NCBI GenBank assembly: GCA_018061065.1
Contig: JAGOUV010000004.1
Span: 1 to 64,000 of the forward strand
Length of the DNA: 64,000 nucleotides
Reading direction: 5' to 3'
DNA from: Candidatus Altimarinota bacterium
GTDB taxonomy: Bacteria; Patescibacteriota; Gracilibacteria; UBA1369; UM-FILTER-53-11
Part shown: one piece after another, positions 1-64,000 of the stretch
Layout of the letters: the number at the start of each line of letters is the position of its first letter
How positions within the stretch are numbered: position 1 is the stretch's first letter
Notes under the pieces: generated by a model
The model's database searches: none
What the model saw: only the letters and a program-made list of their open reading frames with translations
What the model was told of the DNA's origin: nothing
Translations under genes and position numbers: made by a program

Positions 1-605
1 GCGAGGGCTTAAACATAGGAGTGCCTGCGGTTTTTGTGCGTTTTGGAAACTGTAATTTAAAGTGCAGCTGGTGCGATACGAAATACACCTGGGATCCTAC
101 GGTGAGAGATAACTACGAGGCACAGCTACCGGCGTTATTCGAAAGGATTCGTACTGCTGGACCAGTACATCACTTGATTCTTACGGGTGGCGAACCAATG
201 CTGCAGCAAGAAGTAATTGTCGCGATTCGAAAAGAATTTACCGATAGTTATATTGAGGTGGAGACAAATGGGAGTCAGCCAGTGCGCTGTTACGATGAGG
301 TAAATTTGTTTACGGTATCGTATAAAACGTCGAATTCTGGAAATGCGCCGTATGAATTAAAAACAAAAAATGATAAATGTGTCTATAAATTTGTGGTGGA
401 TACACCGGCAGATTTTCAGGAAATTGAAGAGGTGATTGCGCAGAATGCGTTGCCTTCTGAAAAGATTTTCTTGATGCCGCAAGGAATTACTTCTGAACAG
501 TTGCTTAAAAAACATGACTTTATCACGGAATACTGTAAGCAAAAGGGATATCGCTTCACTCCGCGACTACATATACTTACTTGGGGCGCCCAGAGGGGTA
601 CTTGA
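1..605 (+). CDS. queE: 7-carboxy-7-deazaguanine synthase QueE, 5' end missing
   Basis: Radical-SAM enzyme that converts 6-carboxy-tetrahydropterin to 7-carboxy-7-deazaguanine in the preQ0/queuosine pathway. The reading frame is open to the window edge: it enters as EGLNIGVPAVFVRF, the family's conserved N-terminal region, so the gene starts upstream and only a few tens of residues are missing. The cluster-binding motif C-x3-C-x2-C is visible as CNLKCSWC, followed by DTKYTWDP. A TGGEP motif, characteristic of the radical-SAM barrel, follows. The frame ends with TGA at 603-605. queC lies one gene downstream on the same strand, which supports the assignment. A TTGACA hexamer overlaps the stop codon and probably serves the next gene. 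Confidence 0.93.
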   Translation, partial: EGLNIGVPAVFVRFGNCNLKCSWCDTKYTWDPTVRDNYEAQLPALFERIRTAGPVHHLILTGGEPMLQQEVIVAIRKEFTDSYIEVETNGSQPVRCYDEVNLFTVSYKTSNSGNAPYELKTKNDKCVYKFVVDTPADFQEIEEVIAQNALPSEKIFLMPQGITSEQLLKKHDFITEYCKQKGYRFTPRLHILTWGAQRGT

Positions 606-630
606 CAAATTGCAATAAAGTGCGTAACTT
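602..630 (+). promoter_or_regulatory. possible promoter for the 658 lipoprotein gene
   Basis: A perfect -35 TTGACA (602-607) overlaps the queE stop codon. After a 17-base spacer there is a weak -10 TAACTT (625-630). It would give a leader of about 20 bases. The -10 match is poor, so this is tentative. Confidence 0.35.
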
Positions 631-657
631 AAGATAAATTTAGCCTTATTATTGCTT

Positions 658-2325
658 ATGAAATTTAAGGAGTCTTTTGAAAGAGTTGTACAGGTAGCAA
701 GTTTGGTAGCGGCTACTGCACTGCCCGCTTGTAAAACTCCCGTTGAATCTGCGAGTCAACAATCCGCGGTAGAGACAAAAATTGCAACTAATGATGTGAG
801 ATATTTTGAACAGCAGAGAGACGAATTTCTAGAGGCTATGTTGATTCATGACTTACGCGAAGGAGGAACCTGGGCTGCGGAGATGGTAGTTGAAGATTTT
901 TCTCAAGTAGTAAAACAAAATCAGAATTTACGTGGTTTACTGCAGCGCATTGTAGAAAATGCGTTTAAGAAAGGCGATTTTTCTGGTGTTCGTAAGGTTA
1001 TTACTGAGAAAACTGCACCGCTCTATATTGCCGCTACACGAGGAGAGATCCGAAGTTATGAATCGCAAGGACTTTTTAGTTATGCTGAAAATCTCTATAG
1101 AGATATCGGTGATGAAAAAAGTGCAGAGGAAGCTCGGGAAAAAGAGATTAAGAAGAATGAAGCTGAAAGAGCGGCACGACCTGTTGAAAAAGAGTCTCAT
1201 TACAGTGAATCAGCTTATAGGCCAAGACCTGATGAAATTCGTAGAAAGGCTGAAGCTGACACATTTCCTAATAGTCGGTATAAATTATTTGTCGAAGCTG
1301 GGGATAATGAAGGCATCGCACTTCAAAGTGTACTGATGTGGATTAAAGAAAGAAAATTCGAGACGCTCGATGAAAAAGCACAAGCCGCTTATTTTTGTCA
1401 TGAACATGATGCGCGTGATATAGCAAATGACTTATTCGCTGAACTTGCTGGTGACTATGAAGAAATCGGTGACTATCAATATGCACAATATTTTGCTGAT
1501 CGCAGTGGAGCTATTGAACGCCAACGAGAGTTAGCCGAGAAAGCGTTTGAGAAAGAAGTTGCAAATTTTAATCAAGATACAGAAATCTGGCAAATGGTTC
1601 GACTTTTAGCAGTCCTGGGATATCAAGAGGAAGACGCCTATCACGAAGTAGGTGATATCGCGATGAAAAATGGATATTTTTTCAAAGCAGCGGACGCATA
1701 TGAAAGAGCCGGTGATACTAATGCCCGCACAAAAGCATTTGAAACATGTATTCCACAAGAGTCTGAAAAAGGTCATCCATGGGCTGCACGGAGATGTGCT
1801 GAAGAGCTTGGCGATCAAGATAAATTCAAAGTTCAGACTGCTGCGTATGCTCGTCAAGAAGAGGCAGAGGGGGAGCTGTGTAATGCCGCAAAGCTTTACG
1901 AAGAGGCAGGCCTAGATGGAAATGCGCGTGATATGTTTGAGCCTTGTGTGGGAAGAGTTGTTCATAACTTTCATGAAAATGATGGGTGGAGGTACGGGGT
2001 AGATACCTGTGATGAGGTGCCTTATGTGGATCTAGTTGTATTGGGTAGAACACACCTTCTCACGCCACAAGAACAGTATGCTATGGTGGGAAGAAGTTTA
2101 GAAAAGAATGAGGAGAGTCAGTTGGCTGCAGATTGTTTTATGAAAGCAGGAGATCGTGATGCTGCGCTCCGTAATAAGGCGAAGGTCATCGGGGCTCTAT
2201 CAGATGCCTTTGGCGAGGCAATGGGTAAGGATGGCCATCGACCATCCGATGATATATGGTACTTGAATAAATTGGCTTTGGAGTTTGGTGAAGTTGTGAC
2301 CATAATGAAGCATGCTGAAAGATAG
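658..2325 (+). CDS. helical-repeat (TPR-like) putative lipoprotein
   Basis: Product of 555 residues with no family I recognise. The start ATG at 658 gives a short basic N-terminus, a hydrophobic stretch and a lipobox-like LPAC at about residues 24-27, so I infer export and lipid anchoring. The rest is acidic, helical and built of degenerate TPR/SEL1-like units with recurring phrases of the type AADAYERAGD, AKLYEEAGL and AADCFMKAGDRDAA. Cysteine pairs are scattered through the second half. An in-frame TTG at 652 is a less likely start. The gene sits between queE and queC and its 3' end overlaps queC by 14 bases, so it is probably cotranscribed with queC, but nothing in its sequence suggests a role in queuosine synthesis. 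It could be a scaffold at the cell surface. Confidence 0.7.
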   Translation: MKFKESFERVVQVASLVAATALPACKTPVESASQQSAVETKIATNDVRYFEQQRDEFLEAMLIHDLREGGTWAAEMVVEDFSQVVKQNQNLRGLLQRIVENAFKKGDFSGVRKVITEKTAPLYIAATRGEIRSYESQGLFSYAENLYRDIGDEKSAEEAREKEIKKNEAERAARPVEKESHYSESAYRPRPDEIRRKAEADTFPNSRYKLFVEAGDNEGIALQSVLMWIKERKFETLDEKAQAAYFCHEHDARDIANDLFAELAGDYEEIGDYQYAQYFADRSGAIERQRELAEKAFEKEVANFNQDTEIWQMVRLLAVLGYQEEDAYHEVGDIAMKNGYFFKAADAYERAGDTNARTKAFETCIPQESEKGHPWAARRCAEELGDQDKFKVQTAAYARQEEAEGELCNAAKLYEEAGLDGNARDMFEPCVGRVVHNFHENDGWRYGVDTCDEVPYVDLVVLGRTHLLTPQEQYAMVGRSLEKNEESQLAADCFMKAGDRDAALRNKAKVIGALSDAFGEAMGKDGHRPSDDIWYLNKLALEFGEVVTIMKHAER

Positions 2326-2956
2326 GAGAAAAACACTTCTCATTTATTCCGGCGGAATGGATTCGACGACGTTGCTGTATAAGCTGCGCGCAGATGGTGA
2401 TGAGGTGCGCGCGATTTCTTTTGATTACGGACAGCGGCATAAAAAAGAGCTGCGCAGTGCGGAAAAAATCTGCGGCTTATTAAAGGTGCCGCATCAGATC
2501 GTAAATATAAAAAGTCTGAATACACTTATGGCGGGTTCGTCGCTGACCTCTGATATTGCCGTGCCCGAGGGGCATTATCAGGATAAAACTATGCGCAGCA
2601 CGGTAGTGCCCAATCGTAATATGATTTTTATTTCACTTGCGATGGCTGCTGCCATTTCTCAAAAATATGACCGTATCGCTCTAGCGGTACACGCGGGTGA
2701 TCACGCAATTTATCCCGACTGTCGCCCTGAGTTTATAAAAGTCATGCAGGCTGCGGGCCGCGTCTCCAACTATGAAAAATTGGGCGTCTACGCGCCATTC
2801 TTGAATAAAACAAAAAGGCAGATAGCTCAGATTGGCCACCGCTTAAAGGTGCCTTTTGACCTTACCTGGACCTGTTATAAGGGCCTCGCTAAGCCCTGCG
2901 GCAAGTGCGGCGCCTGCGTGGAGCGCGCCGAGGCACTGACCTCAACTAACCTGTAA
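2312..2956 (+). CDS. queC: 7-cyano-7-deazaguanine synthase QueC
   Basis: ATP-dependent enzyme that converts 7-carboxy-7-deazaguanine to preQ0, the step after QueE. The 214-residue protein has the PP-loop SGGMDST near residues 13-19, the family phrase DYGQRHKKEL, and VVPNRNMIF in the middle. The C-terminal zinc site is complete: C(YKGLAKP)CGKCGAC supplies four cysteines. Length is normal for the family. The ATG at 2312 overlaps the end of the upstream lipoprotein gene by 14 bases, which suggests translational coupling. There is no obvious terminator downstream. Confidence 0.95.
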   Translation: MLKDRRKTLLIYSGGMDSTTLLYKLRADGDEVRAISFDYGQRHKKELRSAEKICGLLKVPHQIVNIKSLNTLMAGSSLTSDIAVPEGHYQDKTMRSTVVPNRNMIFISLAMAAAISQKYDRIALAVHAGDHAIYPDCRPEFIKVMQAAGRVSNYEKLGVYAPFLNKTKRQIAQIGHRLKVPFDLTWTCYKGLAKPCGKCGACVERAEALTSTNL

Positions 2957-3042
2957 CGTAACGCTTTCAGAAGATAGTTGTAATATTTTGCGCATGAGGT
3001 CGTTTACAAGACCGCAACATATTATCCTTATCTCCTTTATTT

Positions 3043-4758
3043 ATGTTTAGTAAGAAATTTCTCAGCTCGGTGGTTATCGTCGGATTGCTGGCCGCGATGC
3101 TCGTTATTCCATCAGCGTCTGCCGGTGGTTCTACAAATGCATCTTTTGCCGTGAGCGCAAATGCGTATCCTGCTAGCGGGAGCCGCAGCGCCTATATCAA
3201 TATGTATCGTATTGATCAGATTCAGAATGGTCTGTATTACGGATCTTTAGCCGATACTCAGTATGTGGGTGCAGGGAGCTCACGACACTTCACGGTGCCG
3301 TTGGGTGCTATGGTGGAATTCGTCGCTTTCAGTAACTCAACAGTTGCAAATGCTGCAACACACTGGACATTCACTTCTCCGCCATACAAAAATTTCACTA
3401 TGCAGGAAGCATGGCAGGGAAAGTTATGTCAGATTAATTTTCAGGATCAGTACAATAAAATGATGAGCAACGGCAGCGAGTCATGTGCCTTTGGAGGCCT
3501 CTCAGTTCCGGTTTCAGATTCAAATGTTGCGGTTCCCGCATCGATCTACGGTCAGGGTGGCGCTCGTGCATTTGTTGAGCTATGGGTCATGCAAAATAAT
3601 AGCCCCTCAACACGCATAAAAAGTGCATCAATTGATGTATTGGACGCAAATGGTAATCGCATTGCGACAACAAACACGGATTACCGTGGTATCGCAGGAC
3701 TTGCTATAGAGCGCGGTCGCCAGTTTACCTTCCGTGGCTACAAGAACGGCGTAACCTATATGGTGACGAGTGGTTTACATTCAGTTTCAGGTGGTCAATT
3801 AGTGGGCGCAGATGGTCAGCGCACCTCAATACTTCAGCTTAATGCGTATCCGCAAGCTGGACAGGTGGTTCCGGTTCCTACGACACTTCCTTCAACTTTG
3901 GGAGTAGCTGTAGAAGGTTCTATCACAGCATTCTCGCAGACAGCGTCTGTCCGCTATACGTTGAATCAGCCATCTACAGTGACGGTTCGCGTTTATAGTA
4001 ACTCAGCAACGACAGCCCCCCAGGTAGTTCGTACGATCGAAAATGGAGTGTACCGCTCTGCCGGTACGCAGCGTGTATTGTGGGACGGCCGCGATGGTAA
4101 TGGCACCTTGCAGGCAAATGGCTGGTACCGTGTTCAGGTCAGCGCATACAATCCAGTAACGGGAATTACACTTTCTGGATCAGCATTTGTTCACGTGAAC
4201 CGCAATAGAGTTTCTGTTGCTTCTGTCGGTCCGATTTCTAGACCGACTACTACGTTGCCCGTTATCTCCACAACATCAATCGATAGCGACTGTGATGCAG
4301 TAAACCCAGACTCACTAAGTATCGAATATATTGCAACTTCAAATAAGTATAAGTTGTCGACCAATGTAAATGGTAGAAAATTTACTTTCCAGATATTTCC
4401 TACTTACGACGAGGCAGTCCGCGCCCGTGACGCCATCACTACCTACCGCTTCAACAAATTATGTTTTGTAGGTCGTGGTGCTACTGAGGTAAATAGTTAT
4501 TGGTTGCGCAGTGGAGGAAGCAGCCTTACTCATGTTCCCTCACTACGTAATGAAGACTGTGTTTCATTCAACTCACGCAACTTGACCTTGTCTGGTATGA
4601 CAAATGGTAAGTACCAAGTTTTGGATGGTAATCACGCGCTCGCATCTGCAGCAAATTACAGCGACGCAATGCAATTAAAAAATACCCTCGCTTCACATAA
4701 CTATTCACAGTCATGTTTTGTGGGTCGACCAGCGCCATCGATGCACTATTATAAATAG
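3043..4758 (+). CDS. secreted protein with FlgD-like Ig domain and two CFVGR repeats
   Basis: A 571-residue exported protein. Residues 1-27 are a clear Sec signal peptide ending in PSASA. The middle is beta-rich. Residues about 285-385 resemble the FlgD Ig-like fold used in many surface proteins (phrases WDGRDGNGTLQANGWYRVQV). The C-terminus carries two related units of about 65 residues (about 420-490 and 505-570). Each begins with a cysteine, has a KY-type strand, and ends in CFVGRG or CFVGRP, with one cysteine pair per unit. Function is unknown; a surface-associated binding protein is plausible. The gene has no Shine-Dalgarno sequence but a T-rich tract just before ATG, and it is followed by a strong terminator, so it is probably monocistronic. 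Confidence 0.75.
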   Translation: MFSKKFLSSVVIVGLLAAMLVIPSASAGGSTNASFAVSANAYPASGSRSAYINMYRIDQIQNGLYYGSLADTQYVGAGSSRHFTVPLGAMVEFVAFSNSTVANAATHWTFTSPPYKNFTMQEAWQGKLCQINFQDQYNKMMSNGSESCAFGGLSVPVSDSNVAVPASIYGQGGARAFVELWVMQNNSPSTRIKSASIDVLDANGNRIATTNTDYRGIAGLAIERGRQFTFRGYKNGVTYMVTSGLHSVSGGQLVGADGQRTSILQLNAYPQAGQVVPVPTTLPSTLGVAVEGSITAFSQTASVRYTLNQPSTVTVRVYSNSATTAPQVVRTIENGVYRSAGTQRVLWDGRDGNGTLQANGWYRVQVSAYNPVTGITLSGSAFVHVNRNRVSVASVGPISRPTTTLPVISTTSIDSDCDAVNPDSLSIEYIATSNKYKLSTNVNGRKFTFQIFPTYDEAVRARDAITTYRFNKLCFVGRGATEVNSYWLRSGGSSLTHVPSLRNEDCVSFNSRNLTLSGMTNGKYQVLDGNHALASAANYSDAMQLKNTLASHNYSQSCFVGRPAPSMHYYK

Positions 4759-4777
4759 TCAGAAGGCAGGCAATCCG

Positions 4778-4809
4778 GGCTCGGGGATGTTTAATCTCCG
4801 GGCCTTTTT
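4778..4809 (+). terminator. rho-independent terminator after the 3043 gene
   Basis: An 11-bp stem (4778-4788 pairing with 4794-4804, two G-U pairs) is followed by TTTTT at 4805-4809. It separates the secreted protein gene from the convergent DUF192 gene. Confidence 0.8.
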
Positions 4810-4817
4810 GCTAAGTG

Positions 4818-5327
4818 TTACTCTTTAAAATCAAAGCGATCTCCTACGGCAACGCCACGCGTGTTCGTCCAGCCGGCGGGTACTTCCAGTGCGTACATTG
4901 CAGGCTCAGTTGATCCGTATGAAGGACACTGAGCTACGTTGCATGGCGTCATGGTAGGAACAATGCTCACCACCTCATGCTTGCTGCTAAAGAAAATAAC
5001 ATCTAGGGGGATCTTGGTATTCTTCATCCAGAAGGCGCGTGGTGCTTCGTCTTCGTAAATAAAAATCATGCCTTTGCCTTCTTCTAACTGGGTGCGCTCC
5101 ATTAAACCTTGCTCGCGTTCATCGACATCATCGGCAGTTTCTACGAGCATCGTGATCTCTGCTTGCTTGGTTTTTAGGACAATAGTCTGGGTGGGAAGCG
5201 TATCGCTTTTGAATTTTTTAACAATCGCTCCGTAGGTTTCTTTTGCGGTATCAACGAGTTTGCAACCTGAAAAAGCAAAGAGACTCGCGATAAGTAGGGT
5301 GACAGTAACGGTTTTTCTGGTGTTCAT
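4818..5327 (-). CDS. DUF192 family lipoprotein
   Basis: A 169-residue protein of the DUF192 (COG1430) family, whose biochemical role is not settled. The start at 5327 (MNTRKTV) gives a signal peptide ending in a lipobox FSGC at about residues 19-22, so the mature protein is probably a lipid-anchored surface protein. The family hallmarks are present: EREQGLMERTQLEEGKGMIFIYEDEAPRAFWMKNTKIPLDVIFF, followed by VPAGWTNTRGVAVGD near the C-terminus. An upstream in-frame ATG would add 22 residues but would run through the divergent promoter, so I reject it. It is divergent from the transketolase gene and appears to share a palindromic -10 element with it. Confidence 0.88.
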   Translation of the reverse strand: MNTRKTVTVTLLIASLFAFSGCKLVDTAKETYGAIVKKFKSDTLPTQTIVLKTKQAEITMLVETADDVDEREQGLMERTQLEEGKGMIFIYEDEAPRAFWMKNTKIPLDVIFFSSKHEVVSIVPTMTPCNVAQCPSYGSTEPAMYALEVPAGWTNTRGVAVGDRFDFKE

Positions 5328-5336
5328 AATGGCCAC

Positions 5337-5346
5337 ATTGTACAAT
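5337..5346. promoter_or_regulatory. palindromic -10 element shared by two divergent genes
   Basis: ATTGTACAAT is a perfect 10-bp palindrome that reads TACAAT as a -10 on both strands. The hexamer ends exactly 9 bases before the ATG of the DUF192 gene on the minus strand and exactly 9 bases before the ATG of the transketolase gene on the plus strand. Neither direction has a convincing -35. Confidence 0.6.
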
Positions 5347-5355
5347 AAGCGGCGC

Positions 5356-6303
5356 ATGACCTCCACACCACTTCCTCTAGAAATGATCGCCACGAGAAAA
5401 GCTTTTGGTGAAGCGCTGGTCGTAGCAGGTGATAAATATAAGAATCTTGTAGTCCTAGATGCGGATTTGACGACCTCGGTGATGGCTCATTTTTACGAGA
5501 AAAAGTTTCCGGAGCGGCACTTTAATATCGGTATCTCTGAGCAGGATTTAGTTGATACGGCTGCGGGTATGGCCATGGCGGGTAAGCTGCCGATTGCCTG
5601 TTCATTTTCGATTTTTTTGACTGGTTTAGCTTGGCAACAGATTAGAAATGCCATTTGTTATCCCAATATGAATGTGAAATTAGTCGGCTCTCACGGTGGT
5701 ATTCAGCTGGGTGAAGATGGTGCTACGCATCAGGCGCTCGAGGATTTTGCCATTATGCGCGTGATTCCCAATATGAAAGTATTCTGTGCCGCCGATGCAG
5801 TTGAGATGAAAAAGATGTTGCCGGCGGTGCTTGAAGATTATGGTCCTGCATATATTAGATTAGGACGTCAGCCGGTGCCGGTGCTCTATGATGATTCTTA
5901 TGAATTTAAAATTGGAAAGGGAAGTGTCTTAATGGACGGTGATGATGTGGGTATTATTGCGATCGGAAGTTTAGTGGGAAGTGCCTATCTGGCTGCGCAA
6001 AAACTCCGCGATGAAGGTATCTCGGTGCGCGTGGTAAATATGAGTACGCTCAAGCCGATCGATGCACGCCTCATAGAAGAGACGGCACGAAAAGTGGGAG
6101 TGCTCGTGACGGCGGAGGATCATCAGACGACAGGAGGTCTAGCGGGCGCAGTGGCTGAAGTTTTATGTGAAACTTATCCACGGACATTCTATAGAATTGG
6201 TATGCATGACCGTTTTGGCGAATCGGGAAAAACAGCGGACTTATATAAGAAGCACAAGTTAGATGCCGACGGAGTCTACGAACAGATCAAGGAGTGGCTA
6301 TGA
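5356..6303 (+). CDS. transketolase, C-terminal subunit (split enzyme)
   Basis: The 315-residue protein covers the pyrimidine-binding and C-terminal domains of transketolase (split form, like archaeal and some CPR enzymes). Hallmarks are RKAFGEAL at the N-terminus, NIGISEQDLVDTAAGMA carrying the catalytic glutamate that activates thiamine diphosphate, and GATHQALEDFAIMR. The N-terminal, diphosphate-binding half must be supplied by another gene, and none is present in this window. The start at 5356 follows the shared palindromic -10 by 9 bases; a longer frame upstream would cross the divergent gene. It stands at the head of a block with prs, rpiB and rpe, so a non-oxidative pentose-phosphate role is more likely than DXP synthase. 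A stand-alone dehydrogenase E1-beta-like role is less likely. Confidence 0.87.
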   Translation: MTSTPLPLEMIATRKAFGEALVVAGDKYKNLVVLDADLTTSVMAHFYEKKFPERHFNIGISEQDLVDTAAGMAMAGKLPIACSFSIFLTGLAWQQIRNAICYPNMNVKLVGSHGGIQLGEDGATHQALEDFAIMRVIPNMKVFCAADAVEMKKMLPAVLEDYGPAYIRLGRQPVPVLYDDSYEFKIGKGSVLMDGDDVGIIAIGSLVGSAYLAAQKLRDEGISVRVVNMSTLKPIDARLIEETARKVGVLVTAEDHQTTGGLAGAVAEVLCETYPRTFYRIGMHDRFGESGKTADLYKKHKLDADGVYEQIKEWL

Positions 6304-6304
6304 G

Positions 6305-6332
6305 TTGACTAAAATGCTAATAGTGGTACTGT
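6305..6332 (+). promoter_or_regulatory. promoter of the 6340 gene (leaderless geometry)
   Basis: -35 TTGACT (6305-6310), 16-base spacer, and extended -10 TGG-TACTGT (hexamer 6327-6332). Seven bases separate the hexamer from the ATG at 6340, so transcription should begin about at the start codon. Confidence 0.6.
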
Positions 6333-6339
6333 CTGGTCT

Positions 6340-6894
6340 ATGGAATTAGGAAAAATCTGGGATGCATTAAGTGGTGATAAAAAAGCCGATACTGTTACTG
6401 AAGAAAGAATTGTTGTTGGTGAGGGTGAAGATACATCGTCATATGTGAGGCGAACTACATCTCGTGATATTTCATCGAGCCCAAGGGTGAGGGCATCTTT
6501 GTCGGAAACGGATTTGTGTGATGATGAATTAGGAGTGTCAGGTTTGGTCTTTCCCGAAAGTATACATATTGCAGCAGATGGTCAGCTGACCGGTTTAGCT
6601 GACGGACTCACATTGGATGGATCAACTCGGGTATTTGCTCTACGTGCCCTACAGAATTCGCAAAGCCTCACCATCGATATCCAGGGGGGTGCGTATGCGT
6701 CAGGGAGAATAGCAATTACAACCGATAGCGGGGCATCACTGTCTATGACCGAAGTCGATGGGCGTGGTTATATTTGTCAGGTGAATCTTCCCGTGGCGAG
6801 AGGTGAGAGGGTTTCTATTGAGCCCCGTCCGCCCACAGAAGTGGGAAGGGAAGCCGTAGATCAGATGGTGAAAGCCATTATGAATGCAGTTTGA
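6340..6894 (+). CDS. protein of unknown function
   Basis: A 184-residue cytoplasmic protein with no recognisable family. The first 60 residues are polar and probably disordered; the remainder (about 65-165) is predicted beta-rich with regularly spaced glycine and hydrophobic residues, perhaps a small beta-sandwich. There is no signal peptide or membrane segment. It has its own promoter. The next gene starts 13 bases after the stop codon but also has its own -10. It lies inside the pentose-phosphate block, with no evidence of a link in function. Confidence 0.6.
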   Translation: MELGKIWDALSGDKKADTVTEERIVVGEGEDTSSYVRRTTSRDISSSPRVRASLSETDLCDDELGVSGLVFPESIHIAADGQLTGLADGLTLDGSTRVFALRALQNSQSLTIDIQGGAYASGRIAITTDSGASLSMTEVDGRGYICQVNLPVARGERVSIEPRPPTEVGREAVDQMVKAIMNAV

Positions 6895-6900
6895 TATAAT
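6892..6900 (+). promoter_or_regulatory. extended -10 promoter of the 6908 gene (leaderless geometry)
   Basis: TGA-TATAAT: a perfect -10 hexamer (6895-6900) with the extended TGn element overlaps the stop region of the upstream gene. Seven bases separate it from the ATG at 6908. No -35 is visible. Confidence 0.65.
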
Positions 6901-6907
6901 TTCCCCT

Positions 6908-7255
6908 ATGAAACTTACCCTGGGACCAAGCTACACTCCTGCAGTGAAGGCGGAGCCGCCACATGTAGAATTTGGCATAGAGGCGCAATCGCTTGCGGAT
7001 GCGATACGTGGTGTTTCGTCGAGAGATGCACGGGGAGTCATGGGGTGGCTAGAGAAGAAAGGTGCGTTCCTTAGTACCGGAGAGCCGCCGGTAACTAATA
7101 GAGAATTCGATGAGGCGTGTTGTATGTCTGATAGTGGTATTAATCCACCACTACGAACAAATTTTCATATGAGAATAATGGATAAATCTGACCATGATCG
7201 TGCGGCAGCAGTTTTGGAAAAGATACGCTCTTTCAGAAAGCGAGGGGAAAAATAA
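6908..7255 (+). CDS. small protein of unknown function
   Basis: A 115-residue protein (MKLTLGPSYTPAV...). The start at 6908 is chosen because a perfect extended -10 box sits 7 bases upstream; an in-frame ATG at 6884 would overlap the previous gene and lie upstream of the promoter. The protein is mixed alpha/beta with a lysine/arginine-rich C-terminus (IRSFRKRGEK) and two adjacent cysteines in the middle. No domain is recognised. The prs promoter begins right after its stop. Confidence 0.6.
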   Translation: MKLTLGPSYTPAVKAEPPHVEFGIEAQSLADAIRGVSSRDARGVMGWLEKKGAFLSTGEPPVTNREFDEACCMSDSGINPPLRTNFHMRIMDKSDHDRAAAVLEKIRSFRKRGEK

Positions 7256-7257
7256 TG

Positions 7258-7266
7258 TGATACAAT
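7258..7266 (+). promoter_or_regulatory. extended -10 promoter of prs
   Basis: TGA-TACAAT (hexamer 7261-7266) lies 10 bases before the ATG at 7277. The leader would be only about 4 bases. An ATG inside the hexamer (7265) is in frame but cannot be the start if this promoter is used. Confidence 0.55.
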
Positions 7267-7276
7267 GCGTTCCAGC

Positions 7277-8233
7277 ATGCCAAGTACACATATGCAACAC
7301 ATAAAACTCTTTGGTGGAAGCTCGCATCCTGCACTGACACAATCAGTCGCAAAGTTACTTAAAATAAAATCATCACCGCTCGATATTCGCCGTTTTGCCT
7401 CAAACGAGATTTATGCAAAGTCTGTTGAGAGCGTTCGTAATAGTGATGTCTATATTATCCAAAGTGCAACCCAGGCCGTGAACGAAGAACTTATGGAGTT
7501 GTTTATTCTACTTGATAGTTTTAAGAGATCTTTTGCTGCAAAAATTCATGTTATCATGCCGTATTTTCCTTATGCACGTCAGGATCGTGTGGCTTCTCCA
7601 CGCGAGCCGATTTCAGCTAAGTTGGTGGCGAATTTATTGGCCAAGGCAGGAGCTGATCATCTCATAACATTTACTCTGCACAGTGAGCAGGAGCAGGGAT
7701 TCTTTGATTTCCCCGTTGATAATCTCGCGGCTCGTCAGTTGTTTGTTGAATATTTCAGAAAGAAAAAGTTGAAGAATTTAACCGTTGTGGCGCCAGATGT
7801 AGGAAGTGCTAAAGAGGCTCAACGTTTTGCAAAACTACTCGGTGCAGATTTGGCGATTTTGAATAAAATTCGTTCCGCTCACAATGTTTCTGAAGTGACT
7901 CATTTGGTGGGAACAGTGGAGGGACGCACCTGTATTATGTATGACGATTTGGTCGATACGGCAGGCAGCGTGGCTAATGGCGCAAGCGTTCTACGTAACA
8001 ATGGCGCGACGGGAGATATTTACATGGTCGCAACTCATCCGGTACTTTCTCGCGATGCGGCAGATAAATTAGCAAGCGCGAAGTTTAAGGAAATTATTTT
8101 CACCGATACGATTCCACTTCCAAAAGAAAAGATTCTTAAAAACATGACAATTTTGTCTGTGGCACCACTTCTCGCAAAGGTTATTGAAAGTGTTCACACG
8201 GGAAAAGCACTGACACCGCTCATGAATCCGTGA
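7277..8233 (+). CDS. prs: ribose-phosphate pyrophosphokinase (PRPP synthetase)
   Basis: Makes phosphoribosyl pyrophosphate from ribose-5-phosphate and ATP, feeding purine, pyrimidine and NAD synthesis. The 318-residue protein has the family's N-terminal GGSSHPAL, the metal/ATP loop YFPYARQDR, a flexible-loop equivalent HSEQEQGFFDFPVDNL, and the PRPP-binding loop IMYDDLVDTAGSVANGA. Length matches the class I enzyme. The start at 7277 (MPSTHMQHIK) agrees with the promoter; MQHIK is an alternative. rpiB and rpe follow directly, so the three genes form a ribose-5-phosphate to PRPP block. Confidence 0.95.
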   Translation: MPSTHMQHIKLFGGSSHPALTQSVAKLLKIKSSPLDIRRFASNEIYAKSVESVRNSDVYIIQSATQAVNEELMELFILLDSFKRSFAAKIHVIMPYFPYARQDRVASPREPISAKLVANLLAKAGADHLITFTLHSEQEQGFFDFPVDNLAARQLFVEYFRKKKLKNLTVVAPDVGSAKEAQRFAKLLGADLAILNKIRSAHNVSEVTHLVGTVEGRTCIMYDDLVDTAGSVANGASVLRNNGATGDIYMVATHPVLSRDAADKLASAKFKEIIFTDTIPLPKEKILKNMTILSVAPLLAKVIESVHTGKALTPLMNP

Positions 8234-8239
8234 TATACT
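8231..8239 (+). promoter_or_regulatory. extended -10 promoter of rpiB (leaderless GTG)
   Basis: TGA-TATACT (hexamer 8234-8239) overlaps the prs stop codon. The GTG start of rpiB at 8246 follows after 6 bases, so the start codon would be the first transcribed triplet. A nearer ATG (8242) is in the wrong frame. Confidence 0.6.
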
Positions 8240-8245
8240 GTATGG

Positions 8246-8692
8246 GTGAATCCAACTGTATATTTCGGTTCTGACCATGCTGGCCTGGAACTCAAAAATC
8301 AATTAAAGAAGCATTTGGAAGAACAGGGAACGAAGGTTATTGATCTTGGTGCTTTTGCTGTAGAACCGCCTACTGACTATCCTGATATTGCACATGAGGT
8401 TGCAGAAAAGATACGTGAGAATAATGGTGTCCGTGGCATTTTGGTATGTGGAACAGGAATTGGTATGTGTATGACTGCAAATAAAACTCAGGGCGTTCGC
8501 GCCGCAAGCTGTGAATCGGTACAGACAGTAGAGATGACCCGCCGCCATAACGATGCAAATATTTTATGTCTTGGTGGTCGCGTATTGGAACCAAAACTTG
8601 CGCACCAAATGGTAGATGTTTTTATGAGCACGCCATTTGAAGACGGAGAACGTCATGCCCGCCGCGTGAAGAAAATAGACAAGAAAAAATAA
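8246..8692 (+). CDS. rpiB: ribose-5-phosphate isomerase B
   Basis: Interconverts ribulose-5-phosphate and ribose-5-phosphate. The 148-residue protein begins with the family signature VYFGSDHAGLELK and has GTGIGMCMTANK, the loop with the catalytic cysteine-type residue and phosphate contacts, plus RRHNDANILCLGGR. It uses a GTG start, fixed by the alignment to the family N-terminus and by a promoter 6 bases upstream. rpe starts 5 bases after its stop codon, so the two are cotranscribed. Confidence 0.95.
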   Translation: MNPTVYFGSDHAGLELKNQLKKHLEEQGTKVIDLGAFAVEPPTDYPDIAHEVAEKIRENNGVRGILVCGTGIGMCMTANKTQGVRAASCESVQTVEMTRRHNDANILCLGGRVLEPKLAHQMVDVFMSTPFEDGERHARRVKKIDKKK

Positions 8693-8697
8693 TTCCC

Positions 8698-9360
8698 ATG
8701 CCAACCGAAAATAAAATCCTCATTGCGCCGTCTATCCTCTCTGCGGATTTTGGCAAACTTAATGAAGAGATTGTATCGGTGCAGCAGTACGCTGACATGA
8801 TGCATGTTGATATTATGGATGGGCATTTTGTGCCGAATATTACTTTTGGTGCGCCGGTGGTGGAGCGCATCCGTACTACACTTCCGATTGATGTGCATTT
8901 GATGATCGAGCATCCAGAAAATTTTGTGGAAGATTTTACAAAGGCATTGGAAAAAGCTCATGGCAGAAAAGATGACTGTTATATCACCGTCCATGCGGAG
9001 GCGTGCGTGCATCTGCATCGTGTACTCCAGCAAATTCGCGCGCTTGGGGTGAAGCCGGCTGTTGCATTGAACCCTGCCTCACCACTTGAGATGATCGAGT
9101 ATGTTTTAGATGACGTGGAGATGGTGCTGCTCATGACGGTCAATCCTGGATTTGGCGGTCAGAAGTTTATTGAGGCTGTTTTGCCAAAAGTTCGTCAGCT
9201 CCGTGCCATGCGTCCAAACCTGAACATTCAGGTGGATGGGGGGGTGAATGATAAAACGGCTCATAAAGTGATTGCTGCAGGTGCAAATATCCTTGTTGCG
9301 GGGTCGTATGTCTTTGGTGCATCAGATCGCGCTGACGCAATCAGGGGTCTGCGAATCTGA
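8698..9360 (+). CDS. rpe: ribulose-phosphate 3-epimerase
   Basis: Interconverts ribulose-5-phosphate and xylulose-5-phosphate. The 220-residue TIM-barrel protein shows the expected motifs: IAPSILSADFGKL at the N-terminus, MHVDIMDGHFVPNITFG with metal-binding His and Asp, DVHLMIEHPE, MTVNPGFGGQKF, and QVDGGVNDKTA. Length is normal. It is encoded 5 bases after rpiB with no own promoter visible. Confidence 0.96.
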   Translation: MPTENKILIAPSILSADFGKLNEEIVSVQQYADMMHVDIMDGHFVPNITFGAPVVERIRTTLPIDVHLMIEHPENFVEDFTKALEKAHGRKDDCYITVHAEACVHLHRVLQQIRALGVKPAVALNPASPLEMIEYVLDDVEMVLLMTVNPGFGGQKFIEAVLPKVRQLRAMRPNLNIQVDGGVNDKTAHKVIAAGANILVAGSYVFGASDRADAIRGLRI

Positions 9361-9375
9361 AATATAAAATTAGTA

Positions 9376-9403
9376 TTGTCAAAAAGCATATTTCCGTTAT
9401 AAT
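9376..9403 (+). promoter_or_regulatory. promoter of the 9436 gene
   Basis: -35 TTGTCA (9376-9381), 16-base spacer, and perfect -10 TATAAT (9398-9403). The leader of about 26 bases has no Shine-Dalgarno sequence. Confidence 0.7.
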
Positions 9404-9435
9404 GACGGCCATTTTTAAGTATATCGACCTCAACT

Positions 9436-10380
9436 ATGGATTCAGAATCAACAGAACAAATAGTAGATACCCCTCAGGCTCAAAGGGCACCGACGGAGGT
9501 CGCGTTACAACTTCAATTCGAGGCTCAGGCACGCTTTGATGCAATGCAGGCAATATATCGCGTAGGTGCTTTGGCTGCTGCGAATTTTCCGGATCAAATA
9601 AAGCCACTTATTTTTGAGTGCCAGACCATGGCGGAAGGGGCTCATGCCTTGGCTATGAGCGGCCAGGCGGATGAGGTGCAGGGAACACTCAGAAGACTAA
9701 GAGAGATTGAGTCAGTTATTGAGAGTTTACGTTTTTTGGCGGCATCACGTTTAGAAGGTCAGCAACAAACTCCAGAAGCAGTTGCGCATGCTTACCGTGA
9801 GGCCATGGCTGCTATGAAAGCATTTGAGGAGGATTGGAGCGTGGTGAGTGCCCCATTTATGGCTGAAGGAGATTTTGAACGGGTAGATCCTACGCGCGTG
9901 AGAAATCGTCCTGATTTAGAGGCGGTTAGAAGATGGGCAGGAGAGGAGGCAAGGACTCAGTTTCAAACGATGGTATTAGATGAAGCGGCTATTCGTGAAC
10001 TTATGGGAGAGGCTGCTGTTTATCGTGATGATCAGTTTATTGAGCCTGCTGATGAAGATTTTATGGCTGGAGCAATAGCGCGCCCGGCATCCTCACCAAG
10101 TCGACCTCTGCCCAAACTACCTACGCTTATTCCAAGCAGAGTTGGTAGAGATGAGGTTCCAGGTGTTGTTGCCGCCTTTGCCAGTGAGAAGCGACGTAGT
10201 ACGCTGGTTACGCATCCTACAACAGGTGAGCTTGTTCCATTGCCCCAATTACCTAAGGTTGGTGGCGAAGTTGTAGCGCCAAATTCACTTAACTCATCTC
10301 CTGCTTTTAATCGAGCGGTTTCTGCTTTTTTAGGTAACGGAGGCTGGAGGGATCCAGATGCAGAAGTGGATACTATCTAA
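9436..10380 (+). CDS. protein of unknown function
   Basis: A 314-residue cytoplasmic protein. Residues about 20-200 are alanine-rich and strongly helical; residues about 205-310 are proline-rich and probably disordered. No catalytic motif, signal peptide or membrane segment is visible. It has a good promoter with a short leader and is followed 22 bases later by another unknown gene, with which it is probably cotranscribed. The helical, Ala/Glu/Gln-rich style is shared with neighbouring unknown proteins, suggesting a lineage-specific set. Confidence 0.65.
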   Translation: MDSESTEQIVDTPQAQRAPTEVALQLQFEAQARFDAMQAIYRVGALAAANFPDQIKPLIFECQTMAEGAHALAMSGQADEVQGTLRRLREIESVIESLRFLAASRLEGQQQTPEAVAHAYREAMAAMKAFEEDWSVVSAPFMAEGDFERVDPTRVRNRPDLEAVRRWAGEEARTQFQTMVLDEAAIRELMGEAAVYRDDQFIEPADEDFMAGAIARPASSPSRPLPKLPTLIPSRVGRDEVPGVVAAFASEKRRSTLVTHPTTGELVPLPQLPKVGGEVVAPNSLNSSPAFNRAVSAFLGNGGWRDPDAEVDTI

Positions 10381-10402
10381 TGTATTTTTTAACTATTGAG
10401 AT

Positions 10403-11959
10403 ATGGCAGGACCATCTGAAGGACCACAACAGCGCGAACCAATTTTGAGTGTAGAAGGCATGTCACCTCAGCAGATGTACGATGAGATGGTTCGACAGCT
10501 GGAAGCATATGTTACCCTAGTGGGTATTCATGCGCAGAATGGTAGAGAATTAGATCTTCCCGATGCGTCAAAAATCGTAGCTATTGATGCACCTGTAGTA
10601 AAGGGATTGAGAATAGTTTTCCCAAGATCACGGGAGATGGGCGGAGTTGCAGGACACGTAGCGGCTCTCCAAGTTCTTTGGAATAATCAACAGAATGCAA
10701 TATACCTTTCTCCTATGGCAGATGGTGGAAAAGGTGGATTTCGCGTTGCAAAAACTCCTGATAATAATGAGGCTTCAACGGTTATTACAAAACAAGCTGC
10801 ATCTATTCCAGCACAGGCGGATAGGGCCACAAGAACACTTTCGAAAATAGCGAAACCATTGAATGGCCTCCTCATAAGAATTCAAGATGCTCTCGATGCT
10901 AAAGAGGCAGCTGCAGCTTTTTCGGGAAGTAACGAAACAGGGGTTAAAGAGCCTGACCCTGAGTTGATTGAGCAGTTAAGATCTAGCGTGCCGCCGTCTG
11001 CTGTAGAGGTACCAGCTATAGATCCGGTTGCTATCGCACCGATAATCGAGAGAACTGCATTTATGGCAAAACTTGGAGTAGAGGGAGAACGAGGAGAAGC
11101 TCCGCCTCCGGCGGATATAATCACTACAGTAAATCAGCCTGCGATTGTGCCCGATGCAGCTGGTGCAGCGGCTGATATTGGTGATGAAGCGGATGAAGGA
11201 TTTCCTGCAGAGCTCACGCCTACACCAGCAATTGATATACCTCCATTTGATCAGTTACCAATGCCTACGGGCAGTTTCGATGGAACCGTACTTGCGCTCT
11301 CAATGAGTGGTAGATTAGATGCTCAGATGGTTGCCGAATTAGAGCAGCTGCTTGCGTACTTTTCGGATATTGAAGGGCATCCTATGAGTGAGATTGTCCC
11401 TGCGCACGCGCCTGAAATTGCAGCAGCATTTATTAGAGAGATTGCGGGGGAAGGGCCCGAGGCTACAATAAAAAACCTTCTTGGTAGACTTATTAAAACA
11501 AGACCAGGGGAGGCAAAATCAGGTGTTAACGTAGGTTTTCCTAAACGACCAAGACTGGCACGAGTGACTAATGATAAAGGCATGATACGTGCACGATTCC
11601 TAAGCAATTCGCCACTGTCTAGTTTGTCTCCTACTGCAGCCCAGAAAGATGAACGATGGTTAACCATTGGAGGTGCCGGTGGTAAATTGGTTGATGAGGT
11701 TCACTATGGAGTTGACCGTGGCAAGGATGGGAACGAAGTACCTAAGGCAGTTATTGCATTGATGGGCAAAAGTAAACCAGATGATGTTTTTCCTAAGGCC
11801 TTAAAGCGGTTGGTTCTCGATACGGATGCAAATGCTGCACTCCCAAGCCAAGAAGATGTGAGGGCATTTTCTCTGATGTGGAGATTGTTGCGTGATGGAC
11901 TACGTGGAGAATTTGCATTACGTCGTACGTTACCCGCTCCTACGACAAAGGCCGAGTAA
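10403..11959 (+). CDS. protein of unknown function with low-complexity linker
   Basis: A 518-residue cytoplasmic protein. An N-terminal helical region (about 10-170) is followed by an Ala/Pro/Asp-rich linker (about 185-290), a second helical part (about 295-370) and a mixed alpha/beta C-terminal domain (about 375-510) with KRPRLARVTNDKGMIRARFL and GGAGGKLVDEVHYGVDRG. I do not recognise any of these. It follows the 9436 gene and precedes a small gene with its own promoter and terminator. Confidence 0.65.
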   Translation: MAGPSEGPQQREPILSVEGMSPQQMYDEMVRQLEAYVTLVGIHAQNGRELDLPDASKIVAIDAPVVKGLRIVFPRSREMGGVAGHVAALQVLWNNQQNAIYLSPMADGGKGGFRVAKTPDNNEASTVITKQAASIPAQADRATRTLSKIAKPLNGLLIRIQDALDAKEAAAAFSGSNETGVKEPDPELIEQLRSSVPPSAVEVPAIDPVAIAPIIERTAFMAKLGVEGERGEAPPPADIITTVNQPAIVPDAAGAAADIGDEADEGFPAELTPTPAIDIPPFDQLPMPTGSFDGTVLALSMSGRLDAQMVAELEQLLAYFSDIEGHPMSEIVPAHAPEIAAAFIREIAGEGPEATIKNLLGRLIKTRPGEAKSGVNVGFPKRPRLARVTNDKGMIRARFLSNSPLSSLSPTAAQKDERWLTIGGAGGKLVDEVHYGVDRGKDGNEVPKAVIALMGKSKPDDVFPKALKRLVLDTDANAALPSQEDVRAFSLMWRLLRDGLRGEFALRRTLPAPTTKAE

Positions 11960-11982
11960 GCTTTTCAGTAAGCCAAAACCCC

Positions 11983-12012
11983 TTTACAAAAAGGCAGTTA
12001 TAGTGGTATAAA
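11983..12012 (+). promoter_or_regulatory. strong promoter of the 59-residue gene
   Basis: -35 TTTACA (11983-11988), 18-base spacer, and extended -10 TGG-TATAAA (hexamer 12007-12012). This is among the best promoter matches in the window, with a leader of about 25 bases. Confidence 0.7.
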
Positions 12013-12043
12013 TTAATATGTACTTACGTAACCCACTACTTAT

Positions 12044-12223
12044 ATGGCAAATCCAGCAGAAGACATAAACAACGGTATCCCTACACCAGAGGGCATGCCA
12101 GCAGTAGGCGCAGGTTTAAATGCAGCTGAGGCAGAGTCTATGATGGCTGCTACTCAAGGTGCAGTTGATGCTAAAGGAGGAAAGAAAGCAGTGCAAGCAT
12201 TGCTCGATCAGTTGAATCAATAG
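12044..12223 (+). CDS. small protein of unknown function, 59 residues
   Basis: A short open frame from ATG 12044 to TAG 12221-12223 that encodes MANPAEDINNG...ALLDQLNQ. It is rich in Ala, Gly, Glu and Met, with an amphipathic helical C-terminal half and no membrane segment. Support comes from its own strong promoter just upstream and a good terminator just downstream, which together define a compact transcription unit. This layout is typical of a small abundant protein. Function unknown. Confidence 0.62.
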   Translation: MANPAEDINNGIPTPEGMPAVGAGLNAAEAESMMAATQGAVDAKGGKKAVQALLDQLNQ

Positions 12224-12245
12224 AGTTTTTGTAATTGATATTATA

Positions 12246-12280
12246 AATAGGGCACACGGGGAAACTTGTGGCCCTATTTT
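12246..12280. terminator. terminator between convergent genes
   Basis: The arm AAATAGGGC (12246-12253 region) pairs with GCCCTATTT (12271-12279), with an inner CAC/GTG extension and a purine-rich loop. It ends in T residues on the plus strand and has A residues on the other side, so it can work in both directions. It also overlaps the 3' end of the convergent gene at 12274. Confidence 0.75.
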
Positions 12281-13413
12281 GCTGTGTTCTGGAACGTCTG
12301 CAGAAGTTTTATCAGGTTCACTGCGTGAGCCGCAACGCTTGTTTGTTTAATCATTTCGTTGCTGCGACGCAGGGGAGTCTGGGGAACCTGATCCAGAAGA
12401 CATGTCATCCCGGAATTCGTATTGTTTGGTTCACGGCGGTAGGGGAAGAGCAGTGATGCGCGATTGTCTGTCGCAAATGCGGCATTCATACTATGGAGTG
12501 TAATCTCGGCAAATGCGGTGACTGTTTCGCGGAGCGTTTCTCTGTCTGCTTCAGGATTTTGTGCATCAGCCATAATCATTCCCGCAAGTCCCATCAAGTG
12601 TTGGTAATAGTATTGGATAGCGAGCTCCTGACGTACAAATCGGTCATCACCGTTGAGTCCTTCTTCGCGTGCAATACGTTGGACGCCCTGCTCTAAACCA
12701 TCGGCACATTCACGAATAAGCTCATCTGCATGTGTCGCTCTTAAGTAGGTTCTTGTAGAAGGGTCACTTGGTAATGCCCGTTTTAATCTATGATCTCGCA
12801 AAGAAGGCATATCCATAACCATTCTTGATGCGGCTGACATGGTGTGAAAAAGTTGTCGTAAACGATCGGTATAGTCTTCATCGCTTCGTCCATCGTTGTC
12901 GAGTGTTGCTGCCACGGCTCCATGAGATATGTCAGAGAGAAGCGTGTCCATTTGGCGCAAGATACTTGCAGTAAACGTCTGCAACGTACCTCCTTCCGTG
13001 TTCCTGTCACCATTTTCTTCCACAAATGAAAATGCGGCAGTGATTCTCTCGGGATCAGCTTCTTTTAGAGCAGCTAATCTTTTGCCTACTACATCTGATA
13101 ATTTAGTTCCAAGTTCAACTATTTCTCGGAGGTTTGTTACGTTTGCACCCAGTTTCTCTGCATCGGGCAGCTTCAATTCATCCGGCTGAGTTCCCGGCGC
13201 TAAGTTGAGTGCATCAAGTTGTTCCAAAATAGCTACGACCTCAGGATCAGTAATCATCTCCATTAAGGCACCTATAGTTAGTCCTCCCTGGCGTGAAGCA
13301 TTATCTATAGGAAATTCTATATCATCGTTAGCGGCAGGTTCTCCGGTGATACCTTTAACTAGTTTCTCATCATCGGGACCTTTTGGCCCCTCTCCGTTTC
13401 CTTTTGTTGACAT
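12274..13413 (-). CDS. protein of unknown function
   Basis: A 379-residue cytoplasmic, acidic and mostly helical protein (MSTKGNGEGPKGPDDEK...). The first 45 residues are polar and probably disordered. No catalytic motif or family is recognised. The start at 13413 is supported by a promoter (TTGACT, 16 bases, TTAAAT) 9 bases upstream. It diverges from the 13525 membrane protein gene and converges on the small 12044 gene. Confidence 0.65.
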   Translation of the reverse strand: MSTKGNGEGPKGPDDEKLVKGITGEPAANDDIEFPIDNASRQGGLTIGALMEMITDPEVVAILEQLDALNLAPGTQPDELKLPDAEKLGANVTNLREIVELGTKLSDVVGKRLAALKEADPERITAAFSFVEENGDRNTEGGTLQTFTASILRQMDTLLSDISHGAVAATLDNDGRSDEDYTDRLRQLFHTMSAASRMVMDMPSLRDHRLKRALPSDPSTRTYLRATHADELIRECADGLEQGVQRIAREEGLNGDDRFVRQELAIQYYYQHLMGLAGMIMADAQNPEADRETLRETVTAFAEITLHSMNAAFATDNRASLLFPYRREPNNTNSGMTCLLDQVPQTPLRRSNEMIKQTSVAAHAVNLIKLLQTFQNTAK

Positions 13414-13422
13414 AGGTGTGCA

Positions 13423-13450
13423 ATTTAAACAAAAAAGCCAACTTAGTCAA
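13423..13450 (-). promoter_or_regulatory. promoter of the 12274-13413 gene
   Basis: On the minus strand: -35 TTGACT (13450-13445), 16-base spacer, and -10 TTAAAT (13428-13423), 9 bases before ATG 13413. Confidence 0.6.
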
Positions 13451-13465
13451 GTGGTATGCACCATA

Positions 13466-13494
13466 TTGACGTATTTAGTAATTTATGCGATAAT
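13466..13494 (+). promoter_or_regulatory. promoter of the 13525 gene
   Basis: -35 TTGACG (13466-13471), 17-base spacer, and extended -10 TGC-GATAAT (hexamer 13489-13494). It is followed by an A/T-rich leader of about 24 bases with no Shine-Dalgarno sequence. It is back-to-back with the minus-strand promoter at 13423-13450. Confidence 0.7.
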
Positions 13495-13524
13495 ACAGGT
13501 AATAAATATTAATAAAACAAAAAT

Positions 13525-13746
13525 ATGAGTACACGTACAGCACACACACGCACTTGGAACACGATGATGATTTTATGGCTTGGTTTGTTGACCGGCGCCT
13601 TGATCGTTGGATTCTTTTTTCTTTACCGCGTCATGAACACGGTTGATTATCAGAATGCACTTTTGAAATATTCTTACTCAACTACTACCAAGTTGAAGGC
13701 TCCTACAGGTATTACTACGACGAGCATTATTGATAGTGGATTCTAA
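13525..13746 (+). CDS. small single-pass membrane protein
   Basis: A 73-residue protein with a basic N-terminus (MSTRTAHTRTW), one transmembrane helix at about residues 14-35 and a Thr/Ser-rich tail predicted outside. No family recognised. Its stop codon overlaps the stop codon of the convergent 1685-residue gene, with no terminator between them. Confidence 0.65.
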   Translation: MSTRTAHTRTWNTMMILWLGLLTGALIVGFFFLYRVMNTVDYQNALLKYSYSTTTKLKAPTGITTTSIIDSGF

Positions 13747-16700
13747 CCTTTAGAATTCATTGTCTCCCACCGTGCACGCGTTTGTTTTATAGCAGTATTT
13801 TCGATGTCGATTTCTCTCTCACCAAATTCTCCCGACCTCTGTTCTACACGCGAAAGAAGTCCTGAGAGTGAGTGGAGATCATTCTGCATTTTGTGGGTAA
13901 ATGGTGAATTCTGGAGTGTTCTTCCATGAAGAAGAATTACTCTAACTGCTCCCTCTGAACCACTAAAAGCGGGGTGAGTGATAAGATCGTCAGGAAGGGG
14001 AATTCCATACTGTAGTGCCAGATTACACATTTGAGAAAACGCTTGGTAGATGTAGTAATGTTGCTTCAGGCCAGGATCAGCTATATTCATTTTGGTTGAA
14101 CATATTGCTGAATCGCCGCTTCCCACGAGGGCACGGATTGATTCAAATCCTACCTCCAGGTAGTCGGTGACCTCCTTATTATTAGTTCTATATTTATCCA
14201 GGATGGGCATGGTCTGCTTTAATAGTGCTGATAACTCAGCTTCTAGAGCGGCGATTCTTTCTCTGTGTGTTTCAATTATACCTTGTTGAATATTAATTCC
14301 TTCCAAAGTGGGCTTATATGCTCCTACTATCTTCCTTGTAGCATCGGCCGATGGCGTATCGGGGGATTCTTCTTCATCGTCATCTTGTTCTATTTTTAAT
14401 TCCAAATCACTAATGGTTCTAAGTGCCTCTTCAATGTGACCATTTGAGTAATTAATCTGTGTAATATGCTGCTTGGCTTTTTCGTGATTTTTTTGTAACT
14501 CACCCCATTCCTGACTTGCAAGATTATGTTCAAAAACAAGGCTCATGTATTTAAGAATATCTAGGTGGGTTTCTTCTACCATTGCAGGATTATTGAGCCC
14601 ACGCGCTTGTGGAAGTTTTTGTTCAATAAGTGTTTTTAGGGATGCAATTAATGTAGCGCCATCATAGTTTTTTGGTTCACGCTCAGCCCATGTATCCTCA
14701 TCTTCATTTTTTTGGATTGTACTGAAGACTCTTCCCAATAATGTCTCAACCATTCCAAAGCGGAAGGCCTGCCCATGCAAACCATTAATAGTTGAGATAC
14801 GGCTGCCTTCTTGGCAGACTCTTAATGATTCATCAGGCTCTCCCGCCCACATAAGTGCCTGTGCTTTTACCTCATCTACTGAGAGACGGGACATGGTTAT
14901 GAGTGCTCCGGCATGACGTTTTTCATGCTCATCAAACACCGCGATTGATTCAAGTAATTTTTCTACTTCTCCGCTTAGGTTCTCAACATCACCAAGTCGC
15001 TGGGGGCTAAAAAGTCGTTCATCCTCCTGTATATAGGGATCAGGATGATGTGCAGTATCTGCACTGGGAACATTTTGAACTTGGTAGCGTAAATATTGAA
15101 AAGGTGCGCGGATTCTTATAATGCGCATGACCTCAAGCGCATTCCCCGCTTGAGCTTTGTTGCTTGAATTAAGTGCTCCAAATATACGTCTGTTTAGCTC
15201 CTCGTTTTTTGACATGTCCTGTAATTCACTCCACGCAGATTCACGTTCTGTTATTGGAAGTATTCCGCGTTGAGCCATATCCATTTTTCTAAATAATGCG
15301 CGGGCTCTCACCACAGCTCCTTCCATCGGATATTTTGTGTCGAGCTCGGTGCGTGTGGGGCCGGAGAGGAGTTCTTGATTTGATTGGTCGAATACCTTAA
15401 CGCTTCCTTGTCCCATCATCAGTCCAATATAGTGCGTAAATACCTCGGCCAAGCGTAGTCGTAATTGGTCTGGAGGGAGTGAGGTTATGTCTAAATTAAA
15501 ATCTTCAGGTAGAGGATATAATTTTTTTAATGTGCTAACCGCTTCCAATCCCTCTTTTACATCACCACCCGTGGAAGAAAGTTCAGCGAGAGTAAAGAGT
15601 GCTTCTCGTACGGTTGCAACTAAGTGATCGGGCGGTAGTTGCTGTGGAGCAAGTTTTTCTAACGCTGAATCGGTGGATGTAATAGCGGAGGAAATATCAA
15701 TTGAACCCAGGGCCGTGACTTGAGATGATAAAGTGTTGAGTGCGGGAATAATATTTTTTAAAGTATATCTGGGCTCTCTGCTGAGTGTGCCGAGTTCTTT
15801 CATAATGATACTGAGCGTCTCGTTTATTGCATTGAGCTGGTCGAGTTCTTTTGATAGTTTTACCAGCGGTGCGAGTTGTTCTGCCGCTCTATTTGAGTAA
15901 GCAGCAATTACTGCATCAGCAGAATTTTTAATTCTCTGTAGGCTCGCCAGGCGTTCTTTAACTCCATGCAAACACGCCTCTGCCTGTTCGGTTATTTTTT
16001 TAGGTTCCGTAACGGGCTCGTCGCCATTAAATGGTTTAAGTAGACTGATTGTTTCGTTTCTAGCAGTCTTTGCAATATCACCTAATCCGTTTACCGCATC
16101 ACGTTCTTTGTTTATATTTCCCCGTGAGCGTTGAGCTGCCGCGTGTGTAGAAAGGGCATTCATCTGTCCTAATGTTTCTTGTACGACATCAATCTGCATT
16201 GTGGAGCGCGCACAGAAAAGTGCCTCGGGAACGGAGTTGCGTTTGCGTGCATCGGCGAGATTTTCTCGCAATGTTTGGTTATAACTTATCCAAAATGCAC
16301 TGTGAATATCTGGCTTTACAAAACGCGCAATCCATTGGAGCAAACCAACAGTGCGCACCTCGGCTTCTTGAAATGCCACGCTTGCAAGCTGCGCTGCTTC
16401 TGCCTCGGGGATATTTGCGAGAGTTGCTTCGCGTTGCAAGTCATGAGTCCATGAAAATGAATCCACCACTTTTGTTTCGCGGTTTTCTATACCGGTAAAA
16501 AAACGGTCGAGTAGTTTGTCGATGGTGCCTTGATGACTTTTTCCTGCCACTAATACTTTTGCTGCGATTTTTTGTAGTTGTACAGGAGTGAGCTGTTTTC
16601 CCGTAAGTGCAGCGGTATAGAGCAATTTCTGTTCATCAGGTGGAAGTGATTTAAGCGCAGTAGCGAAAATGCGTGGATACTCTGCGGGGCTGTCTGCACT

Positions 16701-18800
16701 CGCAATAACTTTTGCAATATCAACACCCTCTTTCATTCGAATAATATTATCTGCATCACGTTCAAGTGCATTTCCTTCAAAAAGTGAACGCACCAAATCG
16801 TTCATGATCTGCGGATTATTTTCAGCGATTTTTGCAAGATGCATGGGAAGTGGTCCAAGCATCGCGCCTTCTACCATAAGTTCTTTTTCGCCTTTGTAGC
16901 GTTCAGGATCTGCAGCGTGAAGTTTTTTTAAATACGAACCAATATAGGCAGTAGCGGTGCCATGACTTGCTTCGTAGCTAACAAAATCCAAACCGGGATA
17001 TGCAATAGCAGTTGCACTTCCAGGAGTGGCATCATTCATTCTTTTAATAAGGGCGATAACTGGCGCGGGCAGTTCACGCGATAAGATAATGGTGGCTTTG
17101 CCAACTCTAATACGTGGGCCCAATGCACTTAGTAAACTGTCCAGATCCACGCGATGTAGATTTTGAGTGTCGTCATTTACGGTAATTGCAGGATGTTCTA
17201 ATGCGAGTCCGAGAGTGGCAATATCCATCTGGCGGGCCTGCATGTCCGGTGAGATAAAACGTCCCGCACACTGCGGATCGTCGACGAGCTCCTGCAGTTT
17301 TTGCGTCGCAGGTTTGTTCACATGTGTAGTACTCAAGTGCTCAGAAAGTGAGCGTGCTATACGCGCCAATCCGGAACCAGGATCGCCTGCCTCTCCTTCA
17401 AACGAAAGTGTCATTGCAGTATCCGGTTCACCTTTGGTCAGCTCTGTAATAAGGCGTGATTTTCCCGTACCACCCGGTGCGTGCATCACGATCAAGCGGG
17501 TGGCGCCGTCCGTTAGAAGTCTTCTTAGGCGATCCAGCGCGCCACTCGGATCTAAAAATTCTGGTCCATCGGTTGCGATGCGCACTCGTTCATCAATGCC
17601 AGTAATTTCTTTTACATTAGTGCCAAAATCGCCGCTGTCTTCAGATACGAGCGTTCCAAAACTTCCTCCACGATCAGCGGTGGTATTACCCCCCATAGCA
17701 TCTGCCAATCTTCTTGAGGTAGGGAAGCGTGCGTTCTCACTTTTGCGTAACTTATCCATCACAAAATCCGATGGTAATCCGCTTGCTTTAGTAACTCCAT
17801 TTTCATGGTTTAGAGTAGTTTCACTCAACCAACAGGAAATTTCTGCCGCCTTGAGAGTGAGTCCCACTTTTCCCAGCAAGCCCTCAGCCTTTTCATTCAA
17901 ACTCGTAATTTCTACCGTATCTATGGTACCGCTAATAAAAAAGTTGCGGCTGCCCAGTCGCGCGAGCGACTTAAGTTGTTGCCCTAATGTTCTTACGCCG
18001 GGGCGTACTTCCGTGCCGTCGCCATACAGTTTTGAGGTGTCCACGGTGAGCGTTGATCTACGTCCGGTTTTTTCTGGTGCAAGAGTACCCTCAACATTTC
18101 GTTGCCAGACTACGGCGTCTGCGGAGAGCGTATCGTCAGTCGTTGGAATTTCTACTGCTGAACTAAAGCTCATTGGGTTTGATGCTGGCGCATCTTGATC
18201 TCGTACGACCGTTCCGTCTTTCATCACATATCCGAAACGATGTTTACCAATCTCTCTGTTTGGAGGAAAGGGAGGCGCGAGTGGTAGTAAATGGCCGCCG
18301 TTTACTACCATAATAGGGATAGAATTTCTTTGTGTGCCATCGTCATATTGATCAACAGCAAATGCACGACTTCCTTCGCCAGCTAATTCCAATAGTTCTT
18401 CAATTTTTCCTGGAGGTGCGATCAGGTCAATAGGAGTAAGTCCACCTCTCGCCGGTATCAGTCGAGTAATGGGTACGCCCAAATCCATTTCTTGGGCAGC
18501 TCGATAAAAATAGTCAGCATTTTCTGCATCGACCATCACGCGTACTAAGGTGAGATCTTCGGGAAGCGCTCGTGTCGTAAGAGGGCTCTTCCCGGTTATT
18601 CCCCAGCGCACCAAGAGGCGATTTAATCCTTTTGTAGCCGCTGCTTCTTCAAATAATCGTTCAGCTCCATGCGCCGCGCCCCTTGTATCTAATCGAAGAG
18701 AGCCAGTTCGTGGACTGGAATCCAAAGTAGGATCCTTCAAAACTACTTTTTCCTGATCTGCTGTCTGTCGATCTGGCCCGTCAGGCGATCTAATAGCCAT
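13743..18800 (-). CDS. giant STAND-type (AAA_16-like) ATPase with helical C-terminus
   Basis: A 1685-residue cytoplasmic protein. A P-loop HAPGGTGKSRLI sits at about 440-451 (Lys447) and a Walker-B-like strand ITVNDDTQNLHRVD at about 538-551 (Asp543/544). Further on, FSWTHDLQREATLANIPEAEAAQLASVAFQEAE matches the pattern after the winged helix in MalT/SARP/adenylate-cyclase-linked STAND ATPases (F-x-F-x-H-x-L ... R-x-x-L-H-x-x-V-A). Residues 900-1685 are helical, TPR-like and coiled-coil. The N-terminal 400 residues are not recognised. By analogy with known STAND proteins it may be a signal-sensing switch that oligomerises on ligand binding; the sensor and the output are not identified. No partner gene is evident. 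It is divergent from ald. Confidence 0.75.
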   Translation of the reverse strand: MAIRSPDGPDRQTADQEKVVLKDPTLDSSPRTGSLRLDTRGAAHGAERLFEEAAATKGLNRLLVRWGITGKSPLTTRALPEDLTLVRVMVDAENADYFYRAAQEMDLGVPITRLIPARGGLTPIDLIAPPGKIEELLELAGEGSRAFAVDQYDDGTQRNSIPIMVVNGGHLLPLAPPFPPNREIGKHRFGYVMKDGTVVRDQDAPASNPMSFSSAVEIPTTDDTLSADAVVWQRNVEGTLAPEKTGRRSTLTVDTSKLYGDGTEVRPGVRTLGQQLKSLARLGSRNFFISGTIDTVEITSLNEKAEGLLGKVGLTLKAAEISCWLSETTLNHENGVTKASGLPSDFVMDKLRKSENARFPTSRRLADAMGGNTTADRGGSFGTLVSEDSGDFGTNVKEITGIDERVRIATDGPEFLDPSGALDRLRRLLTDGATRLIVMHAPGGTGKSRLITELTKGEPDTAMTLSFEGEAGDPGSGLARIARSLSEHLSTTHVNKPATQKLQELVDDPQCAGRFISPDMQARQMDIATLGLALEHPAITVNDDTQNLHRVDLDSLLSALGPRIRVGKATIILSRELPAPVIALIKRMNDATPGSATAIAYPGLDFVSYEASHGTATAYIGSYLKKLHAADPERYKGEKELMVEGAMLGPLPMHLAKIAENNPQIMNDLVRSLFEGNALERDADNIIRMKEGVDIAKVIASADSPAEYPRIFATALKSLPPDEQKLLYTAALTGKQLTPVQLQKIAAKVLVAGKSHQGTIDKLLDRFFTGIENRETKVVDSFSWTHDLQREATLANIPEAEAAQLASVAFQEAEVRTVGLLQWIARFVKPDIHSAFWISYNQTLRENLADARKRNSVPEALFCARSTMQIDVVQETLGQMNALSTHAAAQRSRGNINKERDAVNGLGDIAKTARNETISLLKPFNGDEPVTEPKKITEQAEACLHGVKERLASLQRIKNSADAVIAAYSNRAAEQLAPLVKLSKELDQLNAINETLSIIMKELGTLSREPRYTLKNIIPALNTLSSQVTALGSIDISSAITSTDSALEKLAPQQLPPDHLVATVREALFTLAELSSTGGDVKEGLEAVSTLKKLYPLPEDFNLDITSLPPDQLRLRLAEVFTHYIGLMMGQGSVKVFDQSNQELLSGPTRTELDTKYPMEGAVVRARALFRKMDMAQRGILPITERESAWSELQDMSKNEELNRRIFGALNSSNKAQAGNALEVMRIIRIRAPFQYLRYQVQNVPSADTAHHPDPYIQEDERLFSPQRLGDVENLSGEVEKLLESIAVFDEHEKRHAGALITMSRLSVDEVKAQALMWAGEPDESLRVCQEGSRISTINGLHGQAFRFGMVETLLGRVFSTIQKNEDEDTWAEREPKNYDGATLIASLKTLIEQKLPQARGLNNPAMVEETHLDILKYMSLVFEHNLASQEWGELQKNHEKAKQHITQINYSNGHIEEALRTISDLELKIEQDDDEEESPDTPSADATRKIVGAYKPTLEGINIQQGIIETHRERIAALEAELSALLKQTMPILDKYRTNNKEVTDYLEVGFESIRALVGSGDSAICSTKMNIADPGLKQHYYIYQAFSQMCNLALQYGIPLPDDLITHPAFSGSEGAVRVILLHGRTLQNSPFTHKMQNDLHSLSGLLSRVEQRSGEFGEREIDIENTAIKQTRARWETMNSKG

Positions 18801-18864
18801 AGACGATATTTTAACATGTAATGTCTATTTTGCAAGACCAACACGTCACTACAGGGAGGCTTGC

Positions 18865-18893
18865 TTGAAAATCAATAAGTCGACTGATACAGT
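18865..18893 (+). promoter_or_regulatory. promoter of ald (leaderless geometry)
   Basis: -35 TTGAAA (18865-18870), 17-base spacer, and extended -10 TGA-TACAGT (hexamer 18888-18893). Exactly 6 bases lie between the hexamer and the ATG at 18900, so the A of ATG is the predicted first transcribed base. Confidence 0.72.
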
Positions 18894-18899
18894 TTCACT

Positions 18900-20057
18900 A
18901 TGATTATTGCTACATTAAAAGAGGTCAAAGACAACGAAAATCGTGTTGGCCTCACTCCGGATGGAGTTCGCCGGCTTGTTAAAGCTGGACACACGGTTAT
19001 AGTCGAGCGCCAGGCTGGTTATGGCTCTGGTTTTAGTGATGAGATGTACCAGAAGGCTGGTGCAAAACTCAACGACTCACCACATGAGATCGTTAAAAAG
19101 GCCGACATGATCGTCAAGATCAAAGAGCCGGTGGTAGCAGAGTATTACTGGTTGGATTTATTTAAAGGGAAGACGCTTTTCACGTATCTGCATTTGTCAG
19201 GAGTTGATCCAAAGCTTACGGAAAAACTACTTGAAAATAATATTACGGGTATTGCGTATGAGACCGTATTTGATGGAAAGGGTTTGCCGTTATTGAAGCC
19301 TATGAGCCAAGTTGCAGGTGTACTGGCCTGCCAGTACGGTGCTAACTACATGCAAAAAATGCATGGTGGTACGGGTAATACGCTTGGTCATATTGATGGT
19401 GCAGAGCCAGCTCTTACGGTAGTAGTTGGTGCAGGTATCGTAGGAAAAACGGCAGCAATGACTGCAGGTGGTATGGGAGGAAAAGTAGTGTTGTTGGATA
19501 TTAATAAGAAAGTATTGGATCGCGCAAAGAAAGAAATTACGACAAAACTTGGCACGAAACTTTCTAAGAATGTGAAGTGTGAAGTTTCAAACACGGCAAT
19601 CTTGAGCAAGTGGGTAAAACAAGCTGATCTTTTGATTGGTGGTGTCCTCATTCCAGGTAAAAAGGCACCTACGGTCGTTAGCGAAAAAATGATTAAGAGC
19701 ATGAAGAAGGGTGCGGTTGTGGTCGATGTGTCTATCGATCAGGGTGGTTGTATATGGGGTTCAAAGCCAACAACTCATCGCAATCCAATTTTTGATTTTG
19801 AGGGAAAAGTATTCTGCTGCATCACAAATATGCCAGGTCAGGTAGCTCATCAATCGACACAGGCACTCACGAGCGCAACATTGCCATACATCCTAAAGAT
19901 GGGTAAGATCGGTGTCCTTGAGGCATTGAAGCGCGATAAGAGTTTGCGCACGGGTTTGAACACATTCCGTGGCAAGATCACTTACGCGAATGTGGCGAAC
20001 GATCTAGGGAAAACCTCGATCTATGAATCCGCTGAGAAGATGCTCAAGGGAGCATAA
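18900..20057 (+). CDS. ald: alanine dehydrogenase
   Basis: Catalyses reversible NAD-dependent oxidative deamination of L-alanine to pyruvate and ammonia. The 385-residue protein starts MIIATLKEVKDNENRVGLTPDGVRRLV, the family N-terminus with the substrate-binding Arg. It includes the catalytic-region Lys in VKIKEP, HLSG, the nucleotide-binding GAGIVGKTAAMTAGGMGGKVVLLDIN, and VVDVSIDQGGC near 280. Length is typical (about 370). It could supply pyruvate and ammonia or make alanine for peptidoglycan. It has a strong own promoter. Confidence 0.93.
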   Translation: MIIATLKEVKDNENRVGLTPDGVRRLVKAGHTVIVERQAGYGSGFSDEMYQKAGAKLNDSPHEIVKKADMIVKIKEPVVAEYYWLDLFKGKTLFTYLHLSGVDPKLTEKLLENNITGIAYETVFDGKGLPLLKPMSQVAGVLACQYGANYMQKMHGGTGNTLGHIDGAEPALTVVVGAGIVGKTAAMTAGGMGGKVVLLDINKKVLDRAKKEITTKLGTKLSKNVKCEVSNTAILSKWVKQADLLIGGVLIPGKKAPTVVSEKMIKSMKKGAVVVDVSIDQGGCIWGSKPTTHRNPIFDFEGKVFCCITNMPGQVAHQSTQALTSATLPYILKMGKIGVLEALKRDKSLRTGLNTFRGKITYANVANDLGKTSIYESAEKMLKGA

Positions 20058-20067
20058 TTTTTTCAGT

Positions 20068-20853
20068 ATGGTTTGGAGAGAATCAGATGAGCTAAAACAA
20101 GCTGAGTCTGAGCGTGATCCGGATAATGGTAATCCGGATCACGCCAGGCTCCATAATAATTTCATTGCTGATACGGCAGATGTATTTGATGGAAGAAATT
20201 TTATTGTGGATATCACGGGTGTTTCATTTGAGGATTTATACGCGTGTATTTTACAGGCGATCGCGCCGTTACAAACATTGCTTGGTTCGGGCTATCCGCT
20301 AGATTTTTTGCAGGAACAAATTGATCAGTTTGTGCTACGGGAAGGTGCGTCCGCTGAAGTCGATCTGCATCATCAACAGAGAACCTTGCGACTGAAAGAG
20401 GCGAGTGCGATTTTATCTGCTCAACTCATGAGAATGGGAATCAGTGTTCCCGTCAGGATTGGAACAAGATCTTCTCTGGAAGAAACCCGAAATTATACGG
20501 CAGATGCTGCTGAAGAAGCGGTGAGATCTCCACATGTTTTGCGCCCTCGACGCCACCATGATATTGAAATCCCCTGTGAATCTATTGCTAAGTTACTTGC
20601 CAAGCATGTCGATGATATTACAAGTTCCGTTGCGCTGGAGGCGTTTGGTCGTGCGGTGACACAATTGTGCAATCAGATTGCGCCCAAGATTACTGCACTG
20701 ACAACACATGTTCCCGTCGATGTGCGCATACGTCTTTCTGGAGTAACTCAAGAAAGGGAGCTGATAGCCCTTAAGTATCTTTTGCGATTGCTTGATGCAC
20801 GGTTAAAGTCACTTAAGACACCGCAAAGAACCATCACGATTTCGATATTGTAA
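20068..20853 (+). CDS. protein of unknown function
   Basis: A 261-residue cytoplasmic protein, mostly helical in the C-terminal two thirds, with no family I recognise. The start at 20068 (MVWRESDEL) lies 10 bases after the ald stop; an in-frame ATG at 20023 inside ald is less likely. Codons 16-26 contain a perfect 13-bp inverted repeat in the DNA. A GC-rich hairpin and a bidirectional terminator follow the gene. Confidence 0.55.
   Translation: MVWRESDELKQAESERDPDNGNPDHARLHNNFIADTADVFDGRNFIVDITGVSFEDLYACILQAIAPLQTLLGSGYPLDFLQEQIDQFVLREGASAEVDLHHQQRTLRLKEASAILSAQLMRMGISVPVRIGTRSSLEETRNYTADAAEEAVRSPHVLRPRRHHDIEIPCESIAKLLAKHVDDITSSVALEAFGRAVTQLCNQIAPKITALTTHVPVDVRIRLSGVTQERELIALKYLLRLLDARLKSLKTPQRTITISIL
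20112..20144. repeat. perfect 13-bp inverted repeat inside a gene
   Basis: GCGTGATCCGGAT (20112-20124), a 7-base loop, and its exact reverse complement at 20132-20144. It lies 44 bases after the predicted start codon of the 20068 gene. Confidence 0.7.
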
Positions 20854-20871
20854 TAAGTTCTTCTTTATGGG

Positions 20872-20893
20872 GCGCCGCACGGCGGCGCCGCGA
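20872..20893. repeat. GC-rich hairpin
   Basis: GGCGCCG pairs with CGGCGCC around a 5-base loop, directly after the 20068 gene. It has no T run and is not a terminator by itself; it may be a structured 3' end or a repeat unit. Confidence 0.45.
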
Positions 20894-20901
20894 GACGAAC
20901 G

Positions 20902-20925
20902 AAAAATCTGGCTCCGCCAGTTTTG
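20902..20925. terminator. bidirectional terminator between the 20068 gene and tRNA-Arg
   Basis: Stem CTGGC-TCC-GCCAG (20908-20920) is flanked by AAAAAT on the left and TTTT on the right, so it reads as stem plus T run on both strands. It would end the plus-strand gene and the minus-strand tRNA transcript. Confidence 0.65.
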
Positions 20926-20948
20926 AGTGAAGTTGAGCTTATAAGTAG

Positions 20949-21023
20949 TGGTGCGCCCATTAGGAATCGAACCTAAATCTCAAGCTCCGCAAGCTTGCAT
21001 TCTATCCGTTGAACTATGGGCGC
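20949..21023 (-). tRNA. tRNA-Arg(GCG)
   Basis: On the minus strand the acceptor stem GCGCCCA pairs with TGGGCGC, followed by discriminator A and an encoded CCA. The D stem is GTTC/GAAT, the anticodon stem CAAGC/GCTTG with loop TTGCGGA, and the T stem TTAGG/CCTAA with loop TTCGATT. The anticodon is GCG at 20988-20990 (plus coordinates), which reads CGC and CGU arginine codons. A20 in the D loop and C35 fit arginine identity. Most bacteria use ACG, modified to ICG, for these codons. Confidence 0.93.
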
Positions 21024-21062
21024 ATGTAACACTGCTGGCCTAGGATATACTAAAGCTTTTTA

Positions 21063-22580
21063 CTATGCAACCGAGCGCAGATGAGGCTGTAAGCTGGTAA
21101 GGCTGCCCACAAATGCGTTATTAACTGAGTCGAGAACTGCCTCTGGCGTGCGTGGTGCAAAGTCGCTGTCAGAACCTGCGCGCATAATTTCAGTGCGCAG
21201 AGCATTGGCTCGCGGCGTCAACATGCCCGTGATACTCTCCAAAACTCCTTGAGTTATTATCTGTCGTTTCAACTCGCTCTTGCGATCCCCGCGATCTAGT
21301 CCCCGGAGGGCATCTATTGCAATCCCGCGCATGGTCCATGCCTCTTCACTATCATCCAGTGATAAACTTGCGAGTATGTTCGCACGTAATCCGTACGGCA
21401 AAAGTACTGCCCCATTTTGCTGCTCTAATGTATCTGCAAAATCATCCATCTCCCTTCTCATGCCTCCGTCCTGCTCGAGCGGTACACCAACAAGAGAGCG
21501 TCCAGCTCCTTCGATAATGCCATCAGTGCAGTTAATGCCATGGCGTGTGATATACACTACACGGAGAGCCTGGGCAAACGTCATCTCAGTCTCCGCATCA
21601 GTGCTGCCCCCCTCTAAAATTATCTGCGCTTGAGCAAGCGTCCCTAAGAAATCTTCATATTGATTAAGCCCATCACCTGTCATAGGCATCACAATACCTC
21701 GCCGAAATACCATTCTGCGAACAGCGGAGAAATCGAGTGCTGCGCGCGTGGTTCGTGGGTTTCCCGTTTTGTTAGCTATGTTCTCTTGAATTATCTCAAT
21801 ACTTCCACTGCCTATTTGCGTTGCTAATAATTGATAGATGGCTCGATGAGACAAATTTACTGATTCAGCCATGCCGAAAAAATAATTAAGCTCATTCATG
21901 TTGAGCGAATCAGGATGTTCAGTCATGCGTGATAATCTCTGATCAAGGTTATCGGTTAAGGATTGCTCGTATGCATTTGTGTTGTGATCTAAAATGGCAA
22001 GCCACTGATTATGAACGGGGCCACTTCTGCCTGTTAGGCTCGCTCCCATTTTAGCAAGGAGCTCAAGTGTTGCTGGACCAGGATTACTAAGTACCAACTC
22101 TAATGCGAACTTCAAAATAGCATCGAGCTCTTCATCCGGGATCGGTACTCCGCGCAGTGAAGAAAGCAAGCCGCTCATGGCATATCCCTGTGGATCGGAT
22201 TTTTCCTGAATTTGTTTGAAAACGCGCTGCCGCATAGCAGTGGCTTCGGGATTATCAACGCCTCCCATAAATCCTAACTCCTGGTCTTCGCTTAAATTAC
22301 TTTGGAATGAACCGCGTGCTACTTCTCTTAAGGCCACTATCCCGGGATCCTCCATCCCAATAAATGCATGGCGAGCCAACTTATCTAAAAACTGTACTTG
22401 AGTGCGCTCTTCTGGAGACAGCATGCCAGTTCTCTTCATCTGAATAGTATAGCCAGCGTTGGTTCCCGTTGGAGTAATATCAAGATGTGCCGCTTGAGCA
22501 GCATGAGTAATTACCTCCAGGACATGCATCCTATTTTCTGGGGTAAGCTCTAAATTTCTTCCTACAGGGGTTTCGGACAT
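21063..22580 (-). CDS. protein of unknown function
   Basis: A 505-residue cytoplasmic, nearly all-helical protein. The start at 22580 (MSETPVGRNLEL) is chosen because a perfect promoter (TTGCCA, 16 bases, TATAAT) ends 6 bases upstream; the open frame extends further but would overlap the upstream gene. No catalytic motif, signal peptide or known repeat is recognised. It could be a helical scaffold of the HEAT type. Confidence 0.62.
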   Translation of the reverse strand: MSETPVGRNLELTPENRMHVLEVITHAAQAAHLDITPTGTNAGYTIQMKRTGMLSPEERTQVQFLDKLARHAFIGMEDPGIVALREVARGSFQSNLSEDQELGFMGGVDNPEATAMRQRVFKQIQEKSDPQGYAMSGLLSSLRGVPIPDEELDAILKFALELVLSNPGPATLELLAKMGASLTGRSGPVHNQWLAILDHNTNAYEQSLTDNLDQRLSRMTEHPDSLNMNELNYFFGMAESVNLSHRAIYQLLATQIGSGSIEIIQENIANKTGNPRTTRAALDFSAVRRMVFRRGIVMPMTGDGLNQYEDFLGTLAQAQIILEGGSTDAETEMTFAQALRVVYITRHGINCTDGIIEGAGRSLVGVPLEQDGGMRREMDDFADTLEQQNGAVLLPYGLRANILASLSLDDSEEAWTMRGIAIDALRGLDRGDRKSELKRQIITQGVLESITGMLTPRANALRTEIMRAGSDSDFAPRTPEAVLDSVNNAFVGSLTSLQPHLRSVA

Positions 22581-22586
22581 GCCTGT

Positions 22587-22614
22587 ATTATAAAACAAGT
22601 TTATAAAATGGCAA
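22587..22614 (-). promoter_or_regulatory. promoter of the 21063-22580 gene (leaderless geometry)
   Basis: Minus strand: -35 TTGCCA (22614-22609), 16-base spacer, and -10 TATAAT (22592-22587), then 6 bases to ATG 22580. Confidence 0.7.
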
Positions 22615-22617
22615 GAG

Positions 22618-23019
22618 CTAGGCGGTGAGACTCTCTGAGAGTCTTCTTTGTGGAACTGAAGGATCGTTTGACTCATCATAAGCGCCCCATGCTTCATAGG
22701 CATCCACGGGCTCGTCATCCATAGTGGCTCGAGCTCTTCGATTTTCGAGTAACCTTTCTTGTAATGCCTCAAGCTCTGCTTGGGTTTGGGGAAATGTGGC
22801 ACAACCATCAAAAGATGTTCCGTTGCAATTTAATTGCTGCATTCTATACAAAGCTTGTGCAAGGGGAGCGATATCATCATAGTGGCCTTCCAGTACAAGC
22901 AATCCCGCCTCAGATGTCCCTTCTGCAATTTTGCGAAGCTCAGGGGGAATGGGAGCATCGCCTCTTGTTTCATATTGTTGTGTGCCTGGATCGATAGTTA
23001 ATGTAAGTGAATTTCTCAT
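22618..23019 (-). CDS. small protein of unknown function
   Basis: A 133-residue acidic cytoplasmic protein (MRNSLTLTIDPGTQQYETRG...) with a helical middle and an Arg/Glu-rich segment (ERLLENRRARATMDDEPVDAYEAWGAYDESND). No family recognised. It lies 37 bases upstream of the 22580 start on the same strand, but the downstream gene has its own promoter. Confidence 0.55.
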   Translation of the reverse strand: MRNSLTLTIDPGTQQYETRGDAPIPPELRKIAEGTSEAGLLVLEGHYDDIAPLAQALYRMQQLNCNGTSFDGCATFPQTQAELEALQERLLENRRARATMDDEPVDAYEAWGAYDESNDPSVPQRRLSESLTA

Positions 23020-23110
23020 AAGATGTAATCAAATAATAAAGCGTGGCTATTAAATCGCAGCAGGCATATTCCCCATAGTTTTTAGAGAAAAAAGTGACTT
23101 TTTCACAAAA

Positions 23111-23130
23111 TTTGTTATATTTGCAACAAA
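23111..23130 (+). promoter_or_regulatory. extended -10 with overlapping inverted repeat upstream of the ACT gene
   Basis: TGT-TATATT is an extended -10-like element. It is flanked by TTTGTT (23111-23116) and AACAAA (23125-23130), a 6-bp inverted repeat with 8-base spacing centred on the -10. It could be an operator. Confidence 0.35.
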
Positions 23131-23142
23131 ACACTCCTTATT

Positions 23143-23751
23143 ATGATAAAAACCTCGAACGAAGTCAGGACGTTAGTGAGCGATAACCAGTTTCTGCGAT
23201 GGGGATTAAGTCATCGATTATTTAATCTTTCACAGCTGGCCGAATATATTAAACCCTTGCTGGAGGCACGTACAAAAAAGACACTGCAGACGGGTGCGAT
23301 TGTCATGAACCTTTCGCGCATGCAAAAACTAGTTTCAAAATATGCGCTGAAAAAACATACCTATCATGTGGGGAATATTAATGTGTATTCCAATTTGAGG
23401 ATTATGACATTTAGAAAAGATCCAGAGGTTCGTCATAATTTTGGTAACAGCTATTTGAGTATTACCGAGGGCGTGCATGAGGTTACCGTGATTGTGGAAG
23501 CGGCGAATCGCGAGCAGTTTCTTAAAAACGTGAAGCCCAAAAAAGAATTTTCCGATGTAGCTGCGGTGAGTATTCAGTTCTCCGCACAGCACAGTGAGAC
23601 CCCGGGATTCTTGCATTTCTTGCTGCAACTTTTAACGCTGCAAAATATTAATATTTTGGAAGTGTCTTCTACTTTTACCGAAATCGTTTTTTATATGCAC
23701 AGTAAAGATGTGAAACTGGCTTTCGATACATTTTATAGTAGCTTGATGTAA
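23143..23751 (+). CDS. ACT-domain-like regulatory protein
   Basis: A 202-residue cytoplasmic protein. The N-terminal FLRWGLSHRLFNLSQLAEYIKPLLEARTKKTLQTGAIVMNLSRMQK resembles a helical module found before ACT domains in archaeal and bacterial proteins. The C-terminal half (about 110-200) has the beta-alpha-beta pattern of an ACT-like fold (PGFLHFLLQLLTLQNINILEVSSTFTEIVFYM), with the loop where amino acids bind. No catalytic site is visible, so a small-molecule-sensing regulator is my inference. A candidate operator overlaps its promoter. Confidence 0.6.
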   Translation: MIKTSNEVRTLVSDNQFLRWGLSHRLFNLSQLAEYIKPLLEARTKKTLQTGAIVMNLSRMQKLVSKYALKKHTYHVGNINVYSNLRIMTFRKDPEVRHNFGNSYLSITEGVHEVTVIVEAANREQFLKNVKPKKEFSDVAAVSIQFSAQHSETPGFLHFLLQLLTLQNINILEVSSTFTEIVFYMHSKDVKLAFDTFYSSLM

Positions 23752-23767
23752 GCCAAAATTAGAGGAA

Positions 23768-23800
23768 GTTATGAAATAGTTATGAACGAATTATGAACGG
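23768..23800. promoter_or_regulatory. three 11-bp direct repeats upstream of the RHS toxin gene
   Basis: TTATGAA units begin at 23769, 23780 and 23791, an exact 11-bp period. On the minus strand they read TTCATAA with a preceding G or T. Direct repeats with one-helical-turn spacing are the usual binding layout of OmpR/PhoB-family response regulators. The array lies about 85-115 bases before the RHS start codon. Confidence 0.55.
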
Positions 23801-23830
23801 GGTGTGTTTTTCGTTTGCTTAAAGGGAGAA

Positions 23831-23869
23831 TTGCTTCTAGCATTAGGGAGTTTTTCTATTATAACTCCG
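23831..23869 (+). promoter_or_regulatory. candidate promoter of the RHS toxin operon
   Basis: TTGCTT (23831-23836) and an A/T-rich -10 region TATTAT/TATAAC (23856-23864). The -10 region is enclosed by GGAGTT and AACTCC (23848-23869), a 6-bp inverted repeat. The spacing is not ideal (19 bases or more). Confidence 0.35.
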
Positions 23870-23882
23870 TAATTTTCTTATT

Positions 23883-26800
23883 ATGCGACGTTTACGATGT
23901 ATCTTCATGGCAGTGTGGGTGCTCTATTTCGCATTTTCGCCGTTAGCACTTGCGGCGACTACGGTTCCTAAACTTTCTACTACGGTAAAAAAGCCCGCTG
24001 CTGCAGCGCCTAAAGCAGTAGCACCGGCCATCGCAAAGCCAGGGCCATTGCCTAGAATTCCGGGCACGGCAACTCCCGCGACACCAGTCACTCCTCCCAC
24101 ACCGGCTACTCCGGCAACGCCGCCCAGTCCTCCTCCCGTTATTCTTCCACCGAGACCCGGAACACCACTCATCCCTTTTAAGCCCATTAAGGACAAGGCT
24201 TTTATAGAGAGCAGAATGCAGATTGTCGATCCGTTTACCGATGTCGCCTATGTGGGCGATGGTCAGACGGTGTATCGCTTGTATGAGACGCCACGCTTTT
24301 TGGAATATTCTCGTGGTGCACTGACAGAAAAACCTGCTGGTTATAATTTTTTTGATGAGTTTGCTGAGACAAAAATGAAGGCATTACGGGCGGGGCTGTA
24401 TCAATATACGGTTCCTTTTTCTCCGGGAAATTTCATCGGGGTGAGTGGTGGTGGCATTGAATTAAATGGACGAGCATTGCCGCTTACTGCACCAGCTTTT
24501 ACGCAAACTGATGAAGAGGGTGCACGAATTTCACTCTACAAAAATATTTATCCGAATATTGATCTCGCCTTTAAAGACAGCCGCCAAGGTCGTGAGCGCA
24601 CGATTACGTTTACGCGCCAGCCGGAACATATCGCGGAAAATGATATGTATACTTTTTGGGAAACATATACGCTTCCTGCGGGTGCACGGGTGAGAGATTT
24701 GGATGGGAATGTGTATGCATCGGGTTCTACGACTCAGATGCAGAACAGATCCCTTGCGGTAGAGCTTGCGGATGGAAGTTCTTTTTCAATAAGTCCTGCA
24801 ACGATCTTCGACCAGTCCCAGAGTGATATGTATGTTCAGGGTCTAGAACAGACGGTAACGGTCAATGCGAACGGAAGACAAATGCGTATTGGTATCAAGG
24901 TGCCGGCTTCGTATTTGCTTGATGCACATAGAATTTATCCGGTCGTGGTGGATCCGATTTATATGGCGTGTGGAGCGGGAAGTCTGGGACCTAATGTGAA
25001 CTGCACATTGAGTGGCAACAATATTACTAATTTCTATCTCAGATATTTGGGCTCAAATGATCGCGTTGATCCAGAATTATATTTGGGATACTACAATGCT
25101 CCGGATGGGCACGCCTCGCGTGTACCGGTTCTTAAATTTCCCTTAGTAAATGGTGTCATTCCTGATAATGAACAGGTGACCTCGGCTAATCTTATTCTTA
25201 CCTATACGCGACTCGGATTCGGTAATTATAGAGGACCAGTTACTACCGTAGCACGTAAAATTATTACGGCTATGCCGCCGTGGAATGATCCTGCACGCCT
25301 TTTTTATAGCACTATTCGTGCGGGACTGGTGGACGCGAGTCCCGAGGTTGTCATAAATACGAACATGGTTGCGGGCACGGAAATTAATTACAACATCACC
25401 AACACGTTTAATCAGTGGAAACAAAACTCAGCCACTAATGAAGGTATAGCCATTGAACCCAGACCGGCGTGGCCCAATGGGAATGTACCTCCATGGCCAA
25501 ATGTTCTTTTTAGATTCCGCTCTTCTCGCTATGCCGGAAATGACAATGTGGTCGGTAGAAAGGGTCCGTATCTTGATGTGCGCACGCAGGCAGCCGGACA
25601 GCCAGATTTAGTGAATAGTAGTTTTGATACTGGTAGTCAAAATAATGTGTTTCACCCCGGTGATACGATGAATTTTTCAAATGTTGTGCGTAATAATGGT
25701 GCAGTTGCAGTACCGGCCGGCAGTAACGCTCATGTGAAATATTATTTTAAACAGACCTCGGCTACCTATAATGATAATTACGATGTAGGCAACTATAATC
25801 TTAATAATTTACTCGCAGGGAATACTCAACGCATCGATGTACCATTTACTATTCCGGCAGATACAGTTCCGGGAAATTATAAATTTTATTTCTGGATTGA
25901 TTGGGAGGGGAGAGTTGCAGAGTCGAGTGATAATAATAATAAAGTAGAGATAAATATCACGGTGGATCCACCATTGCAGGCAGACTTGCGCTATTCAAAC
26001 ACGCAGCTTTCGTCAAACAGTGTGCTGCCTGGAGATACTGTTACGTTACAAGTTCGTGCGACAAATAACGGTCAGGCCGCCGCTTCACGTGATGGATATG
26101 TATATTACTATTTTGCGCCAAATGCGGCTTCATATAACGATAATGACCGTTTTGGTAGTGACTATTTTCCACAGCTCGCCGTGGGCGCGGGAAGTGATGA
26201 AAGTATAAGCTATACCATTCCTGCGGGTACTGCACCGGGCACGTACTATTTTTCATTATGGGTGGATGCACAGAACAATGTAGTCGAAAGTAATGAAAAT
26301 AATAATCAAGCATCGTTCCAGATTACGGTTCGTGGGGGGCAAGATTTGATCCCAAGCAACTTACAAGTCATGAATGCACGGCGGGTGCTGTCCGGTGAGG
26401 AGCTCAGTATCACGGCACGTATTCGCAATAACGGAAATTTGGCTGCAAACAATGTGCACCTCACGTATGTGATGGAAAATATTAATACGGGTCTGCGCTA
26501 TCCGCTACAGAATCAAGTCCCCGTATCATTGAATCTTGCCGCGGGTTATGACAACGCCATGATTATTCAGGGCATAGTGCCGGCAGATATTCCAATTACC
26601 GGTTCGTACCAGATGCGACTTGAGCTCGATTCAGACCAGACGATTGCTGAAACGGTTGAGGGGAATAATACAGATTACACGGCGACAGTTTTAGTCATTG
26701 AACGCAATGGATACTGTGGTGGATGTGGAGGAGGAGGAAATGTGCCGGAGCCGGGTAGCTTGCCTAGTACTGCCGGCGATGGCACTCCCGATACGTTAAA

Positions 26801-29800
26801 AGTTTATGCAGGTTTTGATATTAATACACGCAGTGATGGCCAGACGGTGCCGTTTTTTAGTCCGCCAAAAGCACTCCAAAATAACGCAATCCAACCCGAT
26901 CATAAGCAGGATTCCTACGGTGGTGATCCGGTGAATCTTCGTACCGGTTCGTTTGAGTTTACACAGGAAGATTTTGCCCTGCCGGGACGTGGCATCCCAA
27001 TTTCATTGGTACGCACCTATAACAGTCGTGTGACAGATATGAACAATCGCGTGGGAAATGGATGGAACCTTTCTGCGCAGATGTTCTACTACCAGGATGA
27101 GGCAAGCAAGAACATTCAAATGTATTTGGGAGGTGCGCTTATTTCCGAATTTATGACGAATGATGGCGGGGTCACGTTTACATCGCCCGTTGGTGTGGAT
27201 GACACGCTCACCGTTTCAAACGACATATTTACCTATCGTACCATCGATGGACTCAAGTATATTTTTGCACGTCGACTGACGACGAATTTGGGTATTTTGT
27301 CACAAGTTCAGGATACCTTTGGCAACTCGACCAATTATGAATATACCGTAGTTCGAGATATTCCTCTTCTTACTAGAATCAGTGATCCGTCAGGACGAGC
27401 GGTCACATTTACCTATGGTAATTTAGGCGGTCCTACATGGGATAAAATTGTAAGCATTACTGAAAATACCGATCCCGCACATCCTCATACTATTACCTAT
27501 GTTTATGATGGTGCGCTCAATCTGACAGAGGTTCACGATACACGTTTCTATAACAATGTTGCTGAAGAAAGTGTGAAGCGTTATACCTACGTAGATAAAA
27601 GATTGACGACGTATACCGATGCACGCGGAACGATTTTATATAATACGTATGATCTAATTGGTCGCGTAACACATCAGTATGAGTTTAATCCACGTATTGA
27701 TGCAGCGGGCACAAAACGTCTTGTGTATGAGCTGGCTTATACCGATATTCCTGATCCCCAAGTTGCAGGAAGCGTTTCTTGTACGCTTGTAACAAACTAT
27801 CGTGGCGATGGAACAGACTTTACAGACAAAACATGTTTCGATGTAAATGGGCTTAAGATTTACATGCAAAATGGAGCGGGAGATGTGACGCGTATGGCTT
27901 ATAGCGCCAGCGGTATGATGACCTCGCTCACCGATGCGAACGGCAACGTGCATCAGTTGTTTTATGATAATCGTCGTCGTGTCACGCGTGAAGTGTTCCC
28001 CGACACAGCTGACTGGCATACGGAAACTACCTATACCTATGAAAATACTTTTAATCGTCTGACGCAAAAACAGGAGACGGCGACATCTCGATTAGTGCCT
28101 CCTGCAGAGCAGATTCAGCGCACAACCGATTATGTAATTAATAATGATAACGGTTCGATCACATCTATCACTGATGGTGCGCGTAATACTGAATCGTTTA
28201 TCTACGATGGTTTTGGAAATGTAACTCGCCACACGACAAAAAATAATGGCGTTCAGACATTTACCTATGATGCGAATAATAATTATCTTGCGCGTGAGTC
28301 CATGACGGTGCAGCAGGCAGATGGCGCAAATCAAACGATCACCACGCAGTACACCTACGATCCGTATGGTCATCGCATTACCATAACCTCACCGCGCAAT
28401 AACGTCTCGCGTTTTGAGTATGATAGCGCGGGAAACTTGCGCAAAGAAATTGATGCAGCGGGAAGCACGATTACCTATACCTATGATCTTGAGAATCATC
28501 GCACTTCGATGACAGATCGCCTGGGGCATGTGACGAATTATAGTTACGACAGTGATATTTCTGAGAGCCTGCTCTCAACAGAGCATGTGGGGGCAAACGG
28601 TTCAATTATCACACGCACGGACTATGACTGGCTGGGGAATGCAAAGCGTGTTACGGATGCTCGTGGAACTGTTGCTACGGTCACGCGCAATGGTGCAAAT
28701 CGTGTTACACAGCGCACGGATCCGCTCAATACGGTGACGTATCTCTATGATGGAAATGGAAATAAGACACGGGAAGTTCAGGGCGTTGGCTCGCTCGATC
28801 AGCGCACGGACTATACGTATGATGCTCGTGATCAGATTGTATCGGTCAAGCGGTACACTGACGCGAATACGTTTGTAGAGACGCGCTATCAGTACGATGG
28901 ATTAGGAAGAAAAGTGAAAGAGATTAATCCAAACGGGGGAGTATCAATCTATGAATATGATGTGCTCGACCATCTCACTGCAGTTACCGATCCTCTCGGA
29001 AATAGAAGTCGTTTTGCCTATGATGTAGATGGAAATAAAATCGCTGAACTTTCTGCACGAGGCAACGCTACTAATTATGAATACGACCGGGCAGGTCGTC
29101 GGACAAAAGTAACTGATGCGCTCAGTAAAACATCACTCTTTTTCTATGATGCTGATAGTCATGTCATCCGAACAATTGATCGCCAGGATGCAAATGGAGG
29201 AAATGCAACGCACGCTGCAACCGCTACTTTTAATGAGCTAGGCCGCAAGACGCAGGAAACGGATGCCATGGGCGCTACGGCGACGTTTGCCTATGACTTG
29301 AATGGAAATGTCACCGCAAAAACTGATCAGATGAATCGCACTACCACCTATGTATATGATTCTTTTGATCGTCTTACTGAAGAGCACAATCCGGCCGGTG
29401 CAGTGACGCGCTATGCCTATGATGCAAACAGCAATAAAGTTTCTGTTACGTTGCCCGATGGCACGGTGACCACTTCAGTATATGACGCAGCAAATCGCGT
29501 GACGAGCGTGACGGATCCGCTCAATCAATCCGAGCAATTTACGTACGATGCAGTGGGTAATTCACTTCGCCATACTGATAAACGCGGGCTCGCAGTTACC
29601 TTTGCCTATAATAATTTGAACCGAGTTTTGAGTGAGCAGAATCCACAAAATACGATAACCACGTATACCTATGACAACAATGGAAATCGTTTAAGTGAGA
29701 CGATGAGTGGGGTGACGACAAGTTATCAATTCGATGCAAACAATCAACTCACGCGTGTGACGCATCCGGGAAATAAAGTGGAGAACTATACCTACGATGC

Positions 29801-32102
29801 AAACGGGAATGCGCTTACGAAAATTGATGGAAAGGGAAGTGTGATGACGTTTACCTATGATGCACTGGATCGTGCAACCAACAAGCTGCTCGCGGATAAC
29901 ACGAGCGTGCAGTATGTATATGACAACTGGGGAAATGTGGTGAGTGTGACCGAACCCTCTGGAACGACGACTGAAACGTATGATGCGATGAACCGTCCGG
30001 TGCGTGAAGATAAAACGCTCACGGGAATTGCCAACCGCACCTACACTATTACTCGTGGCTACAACGCCGATAATCAACCTGCATTTTTAGAGGATGCAGG
30101 ACAAAAACGAGTCACCTATACCTATAATAATCTGGGATTGTTGCAAAATGCTTCGTACCTGGGTCAGGCGATTGCAACCTATACCTATAATCAAAATAAT
30201 CAGCCGACCGCGCTCGCGTACCGCAATGGTATTACACAAAGTTATACATACGATAGTTTGATGCGCGTCACGCAGTTGAGCATTAATAATGCGCAGAATC
30301 AGAATCTATTCCGCCATGATTATACCTATGATGCTAATTCAAATCGCACACAGACTACCGAGGTTACCGCGATCAATGCAGTGAATACGAATCGCACGAT
30401 GGGTTATAGTTACGACACGCTCAACCAGCTCACGGGCGTGGATTATTCTGATGTCGCGGGAAATGCGGATTTGCAATTCACGTATGACACAAATGGAAAT
30501 CGTCTGACCTTTGCTGCACCGCACGCCACGAGCCGCTACACGTATACTAATGGCACACAGGAATTAGCTTCTTATACTAAGAGTGACCGAGTGAATGTTG
30601 CGCTTACCTATGATGGCAATGGTTCGATCACCCGCGAGGCGTACACGCGTTTGGGCAAAGCGGTAAAAAATGTGGACTACCAGTGGGATGCACAGAATCG
30701 TCTGTCACAGATTTCAATGAGCGATGCATCACGCCCGGCATTTATGCCCGCAGCAACGGCGAACACACTTACCTTTGCCTATGATGATGCAGGCAATCGC
30801 GTTCGTAAAACAGTGAACAATACTGATACAACCTACTATGTTAATAATGGGCTCACCGTTTTGAATGAGCTCTCCGCCCAGGGTGATGTTACTAAATCAA
30901 TTATTCAGGGCTTGTCCGGTTTTGGTGGCCAGCTGGCTGATATTGATGCGCAGGGAAATCTCACCTTTATTCACACCGATACTCTAGGCTCACCACTGCT
31001 GCTTACCAATGCTGCAGGTGCCGTGGTGCAGGAGTACGACTACGATCCGTTTGGTGCGATTATTGGTACAAAAGGCGCGGCCGGCTCCAGCGTGGGCGGC
31101 GCTTCTACAAAATATCTTTTCACCAACCAGGAGTTCGACCCCGAATCAAATCTCTCGTACTACAACGCCCGCTACTACAACGCCCAGACCGGCCGCTTCA
31201 TCTCTCGCGACAGCGTCTTTGGCACGGTAGGCAACAGCCTATCGCGCAACTTATATATTTACGTGCAGAACAATCCGCTGAGATTCACTGATCCGACGGG
31301 GCATGAGACAAAACAAGAAAAGGCAGTTAATGCCTTGCCGGCCGATAAAGATCCACTTCTAGTTGCAAGTATTTTTTTAATCACGCCCACTGACTATTTG
31401 CAGCCTTACCGACCTCAGGAGACAGAGAATAATGATCTACCCTTCTTCTATAATGCAACGGGAAAAACACGTGACTACGTAATGGATGCAGCAAAATTAT
31501 ATAATGTTCCACCAGAAGTTATTGCCGTTGTACTCCAATTAGAGAACGGCGAAGGTACAATAAAATCTTATAAAAGAGGTGCTAAGCAAATTTACACCTA
31601 CTTTGGTAATAATGTCTTTGGATTAGATGATTCTCATGACAATGGTATGGGTTATTCGGAAGGACTGTCCAACACAAAACCTGCTCATGCGGCCACGGTT
31701 GTAAAACACCTTGAGAAATACTATCCAAATTCAGATATGACTAAAATGGCCGACTGGTCACGGAAAAATCTATCTAGTAATAAAGGTAGTATTAATATAG
31801 TTGGTGCCGGCATGCGTAGAAGTATCGATGATAGATTTGGAGTGAACTATTCTAAATCACTCTCTATTGAGCAAATGGCGGAAATGGCTGCAAGGCACAA
31901 TACGCCCGATGCTCCCGCAAATAAGGACAGTTTAGAAGCATGGATACAGACTGGTCGAACCCCATCATCCGCTGATATTAAACAGAAAGATTTTCAGCAC
32001 GATATTGACTACGCGCAGTGGCTACTTGAACGGCACTTTAATGGTATAAAAAGTCTTAATTTTATGCCACAACCAACCAACACATGTACAAGATGCATAT
32101 GA
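23883..32102 (+). CDS. RHS/YD-repeat polymorphic toxin with lytic-transglycosylase-like tip
   Basis: A 2739-residue exported protein. Order of parts: signal peptide (1-25), Pro/Ala/Thr-rich linker (about 27-100), N-terminal RHS-associated region (about 100-360), DNRLRE-like domain (about 370-565), three CARDB adhesion-type domains (about 570-695, 700-817, 820-940), a Gly/Cys linker (GYCGGCGGGG), a DUF6531-like entry (VNLRTGSFEFTQEDF), a long run of YD repeats (to about 2360), and the RHS core ending in FTDPTGH at about 2474. The variable tip (2475-2739) has AAKLYNVPPEVIAVVLQLENG with candidate catalytic Glu2554, and later MAARHNTP, which match the order of motifs in SLT lysozyme-like domains (compare AAYNAGP). 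I infer a peptidoglycan-cleaving tip. Candidate immunity genes follow immediately; the first overlaps the stop codon. Confidence 0.88.
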   Translation: MRRLRCIFMAVWVLYFAFSPLALAATTVPKLSTTVKKPAAAAPKAVAPAIAKPGPLPRIPGTATPATPVTPPTPATPATPPSPPPVILPPRPGTPLIPFKPIKDKAFIESRMQIVDPFTDVAYVGDGQTVYRLYETPRFLEYSRGALTEKPAGYNFFDEFAETKMKALRAGLYQYTVPFSPGNFIGVSGGGIELNGRALPLTAPAFTQTDEEGARISLYKNIYPNIDLAFKDSRQGRERTITFTRQPEHIAENDMYTFWETYTLPAGARVRDLDGNVYASGSTTQMQNRSLAVELADGSSFSISPATIFDQSQSDMYVQGLEQTVTVNANGRQMRIGIKVPASYLLDAHRIYPVVVDPIYMACGAGSLGPNVNCTLSGNNITNFYLRYLGSNDRVDPELYLGYYNAPDGHASRVPVLKFPLVNGVIPDNEQVTSANLILTYTRLGFGNYRGPVTTVARKIITAMPPWNDPARLFYSTIRAGLVDASPEVVINTNMVAGTEINYNITNTFNQWKQNSATNEGIAIEPRPAWPNGNVPPWPNVLFRFRSSRYAGNDNVVGRKGPYLDVRTQAAGQPDLVNSSFDTGSQNNVFHPGDTMNFSNVVRNNGAVAVPAGSNAHVKYYFKQTSATYNDNYDVGNYNLNNLLAGNTQRIDVPFTIPADTVPGNYKFYFWIDWEGRVAESSDNNNKVEINITVDPPLQADLRYSNTQLSSNSVLPGDTVTLQVRATNNGQAAASRDGYVYYYFAPNAASYNDNDRFGSDYFPQLAVGAGSDESISYTIPAGTAPGTYYFSLWVDAQNNVVESNENNNQASFQITVRGGQDLIPSNLQVMNARRVLSGEELSITARIRNNGNLAANNVHLTYVMENINTGLRYPLQNQVPVSLNLAAGYDNAMIIQGIVPADIPITGSYQMRLELDSDQTIAETVEGNNTDYTATVLVIERNGYCGGCGGGGNVPEPGSLPSTAGDGTPDTLKVYAGFDINTRSDGQTVPFFSPPKALQNNAIQPDHKQDSYGGDPVNLRTGSFEFTQEDFALPGRGIPISLVRTYNSRVTDMNNRVGNGWNLSAQMFYYQDEASKNIQMYLGGALISEFMTNDGGVTFTSPVGVDDTLTVSNDIFTYRTIDGLKYIFARRLTTNLGILSQVQDTFGNSTNYEYTVVRDIPLLTRISDPSGRAVTFTYGNLGGPTWDKIVSITENTDPAHPHTITYVYDGALNLTEVHDTRFYNNVAEESVKRYTYVDKRLTTYTDARGTILYNTYDLIGRVTHQYEFNPRIDAAGTKRLVYELAYTDIPDPQVAGSVSCTLVTNYRGDGTDFTDKTCFDVNGLKIYMQNGAGDVTRMAYSASGMMTSLTDANGNVHQLFYDNRRRVTREVFPDTADWHTETTYTYENTFNRLTQKQETATSRLVPPAEQIQRTTDYVINNDNGSITSITDGARNTESFIYDGFGNVTRHTTKNNGVQTFTYDANNNYLARESMTVQQADGANQTITTQYTYDPYGHRITITSPRNNVSRFEYDSAGNLRKEIDAAGSTITYTYDLENHRTSMTDRLGHVTNYSYDSDISESLLSTEHVGANGSIITRTDYDWLGNAKRVTDARGTVATVTRNGANRVTQRTDPLNTVTYLYDGNGNKTREVQGVGSLDQRTDYTYDARDQIVSVKRYTDANTFVETRYQYDGLGRKVKEINPNGGVSIYEYDVLDHLTAVTDPLGNRSRFAYDVDGNKIAELSARGNATNYEYDRAGRRTKVTDALSKTSLFFYDADSHVIRTIDRQDANGGNATHAATATFNELGRKTQETDAMGATATFAYDLNGNVTAKTDQMNRTTTYVYDSFDRLTEEHNPAGAVTRYAYDANSNKVSVTLPDGTVTTSVYDAANRVTSVTDPLNQSEQFTYDAVGNSLRHTDKRGLAVTFAYNNLNRVLSEQNPQNTITTYTYDNNGNRLSETMSGVTTSYQFDANNQLTRVTHPGNKVENYTYDANGNALTKIDGKGSVMTFTYDALDRATNKLLADNTSVQYVYDNWGNVVSVTEPSGTTTETYDAMNRPVREDKTLTGIANRTYTITRGYNADNQPAFLEDAGQKRVTYTYNNLGLLQNASYLGQAIATYTYNQNNQPTALAYRNGITQSYTYDSLMRVTQLSINNAQNQNLFRHDYTYDANSNRTQTTEVTAINAVNTNRTMGYSYDTLNQLTGVDYSDVAGNADLQFTYDTNGNRLTFAAPHATSRYTYTNGTQELASYTKSDRVNVALTYDGNGSITREAYTRLGKAVKNVDYQWDAQNRLSQISMSDASRPAFMPAATANTLTFAYDDAGNRVRKTVNNTDTTYYVNNGLTVLNELSAQGDVTKSIIQGLSGFGGQLADIDAQGNLTFIHTDTLGSPLLLTNAAGAVVQEYDYDPFGAIIGTKGAAGSSVGGASTKYLFTNQEFDPESNLSYYNARYYNAQTGRFISRDSVFGTVGNSLSRNLYIYVQNNPLRFTDPTGHETKQEKAVNALPADKDPLLVASIFLITPTDYLQPYRPQETENNDLPFFYNATGKTRDYVMDAAKLYNVPPEVIAVVLQLENGEGTIKSYKRGAKQIYTYFGNNVFGLDDSHDNGMGYSEGLSNTKPAHAATVVKHLEKYYPNSDMTKMADWSRKNLSSNKGSINIVGAGMRRSIDDRFGVNYSKSLSIEQMAEMAARHNTPDAPANKDSLEAWIQTGRTPSSADIKQKDFQHDIDYAQWLLERHFNGIKSLNFMPQPTNTCTRCI

Positions 32103-32584
32103 TAAACGCCTTTAGAAAATTTATTGTTATTACGGCTAGCATGATAATTGTTGTAATTGCAGCGGCCGTATACTTCGCCCCAAGTATTTTAGGTAATGCC
32201 AAATTGCCTAAAGATCAAAAAATTCGAGATGTAGAAAACATCTGTCTCGCTTTTAGGAGGGACATTGATATTGAAAATAGTGTAACCCTATTTTCGTTCA
32301 AATGTGATCAACAGCCAAAAGAAATTCACTCTTTACCTCAGGAGGGATTTTATGAATCGCTAAAGACGAGCGGCATCACTGTAATGGATAGTATTATTTC
32401 ATTCACCTGTCCTAATATAAAGATTGAAAATGATGGTCAGAACCCACTTGTAGTATTGACTGAGAATAGAGTGTGTTCTGAATTCGGACCCTGTACCGAA
32501 TCCCGGGGAGAGGAGGATGACTGCCATTGGGGAAAGCAGGTATATTCGATAAATTCCAAGGGGGAATTTAAATTGCAGCCATAA
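32099..32584 (+). CDS. membrane-anchored Cys-rich protein, candidate immunity protein (paralog 1)
   Basis: A 161-residue protein with one N-terminal membrane helix (about 8-30) and an outside domain. The ATG at 32099 overlaps the toxin's TGA in an ATGA junction, which suggests translational coupling. The outside domain has the pattern NICLAF ... FKC ... CSEFGPC ... CHWGKQVYSINSKGEF. The same pattern recurs in the genes at 33434 and 33880. Location next to a toxin with a cell-wall-acting tip, and predicted placement outside the membrane where that tip would act, make it the leading immunity candidate. No known immunity family is recognised. Confidence 0.68.
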   Translation: MINAFRKFIVITASMIIVVIAAAVYFAPSILGNAKLPKDQKIRDVENICLAFRRDIDIENSVTLFSFKCDQQPKEIHSLPQEGFYESLKTSGITVMDSIISFTCPNIKIENDGQNPLVVLTENRVCSEFGPCTESRGEEDDCHWGKQVYSINSKGEFKLQP

Positions 32585-32593
32585 TTTGAATCA

Positions 32594-33046
32594 ATGATTA
32601 CTATGGAAGATACACTTACGTACGAAAATCGAGAGAGATTATATAAGTATTTGATAGATGATTTTGGCTTTTCAAAGGTAGATGAAGGGTACGATTCCGA
32701 GCATTTTGGAAATTATTCTATAACATTATCCGGAGAAGATTTTTTGCTTTGTTATGTAAACGATAGATCCTTTTTGACCATTAATATTGCCAGTAAACTA
32801 GAACCCAATGAATTTCTTGCCGTATCTTTTATTAGAGATTTTATTCATAACCCAGATCGTATAAATAGTGATGAACAAGATATGGATAATTATAAACGGA
32901 TTGAAAGACTTAATAATTTTATTAAGAGAGATTTTGAGAAAATTAGTGAATTATACAAGCCAAATAATTACTATAATACAAAAAAACAAATTAACGATTT
33001 ATTAAAATTACAATTTGAGAAGAGGTTTCCTGGCATGACCCAATAA
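32594..33046 (+). CDS. small soluble protein, candidate immunity protein
   Basis: A 150-residue cytoplasmic, acidic, A/T-rich-encoded protein with no membrane segment. Predicted mixed alpha/beta N-terminus (FGFSKVDEGYDSEHFGNYSITLSGEDFLLCYVNDRSFLTINI) and helical C-terminus. The style (small, acidic, next to an RHS toxin) fits immunity proteins for tips acting in the cytoplasm. I do not recognise the family. ATG at 32603 is an alternative start. Confidence 0.6.
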   Translation: MITMEDTLTYENRERLYKYLIDDFGFSKVDEGYDSEHFGNYSITLSGEDFLLCYVNDRSFLTINIASKLEPNEFLAVSFIRDFIHNPDRINSDEQDMDNYKRIERLNNFIKRDFEKISELYKPNNYYNTKKQINDLLKLQFEKRFPGMTQ

Positions 33047-33051
33047 ATTAT

Positions 33052-33417
33052 ATGATTACAAGTAAAATTATACAGTCGATATTACTTCTTCCCCGACAGT
33101 TTCATAAATTGGGGAACAGATCAATGTATGACCTGCTCAAAGATGCTCAATACTTTGAAGTTTTTGACGAAATTACCGAAGAAAATATCTATGATGTGCT
33201 TAAAGAGTCACCGATTGATATCATCGGCGACTGGATGCTTTTGTCAGAAGATAAGAGAACTAATGAAGGTTGGGCTTTCGGCGAGAAAAAAGAGGGAGGG
33301 TATTCGGTTGCTTATGTATCTTTGGGTAAGGTATTAAAGGAACTAACATTTACTGATCAGAAACTTGCGTGTGCGGCCTTTATTAAAAGGGAAATTGAAA
33401 CGATTAGAACTATCTAA
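33052..33417 (+). CDS. small soluble protein, candidate immunity protein
   Basis: A 121-residue cytoplasmic protein encoded 5 bases after the previous stop. It contains the phrases YDLLKDAQYFEVFDEITEENIYDVLKESPIDIIGDWMLLSEDKRTNEGWAF, which look like a small alpha/beta immunity-type protein. Family not recognised. It may be a remnant or extra immunity gene for a past toxin tip. Confidence 0.58.
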   Translation: MITSKIIQSILLLPRQFHKLGNRSMYDLLKDAQYFEVFDEITEENIYDVLKESPIDIIGDWMLLSEDKRTNEGWAFGEKKEGGYSVAYVSLGKVLKELTFTDQKLACAAFIKREIETIRTI

Positions 33418-33433
33418 GATATCTGCACTTTTT

Positions 33434-33874
33434 ATGACAATGAAAATCCGATCTAAAAAATATGTATTTTATTCAATCCTTATACTCTTAATTTTGTGTG
33501 CAATATATAGAATTGGTTTGGCTTTTGTGGGACGTGTGCCGTATGCAATTCCTCAAGCAAAAACCATTATTAGTTCCTCGACTGGGAAGGTTTGCCTCGA
33601 GATCACGAATGTTAATGCTGGGCATTCATCAATGTATGCAGCTACCTATGATTGTGTAACCCATATAGAAGAAGATTCTTTATTAGTAAAAAAGTGCGCG
33701 CGGTCAAAAATCGAAGACTCCGATAGTCAAAATACTAGGATAATATTTACTCAGGATGCACTCTGCACTTGGCTTGGTCCATGCACTAATCCTCGTTATA
33801 GCGAAAGCTGTAACTGGGATAGAGAAGTTTATGAAATAGATGATCAGGGGAAATTTATTAAAGTTGATTACTAA
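33434..33874 (+). CDS. membrane-anchored Cys-rich protein, candidate immunity protein (paralog 2)
   Basis: A 146-residue protein with one N-terminal membrane helix (about 10-30). The outside domain shows KVCLEITN ... YDC ... CTWLGPC ... CNWDREVYEIDDQGKF, the same order of cysteines and aromatic residues as the 32099 product. The start at 33434 places the gene 16 bases after the previous stop; an upstream in-frame ATG at 33365 overlaps the previous gene and would add a soluble extension before the membrane helix, so it is unlikely. Confidence 0.65.
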   Translation: MTMKIRSKKYVFYSILILLILCAIYRIGLAFVGRVPYAIPQAKTIISSSTGKVCLEITNVNAGHSSMYAATYDCVTHIEEDSLLVKKCARSKIEDSDSQNTRIIFTQDALCTWLGPCTNPRYSESCNWDREVYEIDDQGKFIKVDY

Positions 33875-33879
33875 GTTAT

Positions 33880-34569
33880 ATGTACGCTGAACTCATAAGA
33901 AAATTAGCCCTTATTAGTACTTTGGTCGCAATTGTTTTTGGAATAACAATGAGTTGGATTGGGTTAATACATAATCCACAACTTGAGTTCAATGATCCAC
34001 TTACTGGTGCCATCAATTATCAATATTTATTTTTGTTTTTCTTATCTTGGTTTATTCCAGTTTTTATTATTACTTTCATATGTATATCAATTTTGTATAT
34101 TTTCGTAGAGTATTGTCATTTAGTAATATTCGGATCCAATAGATTTACCAAGAATACTCGAACGATTATTAAAATAGTAATAGGCGCTACTACATTAGTA
34201 GTATTATTTTTTTATTTAAAATCAGTAGCGGTAAGATTTTTGGGACACATACCGAATCCTTATCCCAAAGGCCCCATTGTAGTAAACGAAGATGAGAATA
34301 TCTGTGTTGATTTTTTCCCTCTTGAATCTGAATATACTCAGTCGGCTATAAAGTCTTTTCATTGCGATAAGCCTTATGAGAAACTCGATGAATATTTTAC
34401 GAAAAGATGTGCAGTTATATCAGTTAAAAATCTACAGATTACAATTAAAGAAGATTGGGCCTGTGCAAGCGGTGCTACGTGCGATGAGTGGCAGGAGGCG
34501 CATCAACAATGTGACTGGAAAACAGAAATATTTTCTATAAATAGTGATGGTAAATTAATTCAAAAATGA
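33880..34569 (+). CDS. three-helix membrane protein with Cys-rich domain, candidate immunity protein (paralog 3)
   Basis: A 229-residue protein. It has membrane helices at about 8-30, 45-75 and 95-120. A C-terminal outside domain with NICVDFFPL ... FHCDK ... CASGATC ... CDWKTEIFSINSDGKL matches the paralogs at 32099 and 33434. It differs from them by the extra N-terminal membrane helices. Its stop overlaps the start of the next gene. Confidence 0.65.
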   Translation: MYAELIRKLALISTLVAIVFGITMSWIGLIHNPQLEFNDPLTGAINYQYLFLFFLSWFIPVFIITFICISILYIFVEYCHLVIFGSNRFTKNTRTIIKIVIGATTLVVLFFYLKSVAVRFLGHIPNPYPKGPIVVNEDENICVDFFPLESEYTQSAIKSFHCDKPYEKLDEYFTKRCAVISVKNLQITIKEDWACASGATCDEWQEAHQQCDWKTEIFSINSDGKLIQK

Positions 34570-35261
34570 ACTCACCCCTCTTCACCATAGTGTTCCCAGC
34601 AATCACATTACTCCTCGTTTTTATTGGAGTGTTAAAGCTAATTACTAAGCATCGCCCATTACCAGCCGTTACCCGGTTTTCTATCGGTGTCAGCGCAATT
34701 GTATTGGCAGTAAGTATTTTTCGTTGGAACTTAGTTGAAATATTTACGCCATTTTTAGAGCCGTTGTTGGAACTAGTTGTTTTAATAGTTTTTGTAATTG
34801 CCCTTATTTGGTCTTTGATATTTTGTTTAATGGAGTTTAAAAGACAAAAAAAGATAGCGCTTCTACCTGTATTGATCAATATAGCTACGTTAATAATTGT
34901 TTTATTCGTACCTTTTACTGCGATAACTTTGAAAATTAATTTTTATTTGAATTTGGACAGACGCGAAGAAGTAGTTGAGATGATAAAGAATGGTGCAATC
35001 ACGCCCACAAGCCCTAGTAATGATTCCATTGCTTTGCCTGGAAAATATAAATATCTTTCAAGCGGTGGGGGAGATGTGATAGTGGAAAATAATGGCATAG
35101 AACCAAATGTTTTCTTTTTCACCTATAGGGGGGTTATTGATAATTTTGCAGGCTTTGCATTTCAGTCAGGTGATAGTGAGCCACAGAAATATGATTTTGG
35201 ATGTGAGTATGTTGAATTGCAAAAAATTAAAGATCATTGGTTTTGGATGTCCTGTACATAA
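34566..35261 (+). CDS. multi-pass membrane protein, possible immunity protein
   Basis: A 231-residue protein with about four membrane helices (3-22, 35-55, 60-90, 95-125) and a C-terminal outside domain (about 140-231) that ends in CEYVELQKIKDHWFWMSCT. It overlaps the upstream gene by four bases (ATGA). It lacks the shared Cys pattern of the three paralogs. The family is not recognised. It is the last gene of the A/T-rich segment that begins in the toxin tip. Confidence 0.6.
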   Translation: MNSPLFTIVFPAITLLLVFIGVLKLITKHRPLPAVTRFSIGVSAIVLAVSIFRWNLVEIFTPFLEPLLELVVLIVFVIALIWSLIFCLMEFKRQKKIALLPVLINIATLIIVLFVPFTAITLKINFYLNLDRREEVVEMIKNGAITPTSPSNDSIALPGKYKYLSSGGGDVIVENNGIEPNVFFFTYRGVIDNFAGFAFQSGDSEPQKYDFGCEYVELQKIKDHWFWMSCT

Positions 35262-35276
35262 TAATTTCTAATATTT

Positions 35277-37307
35277 ATGAGATATTCTCATCGTCTTCTC
35301 CTCTCCATCATCACTCTCCTCCTCACTGCTTCGCTTGCATCTGCAGCGGCTCCGGCATTGAGCGCATCGTGGCAGAATGCAGACTTCAAGAATGGTGTCG
35401 CATTATTTGAGAAAGGGGATTTGTATCGTTCAAGTGCGGCGTTTAGTTTGTATTTGAAAGATCAAAGGGCGGTGAACAGTACATCATTGTATGATGCGCT
35501 TAAAATAGCGGCCATTTTTATGCAGACGGATAAGGCTCAACAGGCAGCTATAATTCTTGCACCTTTTAAAAAGGAGACGATTAAGAATGCCGAAGATCGT
35601 TGCAGTTTTTTGACGCTATCACTTCTCATTGATTACAACCGTGATTATTTTGATGATGCGGTGAAAAAGGCAAATGTGATTCTTGGTGAAAAAGAGTGTG
35701 AGGAGGGAAAGATGATCGCTAATTTTGCCAAGTATGTGATTTTGCCGGATAAGAAGCAGTATGATAAAGCACTTGAATCACTGGATGCAGCACTGCTCTC
35801 GGTTTCATTTGTACAGGAGTTGGATAATCTTAGTGATGGATTAAAAAAACTTATTCAGGAATCGCCACAGATGACCGTAAAATCGCCGAGCCGCTATGTG
35901 CTTCTGGCAACCTTGTATCGTGAAGATGGACAGTTCGCCAAGGCGAAAATGTATATCAATAGAGCGCTCGCGCTGGATCGCAACTACATTCCTGCTTATT
36001 ATGCGCAGCACCTGATTTACTACGATCAACATAATTTCAAGAAAGCCATAGAGGTTCTAAAAAAGGCAGAAGCAATTGATCCCAATTATCATGTGATTAA
36101 AAATTCACTAGGCTTTCTTACCTATGAAATGGTTCAGGATGGCGAGCTTTCTGAAGCTGAGTATGCGACTGCAAAAAAATATTTGGAAGAATCGATTGCA
36201 CTGAATCCCGATGGAGCACGTCCGCACAATACGCTTGGTGTAATCGCACAACTGACAGGTGATCCACAGACGGCACGCGTATATTTTGAGAAAGCAATCA
36301 AGCTGGGCAGCAGAGTTAAAAATTCAAAGTATTCCAAACCGACGGCAAATTTGGCGCAATCATATTTAGATCAGGGTGATTACAAGAGTGCGCTTACATA
36401 CTTTAAAAAAGCGGGAAAAATTAATCCTGACTCTGCTGATATTCAAAAGAAAATTGGCACTATTTATCTTGAGCAAAAACAGTATCCCGAGGCGCTCGCG
36501 GCGTATAGCCGGGCGCAGCAGCTTGATCCTACATCCACCGAAATCAGGGGCGAGGTCGCGAATATTTACTACTATATGGGCAATGTAGATGCGGCCATTG
36601 CCGAGATTAAAGAGGCTTTAGAAAATGATAAAAATAATGCGTATTTGTATTTTGCGTTGAGTACGGGATACAGCGAAAAAAAAGAAACGGAAAAAGCCGA
36701 AAAGGCCCTAAAGAAGGCCGAGAAATTGGATCCAACACTTGCTGCAGTTCGCTATTACAAAAAAGGCGAGGAGCTCTTTAAATTACGTCAATTCGATGAT
36801 GCATTAGTTGCATTTGATCAAGCGTTGAGGATTAATCCATCTCATTATAATGCATTAGTAAAAAAAGCCGATACACTTGCGGGGCTTGAACGATATGATG
36901 AAGCAGAGCGGATTATTAATAGAGAGCTGGAATTACATCCTAAAGATAGTGTTTTCCGTATGTTATTGGGAAAAGTGTTTCATTTCAGAGGACAATACGA
37001 TGCTGCTTTAGTTGAATTCGACCGAGCGTTGAAGGACGTACCATCGAGTAATACATTTTTTATTGGTGAAGTATATTACATGCAGGGGCTCAGCTATTTG
37101 AGAAAGAAGCAGTATGATGTAGCCGAGAAATTTTTAAGTTTATCAGTCGAAAATAATCCGGGCAATGCATTATCACACTTGTATTTATCCAATGCGTTAT
37201 ATCGATTAGGTAGAAAGGCTGAGGCGATTTCTTCGGTCAAACGTGCGCTTGAGCTTGATCCAACATTAACTCTCGCTCAAGACTACTTAAATAAAATTTC
37301 TCAATAA
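35277..37307 (+). CDS. exported TPR-repeat protein
   Basis: A 676-residue protein with a signal peptide (1-23, ending ASAA). The remainder is a series of TPR units, for example AKMYINRALALDRNYIPAYYAQ, YPEALAAYSRAQQLDPTSTEIRGEVANIYYYMGN, and DDALVAFDQALRINPSHYNALVKKADTLAGLERYDEAE. It is a protein-protein interaction scaffold located outside the membrane or tethered to it. It has no Shine-Dalgarno sequence. The 13-base junction AATAATTTCTAAT before this gene is repeated before the next one. It is probably in the same transcription unit as the RHS toxin. Confidence 0.82.
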   Translation: MRYSHRLLLSIITLLLTASLASAAAPALSASWQNADFKNGVALFEKGDLYRSSAAFSLYLKDQRAVNSTSLYDALKIAAIFMQTDKAQQAAIILAPFKKETIKNAEDRCSFLTLSLLIDYNRDYFDDAVKKANVILGEKECEEGKMIANFAKYVILPDKKQYDKALESLDAALLSVSFVQELDNLSDGLKKLIQESPQMTVKSPSRYVLLATLYREDGQFAKAKMYINRALALDRNYIPAYYAQHLIYYDQHNFKKAIEVLKKAEAIDPNYHVIKNSLGFLTYEMVQDGELSEAEYATAKKYLEESIALNPDGARPHNTLGVIAQLTGDPQTARVYFEKAIKLGSRVKNSKYSKPTANLAQSYLDQGDYKSALTYFKKAGKINPDSADIQKKIGTIYLEQKQYPEALAAYSRAQQLDPTSTEIRGEVANIYYYMGNVDAAIAEIKEALENDKNNAYLYFALSTGYSEKKETEKAEKALKKAEKLDPTLAAVRYYKKGEELFKLRQFDDALVAFDQALRINPSHYNALVKKADTLAGLERYDEAERIINRELELHPKDSVFRMLLGKVFHFRGQYDAALVEFDRALKDVPSSNTFFIGEVYYMQGLSYLRKKQYDVAEKFLSLSVENNPGNALSHLYLSNALYRLGRKAEAISSVKRALELDPTLTLAQDYLNKISQ

Positions 37308-37324
37308 TTTCTAATTACTTTTCT

Positions 37325-39040
37325 ATGTTTCACCTTCGCCGCCTTGTCACTGCATTGCTTGTACTCACCCTTATTATTCCGGCTGGTGCCAGTGCTGCTA
37401 CGGCATCTCAAGCCTCGCAAAAAGCTCGCCTGGTAAAGGCGAAAGGTTTTGGGACGGTGTATATGGTGGCGGAAGGGCAGAAACTGCGCGTGCCGAATAA
37501 AGCCGTAAAGAAGAGAGGATATAAGAAAAGCGATATACAGGTTATATCATCTAAGGATTTGAAAAAGATTCCCGTGGCACGTTATGTGCAAGCGGAAGAA
37601 GGTGGGAAAGTGTATGCGGTAAATGTGAGTGGCAACAGGACGGCGGCGCTCGATGAAAGCCAAGTAGTTCAGGTGAGCAGTGTGACTATTGTGGAACTTC
37701 CAAAAGATCAGCTTGAGCTTTTTACTGAAGTTACCGTGCTGAAAAATCTTTCTACAAATGTTGCCCTAGGTGTGCCCGGCTCTATTGTTGAGCTGAAACA
37801 TAATCGGCCTTGGTTGGGATATACGTTCCAAATAAATAATAAGGGACAAGTTCTTAATGATCTCCTGATTTGGGATAATGGTGAGCCGAAAGTATTTGCA
37901 GATGAATTTCCTCAGTACATTATTCAGGCACATGCTATGAATAATAAGGGGCAGGTGGTGGGTAGTGTAAAATTAAAAGATCAGGATGTTGATGAGCGAC
38001 CATTTCTTATCGATAATGGAAAGTTCCAACTGTTGGGTGGAATGGACTTTCTGGGAAACGCATTTGATATTAATGATAAGGGGCAGATTGTGGGATATCA
38101 GATGGGCAGGGGAGGTTCATGGCAAAAAGCATTCTTATGGGAGAAAGGAAAAATAACGTATTTGGGAACATTAGCGGGTGGAGATAATTCATCAGCGTAT
38201 AAAATTAATAATAATGGACAGATTATTGGACATTCCAATGTCGCGGGAGAAGAAGCATCTTCACATGCTTACTTCTGGGAAAATGGTCATATGAGTGAGA
38301 TTGGCGCACACACATTAGCAATTGATATTAACGATAAAGGCCAAGTCATTGGAAATCTCCAAGATCCTAAGACGTATAAGGAAATAAACTTCTTATGGGA
38401 GAACGGCGTTATGAAAACTATCCCTATCTCACCCATTGCTATCAATAATAAGGGGCAAATTTTAGGAGCATATCTTTTAAAAAAAGAGGATGGCCATGTT
38501 GATTCCTGGAATGTGATATTAGACCACGAAGATGTAATCGATTTTAGAAAGTTAGTGAAATCGCCTTTTACCGTTACTGATTTAAATGGCAGAACATTAG
38601 AACCGGATTTTGTTCCTATGCATCTTAATGATAATGGCGAAATTGTAGGCTCAATTATGGCTAAGCCATACGTATATACATTGCCAACAACTATGCAGCC
38701 TCAATTTAGTTTTACTTCTCCGACAGGTTCTCCGGCGTTGGATAATGACGGAACAAAGGAAACAATTAAAATTACTTGGATCGACGGTGATTTGAATGAC
38801 GACCCAATGATTTCATTCTACACTTTTTTCTTCCCGGAAAGTGGAATAGTGGAAGATGGAATATATCGTAAAAATTTAGTTAATATTGGTATCCCGTTAG
38901 GAACCGTTCATCAAGATGGAGCCAATACATTTACTATTGATCTCACTCAATTTCCCAAAGGAACGCTATCTCCATATGCAGTGATCGATGACGGCGTACA
39001 TCCTCCACAGACAATCTACCTTTCGGGTAGTGCAGAATAA
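37325..39040 (+). CDS. exported HAF-repeat protein
   Basis: A 571-residue protein with a signal peptide (1-25, ending ASAA). Residues 30-125 hold two related basic units of the type GTVYMVAEGQKLRVPN and GGKVYAVNVSGNRTA. Residues about 150-430 carry repeated HAF-type motifs (AFDINDKGQIVGY, AYKINNNGQIIGHS, AIDINDKGQVIGN, PIAINNKGQILGA), which form a beta-propeller-like extracellular repeat. The C-terminal part (about 465-571) is another beta domain. The role is unknown; a surface-exposed structural or binding protein is likely. Confidence 0.8.
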   Translation: MFHLRRLVTALLVLTLIIPAGASAATASQASQKARLVKAKGFGTVYMVAEGQKLRVPNKAVKKRGYKKSDIQVISSKDLKKIPVARYVQAEEGGKVYAVNVSGNRTAALDESQVVQVSSVTIVELPKDQLELFTEVTVLKNLSTNVALGVPGSIVELKHNRPWLGYTFQINNKGQVLNDLLIWDNGEPKVFADEFPQYIIQAHAMNNKGQVVGSVKLKDQDVDERPFLIDNGKFQLLGGMDFLGNAFDINDKGQIVGYQMGRGGSWQKAFLWEKGKITYLGTLAGGDNSSAYKINNNGQIIGHSNVAGEEASSHAYFWENGHMSEIGAHTLAIDINDKGQVIGNLQDPKTYKEINFLWENGVMKTIPISPIAINNKGQILGAYLLKKEDGHVDSWNVILDHEDVIDFRKLVKSPFTVTDLNGRTLEPDFVPMHLNDNGEIVGSIMAKPYVYTLPTTMQPQFSFTSPTGSPALDNDGTKETIKITWIDGDLNDDPMISFYTFFFPESGIVEDGIYRKNLVNIGIPLGTVHQDGANTFTIDLTQFPKGTLSPYAVIDDGVHPPQTIYLSGSAE

Positions 39041-39058
39041 TTTTTTATTAATATCTTT

Positions 39059-41407
39059 ATGTACATTCTAAGCCGTTTCAAATATCTTCTGCTGCCCCTC
39101 TTCTTCATTGGGATTTTATTTAGTTCGGTAGCCCTCGCGCGGGAGTCCTACTTCAAGCCACTATTAAGTGATGTGGATGTGGCCACGCCGGGGCCCGAGC
39201 GCATCAGCGTCACTGAGGAGGGGAATGTGTCAGTGGCTAGTTATGAGGGGAATCAGCTGCTGAATTTTCCTGTGAATATCGAAGGATTTGTGGTGGTCGC
39301 ATCACCCGTGGTAGCGAATATTGCAGGTGATGGCTCTGATGAAATTGTAGTGGTAGCGCGTGATGCACAAAATGCCTACCGTCTCTATGCGCTCAGCAGT
39401 GCGGGGCAGGTAGTGGGTTCAGTTGATATTCCAGGAGAGGTATATTACGACCCCGTAGTGATTCGTAGAGGTGGCGCAGCTTCCGATGATGTTTTTGTTC
39501 CGGCAATTGATGGAACGATGTATCGCATACGAATGGAAAATAATATCGTAACGCGTGGCGTGGCTTTTCAAGTTGGCTTCCCTGCAGGTATTGCACTTGA
39601 TGGCGCGGAGCTGGTAGTGAATTATCCAGAGCGCGCGTCAGTCGATGTGTATCGTGAGACAAACGGTGCGTGGGCTCGTCGTGTTTCTTTTGTAGTAACC
39701 GCGCCGGTGTTATATCCCGTTGCGGTGAACTCGGCAAATGGCGTGTGGTACGCCATATTGCGTGATGGTCGCCTGGGCGGCATGATGCGCCAGAACGGCC
39801 AGATGGCTGCAGGGTACCCGCGTAATTTGAGCGGCACGCCGGTTGGCCCCGTGCTTTTTGCAGACGTGCGTGATGATTCAGTGGGGAATGAATTGACGAT
39901 TCCTTTTGGTGATGGAACGTATGTAGTAATCCGTACCGATGGAACGGTACTGCAGACGGCGAGTGAGAAACAATTTCACTCAATGATATGGGACGCTGAA
40001 GATCCTGTTGCTCACATAACATACGGGCAACATTCTTCATCGGTGAGTCGTATGGTGAGTACCAACATGCACCGATTTATCTCGTACTTGAGTCGTATAA
40101 AAATGCCATCAGCACCGGCAGGTATTCCTGATATTGCACTTGCGGTAAATAATACGAATCTCTCTACGGGAGGAATATATAGTTTGGGTGCAGTGAATCC
40201 TGGCGATGTTCGTGATGTTACCTTCTCACTTCAAAACACGGGCGTGGGTCCGTTGCAGCTCGCGGGAAATGTAGCAATTGAGGGCGCAGATGCTGCATTT
40301 TTCCAAGTTACTGCACAGCCAAACGCGCTGACGGCTGCTGGCAGAAACACGCAATTTACCGTTCGTTTTACCGCACCTGCACTTCCTGAATTGGGAACTA
40401 AGAGTGTTGCACTACGCATTGCTTCAAATGATCCTGATGAGTCACCATTCTCTGTATTAATTCGCGCTGATGTTGCGGTGAACCTCCTTCAGGATGGATC
40501 AATGGAGGCTCCTGATTTGGTGTCATGGCGTAACTGGGGTGCTCCCGCAATCAAAGAAAAATCTGCAGCACAATTTGTAAGTCCAGCTCAGAGCTTGCAT
40601 ATTAATACTGCTCCGGCAGGAGGTGGTGGTGCACAGCAAATTCTCATTCCAAATATTCAAGCTGGTCATCGTTACCGTTTGAGTTATCGTTATATGTTGC
40701 GCAGCGGTGAGTTGCGTCAGTTGATTGGCATCCGCGATTCAAATAGTGATTTTGAGAGAAAAGTATTTGCAACCACTGCGGTAAGTAATAACTGGCAGTC
40801 ATATGTGCGTGAGTTTACTGTTCCACCTACCTACATAAGTGATCTGCGTGTAGCCTTTATCGTTCGTTCAGGTGAAATATATATTGACGATGTATTCTTG
40901 CAGGAAATTCCCGTTGTAAATACACTTCCGACTGATGGCGATATGGAAGTCGAAGGATTGGGTATCTGGCAAAATTACGGCCAGCCATTACTGGTAGAAA
41001 AAACTGCGGCATTTGTTCACGCTGGTTTGCAGAGTTTGCACGTTATCTCAAATGCAAACTTTGGTGCTCAGCAGGTAAATATTCCGCTCGTTCCCGGTCA
41101 GCGTTATCGCTTTACCGTTTGGTATCGCACAGCGGGTGGAACATTTTTGCCACGTCTAAGTACCGATACGTCTAACTATGATTTTGAGTATCAACAAAAT
41201 TACGCACTTGAACCTCTGCTTGGTTCTACGGGTGGTGAGTGGAGTCAGTACGAGCGTTTCTTCACAGCTCCCGCCAACTATGCCTCCGGACTCTTCCGTA
41301 TCGTTCTGGTTATGAGTAGTGCGGATTATGGTCCACCATATCGAAATCTTCCACAGGGTGAAGGTTGGTTTGACGACGTACGTATCGAGCCGGCACCGTT
41401 AGAATAG
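39059..41407 (+). CDS. exported protein with propeller, ASH/Hydin-like and two carbohydrate-binding-like domains
   Basis: A 782-residue protein. It has a signal peptide (1-28, ending ALA) and an FG-GAP-like propeller region (about 60-330). An ASH/HYDIN-like Ig domain follows (about 360-480) with the phrase VTFSLQNTGVGPLQLAG and ASNDPDESPF. Two related C-terminal units (about 483-620 and 625-782) begin with LLQDGSMEAPDLVSWRNWG and LPTDGDMEVEGLGIWQNYG and end in IYIDDVFLQE and GWFDDVRIEP, the layout of CBM4/9-type modules. This suggests binding to sugars on another cell or a matrix. A terminator follows, so it is the last gene of the unit. Confidence 0.8.
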   Translation: MYILSRFKYLLLPLFFIGILFSSVALARESYFKPLLSDVDVATPGPERISVTEEGNVSVASYEGNQLLNFPVNIEGFVVVASPVVANIAGDGSDEIVVVARDAQNAYRLYALSSAGQVVGSVDIPGEVYYDPVVIRRGGAASDDVFVPAIDGTMYRIRMENNIVTRGVAFQVGFPAGIALDGAELVVNYPERASVDVYRETNGAWARRVSFVVTAPVLYPVAVNSANGVWYAILRDGRLGGMMRQNGQMAAGYPRNLSGTPVGPVLFADVRDDSVGNELTIPFGDGTYVVIRTDGTVLQTASEKQFHSMIWDAEDPVAHITYGQHSSSVSRMVSTNMHRFISYLSRIKMPSAPAGIPDIALAVNNTNLSTGGIYSLGAVNPGDVRDVTFSLQNTGVGPLQLAGNVAIEGADAAFFQVTAQPNALTAAGRNTQFTVRFTAPALPELGTKSVALRIASNDPDESPFSVLIRADVAVNLLQDGSMEAPDLVSWRNWGAPAIKEKSAAQFVSPAQSLHINTAPAGGGGAQQILIPNIQAGHRYRLSYRYMLRSGELRQLIGIRDSNSDFERKVFATTAVSNNWQSYVREFTVPPTYISDLRVAFIVRSGEIYIDDVFLQEIPVVNTLPTDGDMEVEGLGIWQNYGQPLLVEKTAAFVHAGLQSLHVISNANFGAQQVNIPLVPGQRYRFTVWYRTAGGTFLPRLSTDTSNYDFEYQQNYALEPLLGSTGGEWSQYERFFTAPANYASGLFRIVLVMSSADYGPPYRNLPQGEGWFDDVRIEPAPLE

Positions 41408-41430
41408 GCCTTACCAGTCACGCGTTATAT

Positions 41431-41459
41431 AAAAAGACCCTCAGCAATGGGGGTCTTTT
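41431..41459 (+). terminator. rho-independent terminator ending the surface-protein unit
   Basis: AAAGACCC (41433-41440) pairs with GGGTCTTT (41451-41458), followed by TT. It is preceded by A residues, so it may also work on the other strand. Confidence 0.82.
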
Positions 41460-41460
41460 G

Positions 41461-41469
41461 TGATATACT
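41461..41469 (+). promoter_or_regulatory. extended -10 promoter of the 41476 gene (leaderless geometry)
   Basis: TGA-TATACT (hexamer 41464-41469) follows the terminator directly. Six bases separate it from ATG 41476; an ATG at 41473 is only 3 bases away. Confidence 0.62.
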
Positions 41470-41475
41470 AATATG

Positions 41476-42642
41476 ATGGGATTTGAACAAGGAAATATAG
41501 AAAGTAATCCGACGCCGGCTCTTGCAGCAGGTCAAAATACTGCAGATATGAGCTCGTATGAGGTTCAGTGTTTTCAGGATATTGATGCAACATGCAAACT
41601 TGCCAGTGATAGCCTGCCCCAGGCAGCTGAATCAACCGAGGGAAAACGCATTGATTTTAAAGATCCTCAGGTGGGTCGCGTGAGTGTCATGATACCGCCG
41701 AATTGTAATGGGCAGTTGGAATTATTTTACGATGGTAAGGGGCAAAGCTTGGAAGCTTCAATGGAATCTCAAATGAAAATTGGACAACGTGCGCAGGAAG
41801 CATGGAAAAAAGGAGATCAGCGTGCATTTGTCGTGATTGAAGGAAATATGGAGCCCGGTCAGAGTCGTTATGGAAGTCTCGCTCTGGAAGGAGTATTCGA
41901 TCGTGTCATAAATCAAGTTGAGGCAAAGACAGGCTCCGTAAAAGGCATACGAATTACTGGCGCAAGCTTGGGTGGTGAAGGAGCGGCATATTCGTTAACA
42001 AGCAAAGATGCTGCGGCGAAAAAAATTACTGAGGTTACCTTACTGGATGCCGCGTATAAAATGACGGGTCCTGCACTAAATCAATTTGCTCGTGATGGAG
42101 GAAAGTTAAATGTGATATTTATGGATGAAACAACGGGCTATACCGCCGGCAAATTAAAGGGTGCATTTGATGGAAAAGACAATGTCCGTTTTGTACATGT
42201 GGATCGCAGCAGTGGTGATCTTAAAGCAGATCATAAAAAGCTCGCGCAGGATTATTACGGAACTTTTTTGGGTGCACCACTTCCCGATACTCCACAGCGA
42301 CCACCGCAGATCGTGGCTCAGGCGCCGATTATTACGCCTGAAAAAGAACGCGTCAGCACCACACCATCTTCATATGCAGTGCTCTCTCCAGACGGTAATA
42401 GTTATAAAATTGATTACAATGGTAATGCAGTCGCAGCTAAGAAGTTGGGTATGGGAGAGATGTTGCCTGCGGATGTCTTAAGTGTAGAGGTGCGTGATGC
42501 AAATGGTGTAGTTACCTGTGCCAAGGCGATTCGCGTTCCGGGACTACGTGGTTTTAGAGATGAAAAAACTCACAAGTATGTACCGGTCAAACAGGACTAT
42601 GCGGTAAATGTCTTAGAGAAGCGTTTTAATGGCAATGTCTAA
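41476..42642 (+). CDS. predicted alpha/beta hydrolase
   Basis: A 388-residue protein without signal peptide. The nucleophile elbow GASLGG (G-x-S-x-G) is in the region around residue 165. A candidate acid is in VTLLDAAYK, and a candidate His is in LKADHKKLAQDYYGTFLG around 255, an order compatible with a serine alpha/beta hydrolase (esterase, lipase or similar). The C-terminal 120 residues (after PQRPPQIVAQ) form a separate domain of unknown type. The substrate cannot be told. The ATG at 41476 is chosen by promoter spacing; the adjacent ATG at 41473 is equally in frame. Confidence 0.68.
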   Translation: MGFEQGNIESNPTPALAAGQNTADMSSYEVQCFQDIDATCKLASDSLPQAAESTEGKRIDFKDPQVGRVSVMIPPNCNGQLELFYDGKGQSLEASMESQMKIGQRAQEAWKKGDQRAFVVIEGNMEPGQSRYGSLALEGVFDRVINQVEAKTGSVKGIRITGASLGGEGAAYSLTSKDAAAKKITEVTLLDAAYKMTGPALNQFARDGGKLNVIFMDETTGYTAGKLKGAFDGKDNVRFVHVDRSSGDLKADHKKLAQDYYGTFLGAPLPDTPQRPPQIVAQAPIITPEKERVSTTPSSYAVLSPDGNSYKIDYNGNAVAAKKLGMGEMLPADVLSVEVRDANGVVTCAKAIRVPGLRGFRDEKTHKYVPVKQDYAVNVLEKRFNGNV

Positions 42643-42684
42643 AAGTGGTAGTTAACCGTGTGAGCATTGCTCAAATGCGATAGA

Positions 42685-42690
42685 TATAGT
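42685..42690 (+). promoter_or_regulatory. -10 element of uvrB
   Basis: TATAGT lies 12 bases before ATG 42703 (3 bases before an alternative in-frame ATG at 42694). No convincing -35. Confidence 0.4.
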
Positions 42691-42702
42691 AGAATGCATC
42701 GC

Positions 42703-44709
<2,007 letters not shown>

Positions 44710-44720
44710 CGTCCCGGGCT

Positions 44721-46928
44721 TTAGATAAAGTGTTTTCCGTAGCTGCGTGTCGTAAGTCTGCTGTCCATGAGGTAGCAGGTTTTTTGTGGCGCGTGCGAGA
44801 GGCGAGCGAACTGCCAGAGTATGTGGCGCAGTTTCATGATGGCACGGGGGAGTGAATACTGATCGAACGCATTTTCACACAAGTTACTGCGGGCGCTCAC
44901 TACCGGATCAGATGGTGGGTCAAACGGTATTTTCTGAAATGCCATGGTGTTGATATGGCGGATGACATCGAGATGTTGGGGCAGGCTATGCGGAGTGAGG
45001 AACAGCACACTGTGGTCGGGATCGTGCAAAAAGAGCGTGGCAGTTTTTCCACTTCCGCCTGAGGTGCCGGCGGCGTAGAGGTGAACATCGCGAGATTCAC
45101 AAAAACTTTTTAAGGCACGGTAGTAGGCGGCGGCTGCTTTTTTTGAACTTACTATGAACAAGCAGCCGCCGCGCCGCTCTTCAATAATATCGGAAAAAAG
45201 CTCCATCGAACGTTTGAAGTAACCAAGCGCATTTGCCTCCGGAAAATCATCGAGCACTTTTATTTCAATATGGTCTCGAATATTACTGTTCTCATCAATA
45301 CGATGCCACGACTCATCCAGAATTCCCAGCCCATCGAGAAGCAATGTGTGATCATGAATAATAATGCGCGGCCATGTTGCGCTCGACTGTGTAAATGCGG
45401 TCTTTAGCGAGAGGGGAGATTTGTGAAATGATAATTCATCTGCAAAATGCTGAATATAGGCTATGTCGTTATCCTCCAGAGTAAAGGCTTTTTGGAGCTT
45501 ATTTCGAAATGCTTCATGCTCAATTCCCGTGACGGCATCTTCCACCGCTCGCCACTCTTTTGAATTACGAGTGTACTCATCTACCGGTACACACTCGGAG
45601 CCAAACGCATCATCTTGTGGTTTATTTCTTGTGTAGAAAATTCCCAGTAGACCCGTGAGTATGTCACCTTTTTCACCTAACTCAGCTTGTAATTGCGCAC
45701 CAGTAAATACGGTAGAAAGCGCCATCGTTCCGGTTTCTTCCAGACAGTGTGCATCGCTGATAATCAATGTCCGCTCATTGAGTGTAGAAAGATGTGTATG
45801 AACATTTTTCCACCAGCTGATGTGGTGCACAAAAATAATTTCACTTTCATCTGCACGCTTTACTTGTTGTTGCCAGAAAAAATCTTGCGCTTCGCTATCT
45901 GCTACTTTGTCAAAAAGCGCATATTCTCCGCGATCCAGTGACACCTCCTCGCGGTCGCCGGTGAGCGTTACCCCACTCCATATAATCATCTTCAATAAAA
46001 AGGGAACTTCAGTGAGTGGTAATTTTTCCTGACTCAAAAGTATCGCCAATTTTCTTGGTGCGAGATAGTAGCCTGGCTCTTTTAGATGTGCAATCGTTAA
46101 CCCGGCTGCCTGTGACTGTTCTTCAAGCCGCTCACGTGTGGAGCGATACGCATAGGCCACACACAGTGGCGTAGTGAGTTTGTTGAGCGGTGGATCCCCG
46201 GCAGAACTTACCAACATCCGATTGTGTAATGAGGTTAGTTCAAGTGTATCGTTAGACCAGTACGTCTGCCATTTTGATAGAGCAGCTTGGGGTGGCGGAA
46301 GATCTAGAGGGGAAAGAGGGGGGACTGCTAGATTTTCTCTGGCATACTCAAATACCACACCCGCTGGCCAGCTCGACTTGGCCAAGACCTCATTCAACTG
46401 TGTTCGTACTTTTTCCGGTAGCGCCTCAATTCGCTCAACCAAAAACATAAAAAAATCCACGGTTGTTTCCGTATCCGCCAATGCACGATGAGAGGTTCGC
46501 TGCACCGGCACATATTTCTTCATAAGCACTTCCAAGGAATATGACGCTTCTTTCACTAACAAAATGCGCGCCAAGTCCACCGTATCAATCAGTTGATTGT
46601 GTGTCAGCGCGAGCTGATTCGCCTTTAAAAATCCCACATCAAATTGAATGTTGTGTCCCACGATCGGCAGGTCTCCAATAAACGTAGCAAGCTCCTCTTT
46701 TATCTGACTAAAATCTGGTGCCGCCGCGACCTCCGTATCAGTAATTCCCGTCAGCTGTATAATCTCCTGAGGAATCTGTACATGGGGATTCGCCAGCGAG
46801 CTAAAACGATCGATTATTATTCCATTTTCCCACTTAACAACACCTATCTCTATAATGCGATCTTGATTACAATCAAACCCGGTCGACTCGATATCCAAAA
46901 AAATGAGTTGCATATTATTTAAAGTCAT
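44721..46928 (-). CDS. DnaQ-like exonuclease fused to a degenerate DinG-like helicase
   Basis: A 735-residue protein. Residues 1-180 are a DnaQ/DEDDh exonuclease: FLDIESTGFD (ExoI), VGHNIQFDVGFL (ExoII), HRALADTETT (ExoIII, with His and Asp). The rest follows DinG/XPD order: a DEAH-like LIISDAHCLEE near 392 and near the end PFDPPSDPVVSARSNLCENAFDQYSLPRAIMKLRH. The helicase key residues are missing: there is no Walker A where expected, the DEAH box reads SDAH, and motif VI, usually Q-x-x-G-R-x-I-R, reads ILWQFARLSH. I infer that the nuclease is the active part. Some Gram-positive DinG proteins are known to be nucleases that lost helicase function. ATG 46913 is an alternative start. Confidence 0.82.
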   Translation of the reverse strand: MTLNNMQLIFLDIESTGFDCNQDRIIEIGVVKWENGIIIDRFSSLANPHVQIPQEIIQLTGITDTEVAAAPDFSQIKEELATFIGDLPIVGHNIQFDVGFLKANQLALTHNQLIDTVDLARILLVKEASYSLEVLMKKYVPVQRTSHRALADTETTVDFFMFLVERIEALPEKVRTQLNEVLAKSSWPAGVVFEYARENLAVPPLSPLDLPPPQAALSKWQTYWSNDTLELTSLHNRMLVSSAGDPPLNKLTTPLCVAYAYRSTRERLEEQSQAAGLTIAHLKEPGYYLAPRKLAILLSQEKLPLTEVPFLLKMIIWSGVTLTGDREEVSLDRGEYALFDKVADSEAQDFFWQQQVKRADESEIIFVHHISWWKNVHTHLSTLNERTLIISDAHCLEETGTMALSTVFTGAQLQAELGEKGDILTGLLGIFYTRNKPQDDAFGSECVPVDEYTRNSKEWRAVEDAVTGIEHEAFRNKLQKAFTLEDNDIAYIQHFADELSFHKSPLSLKTAFTQSSATWPRIIIHDHTLLLDGLGILDESWHRIDENSNIRDHIEIKVLDDFPEANALGYFKRSMELFSDIIEERRGGCLFIVSSKKAAAAYYRALKSFCESRDVHLYAAGTSGGSGKTATLFLHDPDHSVLFLTPHSLPQHLDVIRHINTMAFQKIPFDPPSDPVVSARSNLCENAFDQYSLPRAIMKLRHILWQFARLSHAPQKTCYLMDSRLTTRSYGKHFI

Positions 46929-46973
46929 GGTAGCATAACCCCCTTTTATTTTGTACCTTTTAATACCCCGTTT

Positions 46974-47828
46974 ATGGTCAAAAAAATCTTGTTAAGTATG
47001 GCAGTCGTGTTTGGACTGGTGGGCGCTGTAATTGCGCTTCCGTCATCTGGTTATTATGTTCCGTATTTTACGGACGTTGCTCCAGACTACACTTATTTTA
47101 ATGAAATTAACTACGTGCGCCAGGCTGGTATTGCCATGGGATATACCGATGGTACCTTCCGCCCACGTCAAACTGTTTTGCGCTCAGAATTTGTGGCAAT
47201 GGTCGTAAAGGCTGTTGGTGCAAAACCTAGTGAAAATTTGTTCCGCGATTGTTATGAGGATGTTCACACTGAATGGTTTGCAAACGAAGTATGTTATGCA
47301 AAATCAGCAGGTTGGTTGGGCAGCATGAACGGGGATCGTTTTGGTCCTGGAATGGATACAAACTGGTACGATGCAAACACGATTATTACGAAAGCATTTG
47401 GTAGCTTCCCTGATTACACATCATTCCCAAGTGTCATTCAGCGTCAGGATGCAGCACGTATGATCTATTTGATGCGTGGCAATTCTCCAGTTAACAACAA
47501 TGTTATCGTTCCTCAGTATCAGCAGTATCCTCAATACCAGGAGCCAGTCATTGTTCCACCGGTATATGTACCTCCCGTAGTGCAGCCAGTTGTTCCAACT
47601 GCTCAGGACAACCGCGATGCATACAGCGCATACAATGCTTCACACAACTACTACATGACGGCATATAACCGTCCAAGTTACCCAGCAGCGGATTACTCAA
47701 CATATCCAGCAAACAACGGTGGTTACTATTATACGAACAACAATAACTACAACTACGGCACGAACTATACCTATGATTATGGTTATGGTTACGCCGCTTC
47801 AGTTCCTAACGGTTACGTAGCTTACTAA
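46974..47828 (+). CDS. S-layer-homology protein with Tyr/Asn-rich tail
   Basis: A 284-residue exported protein with an N-terminal signal peptide (1-22). An SLH motif (FTDVAPDYTYFNEINYVRQAGIAMGYTDGTFRPRQTVLRSEFVAMVVKAVG) is at about 36-85. A second, weaker SLH-like unit (about 88-165) contains a cysteine pair. After about residue 170 a Pro/Val/Tyr/Gln linker leads to a tail very rich in Tyr and Asn (YYYTNNNNYNYGTNYTYDYGYGY). SLH domains bind pyruvylated cell-wall polymers, so the protein is probably wall-attached with an exposed aromatic tail. A terminator follows. Confidence 0.82.
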   Translation: MVKKILLSMAVVFGLVGAVIALPSSGYYVPYFTDVAPDYTYFNEINYVRQAGIAMGYTDGTFRPRQTVLRSEFVAMVVKAVGAKPSENLFRDCYEDVHTEWFANEVCYAKSAGWLGSMNGDRFGPGMDTNWYDANTIITKAFGSFPDYTSFPSVIQRQDAARMIYLMRGNSPVNNNVIVPQYQQYPQYQEPVIVPPVYVPPVVQPVVPTAQDNRDAYSAYNASHNYYMTAYNRPSYPAADYSTYPANNGGYYYTNNNNYNYGTNYTYDYGYGYAASVPNGYVAY

Positions 47829-47840
47829 AAATAATACTGA

Positions 47841-47877
47841 GAGCTCATCCTCTTAAAAAGGGTGGGCTCTTTTTTTA
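47841..47877 (+). terminator. rho-independent terminator after the SLH gene
   Basis: GAGCTCATCC (47841-47850) pairs with GGGTGGGCTC (47860-47869), two G-U pairs, followed by seven T residues. It separates two convergent genes. Confidence 0.85.
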
Positions 47878-47883
47878 TGCAAT

Positions 47884-50142
47884 TCAGCCAATTTCACCCT
47901 TTTTTACCGCTGGGGTCTTTTGTTCAGTAAGTTCTATAGGAACGCCGTTATCAGGTACATAGACGTAAGGATTACCTCCACCAATAAAATCACCCTTTTC
48001 TTCACTGTCCCATACATCTCCTAACGTACTTCGTTCCGAATTGAGCCTCAAGACTTGTTTGAGAAAATCACTTCCAAGTGACTCATCAAAATTTGTATAT
48101 CCCACTTGGCCATATTCAGCAGAGCCTGCGCTTATAAAAGACGCAGCCTTTTTATCTTTCAGCTTGTCATATATGGAGCGAACAAAATTATGATTATAGC
48201 AAGAGGCAAGTATAACGATATCTTTTGATATTGCTTCTGCTCCAAACTTTTCACTTCGTTTTGCCCAGGCCTCTGCAAAGTCCTCATCACTGATACTCAA
48301 ATTTCCACCAGTGGTTATTTTTTCTCCCGATGGCAAAACTTCCTTTTTTGCAAGCCACAATGCATCTGGACTTCCATGGCCTCTAAAAATAAAGGTTGCT
48401 GGGGGTGGCATTTCTTGAATATTTATGAGTGCTGCGTCTCGAGCTTTCTTTAACTCTTCCGTAGTATTATTTTGTGCTACATCATGGTAGAAAGCCAATG
48501 CGCCATCATTTGATTGTTGCTCTTTTAGTCGATCAAGAAATTTTCTACGTCCAAAACGAGGTGTTTGTGAAAAGCCATTTCTAAACTGCTCATTGTGAGT
48601 AATAAGACAAATATTTCTCTTGTAAAAAAGAGGTATGTTGCCATATTTTTCTCTTTTTTCTGCTATATTTTTACACTCGTCTTCGACTGTCTTTGCATTG
48701 ATTTCTATATTTTTCTGAAACAAATTGCGTGCAACTAATACACTGAGGGCAATCTTAATTCTCATGCTGCTTATATATTCCCTGGGGATTAGCATTTGTA
48801 TCAATTTTATATCTCCAGGGCGTAATGATGGATCACTAATGAGTTGATTTGCATCAAAACCCGGATCACCCTGACCCTTGGCGACATCGATGATGTTCCC
48901 CTGAACTCTCTCATTCTCATCTATTTCTTTGATAATGTTAGTTGCCCAAGGTTCATCTTTTATTAAAGCCCTGCGCACCTTCATATTGTCAGGATGTTGT
49001 CTTGCAATATTTAGAATAGCGTCTTGAATTATAGATGTATCTAATTTATCACGTAGTTTTTTTGCAACTATATACCAACCATCAACCACAGCCTCTGAAT
49101 TGGGAAATAGTTTAAAAGCTTCATTCAATACATCCACGGCCCAAGGTTCATCTTTTATTAATTTGTACCGGTTGTTCATATTGTCAGGCAGCTGTTTTAC
49201 AATATTCAAAATAGCTTCTTTCAAAAAAGATACATCTAATGTGTCGCGTATTTCTTTTGGTAGTGAGTACCACTTATCAACCACGTCTTCTGAATAAGGC
49301 AGCTTTCTTAACGCTGTGGTAAGTACTTCCTTTCCCCTCTCTGCTGTTTTATAAAAAATTTTACATGATTGAAGAGTCTCTTCTGGTTGATGATTCGCTA
49401 AGTAATAGAGAATTCTGAATCTATTTTGTTCAGGCAGATTATTGCAAATGACACTCCAGTTCTTGAAAATGAAAGCTGCTTGTTTTGCATCTTCAGCATT
49501 CCATACAGCCTTTTCGAGTATGTCTTGAGGTTTTTCTACAAAATCTTTATACGAATCATAGCCTACTATCAAAACACGATATGCATCTTGGGTATTCTTT
49601 ATAGTCTCTACAGCTTGAATATAATAACTTTGTGCATCGGGTGTATTTTGCCACAGACGGCCTGCAAGTAAGAACATCTCTGGATCACTGGCCGCGAGAC
49701 GTTCGGCGAGAATATTTAGTGCCGCAGCTACCTTGGGCTCTTGCGTAAAATTCTTATCGTATTTTGCAAAGCGTATTAAATAAGGAAGACCATCCCGTGG
49801 ATCTTTATCACTCAGACGCATAGCGGCATTTCCTACCTCCTCTTCAAATTCTGGAACCGTGCTCAGAAGTGTATAATCTTTAAGCAGTAGATCATATTGA
49901 TCTGTTTCAACTATAGTTTTTAAAAATTCCCCGAGCTTCGCTTTTGTACTAGGTAAATTATCTTTGCATTTTTCGTATGCAATGGGATCAAAAACAGGCT
50001 CTTTTTTTGTAACTTCAGAAGTAGAGTTCGGCTGATTCAATCCATTCAATGCATGTTCAATGAGTGAATTTGGGTCGAAGATACTTTCCGCCAGTTTGCT
50101 GGTATCTTTCAGGTGCCCGATTTCTTGGCTTTCTTGCGCCAT
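47884..50142 (-). CDS. predicted clan CD (caspase/CHAT-like) protease with helical repeats
   Basis: A 752-residue cytoplasmic protein. Residues about 55-450 are helical repeats. Inside them a unit of 65 residues is duplicated (NEAFKLFPNSEAVVDGWYIVAKKLRDKLDTSII and the preceding LRKLPYSEDVVDKWYSLPKEIRDTLDVSFL). The C-terminal domain has a strand-His motif FIFRGHGSPDALWL (His589) and a strand-Cys motif DIVILASCYNHNFVRS (Cys648), the dyad layout of clan CD peptidases (caspase, CHAT, separase, gingipain). No signal peptide. Such domains with repeat regions often execute regulated cleavage or cell death, but a partner or substrate is not evident here. Confidence 0.7.
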   Translation of the reverse strand: MAQESQEIGHLKDTSKLAESIFDPNSLIEHALNGLNQPNSTSEVTKKEPVFDPIAYEKCKDNLPSTKAKLGEFLKTIVETDQYDLLLKDYTLLSTVPEFEEEVGNAAMRLSDKDPRDGLPYLIRFAKYDKNFTQEPKVAAALNILAERLAASDPEMFLLAGRLWQNTPDAQSYYIQAVETIKNTQDAYRVLIVGYDSYKDFVEKPQDILEKAVWNAEDAKQAAFIFKNWSVICNNLPEQNRFRILYYLANHQPEETLQSCKIFYKTAERGKEVLTTALRKLPYSEDVVDKWYSLPKEIRDTLDVSFLKEAILNIVKQLPDNMNNRYKLIKDEPWAVDVLNEAFKLFPNSEAVVDGWYIVAKKLRDKLDTSIIQDAILNIARQHPDNMKVRRALIKDEPWATNIIKEIDENERVQGNIIDVAKGQGDPGFDANQLISDPSLRPGDIKLIQMLIPREYISSMRIKIALSVLVARNLFQKNIEINAKTVEDECKNIAEKREKYGNIPLFYKRNICLITHNEQFRNGFSQTPRFGRRKFLDRLKEQQSNDGALAFYHDVAQNNTTEELKKARDAALINIQEMPPPATFIFRGHGSPDALWLAKKEVLPSGEKITTGGNLSISDEDFAEAWAKRSEKFGAEAISKDIVILASCYNHNFVRSIYDKLKDKKAASFISAGSAEYGQVGYTNFDESLGSDFLKQVLRLNSERSTLGDVWDSEEKGDFIGGGNPYVYVPDNGVPIELTEQKTPAVKKGEIG

Positions 50143-50209
50143 ATAAAACGATTATTGTATCCCTGTATTATACCGTTTTTCTGGCTAAGATACAATGTGC
50201 AACTACTTC

Positions 50210-51196
50210 TTAATAGTTGATCGTCAACAGTGCAATTTCCGGAGGAACAAATAATCGTGCGCGTGCGCCGGACTCACCAATACCGCTGGTGATAAATAAC
50301 TGCGTTTTTCCAAAATCGCTACTAAAAAGTCCACGGTCGTATTTTCGTGGAAGATGTTGAGGCAGGGGAGGAACCGGTCCAATAAACGGCAGTCGTACTT
50401 GGCCGCCATGAGTATGTCCCGCGAGCACGAGATCAATGCCATATTTTTGTGCGTAGGTGGCAGTGTCCGGGTTGTGCGCAAGTAAAATAGTAGGGTAGCG
50501 AGCAGTTGTTGAAGAGCCCACGGAACCAAGTGCACCACGAATGCTTGCACGTCCCGTTTGAATTTCGTCAGTGCCAATAAGTCGTAGTGAGCTGCCATTA
50601 TTTTCCAATACTACGCCTTGGTTTCGTAATACGTTCACGCCGAGTGAAACCAGCGAATCTCTCACCGAATTGGCCATATCGTTATTACTAAAATTACCTT
50701 CTGCATCAACGCCGTAATCGTGATTTCCCAATGTTCCATACACGCCCAGCTTTGCTTGCAAGTTTTTGAGTGGCTCTAGATATTTCGTTTCCGATGCCTG
50801 GAAACTAATAAAATCTCCATCCAACACAATTGCATCCGCATGAAGTGAATTTATTTTATCGACCGCCCGTTGCATAAATCTGTCCCGTTTGAACGGCCCC
50901 ACATGCGTATCAGAAATAAGTGCAATCGTAATAGTGTGCGTGGGTTTTTCAGTGAGATTAATGGTCTGGCGATTCACTAAAATAATCTGCGGCTCAATGT
51001 AACTTCCATAGAAAACCGTTAGCCACGCAATCACTGCCAACACGAGCGCACCTTTGTACCAGGGCTTACGTTTCTTGTTTGTGTGGCGGGCACGTCTGCT
51101 GATGAGCCGGTATATCACCAGCCCATCAAGCAGTAGAAACCCTATGATTATAATGTCGAAGATAATGTGCTCCAGACTCGATTCGTGTGGAAACAT
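50210..51196 (-). CDS. membrane-anchored metallophosphoesterase (YkuE/YaeI-like)
   Basis: A 328-residue protein with one hydrophobic N-terminal segment (about 10-30), a basic stretch and a second segment (about 45-65). Then follows a calcineurin-like phosphoesterase: ALISDTHVGPFKRD (metal ligands D-x-H), IVLDGDFIS (GD), YGTLGNHDYG (GNHD), and LAGHTHGGQVRLPFIGP (GHTH). It acts as a phosphodiesterase or phosphatase; family members cleave lipid or nucleotide phosphates, the substrate here unknown. The start directly abuts the stop of the upstream SLH gene, so they are cotranscribed. Confidence 0.9.
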   Translation of the reverse strand: MFPHESSLEHIIFDIIIIGFLLLDGLVIYRLISRRARHTNKKRKPWYKGALVLAVIAWLTVFYGSYIEPQIILVNRQTINLTEKPTHTITIALISDTHVGPFKRDRFMQRAVDKINSLHADAIVLDGDFISFQASETKYLEPLKNLQAKLGVYGTLGNHDYGVDAEGNFSNNDMANSVRDSLVSLGVNVLRNQGVVLENNGSSLRLIGTDEIQTGRASIRGALGSVGSSTTARYPTILLAHNPDTATYAQKYGIDLVLAGHTHGGQVRLPFIGPVPPLPQHLPRKYDRGLFSSDFGKTQLFITSGIGESGARARLFVPPEIALLTINY

Positions 51197-53548
51197 TTAG
51201 AAGCTTCCGTTAAACAAATCAAAAGTACCGCCGTTATCATTCTTCGCTTCACTGAACTCCAACTTCATCACGCGATGAATCAGTGTTGCCGCATCGGCGC
51301 GGAGTAAATGCCCCATTGGATCAAATGAGTTTTGGCTCTTTCCTTTAATAATTCCTTTTTGGTGTGCGATAACGATTGGCTCAGTGAACCATTGATCGCG
51401 CGCAACATCATCAAATGGTAAATCTGCTGAGCTGTTTTCATCTAGTTGAGAAAGTACTTTTGCAGCGCGAGATAAAATGACGACTGCCTCTGCGCGTGTG
51501 ATCGGATCAGATGGGCGGAAGTTGTAGTGACTTGTCGTTACGATGCCTGCGCGTGCAGCCTCGCTCAATGCAGGGGCAAACCAATCTGAACTTCGTACGT
51601 CATCAAAAGGTGAGTAAGAATTTTGAAGTAGGGGAGCTAGGGGAGCCTCACTTGAGTGGAGTGCAGCCATGACCATTGCTACAAATTCAGCGCGATTTAC
51701 TTCGCGTTCAGGATGAAATAATCCATCTCCGTAGCCATTTACGATGCCATTTTGCTTAAGTACAGAAACGCCCTCCGTGTAGTAAGCCGCACGTCCCACA
51801 TCTTGGAAAAAGCGTGTGTTCCCGCCGCCACACGGATCATTTCCCAACTTAATTTCTGCCTGATCGTCTGCGCCATCGTTATCACAATCCGCATCTTTTA
51901 CGTCAGTGCGATAGATGAATTGTTCATCGTAATCGTTTACCTTATCATTGTCAGAATCTTTTTTGCTCAGCTTTTCTGCAAATTCTGAGAAGGTCGGATA
52001 TGTTGCCGTATCAACTGTTACTTCAGCGTGTACGTTACTTGTGTTTGTTGTACCTGTCATAACCATTGAAAGATCTTTCCATGCATATATTTTATTTACC
52101 AATGCATGATATCCCTGTGTGAACTTAAGACTAAACATCGAAGCATCAATATCAAGCAATGCCCAGACGTTGCGCATATTCAAGTACATCAAGCCCATAA
52201 CTGGTCCCTTTATCTTTGAGGCAAAAGAAAGATAATCGCTCTGCTGAGCAAGTGACTGATTTGCAACAACACCATTAATCCACTGGTAGTTAGTAAAGAC
52301 AAAATAACCGGAGTCAGTAACGCCGAACATCAACGTCGTATTGAACTTGTAATTCAGCCAAGGAAATTTAAAGTGAATTTCCGTAAGGCCATTATTTACC
52401 GTACGAATATCGATAACGGGAACATTTTCATGGGAATCTTGTGACGGCAACTTTCCCAATTCTTTCGTCAGCTGTGTGGTGAGCGTCTTTGTAAACTCCT
52501 CTGCACTTGCACGATTAGAAGTCACATCGGCAACAAAGCTCACGTAAGGAAGAATTTGATCAGGTGTGTACTGAACTGCAAATGCATGGCCACGCGTCAT
52601 CGCATTGAGTAAGTTTGAGAAAGTAATTTTCGACTCTTTCTCGAGCTGTTTTAGCATCTTATCTACAGAGATCTCCGTTCCCATATATGTTTTCTTTGCC
52701 TGCTCGATATTCGCTTTCAAGTTAAATCCTTCATAGTACAAAATTGGCGCAAGGTTAGGGAAGTGCTGTGCCATAGAGGGAGTGAAATCACCGCCTGGAT
52801 TGAGGCTTAGATTTTGCTCAGCGATAAGCTTTGGATTTCCAATAACATGGGCATCCATAACATAACCCGTAGGTGTCTCATTCATGGTAATACCTTCGAG
52901 ATCGAGATACTCAAATTGTCCCAATTCGTTTTCTAAGCCCATTGTGCTGAAAATATCTTTCACTCCAATCATCATAAAGAGTGCGTACTGCTCTGGCAGT
53001 GCATCCTTTAATTGTTTGAATTCAGGATCACGGCCGAGCATTTTTCCTGCAGTGTCGATATTTTTATCGATAATATTCTGTAGAAAATCTAAATTTCCTG
53101 CGGCGACCAAATAATTGCCCACATATCCAATTGCTCCTAGATCATTTCTTTCTTCTTCCAAGTTCAAAATTGACGCACCTTTATAGTCAGTTGGCTCTGC
53201 GTTTGCGGTAAGACCAGTCCATTCTTCCGGCGTAATTTGAGTGATAACACTCATTTCATTTGCCTGTAACTCTGCCATTCCCAAATATATGCGGTTGCCA
53301 GCTTTTACTTTATTCGCAAACAATTTTGCGGTGGATTTACTAATACTTAATTCAGTGTCACTTTTTATAAGCCCATCCAGAAGCACCATGAGTGATGGGA
53401 TTTTAGTACGCAGGCTCTCCGAGAGTTGAAGTTCATAGAGCATGATCGTGTCATCAGCAAACAAGTCATAGGGATTCGTTACTGTGAGTGCTTGTGCAGG
53501 AGCGATCATCATTAATGAGATCGCAATAGATGCGAAGATCTTTTTCAT
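51197..53548 (-). CDS. exported DUF3352-like protein with thrombospondin type 3-like repeat and SLH domains
   Basis: A 783-residue protein. It has a signal peptide (1-20, ending AQA), a large N-terminal domain resembling DUF3352 (about 25-500), and a calcium-binding-like DSDNDKVNDYDEQF and DCDNDGADDQAEI segment (about 528-570) of the thrombospondin type 3 type. Three SLH repeats at about 580-783 follow (FFQDVGRAAYYTEGVSVLKQNGIVNGYGDGLFHPEREVNRAEFVAMVM and two more). It is probably attached to the cell wall polymer. Its promoter overlaps the carA stop codon. Confidence 0.85.
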   Translation of the reverse strand: MKKIFASIAISLMMIAPAQALTVTNPYDLFADDTIMLYELQLSESLRTKIPSLMVLLDGLIKSDTELSISKSTAKLFANKVKAGNRIYLGMAELQANEMSVITQITPEEWTGLTANAEPTDYKGASILNLEEERNDLGAIGYVGNYLVAAGNLDFLQNIIDKNIDTAGKMLGRDPEFKQLKDALPEQYALFMMIGVKDIFSTMGLENELGQFEYLDLEGITMNETPTGYVMDAHVIGNPKLIAEQNLSLNPGGDFTPSMAQHFPNLAPILYYEGFNLKANIEQAKKTYMGTEISVDKMLKQLEKESKITFSNLLNAMTRGHAFAVQYTPDQILPYVSFVADVTSNRASAEEFTKTLTTQLTKELGKLPSQDSHENVPVIDIRTVNNGLTEIHFKFPWLNYKFNTTLMFGVTDSGYFVFTNYQWINGVVANQSLAQQSDYLSFASKIKGPVMGLMYLNMRNVWALLDIDASMFSLKFTQGYHALVNKIYAWKDLSMVMTGTTNTSNVHAEVTVDTATYPTFSEFAEKLSKKDSDNDKVNDYDEQFIYRTDVKDADCDNDGADDQAEIKLGNDPCGGGNTRFFQDVGRAAYYTEGVSVLKQNGIVNGYGDGLFHPEREVNRAEFVAMVMAALHSSEAPLAPLLQNSYSPFDDVRSSDWFAPALSEAARAGIVTTSHYNFRPSDPITRAEAVVILSRAAKVLSQLDENSSADLPFDDVARDQWFTEPIVIAHQKGIIKGKSQNSFDPMGHLLRADAATLIHRVMKLEFSEAKNDNGGTFDLFNGSF

Positions 53549-53576
53549 AGGAAAATGGTTAATGGTTCAGGGGGCA

Positions 53577-53604
53577 ATTATAGCATTTTCACAAAATCAT
53601 CAAA
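53577..53604 (-). promoter_or_regulatory. promoter of the 51197-53548 gene
   Basis: Minus strand: -35 TTTGAT (53604-53599), 16-base spacer, extended -10 TGC-TATAAT (hexamer 53582-53577) overlapping the carA stop. The leader of about 22 bases has no Shine-Dalgarno sequence. Confidence 0.6.
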
Positions 53605-54651
53605 CAGGAAGGCCGTGTCGGTAGGACCCGGATCTGCTTCAGGATGAAATTGGACTGCCATGAAAGGAAGTTTTTTGTGTTTAATACCCTCTACCGTGTG
53701 GTCGTTGGCATTTTCCATCCATACCATCCAGTCTTTCGGTAGTGTTTTTCCATTTACCGCAAATCCGTGATTTTGCGAGGTGAGGTAGCAGTGCTGGGTG
53801 GTAACATCGATAACTGGTTGATTCTGCGCACGGTGACCGTACTTCAGCTTATATGTTTTTGCCCCTGCAGCAATTGCCATAACCTGGATTCCCAAACAGA
53901 TACCAAAGGTGGGAATACGCTTTTCGTAAGCCTTTTTAATCATAGCGTGCATAGCCGTAAGACTTGCGGGATCGCCTGGGCCATTTGAGAAAAAGAGACC
54001 ATCATACTCATATTTCGTATTCAACACATCGTAATCCCATGGCACACGAATAATATTCAGTCCGCGATCCAGGAAGCTGCGCAAAATATTATTCTTCATC
54101 CCCGTATCAAAGGCGATAATCGTTTTTTTGTTTCCTGCCTTGCGGTATTCTATAGGTTTAGTCAGCGAGACCTGTGCGACTAGATTTTCTTTATTCGGAT
54201 CTTCGATTGCTTTTTTAGGCTGTTTCCCATCAGCTACAATCTGACCGAGCATCACGCCATGTTCACGCAATTTCTGGGTCAAGGCGCGTGTATCAATTCC
54301 GGTTAATCCCGGTATATTGTAATACTGCATCCACTTAGAGAGACTTTCCTTTGCATTCCAGTGACTATAGGTATCGCAATATTCACTCACAATTAATCCG
54401 CGAATGTGCATGGAATCACTCTCGAAAAATTTCTTCATCTTATATTCATCGCGCTCTTGAGAAGGTACACCATAATTTCCCACCAGAGGATACGTCAGCA
54501 CTAAAATCTGTCCTCTATAAGAAGGATCAGTCAAACTTTCAGGATAACCTACCATTCCGGTATTAAAAACCACCTCGCCTTCACTACTAACAGGCGCTCC
54601 AAAGGGTTTTCCCTCGAAACTACTTCCATCAGTGAGGACGAGTCGCGCCAT
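53578..54651 (-). CDS. carA: carbamoyl-phosphate synthase small subunit
   Basis: Glutaminase subunit that supplies ammonia to the large subunit for carbamoyl phosphate. The 357-residue protein has the N-terminal domain (MARLVLTDGSSFEGKPFG, GYPESLTDPSYRGQILVLTYPLVGNYG) and a class I glutamine amidotransferase domain with FSNGPGDP, the nucleophile-containing FGICLGIQVMA, and the His/Glu pair in AVQFHPEADPGP. The large subunit carB is not in the window. It is divergent from the ABC genes and near pyrB, pyrC and pyrD. Confidence 0.96.
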   Translation of the reverse strand: MARLVLTDGSSFEGKPFGAPVSSEGEVVFNTGMVGYPESLTDPSYRGQILVLTYPLVGNYGVPSQERDEYKMKKFFESDSMHIRGLIVSEYCDTYSHWNAKESLSKWMQYYNIPGLTGIDTRALTQKLREHGVMLGQIVADGKQPKKAIEDPNKENLVAQVSLTKPIEYRKAGNKKTIIAFDTGMKNNILRSFLDRGLNIIRVPWDYDVLNTKYEYDGLFFSNGPGDPASLTAMHAMIKKAYEKRIPTFGICLGIQVMAIAAGAKTYKLKYGHRAQNQPVIDVTTQHCYLTSQNHGFAVNGKTLPKDWMVWMENANDHTVEGIKHKKLPFMAVQFHPEADPGPTDTAFLFDDFVKML

Positions 54652-54661
54652 TTATTGGGCA

Positions 54662-54668
54662 TATACTA
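54662..54668. promoter_or_regulatory. overlapping divergent -10 elements (carA / ABC genes)
   Basis: TATACT (54662-54667) reads as a -10 on the plus strand and TAGTAT (54668-54663) on the minus strand. The minus-strand ATG of carA is 11 bases away. The plus-strand ATG 54672 is 4 bases away and ATG 54720 is 52 bases away. Confidence 0.45.
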
Positions 54669-54719
54669 CACATGGATGGTAGGTCTGACAATATACTGGT
54701 AGAATCACTACCCCGTCAT

Positions 54720-56456
54720 ATGAAGAAAAAACCGTCTCAACCTAATCTATTTGGCTTACTGAAGCCGTATCGCAAGCTTATCATCCCCTTGATTGTGCTG
54801 GCACTTTTGAGCAATGCCTTAACATTGTGGTTGCCGCTCCTGATATCTCATGGGATAGATGGTTTTTTAACAGGTGGGGAGCTGGATCCTGTTTTAGGTA
54901 AATTCGCCATTGCGTCGGCATTTATATTTCTGCTGACCTATGTGCAGAATATCTTCCAAACGTACGCCTCCGAGCGGGTTGGGCGGGATTTGAGGAGAAA
55001 TCTTTCGGACAAAATCTCCACGCACACGTTTGCTCAGGTACAGAATGTCACTCCGGCCAAGCTGTTAACCAACCTGACTTCTGATATTGATTCGATAAAA
55101 ATGTTCGTGTCTCTGGCGGTGGCAAATATTATTTCCTCAGTTTTTCTTATTGTCGTGGGAAGTATTTTGCTGATAACTATTAATTGGAAGCTGGGGTTGG
55201 CGGTGCTGATTATATTGCCGATTATCGGTGGTACCTTTTTTGTCATCCTGGGAAAAGTACGTTCGTTGTTTGTGAAAACGCGTGAGGTCATAGATTGGCT
55301 TAATAAGGTCATTAACGAGAGTATTTTGGGTTCGGCGTTGATTAGAGTGCTTAATTCACAAAAATCTGAACATGAGAAATTTACTGCCGCAAACACAAAG
55401 GCACGGGAAGTAGGATTAAGCATTTTGAAACTTTTTTCAGCGATGATTCCGATTATTACCTTTGCCACAAATCTCGCCATCCTTATTATTTTAGTGCTGG
55501 GTGGAAAATATATTATTGAGGGAACAATGAGTTTAGGTGACTTCGCTTCGTTTAACACGTACCTGGCAATCTTAATCTTTCCGATTTTTATTCTTGGATT
55601 CATGAGCAATATTATCGCGCAGGCGCAGGCCTCGTATAATAGAGTTGTTGAGGTGCTCAATGCGCCCGAGCCAAAAGAAGATGGTGCGCGGACAGAGGCG
55701 TTACAGGGCAGTATTCAAATAGAAGACCTCAGTTTGTTGTATGGAGAAAAAGTCGCGCTTAAAAATGTTTCATTAACCATTGAACCGGGCAGCAGAGTGG
55801 CGATTATTGGACCGACGGCAGCGGGAAAAACGCAGTTATTGAGTCTTCTTATTGGCTTAATACCGCCGACCACGGGTGAGGTGAAATACGATCATCACAG
55901 TCTCAATGAATATCAGCGTGAAGCATTGTATAAGCAGGTGGGGCTGGTTTTTCAGGACAGCATTATTTTTAATATGAGTTTACGGGAGAATATTGCCTTC
56001 AATACAGAGGTAACGGAAGAAGACATGCAGAAAGCGATCGAGACCGCGGAACTTTCCGATTTTATCAGTGCGTTGCCCGAGGGGCTTAATACGATTGTTT
56101 CTGAAAGAGGAACGAGCTTGTCTGGCGGTCAGAAGCAACGAATTATGCTTGCGCGCGCGTTGGCGATTAATCCAAAAATTTTGTTGTTGGATGATTTTAC
56201 TGCGCGTGTTGATACAACGACTGAAAAAAAGATTTTAGAAAATGTCGCACAGAATTATCCGGGCTTAACATTAATTTCAGTGACCCAGAAAATTTCTTCA
56301 GTGGAACAGTACGATCAAATTATTGTTCTGATGGAGGGCGAAGTCATAGCTACGGGTAAACATGAAAAGCTCATGGAGACTTCGCCCGAATATATCCAAA
56401 TTTTTGACTCTCAGCAAAGTACCAACACATATGAATTACAACCTCAGCAAGCCTAA
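54720..56456 (+). CDS. ABC exporter half-transporter, subunit 1 (degenerate catalytic site)
   Basis: A 578-residue type IV ABC exporter: six membrane helices in the first 320 residues, then one nucleotide-binding domain. Walker A is GPTAAGKTQ, signature LSGGQKQR is canonical, but Walker B reads LLLDDFTARVD with Asp in place of the usual catalytic Glu. It pairs with the next gene, overlapping it by 26 bases. Start: ATG 54720 (MKKKPSQPNLF) fits the family; an in-frame ATG at 54672 would add 16 residues. Substrate unknown. Confidence 0.9.
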   Translation: MKKKPSQPNLFGLLKPYRKLIIPLIVLALLSNALTLWLPLLISHGIDGFLTGGELDPVLGKFAIASAFIFLLTYVQNIFQTYASERVGRDLRRNLSDKISTHTFAQVQNVTPAKLLTNLTSDIDSIKMFVSLAVANIISSVFLIVVGSILLITINWKLGLAVLIILPIIGGTFFVILGKVRSLFVKTREVIDWLNKVINESILGSALIRVLNSQKSEHEKFTAANTKAREVGLSILKLFSAMIPIITFATNLAILIILVLGGKYIIEGTMSLGDFASFNTYLAILIFPIFILGFMSNIIAQAQASYNRVVEVLNAPEPKEDGARTEALQGSIQIEDLSLLYGEKVALKNVSLTIEPGSRVAIIGPTAAGKTQLLSLLIGLIPPTTGEVKYDHHSLNEYQREALYKQVGLVFQDSIIFNMSLRENIAFNTEVTEEDMQKAIETAELSDFISALPEGLNTIVSERGTSLSGGQKQRIMLARALAINPKILLLDDFTARVDTTTEKKILENVAQNYPGLTLISVTQKISSVEQYDQIIVLMEGEVIATGKHEKLMETSPEYIQIFDSQQSTNTYELQPQQA

Positions 56457-58188
56457 TCCCGCACAGAAGACTTCCACGTGGAAAGCTGCAAAGAAAATGT
56501 GGCCGCTCATCGTTGAAGAAAAAAAGATAATGATCTTTGCTTTTGTGGCGGTGATAGTAAATTCTCTTTTAAATCTTGTAGCTCCTCGGTTGATCGCGCA
56601 TGCAGTAGATACCTATATTATCAATCGCGATTATCATGGAGTGCTCGTGTATGCGGGAATAATTCTCGCGATATTTTTGTGTGCTTTGGTCACAAGCTAT
56701 GTGCAGACGCGTCTCATGGGCGGCGTTGGCCAGAGAGTCTTATATCGTTTGCGTAATCGCATTTTCAATAAGCTTCAAGCATTGCCGATCGCGTTTTTTA
56801 ATCAAAATAAAGCAGGCGATCTGATTTCACGCATTAATAATGATACCGATAAGATCAGTCAATTTTTCTCCCAGGCGCTCGTGCAATTTGTTAATAGTAT
56901 TTTTCTCATGACAGGTGCTGCCGTATTTTTGTTAATTCTTAATTTTCGTCTTGGTGCAGCTACGTTGGCACCCGCCGTATTTTTGCTGATTTTTACCCTG
57001 CTTCTTTCACCTTGGGTTAAGAGAAAAAACCTGGTGAGTTCTCAGTCTTTGGGCGGTATGAGTTCGGAGATTCAGGAGAGCTTGCAGAATTTTAAAGTGA
57101 TTATTGCCTTTAATCGTCGAGATTATTTTAAAAAGCGTTTTCAGGAAGTGAATAGTATAAATTATACTGCGGCAATTGATGCGGGTGTTGCCAATAATAC
57201 GTTTGTTCCGATTTATGGATTGGCCTCAAATATTGGGCAGCTCATCGTTATTGCGTATGGTATTTCCCTTATTGCAGCGGGGAATTTTACGATTGGGCTA
57301 TTGATTAGTTTTTTGGCTTACGCAAATAATTTCTACAACCCTCTCAGACATTTAGCCGCGCTCTGGGCAAACTTTCAGACAGCGCTTGCAAGTTGGGATC
57401 GCGTGCATGAAATACTCGTGATGGAGAGCAATTTACCTTTATTGAGCGATGTTACTTCCACTCCGAGCAATGCAATTCTCGAATTTAAAAAGGTGAGTTT
57501 TTCTTATCCCGATGGAAAGGAAGTCTTGCATACTATTTCAATGAGTTTGGAGAAGGGAAAAACATATGCACTCGTGGGGCCGACCGGAGGAGGAAAGACG
57601 ACGACTGCTTCTTTGATGGCGCGTTTGTACGATCCTACGATAGGGACGATAGTATTGAATGGGAAAGATATCCGCGCATATTCCGATGAAGAGCGTACCC
57701 AGAAAATTGGATTTATTCTGCAGGAACCAATGTTGTTTACCGGTACGTTGAGGGAAAATATTTTGTATGGCAATGAGCAGTATGTTTCGTATGACAATGA
57801 AAAGTTAGAGAAGTTACTACGGGAAGCTGGTTTGGAAAAATTACTGAATCGGTTTGATAAAGGTTTGGAGACGGAGCTTACCGCCAGCGGAGACGCGGTG
57901 AGTCTGGGGCAGAAGCAGTTGATCGCGTTTATTAGGGCAGTGTTGAGAAATCCTGAGCTGCTGATTTTGGATGAGGCGACGGCGAATATCGATACGGTGA
58001 CCGAGCAGCTTTTGGAAGATATTTTGCGCAACTTACCACCAGGCACTACTAAGGTCATTATCGCGCATCGCTTGAATACGATCGAAAATGCCGATGAGAT
58101 ATTTTTCGTGAATGCCGGTGAGGTGGTACGCGCGGGCTCTATGGATCACGCGATGGAGATGTTGTTGCATCACAATAGAAAGAGCTGA
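56431..58188 (+). CDS. ABC exporter half-transporter, subunit 2
   Basis: A 585-residue exporter half with six membrane helices and one nucleotide-binding domain: Walker A GPTGGGKTTT, Walker B LLILDEATANID (canonical Glu), switch IIAHRLNTIE. Its signature reads VSLGQKQL rather than LSGGQ. This is the partner pattern of heterodimeric exporters such as LmrCD or TM287/288, in which one composite ATP site has a non-canonical Walker B in one subunit and a non-canonical signature in the other. The start at 56431 (MNYNLSKPN) overlaps the upstream gene. Substrate unknown. Confidence 0.9.
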   Translation: MNYNLSKPNPAQKTSTWKAAKKMWPLIVEEKKIMIFAFVAVIVNSLLNLVAPRLIAHAVDTYIINRDYHGVLVYAGIILAIFLCALVTSYVQTRLMGGVGQRVLYRLRNRIFNKLQALPIAFFNQNKAGDLISRINNDTDKISQFFSQALVQFVNSIFLMTGAAVFLLILNFRLGAATLAPAVFLLIFTLLLSPWVKRKNLVSSQSLGGMSSEIQESLQNFKVIIAFNRRDYFKKRFQEVNSINYTAAIDAGVANNTFVPIYGLASNIGQLIVIAYGISLIAAGNFTIGLLISFLAYANNFYNPLRHLAALWANFQTALASWDRVHEILVMESNLPLLSDVTSTPSNAILEFKKVSFSYPDGKEVLHTISMSLEKGKTYALVGPTGGGKTTTASLMARLYDPTIGTIVLNGKDIRAYSDEERTQKIGFILQEPMLFTGTLRENILYGNEQYVSYDNEKLEKLLREAGLEKLLNRFDKGLETELTASGDAVSLGQKQLIAFIRAVLRNPELLILDEATANIDTVTEQLLEDILRNLPPGTTKVIIAHRLNTIENADEIFFVNAGEVVRAGSMDHAMEMLLHHNRKS

Positions 58189-58195
58189 CGGCATC

Positions 58196-58204
58196 TGCTA
58201 TAAT
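58196..58204 (+). promoter_or_regulatory. extended -10 promoter of pyrB (leaderless geometry)
   Basis: TGC-TATAAT (hexamer 58199-58204), a perfect -10, 7 bases before ATG 58212. No obvious -35. It lies between the ABC subunit 2 stop and pyrB. Confidence 0.68.
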
Positions 58205-58211
58205 CACCCCG

Positions 58212-59135
58212 ATGAAATTCACCGGCTCAGACATCTTGAGTGCAGCGCAGTTTGAAAAGGATGATATTTTGACGGTCTTGCAGCGGGCGGCGGAACTTGA
58301 GCCCTATGCCAAAAAAGAGAAGTGGGGGAATATTTTGGAGGGGAAGCTCATGGCTTCGCTTTTTTATGAACCTTCTACGCGTACGCGCCTGTCTTTTGAG
58401 ACCTCGATGCAGCGATTGGGTGGCCGTGTGATTTCGGCGGTTGGACTGCAGTTTTCATCGCTTACGAAAGGCGAAACACTTTATGATACTGGTTTGATTA
58501 TTGAAAATTATGCAGATGTGATTGCCATGCGTCATCCTGATAATGGCTCTGTGGCAGAGCTCGCACGGGGCGCGAACATTCCGGTTATTAACGCAGGAGA
58601 CGGCTCAAACGAGCACCCTTCTCAGTCACTCCTGGATTTATTTACAATTCAGAAGGAGCGCGGAACGTTGGATGGAATTACTGTGGCCATGGTGGGGGAT
58701 CTGAAGTTTGGTCGCACGGTGCACTCGCTTTCACAGATGCTGAGTCACTTTAAGGTGAAACTTATTTTTATTGCTCCTGATGAATTAAAGATGCCGGCGC
58801 ATATTACTGAAGAACTCAAGAAGCGTGGCATTGATATTGAAGAAACAACCGACATGGTGGGCGGTTTGAAAAAGGCTGATGTGGTCTATATGACACGCAT
58901 TCAACAAGAGCGTTTCACTGACCAAGCTGAGTACGATAAGCATCGCAATACCTATATTTTGACTAAGGCGATGGTTGAGTCCACAAATCCTAAGATGACG
59001 ATCATGCACCCGTTGCCACGTATTTGGGAAATTACTGCTGATGTAGATCAGGTTCCGGGAGCTGCGTACTTCCGCCAGGTAGCAAATGGTGTGGCGGTGA
59101 GAATGGCACTTTTGACGCTGGTACTGGGAAAATAA
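58212..59135 (+). CDS. pyrB: aspartate carbamoyltransferase catalytic subunit
   Basis: Joins carbamoyl phosphate to aspartate to form N-carbamoyl-aspartate. The 307-residue protein has the carbamoyl-phosphate loop FYEPSTRTRLSFETSMQRLGG, ALRHPDN-like MRHPDN, NAGDGSNEHPSQSLLDLFTI, and HPLPRIWEI at the aspartate-binding loop. Normal length. No pyrI regulatory subunit is near. pyrC follows after 16 bases. Confidence 0.96.
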   Translation: MKFTGSDILSAAQFEKDDILTVLQRAAELEPYAKKEKWGNILEGKLMASLFYEPSTRTRLSFETSMQRLGGRVISAVGLQFSSLTKGETLYDTGLIIENYADVIAMRHPDNGSVAELARGANIPVINAGDGSNEHPSQSLLDLFTIQKERGTLDGITVAMVGDLKFGRTVHSLSQMLSHFKVKLIFIAPDELKMPAHITEELKKRGIDIEETTDMVGGLKKADVVYMTRIQQERFTDQAEYDKHRNTYILTKAMVESTNPKMTIMHPLPRIWEITADVDQVPGAAYFRQVANGVAVRMALLTLVLGK

Positions 59136-59151
59136 TGACGCGCACTATTGT

Positions 59152-60459
59152 ATGACTTCGCTGATTCTAAAAAACGGAACAATCGTCACGGCGCAGGGAA
59201 TGACGCGGGCGGATGTTTTTTTGAAAGATGGAAAAATTGCGGATATCGATCGAAGTATTTCCGTGGAAGGCGCGCAGGTAATTGATTGTACCGGGCTCCA
59301 TGTTTTGCCGGGTGTGATCGATATGCATGTGCATTTCCGTGATCCAGGTGGCACGCATAAAGAAGATTTCTTGACGGGTTCGGCTGCTGCGGCAAGCGGT
59401 GGGGTGACGACGGTTATTGATATGCCTAACACGAGTCCGCTCGTGACGACGATGGAAGCTCTGGAGCAAAAGCGTAAGATAGTTCAGGGGCGTTCATATG
59501 TGAACTATGGATTTTATTTTGGTGGTACGGAGGACAATCTTGAGGAAGCACGGCAGGCGCTCAAGACCGGCGTTTTTGGCATTAAAATTTACATGGGAAA
59601 ATCTACGGGAAATTTGCTCGTGGAGTCGACCGAGATGCTGGAGAAATTTTTGCAGCTGGGCGGCATGTGTATTATTCACGCAGAGGATCAGAATATGATT
59701 GGAGACTATGAAGAGAAGTTTTTGGGTGCGGTAGAGCCACGCACGCACTCATTAATCCGCAATCCCCTGGCTGCTGCCGCCGCGACGGAACGCATTATAG
59801 AACTCTCAAAAAAAACAAATGGCCGCATTCATATTACACATCTTTCCACTGGATTGGAGATAGAGGAGTTGCGAAAAAATAAGACCGCGCTCATTACCGC
59901 TGATGCAACTCCGCACCATTTATTTTTGACTGATGATGATTATCAGACCCTGGGAAATCGCGCGAAGGTGAATCCACCACTGCGTTTTGAAGAAGACCGG
60001 GAAGCGCTTTGGAAAGGCATGAAAGAGGGATTGATTGATTGTGTGGCCACGGATCATGCGCCACATACGTTAGAAGAAAAAGATCGTGAGTATAAAAATG
60101 TTCCATCGGGAATGCCCGGGGTAGAAATGTCAGTGCCGCTTTTATTAGATGCGGTAAATCGTGACAAAATTTCGCTACAGCAATTTATTGCGTTGACCTC
60201 GACGCATCCTGCGGAAATTTTAGGATTGAAGACAAAAGGAAAAATTGAGATGGAATTTGATGCCGATCTGACGATCGTTGATATGAATGAAGAGCGCGCC
60301 GTAGGTGAGAAAAAATATTTTACCAAGTGTAATTGGTCGCCATACGAAGGACGAAAATTAAAAGGCTGGCCCAAGATGACGATCGTAGGTGGAAAGGTAG
60401 TGTTTCAGGATGGGTTGCTGGTGGGGGAGCCGACGGGAAAGGAGTTGCTGAAGAACTAA
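59152..60459 (+). CDS. pyrC: dihydroorotase
   Basis: Cyclises N-carbamoyl-aspartate to dihydroorotate. The 435-residue amidohydrolase-superfamily protein has the metal-binding DMHVHFRDPGG, the region with the carbamylated-lysine equivalent GIKIYMGKSTGNLL, HAED, ITHLSTG, DATPHHL and the catalytic CVATDHAPH. Length fits the large type I class. Start ATG 59152 is the first useful one after the pyrB stop (an ATG overlapping it runs into a stop). Confidence 0.95.
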   Translation: MTSLILKNGTIVTAQGMTRADVFLKDGKIADIDRSISVEGAQVIDCTGLHVLPGVIDMHVHFRDPGGTHKEDFLTGSAAAASGGVTTVIDMPNTSPLVTTMEALEQKRKIVQGRSYVNYGFYFGGTEDNLEEARQALKTGVFGIKIYMGKSTGNLLVESTEMLEKFLQLGGMCIIHAEDQNMIGDYEEKFLGAVEPRTHSLIRNPLAAAAATERIIELSKKTNGRIHITHLSTGLEIEELRKNKTALITADATPHHLFLTDDDYQTLGNRAKVNPPLRFEEDREALWKGMKEGLIDCVATDHAPHTLEEKDREYKNVPSGMPGVEMSVPLLLDAVNRDKISLQQFIALTSTHPAEILGLKTKGKIEMEFDADLTIVDMNEERAVGEKKYFTKCNWSPYEGRKLKGWPKMTIVGGKVVFQDGLLVGEPTGKELLKN

Positions 60460-60467
60460 AGCTAACG

Positions 60468-60496
60468 TTGACAGATAGCCAATGGAGGCTTATTGT
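60468..60496 (+). promoter_or_regulatory. promoter of the M20 hydrolase gene
   Basis: Perfect -35 TTGACA (60468-60473), 17-base spacer, -10 TATTGT (60491-60496), 13 bases before ATG 60510. Confidence 0.55.
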
Positions 60497-60509
60497 AGGC
60501 CGCCTACAT

Positions 60510-62255
60510 ATGGAGATGACAGAGCGTCTTAACGGTTACCCTGATACAAACGAGTTCGCCATTCTGCATGGCGTGGCTGCGCTTGATAATCAGGCTAAAG
60601 TCGCCACAGAAGGCCGCACCTGTTTCGCCTTTTCCGAAAAAGAAGATGATGCATTTGCCACGGTTCATGGGCAGGTCGTTCATCTTTTTGCTGAGCATGG
60701 TGTATCGCCAGACCAGTACGAGATCACACAAGACGCGATAGGAAATTTATACGTCACGTGGTTTGGTAAAAATAGAGGGGAGACATTTGTGTCCGGATCG
60801 CATCTTGATAGTGTGCTGGGCGGTGGTGTGTTCGATGGGCCTGCCGGGGTGAATAGCGCTTATAATTTCTTACGACATCTTGTTGAAAATAACATTACGC
60901 CTGAGGCGGGTTTTACCATGGTTGCATGGCGTGCAGAAGAGTCGAGTCCCACTACGGGTACAACATCCGTAGGCAGTCGTGTGGCGACACAAACCATGTC
61001 ATTAAAAGAGCTTGAGCGTGTACCGTATAAATTTCCGGGAGCAGAAGCGATAACGCTTAAACAGCATATTATTGATACACGTGGAGAGGAGGCGTGGGAG
61101 CAAATCGTTCAGGAATATCAAAATGGGAATCCATTCTTTTCAAAAATGAGGGTTACGGGAAGTAATGAGCTGCATATTGAACAAAGCGCGGTGACTGAAC
61201 GTCAGGGGAGGGATGTCGGTATTGTGGTGGGAGGTATTGGAAGTGCAATTCGACAGCAGCTTACGCAGAGCGTTGATTGCAATAAACTTACCGTTACTCC
61301 TGAAAATCCACACAAGAAAATTACGCTAACATTTATCGGTGAGCAGGCTCACACGGGCGGTACTCCGCCAAATGTTGCCGAGACAGTAGATGAGGCACGC
61401 CGCCAAGGCCTTCCCTGGTATAGAAAAGATGCATTGGTAGCAAGTGCCCAATTTACAAAGATGTTACTAAGCCGATATGGTGATAAAATTAAAGTTTTGA
61501 GCTATCGACCAGAGCGTGCAACCGGATATACAACGGTTCCCCACTCGCAAATTCTTGAGTTCTCATTCCCCGCAGAATTCGATACAAGCTCTATTCTTGC
61601 CATGGTACAAAATGCTGAACGTGATTATGGGGTTCAAGTTCAGCAGGGAAGTGTATGTCAGTTGCCCGATGGTGAGCATAATTTTATTGATGTGGTGAAA
61701 CTGCATCAACAGGTAGCGCTTCCTATTGAAGTTGAACGATTAGTGCGTACAGCGGTTAATAATGAAACTGAGACGGATGAGTCGAATAGTGTTGGTACGC
61801 TGCGTGCCACGGTTGTTGATTTTACCTTTGCTCCAAACAAAGAGGGGCAGTGTGTGCTTAGTGCAAATTTGGATTTGCGTGATGTGAATCCGGAGGGGAT
61901 GCGTGCCTTGGAGGTTGAGATAGGGAGAGTGGTGGACGAGATTAGTCAGAACGTGGGCGCACCGCTTGAGCAGAAGGATGTTTCGCGGAAACCCCATGCT
62001 CCGATTAATGAGGGTCTGGCTCGTGAACTTATCGCTACATGTGATCACCTTGGTGTTACCTACGCAACATTGCCTTCCATGCCGGGACATGATGGTTCAG
62101 CACTTGCCGCCATGGGGACGCCGATTTGCATGGTGTTCTGCAGGCATGACGGAATAAGTCATAATCCTGCTGAGAATCTTGATGTTGAATATTATCGCGT
62201 AGCAGAAAAGGTTCAGCATGCGTTTATGCGCAGGAGAATTGGCGTTAGTAACTAA
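60510..62255 (+). CDS. M20-family N-carbamoyl-amino-acid amidohydrolase-like enzyme
   Basis: A 581-residue zinc hydrolase of the M20 family, closest in motifs to the carbamoylase/allantoate amidohydrolase group: SGSHLDSVLGGGVFDGPAGV, VAWRAEESSP, ELHIEQ, GEQAHTGGTPP, MPGHDGSALAAMG, FCRHDGISHNPAENL. It is longer than usual for the group (about 410-430 residues), with an insertion of about 100 residues in the middle. The start at 60510 is set by the promoter and by where homology to the family begins; an open frame extends back into pyrC. Context next to pyrB and pyrC suggests an N-carbamoyl substrate, but this is inference. Confidence 0.85.
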   Translation: MEMTERLNGYPDTNEFAILHGVAALDNQAKVATEGRTCFAFSEKEDDAFATVHGQVVHLFAEHGVSPDQYEITQDAIGNLYVTWFGKNRGETFVSGSHLDSVLGGGVFDGPAGVNSAYNFLRHLVENNITPEAGFTMVAWRAEESSPTTGTTSVGSRVATQTMSLKELERVPYKFPGAEAITLKQHIIDTRGEEAWEQIVQEYQNGNPFFSKMRVTGSNELHIEQSAVTERQGRDVGIVVGGIGSAIRQQLTQSVDCNKLTVTPENPHKKITLTFIGEQAHTGGTPPNVAETVDEARRQGLPWYRKDALVASAQFTKMLLSRYGDKIKVLSYRPERATGYTTVPHSQILEFSFPAEFDTSSILAMVQNAERDYGVQVQQGSVCQLPDGEHNFIDVVKLHQQVALPIEVERLVRTAVNNETETDESNSVGTLRATVVDFTFAPNKEGQCVLSANLDLRDVNPEGMRALEVEIGRVVDEISQNVGAPLEQKDVSRKPHAPINEGLARELIATCDHLGVTYATLPSMPGHDGSALAAMGTPICMVFCRHDGISHNPAENLDVEYYRVAEKVQHAFMRRRIGVSN

Positions 62256-62317
62256 CAAATATTCCGCGATCCTCAATTATGTGGATTACCCGCGTTTATT
62301 GCTTTATTCGACTATTA

Positions 62318-62326
62318 TGTTATTAT
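62318..62326 (+). promoter_or_regulatory. extended -10 promoter of the 62334 gene (leaderless geometry)
   Basis: TGT-TATTAT (hexamer 62321-62326), 7 bases before ATG 62334. Confidence 0.55.
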
Positions 62327-62333
62327 ATAGTAT

Positions 62334-63500
62334 ATGGGTAACTTAGATGATGACGGAAAAGTTGATAAAGAGAGTGGGATTCCCCCGGGTCGCCTGGTAG
62401 CTTTCCCTGGTGAATTTAGAGCCCGTGCGGTTGAAGATGACCGTCGATTCGCAGGAACCGATCCTGAGGTAGAGCCTGCCGCGGTAGTTACTATTGAAGA
62501 TATAAGGAATAGGAAAAATATAGAGGTTGAAGTGATGTTTCTTCGTGCCTTTGCAGGTAATGCGTTTGCACTAGATCCAGAAAACGAGATGAGGGGGATG
62601 GGGTTTCGTATGTTGGGAAGTGTATTTGGTAGATTGGTGGAAAAAGTTCAACCCGGTAGTGATGATGAAAAGTTTTTGCAAAAGTTAGAAAGACAAGACG
62701 GAATTTTTAAACGAGCTGCAACGGTATTACAAGTAACAACACCCACTATAGAGCCAGCTATACATCAATTTCTGGATCGTCTTGGTGTAGTAGTTACACC
62801 ACAAGATACGGCTGCAGTTCTAGAAGAAATGAGGACAAAATCAAAAAACGAGCTAGATCAGCGTCGTGCAGACATTGCTACGGATGCTGTTTTAGGATGG
62901 TTAAAAGATGATGGAGTTCGTGATATTGGCTCGGCAGAAATGAGGCCGATGATAGAAAATATTCTTGCCATTGTAGAAAGAGAGGCTCAGCCGAACGCTT
63001 CACCTATAGATAAAGCAATGCCGCGTGAATGGCTCGTATCAAATATTGAAGGACTACTTCGGGAGAAACCGGATGTGGCAGATACAATATGGAAGGTCTT
63101 AGGTAGACTTTGGGCGCATTACGGACTGGAAGATCTAGGGGGCGTACAAAGTGATGTATGTGATCGACTGGGTCTACCCAGCGAACGAAAAGCACGTCGA
63201 AATGTGGGCTATTCTGCACAATGGTTAAATGATATCGCTTCAGGATATCGTGATGAAGCAACTGTGATGGAGTGGATGCTCGCGGCGTATAGAAGAGATT
63301 TTGAAGGTGACAATGCGGCTTTTGGACAGTTTAATATCTACCTGGATGAATTGAGACAACGGGTTGCTCGTTACAATGAGGTGGCCGCACGGTCTGTGGG
63401 GGATGAAGAAGGCGGTCAGGATGTTGCTAGTCCACAAATAGACCCTTTTTTCGTGGAGCGAGTGAGAACCTTTTTTAGAAAAAACGGAGTGGAACTATAA
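62334..63500 (+). CDS. protein of unknown function
   Basis: A 388-residue acidic, mostly helical cytoplasmic protein (MGNLDDDGKVDKESGIPPGR...). No signal peptide, membrane segment or known motif. It resembles in style (disordered polar N-terminus, helical rest, unknown family) the proteins at 9436, 10403, 12274 and 21063. It has its own promoter. The pyrD promoter follows within 26 bases of its stop. Confidence 0.6.
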   Translation: MGNLDDDGKVDKESGIPPGRLVAFPGEFRARAVEDDRRFAGTDPEVEPAAVVTIEDIRNRKNIEVEVMFLRAFAGNAFALDPENEMRGMGFRMLGSVFGRLVEKVQPGSDDEKFLQKLERQDGIFKRAATVLQVTTPTIEPAIHQFLDRLGVVVTPQDTAAVLEEMRTKSKNELDQRRADIATDAVLGWLKDDGVRDIGSAEMRPMIENILAIVEREAQPNASPIDKAMPREWLVSNIEGLLREKPDVADTIWKVLGRLWAHYGLEDLGGVQSDVCDRLGLPSERKARRNVGYSAQWLNDIASGYRDEATVMEWMLAAYRRDFEGDNAAFGQFNIYLDELRQRVARYNEVAARSVGDEEGGQDVASPQIDPFFVERVRTFFRKNGVEL

Positions 63501-63510
63501 GAGGTCATTG

Positions 63511-63519
63511 TGTTATTCT
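63511..63519 (+). promoter_or_regulatory. extended -10 promoter of pyrD (leaderless geometry)
   Basis: TGT-TATTCT (hexamer 63514-63519), 7 bases before ATG 63527. No -35 seen. Confidence 0.5.
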
Positions 63520-63526
63520 GCAGCAG

Positions 63527-64000
63527 ATGACGGACCTGTCGGTACAATTTTGCGGAGTAGAGTTTAAAAACCCTCTGGTGTTGGCCTCGGGTATTTTGGG
63601 TATTACGGCTTCCAGCTGGATGAATGTGATTGCAAATGGTGCGGGTGGAGTGACGACAAAATCACTATGGCTCCAGGAGCATAAGGGTCACAAAAATCCG
63701 GTCATCATTGCCAATGAGTATTACATGTTAAATGCGGTGGGAGTGCCGGATGCGGGAGTAGAGAAGGCACGCGATGAGATGGGGACTTTTAAGCGAATGA
63801 GGGCGGAAAAAATAAAGGGACCAGCGCCGTTGATTGCGAATATCATTGCGGGAACGGTAGATGATTATGGGCGAACTGCAGAGGAAATTGCGCAGATTCA
63901 GCCTGATATTCTTGAGGTAAATATTTCGTGTCCCAATGTTCAGGATGAGTTTGGACGGCCATTTGCGTGTGTGGCGGGTGATGCGGCACGGGTGACGACT
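63527..64000 (+). CDS. pyrD: dihydroorotate dehydrogenase, class 1, 3' end missing
   Basis: Oxidises dihydroorotate to orotate with FMN. The first 158 codons are present: MTDLSVQFCGVEFKNPLVLASGILG, GGVTTKSLWLQEHKGHKNP with the FMN/substrate Lys, NEYYMLNAVG with the Asn of the active site, and EVNISCPNV containing the catalytic-base Cys of class 1 enzymes (class 2 has Ser). The gene runs off the end of the window without frameshift. It follows pyrB, pyrC and the M20 hydrolase. Confidence 0.93.
   Translation, partial: MTDLSVQFCGVEFKNPLVLASGILGITASSWMNVIANGAGGVTTKSLWLQEHKGHKNPVIIANEYYMLNAVGVPDAGVEKARDEMGTFKRMRAEKIKGPAPLIANIIAGTVDDYGRTAEEIAQIQPDILEVNISCPNVQDEFGRPFACVAGDAARVTT

Follow-up and report, generated by a model that had tools for sequence, protein, structure and literature searches.

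A previously undescribed family of predicted clan CD peptidases with helical repeat arms in Peregrinibacteria and their relatives

The window analysed here is a 64,000-nt stretch of contig JAGOUV010000004.1 from a Candidatus Altimarinota bacterium, whose genome assembly comprises 1.30 Mb in 28 contigs and is ~98.5% complete. One of its genes, at 47884-50142 on the minus strand, is predicted to encode a caspase-fold cysteine protease preceded by a helical repeat arm. The open reading frame is complete, with an ATG start and 752 codons; searches of Pfam, NCBIfam, PADLOC and the PDB gave nothing relevant for its product. A first-pass annotation of the sequence had described a caspase/CHAT-like protease with FRGHGS and LASCYN motifs, preceded by helical repeats that included a recent duplication, and had likened it to executors of regulated cell death. 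Both motifs were found, at His589 and Cys648 respectively. The features of the gene and its product are listed in Table 1.

Table 1. Features of the predicted peptidase gene and of its product (window coordinates).
Feature	Position	Strand	Description
Whole gene	47884..50142	-	752 aa, helical repeat arm and C-terminal clan CD peptidase domain (predicted); homologues detected
N-terminal all-helical arm, ~residues 53-425	48868..49986	-	Fast evolving; AF2 full-length model, low confidence
Repeat unit 1, 65 aa, residues 281-345	49108..49302	-	About two helical hairpins; has LIKDEPWA
Repeat unit 2, 65 aa, residues 346-410	48913..49107	-	Has LIKDEPWA
Conserved core, ~residues 425-752 (~325 aa)	47884..48870	-	Helical linker and caspase/haemoglobinase-fold domain; alignment A3, AF2, Foldseek
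Asp437, DPxL motif	48832..48834	-	Helical linker ahead of the protease fold; invariant in A3
His589, predicted catalytic histidine	48376..48378	-	Right after strand 582-587; invariant
Arg629	48256..48258	-	Helix located between the strands of His589 and Cys648; invariant residue
Cys648, predicted catalytic cysteine	48199..48201	-	Right after strand 642-646; invariant
Glu676, (S/A)EYGQ motif	48115..48117	-	Loop after strand 5, probably equivalent to S1 loop L5; always an acid

When the whole protein was used as query, matches were obtained in 16 of 99 related genomes, nearly all of them confined to residues beyond ~420. With a profile of this core, 32 of the 353 class genomes were found to carry the family. 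A sample of 380 genomes from the whole phylum gave seven, of which two lie outside the class, one of the two being a marginal match. The named relatives are Candidatus Peregrinibacteria and Peribacteria, which places the source genome in the Patescibacteria (CPR). Among the papers searched, none mentions Peregrinibacteria together with caspase. The core defines a previously undescribed protein family that is almost confined to one lineage (Peregrinibacteria and relatives). Incomplete genomes may be part of the cause of its patchy distribution.

Conservation within the family is concentrated on very few positions. In the core alignment A3 (22 sequences, mean column identity 25%), only Asp437, Pro581, Thr583, His589, Arg629 and Cys648 are invariant. 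Each of the 32 distinct members whose sequence covers the two sites retains both His589 and Cys648, at identities down to ~20%, and loss of both residues, the outcome that would have counted against a protease, was seen in none of them. These members include L035, which comes from another class, and three from genomes that read TGA as an amino acid. The family members L052, L058 and L059 can be read at full length only if TGA is translated, a situation that resembles the one in recoded Gracilibacteria. Both motifs are also present in L087, a divergent member from the source's own family-level group. The residue following the histidine is Gly in most members, and Ala or Ser in L006, L016 and L035. 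In the loop after strand 5, every member covering the (S/A)EYGQ motif has an acid (Asp in L016), the neighbouring residue being usually aromatic.

The fold of the core was predicted with AF2 from the window core and nine relatives, and the order of strands and helices was read from DSSP. The model has a mean pLDDT of 78.9 and a pTM of 0.83, with means of 88 and 85 in the ten-residue blocks around His589 and Cys648. Along the chain, strands 1 and 2 and a helix lead to strand 3 and His589; small strands in hairpins and a further helix lead to strand 4 and Cys648, which are followed by a helix and strand 5. In the caspase/haemoglobinase fold of clan CD, the histidine follows strand 3 and the cysteine follows strand 4 (PMC4357240). 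The topology of the model agrees with this description and bears out the strand contexts originally proposed for the two residues. A Foldseek search of the PDB with the core model returned the SAVED-CHAT protease first (2.4e-4), followed by caspases, and then by legumain and a metacaspase; the six matches under E 0.001 are each SAVED-CHAT or a caspase. TM-scores normalised by target length are modest, 0.27-0.54 among the best ten PDB matches. Against viral structures three matches fell under 0.001, two of them named caspase or metacaspase and one unnamed. When the PDB was searched by sequence, neither single proteins nor profiles gave a relevant match. Taken together, the invariant His/Cys pair, the predicted topology and the structural matches make it very probable that the protein is active as a clan CD peptidase, and this part of the original proposal is well supported. 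In conflict systems, many caspase-like domains that occupy the effector position lack activity (PMC7159879), and the core could likewise be a caspase-fold scaffold that has lost its activity; with the histidine and the cysteine unvarying in 32 members, this is highly improbable.

The core fits no curated family of the clan. The CHAT model PF12770 had no match in the source's own genome, in the window protein or in 22 cores of the family, and membership of CHAT was rejected. The term CHAT-like, as first applied, therefore fails in the strict sense, CHAT being one of several remote relatives. In an hhalign comparison with real CHAT domains, His was aligned with His and Cys with Cys, albeit weakly (E 0.0014, probability 17%). 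The window protein has the clan CD fold in common with the SAVED-CHAT protease (PDB 8tl0), its top Foldseek match, and resembles TPR-CHAT/Csx29 in that helical repeats are joined to a protease. Unlike these proteins, it has no recognisable TPR, and no SAVED, gRAMP or CRISPR partner was seen. Caspases and metacaspases/orthocaspases (C14) display an equal order of strands, His and Cys and account for many Foldseek matches, whereas no p10 domain or activation sites were identified in the window family. The C14 model PF00656 stayed below cut-off (best E 0.035, in one of the 22 cores). A single member scores 7.7e-5 with the PADLOC caspase model, and three match the NCBIfam caspase model NF047832 weakly (best E 0.003).

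In the case of gingipains (C25) and legumains (C13), one member each matches across the His/Cys region. The paralogue L017 is just over the cut-off of PF01364 (24.3 versus 23 bits, E 2.2e-5), while one member reached 17.9 bits against a cut-off of 22.8 with PF01650 (E 6e-4 for its core). The window protein, in contrast, matches neither model and has no signal peptide, and 20 other family cores also lack a match to PF01364. Searching the phylum for relatives suited to profile comparison found none for C13 and no match for C25, for which control genomes were equally silent. Such scattered weak matches within one clan are to be expected from a divergent new clan CD family. An exported, gingipain-like degradative protease, digesting foreign protein to feed a scavenging or predatory cell, would be consistent with the score of the paralogue, with an N-terminal membrane segment in L035 and with a peptidoglycan-binding-like match in one member (E 4e-4). 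However, nearly all members, like the window protein, combine a long helical arm with the lack of a signal or transmembrane segment (for the 752-aa protein, a crude hydropathy scan found neither, nor a hydrophobic N-terminal segment), and export is quite improbable.

The region preceding the core has a very different character. In the AF2 full-length model, only helices are found up to ~residue 425, with pLDDT mostly of 50-70 and lower at the start; the helices announced ahead of the protease are thus borne out, at low confidence. No Pfam repeat model scored above cut-off on this arm. It contains a ~32-aa repeat, and half of each 65-aa unit carries a signature close to YKDxPYAxxIL, which also occurs in L005/L023, L010 and L024, these proteins and the window units having been used to train the repeat profile A7. 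When the arm alone was searched in 31 genomes, the same-genome paralogue was the sole convincing match. In three of these genomes, G001, G010 and G017, the core was matched at 1e-38 to 1e-48 and the arm remained unmatched at E 0.1, which indicates that the two parts of the protein differ strongly in their rate of evolution. Not every member requires an arm, since some, such as L022 (393 aa), have hardly any.

Profile A7 recovered the repeat in L087 and, outside the protease family, gave independent matches to L078, L079 and L093, in which it forms clean tandem arrays, and to L080. The product of L080:694-1806 has a thioredoxin-like domain fused to a YKDxPYAxxIL-type repeat. In L078:190-2319, L079:262-2502 and L093:3-1649, a different conserved domain, marked by the motifs HRGHS and GSCGG, comes after the repeat arrays. 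These proteins share ~30% identity with hypothetical proteins on Azospirillum plasmids (L094-L096), and their domain belongs to no Pfam or NCBIfam family. It is possibly a second caspase-like enzyme; homology to the window core was not supported by profile comparison (probability 2.6%). One could imagine that Peregrinibacteria-type bacteria possess a lineage-specific network for conflict or cell death that is built from modules, in which the helical repeat YKDxPYAxxILEKA would provide the recognition arm of two or more enzymes with a conserved His and Cys, the window family and the HRGHS...GSCGG family, and binding by the arm would trigger proteolysis. We regard this scheme as speculative and rather unlikely.

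The duplication in the arm was examined at both the DNA and the protein level. The 195-nt spacing and the 23-nt identical block reported for it were confirmed (48944-48966 and 49139-49161), the block encoding the repeat signature LIKDEPWA. The protein repeat at offset 65 reaches an ungapped BLOSUM62 score of 196, against a maximum of 61 in 40 shuffles. Identity between the two units is 127/195 nt (65%) and 34/65 aa, and the codon, too, is unchanged for 25 of these 34 residues. A 23-nt run is unusual at 65% identity (P ~0.002 by position shuffling) and does not date the whole unit. At this DNA identity and a dS of ~0.79, to call the duplication recent was an overstatement. It is nevertheless judged to postdate the split from the same-genome paralogue, because the latter (687 aa) has one repeat unit fewer and its dS to the window gene is saturated. 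As for selection for change in the repeats, which had also been put forward, dN is ~0.40 and dN/dS ~0.5, with no sign of positive selection between the units in what is a weak test of 65 codons. The part of the idea that stands is the far faster divergence of the arm, which fits a recognition role.

The window gene and its paralogue, the two copies in this genome, form a sister pair in the tree with a support of 100/100. The paralogue (L063:10970-13090) lies directly behind, and on the same strand as, a gene for a protein with CHASE2 and a class III nucleotide cyclase domain. This cyclase matches Pycsar cyclase models in PADLOC, as any class III cyclase would be expected to do, and the matches were not taken as evidence of a Pycsar system. 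In L029, two protease copies stand in tandem (5208-6818 and 6870-9005), with very similar N- and C-terminal ends and differing middles. In L023, a gene for a helical protein (1487-2911) is located just upstream of the protease gene (3003-4862), and the two products have their first ~24 residues in common (MNxFGSQNDMEEYEGLDCADEIDA) before diverging; a shared tag or recombination is possible. The copy L003 of genome G001, from the source's family-level group, has an in-frame TAG at codon 672, between the His and Cys motifs. Patchy presence, lineage-specific local duplications and decay, as in this broken copy, point to a role that is accessory, conflict-type or conditional and not to universal housekeeping.

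The surroundings of the gene were then compared. Along the minus strand, carA is followed by genes for a DUF3352-SLH protein and a metallophosphoesterase, and then by the window gene. On its other side, a gene for an SLH protein is accompanied by one for a DnaQ-like exonuclease whose C-terminus is helicase-like; in this product (44721-46928), the exonuclease is joined to a weakly matched helicase C-terminal domain. An association with the S-layer was considered, two SLH genes flanking the locus, and was rejected, as there are 20-56 SLH matches per genome and the excess is unconvincing. No fixed partner gene or operon recurs across 11 loci, and no conserved substrate emerged from the comparison. 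In PADLOC, the window protein matches no known anti-phage system, and its neighbours match only general nuclease/helicase models and, at the paralogue, the cyclase models. Relatives of the protease family were found in neither plasmids, phages nor viral contigs, and spread by these elements was rejected.

We consider it most probable (about 0.62), from sequence and structural models, that the protein is a cytoplasmic, probably tightly controlled clan CD cysteine endopeptidase with a sensor-type arm. It would be held inactive in the cytoplasm until the arm binds a partner, a signal or a substrate; this binding would release or position the protease, which may then cut one or a few specific proteins. 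Clan CD enzymes define their P1 preference through residues of helix 1/loop 1, loop 4 and loop 5; MALT1 owes its Arg-binding pocket to acids at these sites, one of them on loop 5 (PMC4357240). The ever-present acid on the loop after strand 5 suggests, from the position of Glu676 alone, cleavage after Arg or Lys.

What such a protease would be used for can be read in two ways. In separase (C50), helical repeats are followed by a C-terminal clan CD domain. The window protein has the same arm-then-protease layout, although it is bacterial, much smaller and without a C50 Pfam match. This layout and the position of a stand-alone gene among housekeeping genes are consistent with an ordinary regulatory or developmental processing protease, like separase or like HetF, a cyanobacterial CHAT protein that PMC8406250 presents as a divisome component. 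The family is, however, missing from 321 of the 353 class genomes and so is not essential for a core process, and this use of the protein is no better than a tentative proposal.

The other, a narrower version of the sensor-arm protease favoured above, is that of an executor in regulated cell death or in defence against phage, whose arm would detect infection or damage and whose protease would then bring about death or dormancy of the cell. The joining of a variable module to a constant caspase-type protease is the layout of EACC1-associated caspase systems (PMC7159879) and of TPR-CHAT in Craspase, and the patchy presence in the class, the SAVED-CHAT protease as top match among solved structures and the member recognised by the PADLOC caspase model point in the same direction. 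The match of three members to NF047832, the caspase model for EACC1 systems, is weak. In contrast to these systems, the variable module is N-terminal in the window protein, the adjoining upstream gene encodes a metallophosphoesterase and no EACC1 gene was seen. Moreover, no defence island or known effector adjoins the gene, the family has no relatives on plasmids, phages or viral contigs, and its repeats are without positive selection. The analogy with known systems makes a role in cell death or defence attractive. Since the neighbouring genes are not conserved, such a role is no more than possible; we hold it to be somewhat doubtful, and close in weight to the ordinary regulatory protease.

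The family adds to clan CD a branch that is missed by current family libraries. In uncultured bacteria with very small genomes, the control of death, defence and host dependence is little known, and a protease family with an invariant dyad, patchily kept and duplicated in reduced genomes, offers a concrete target for testing.
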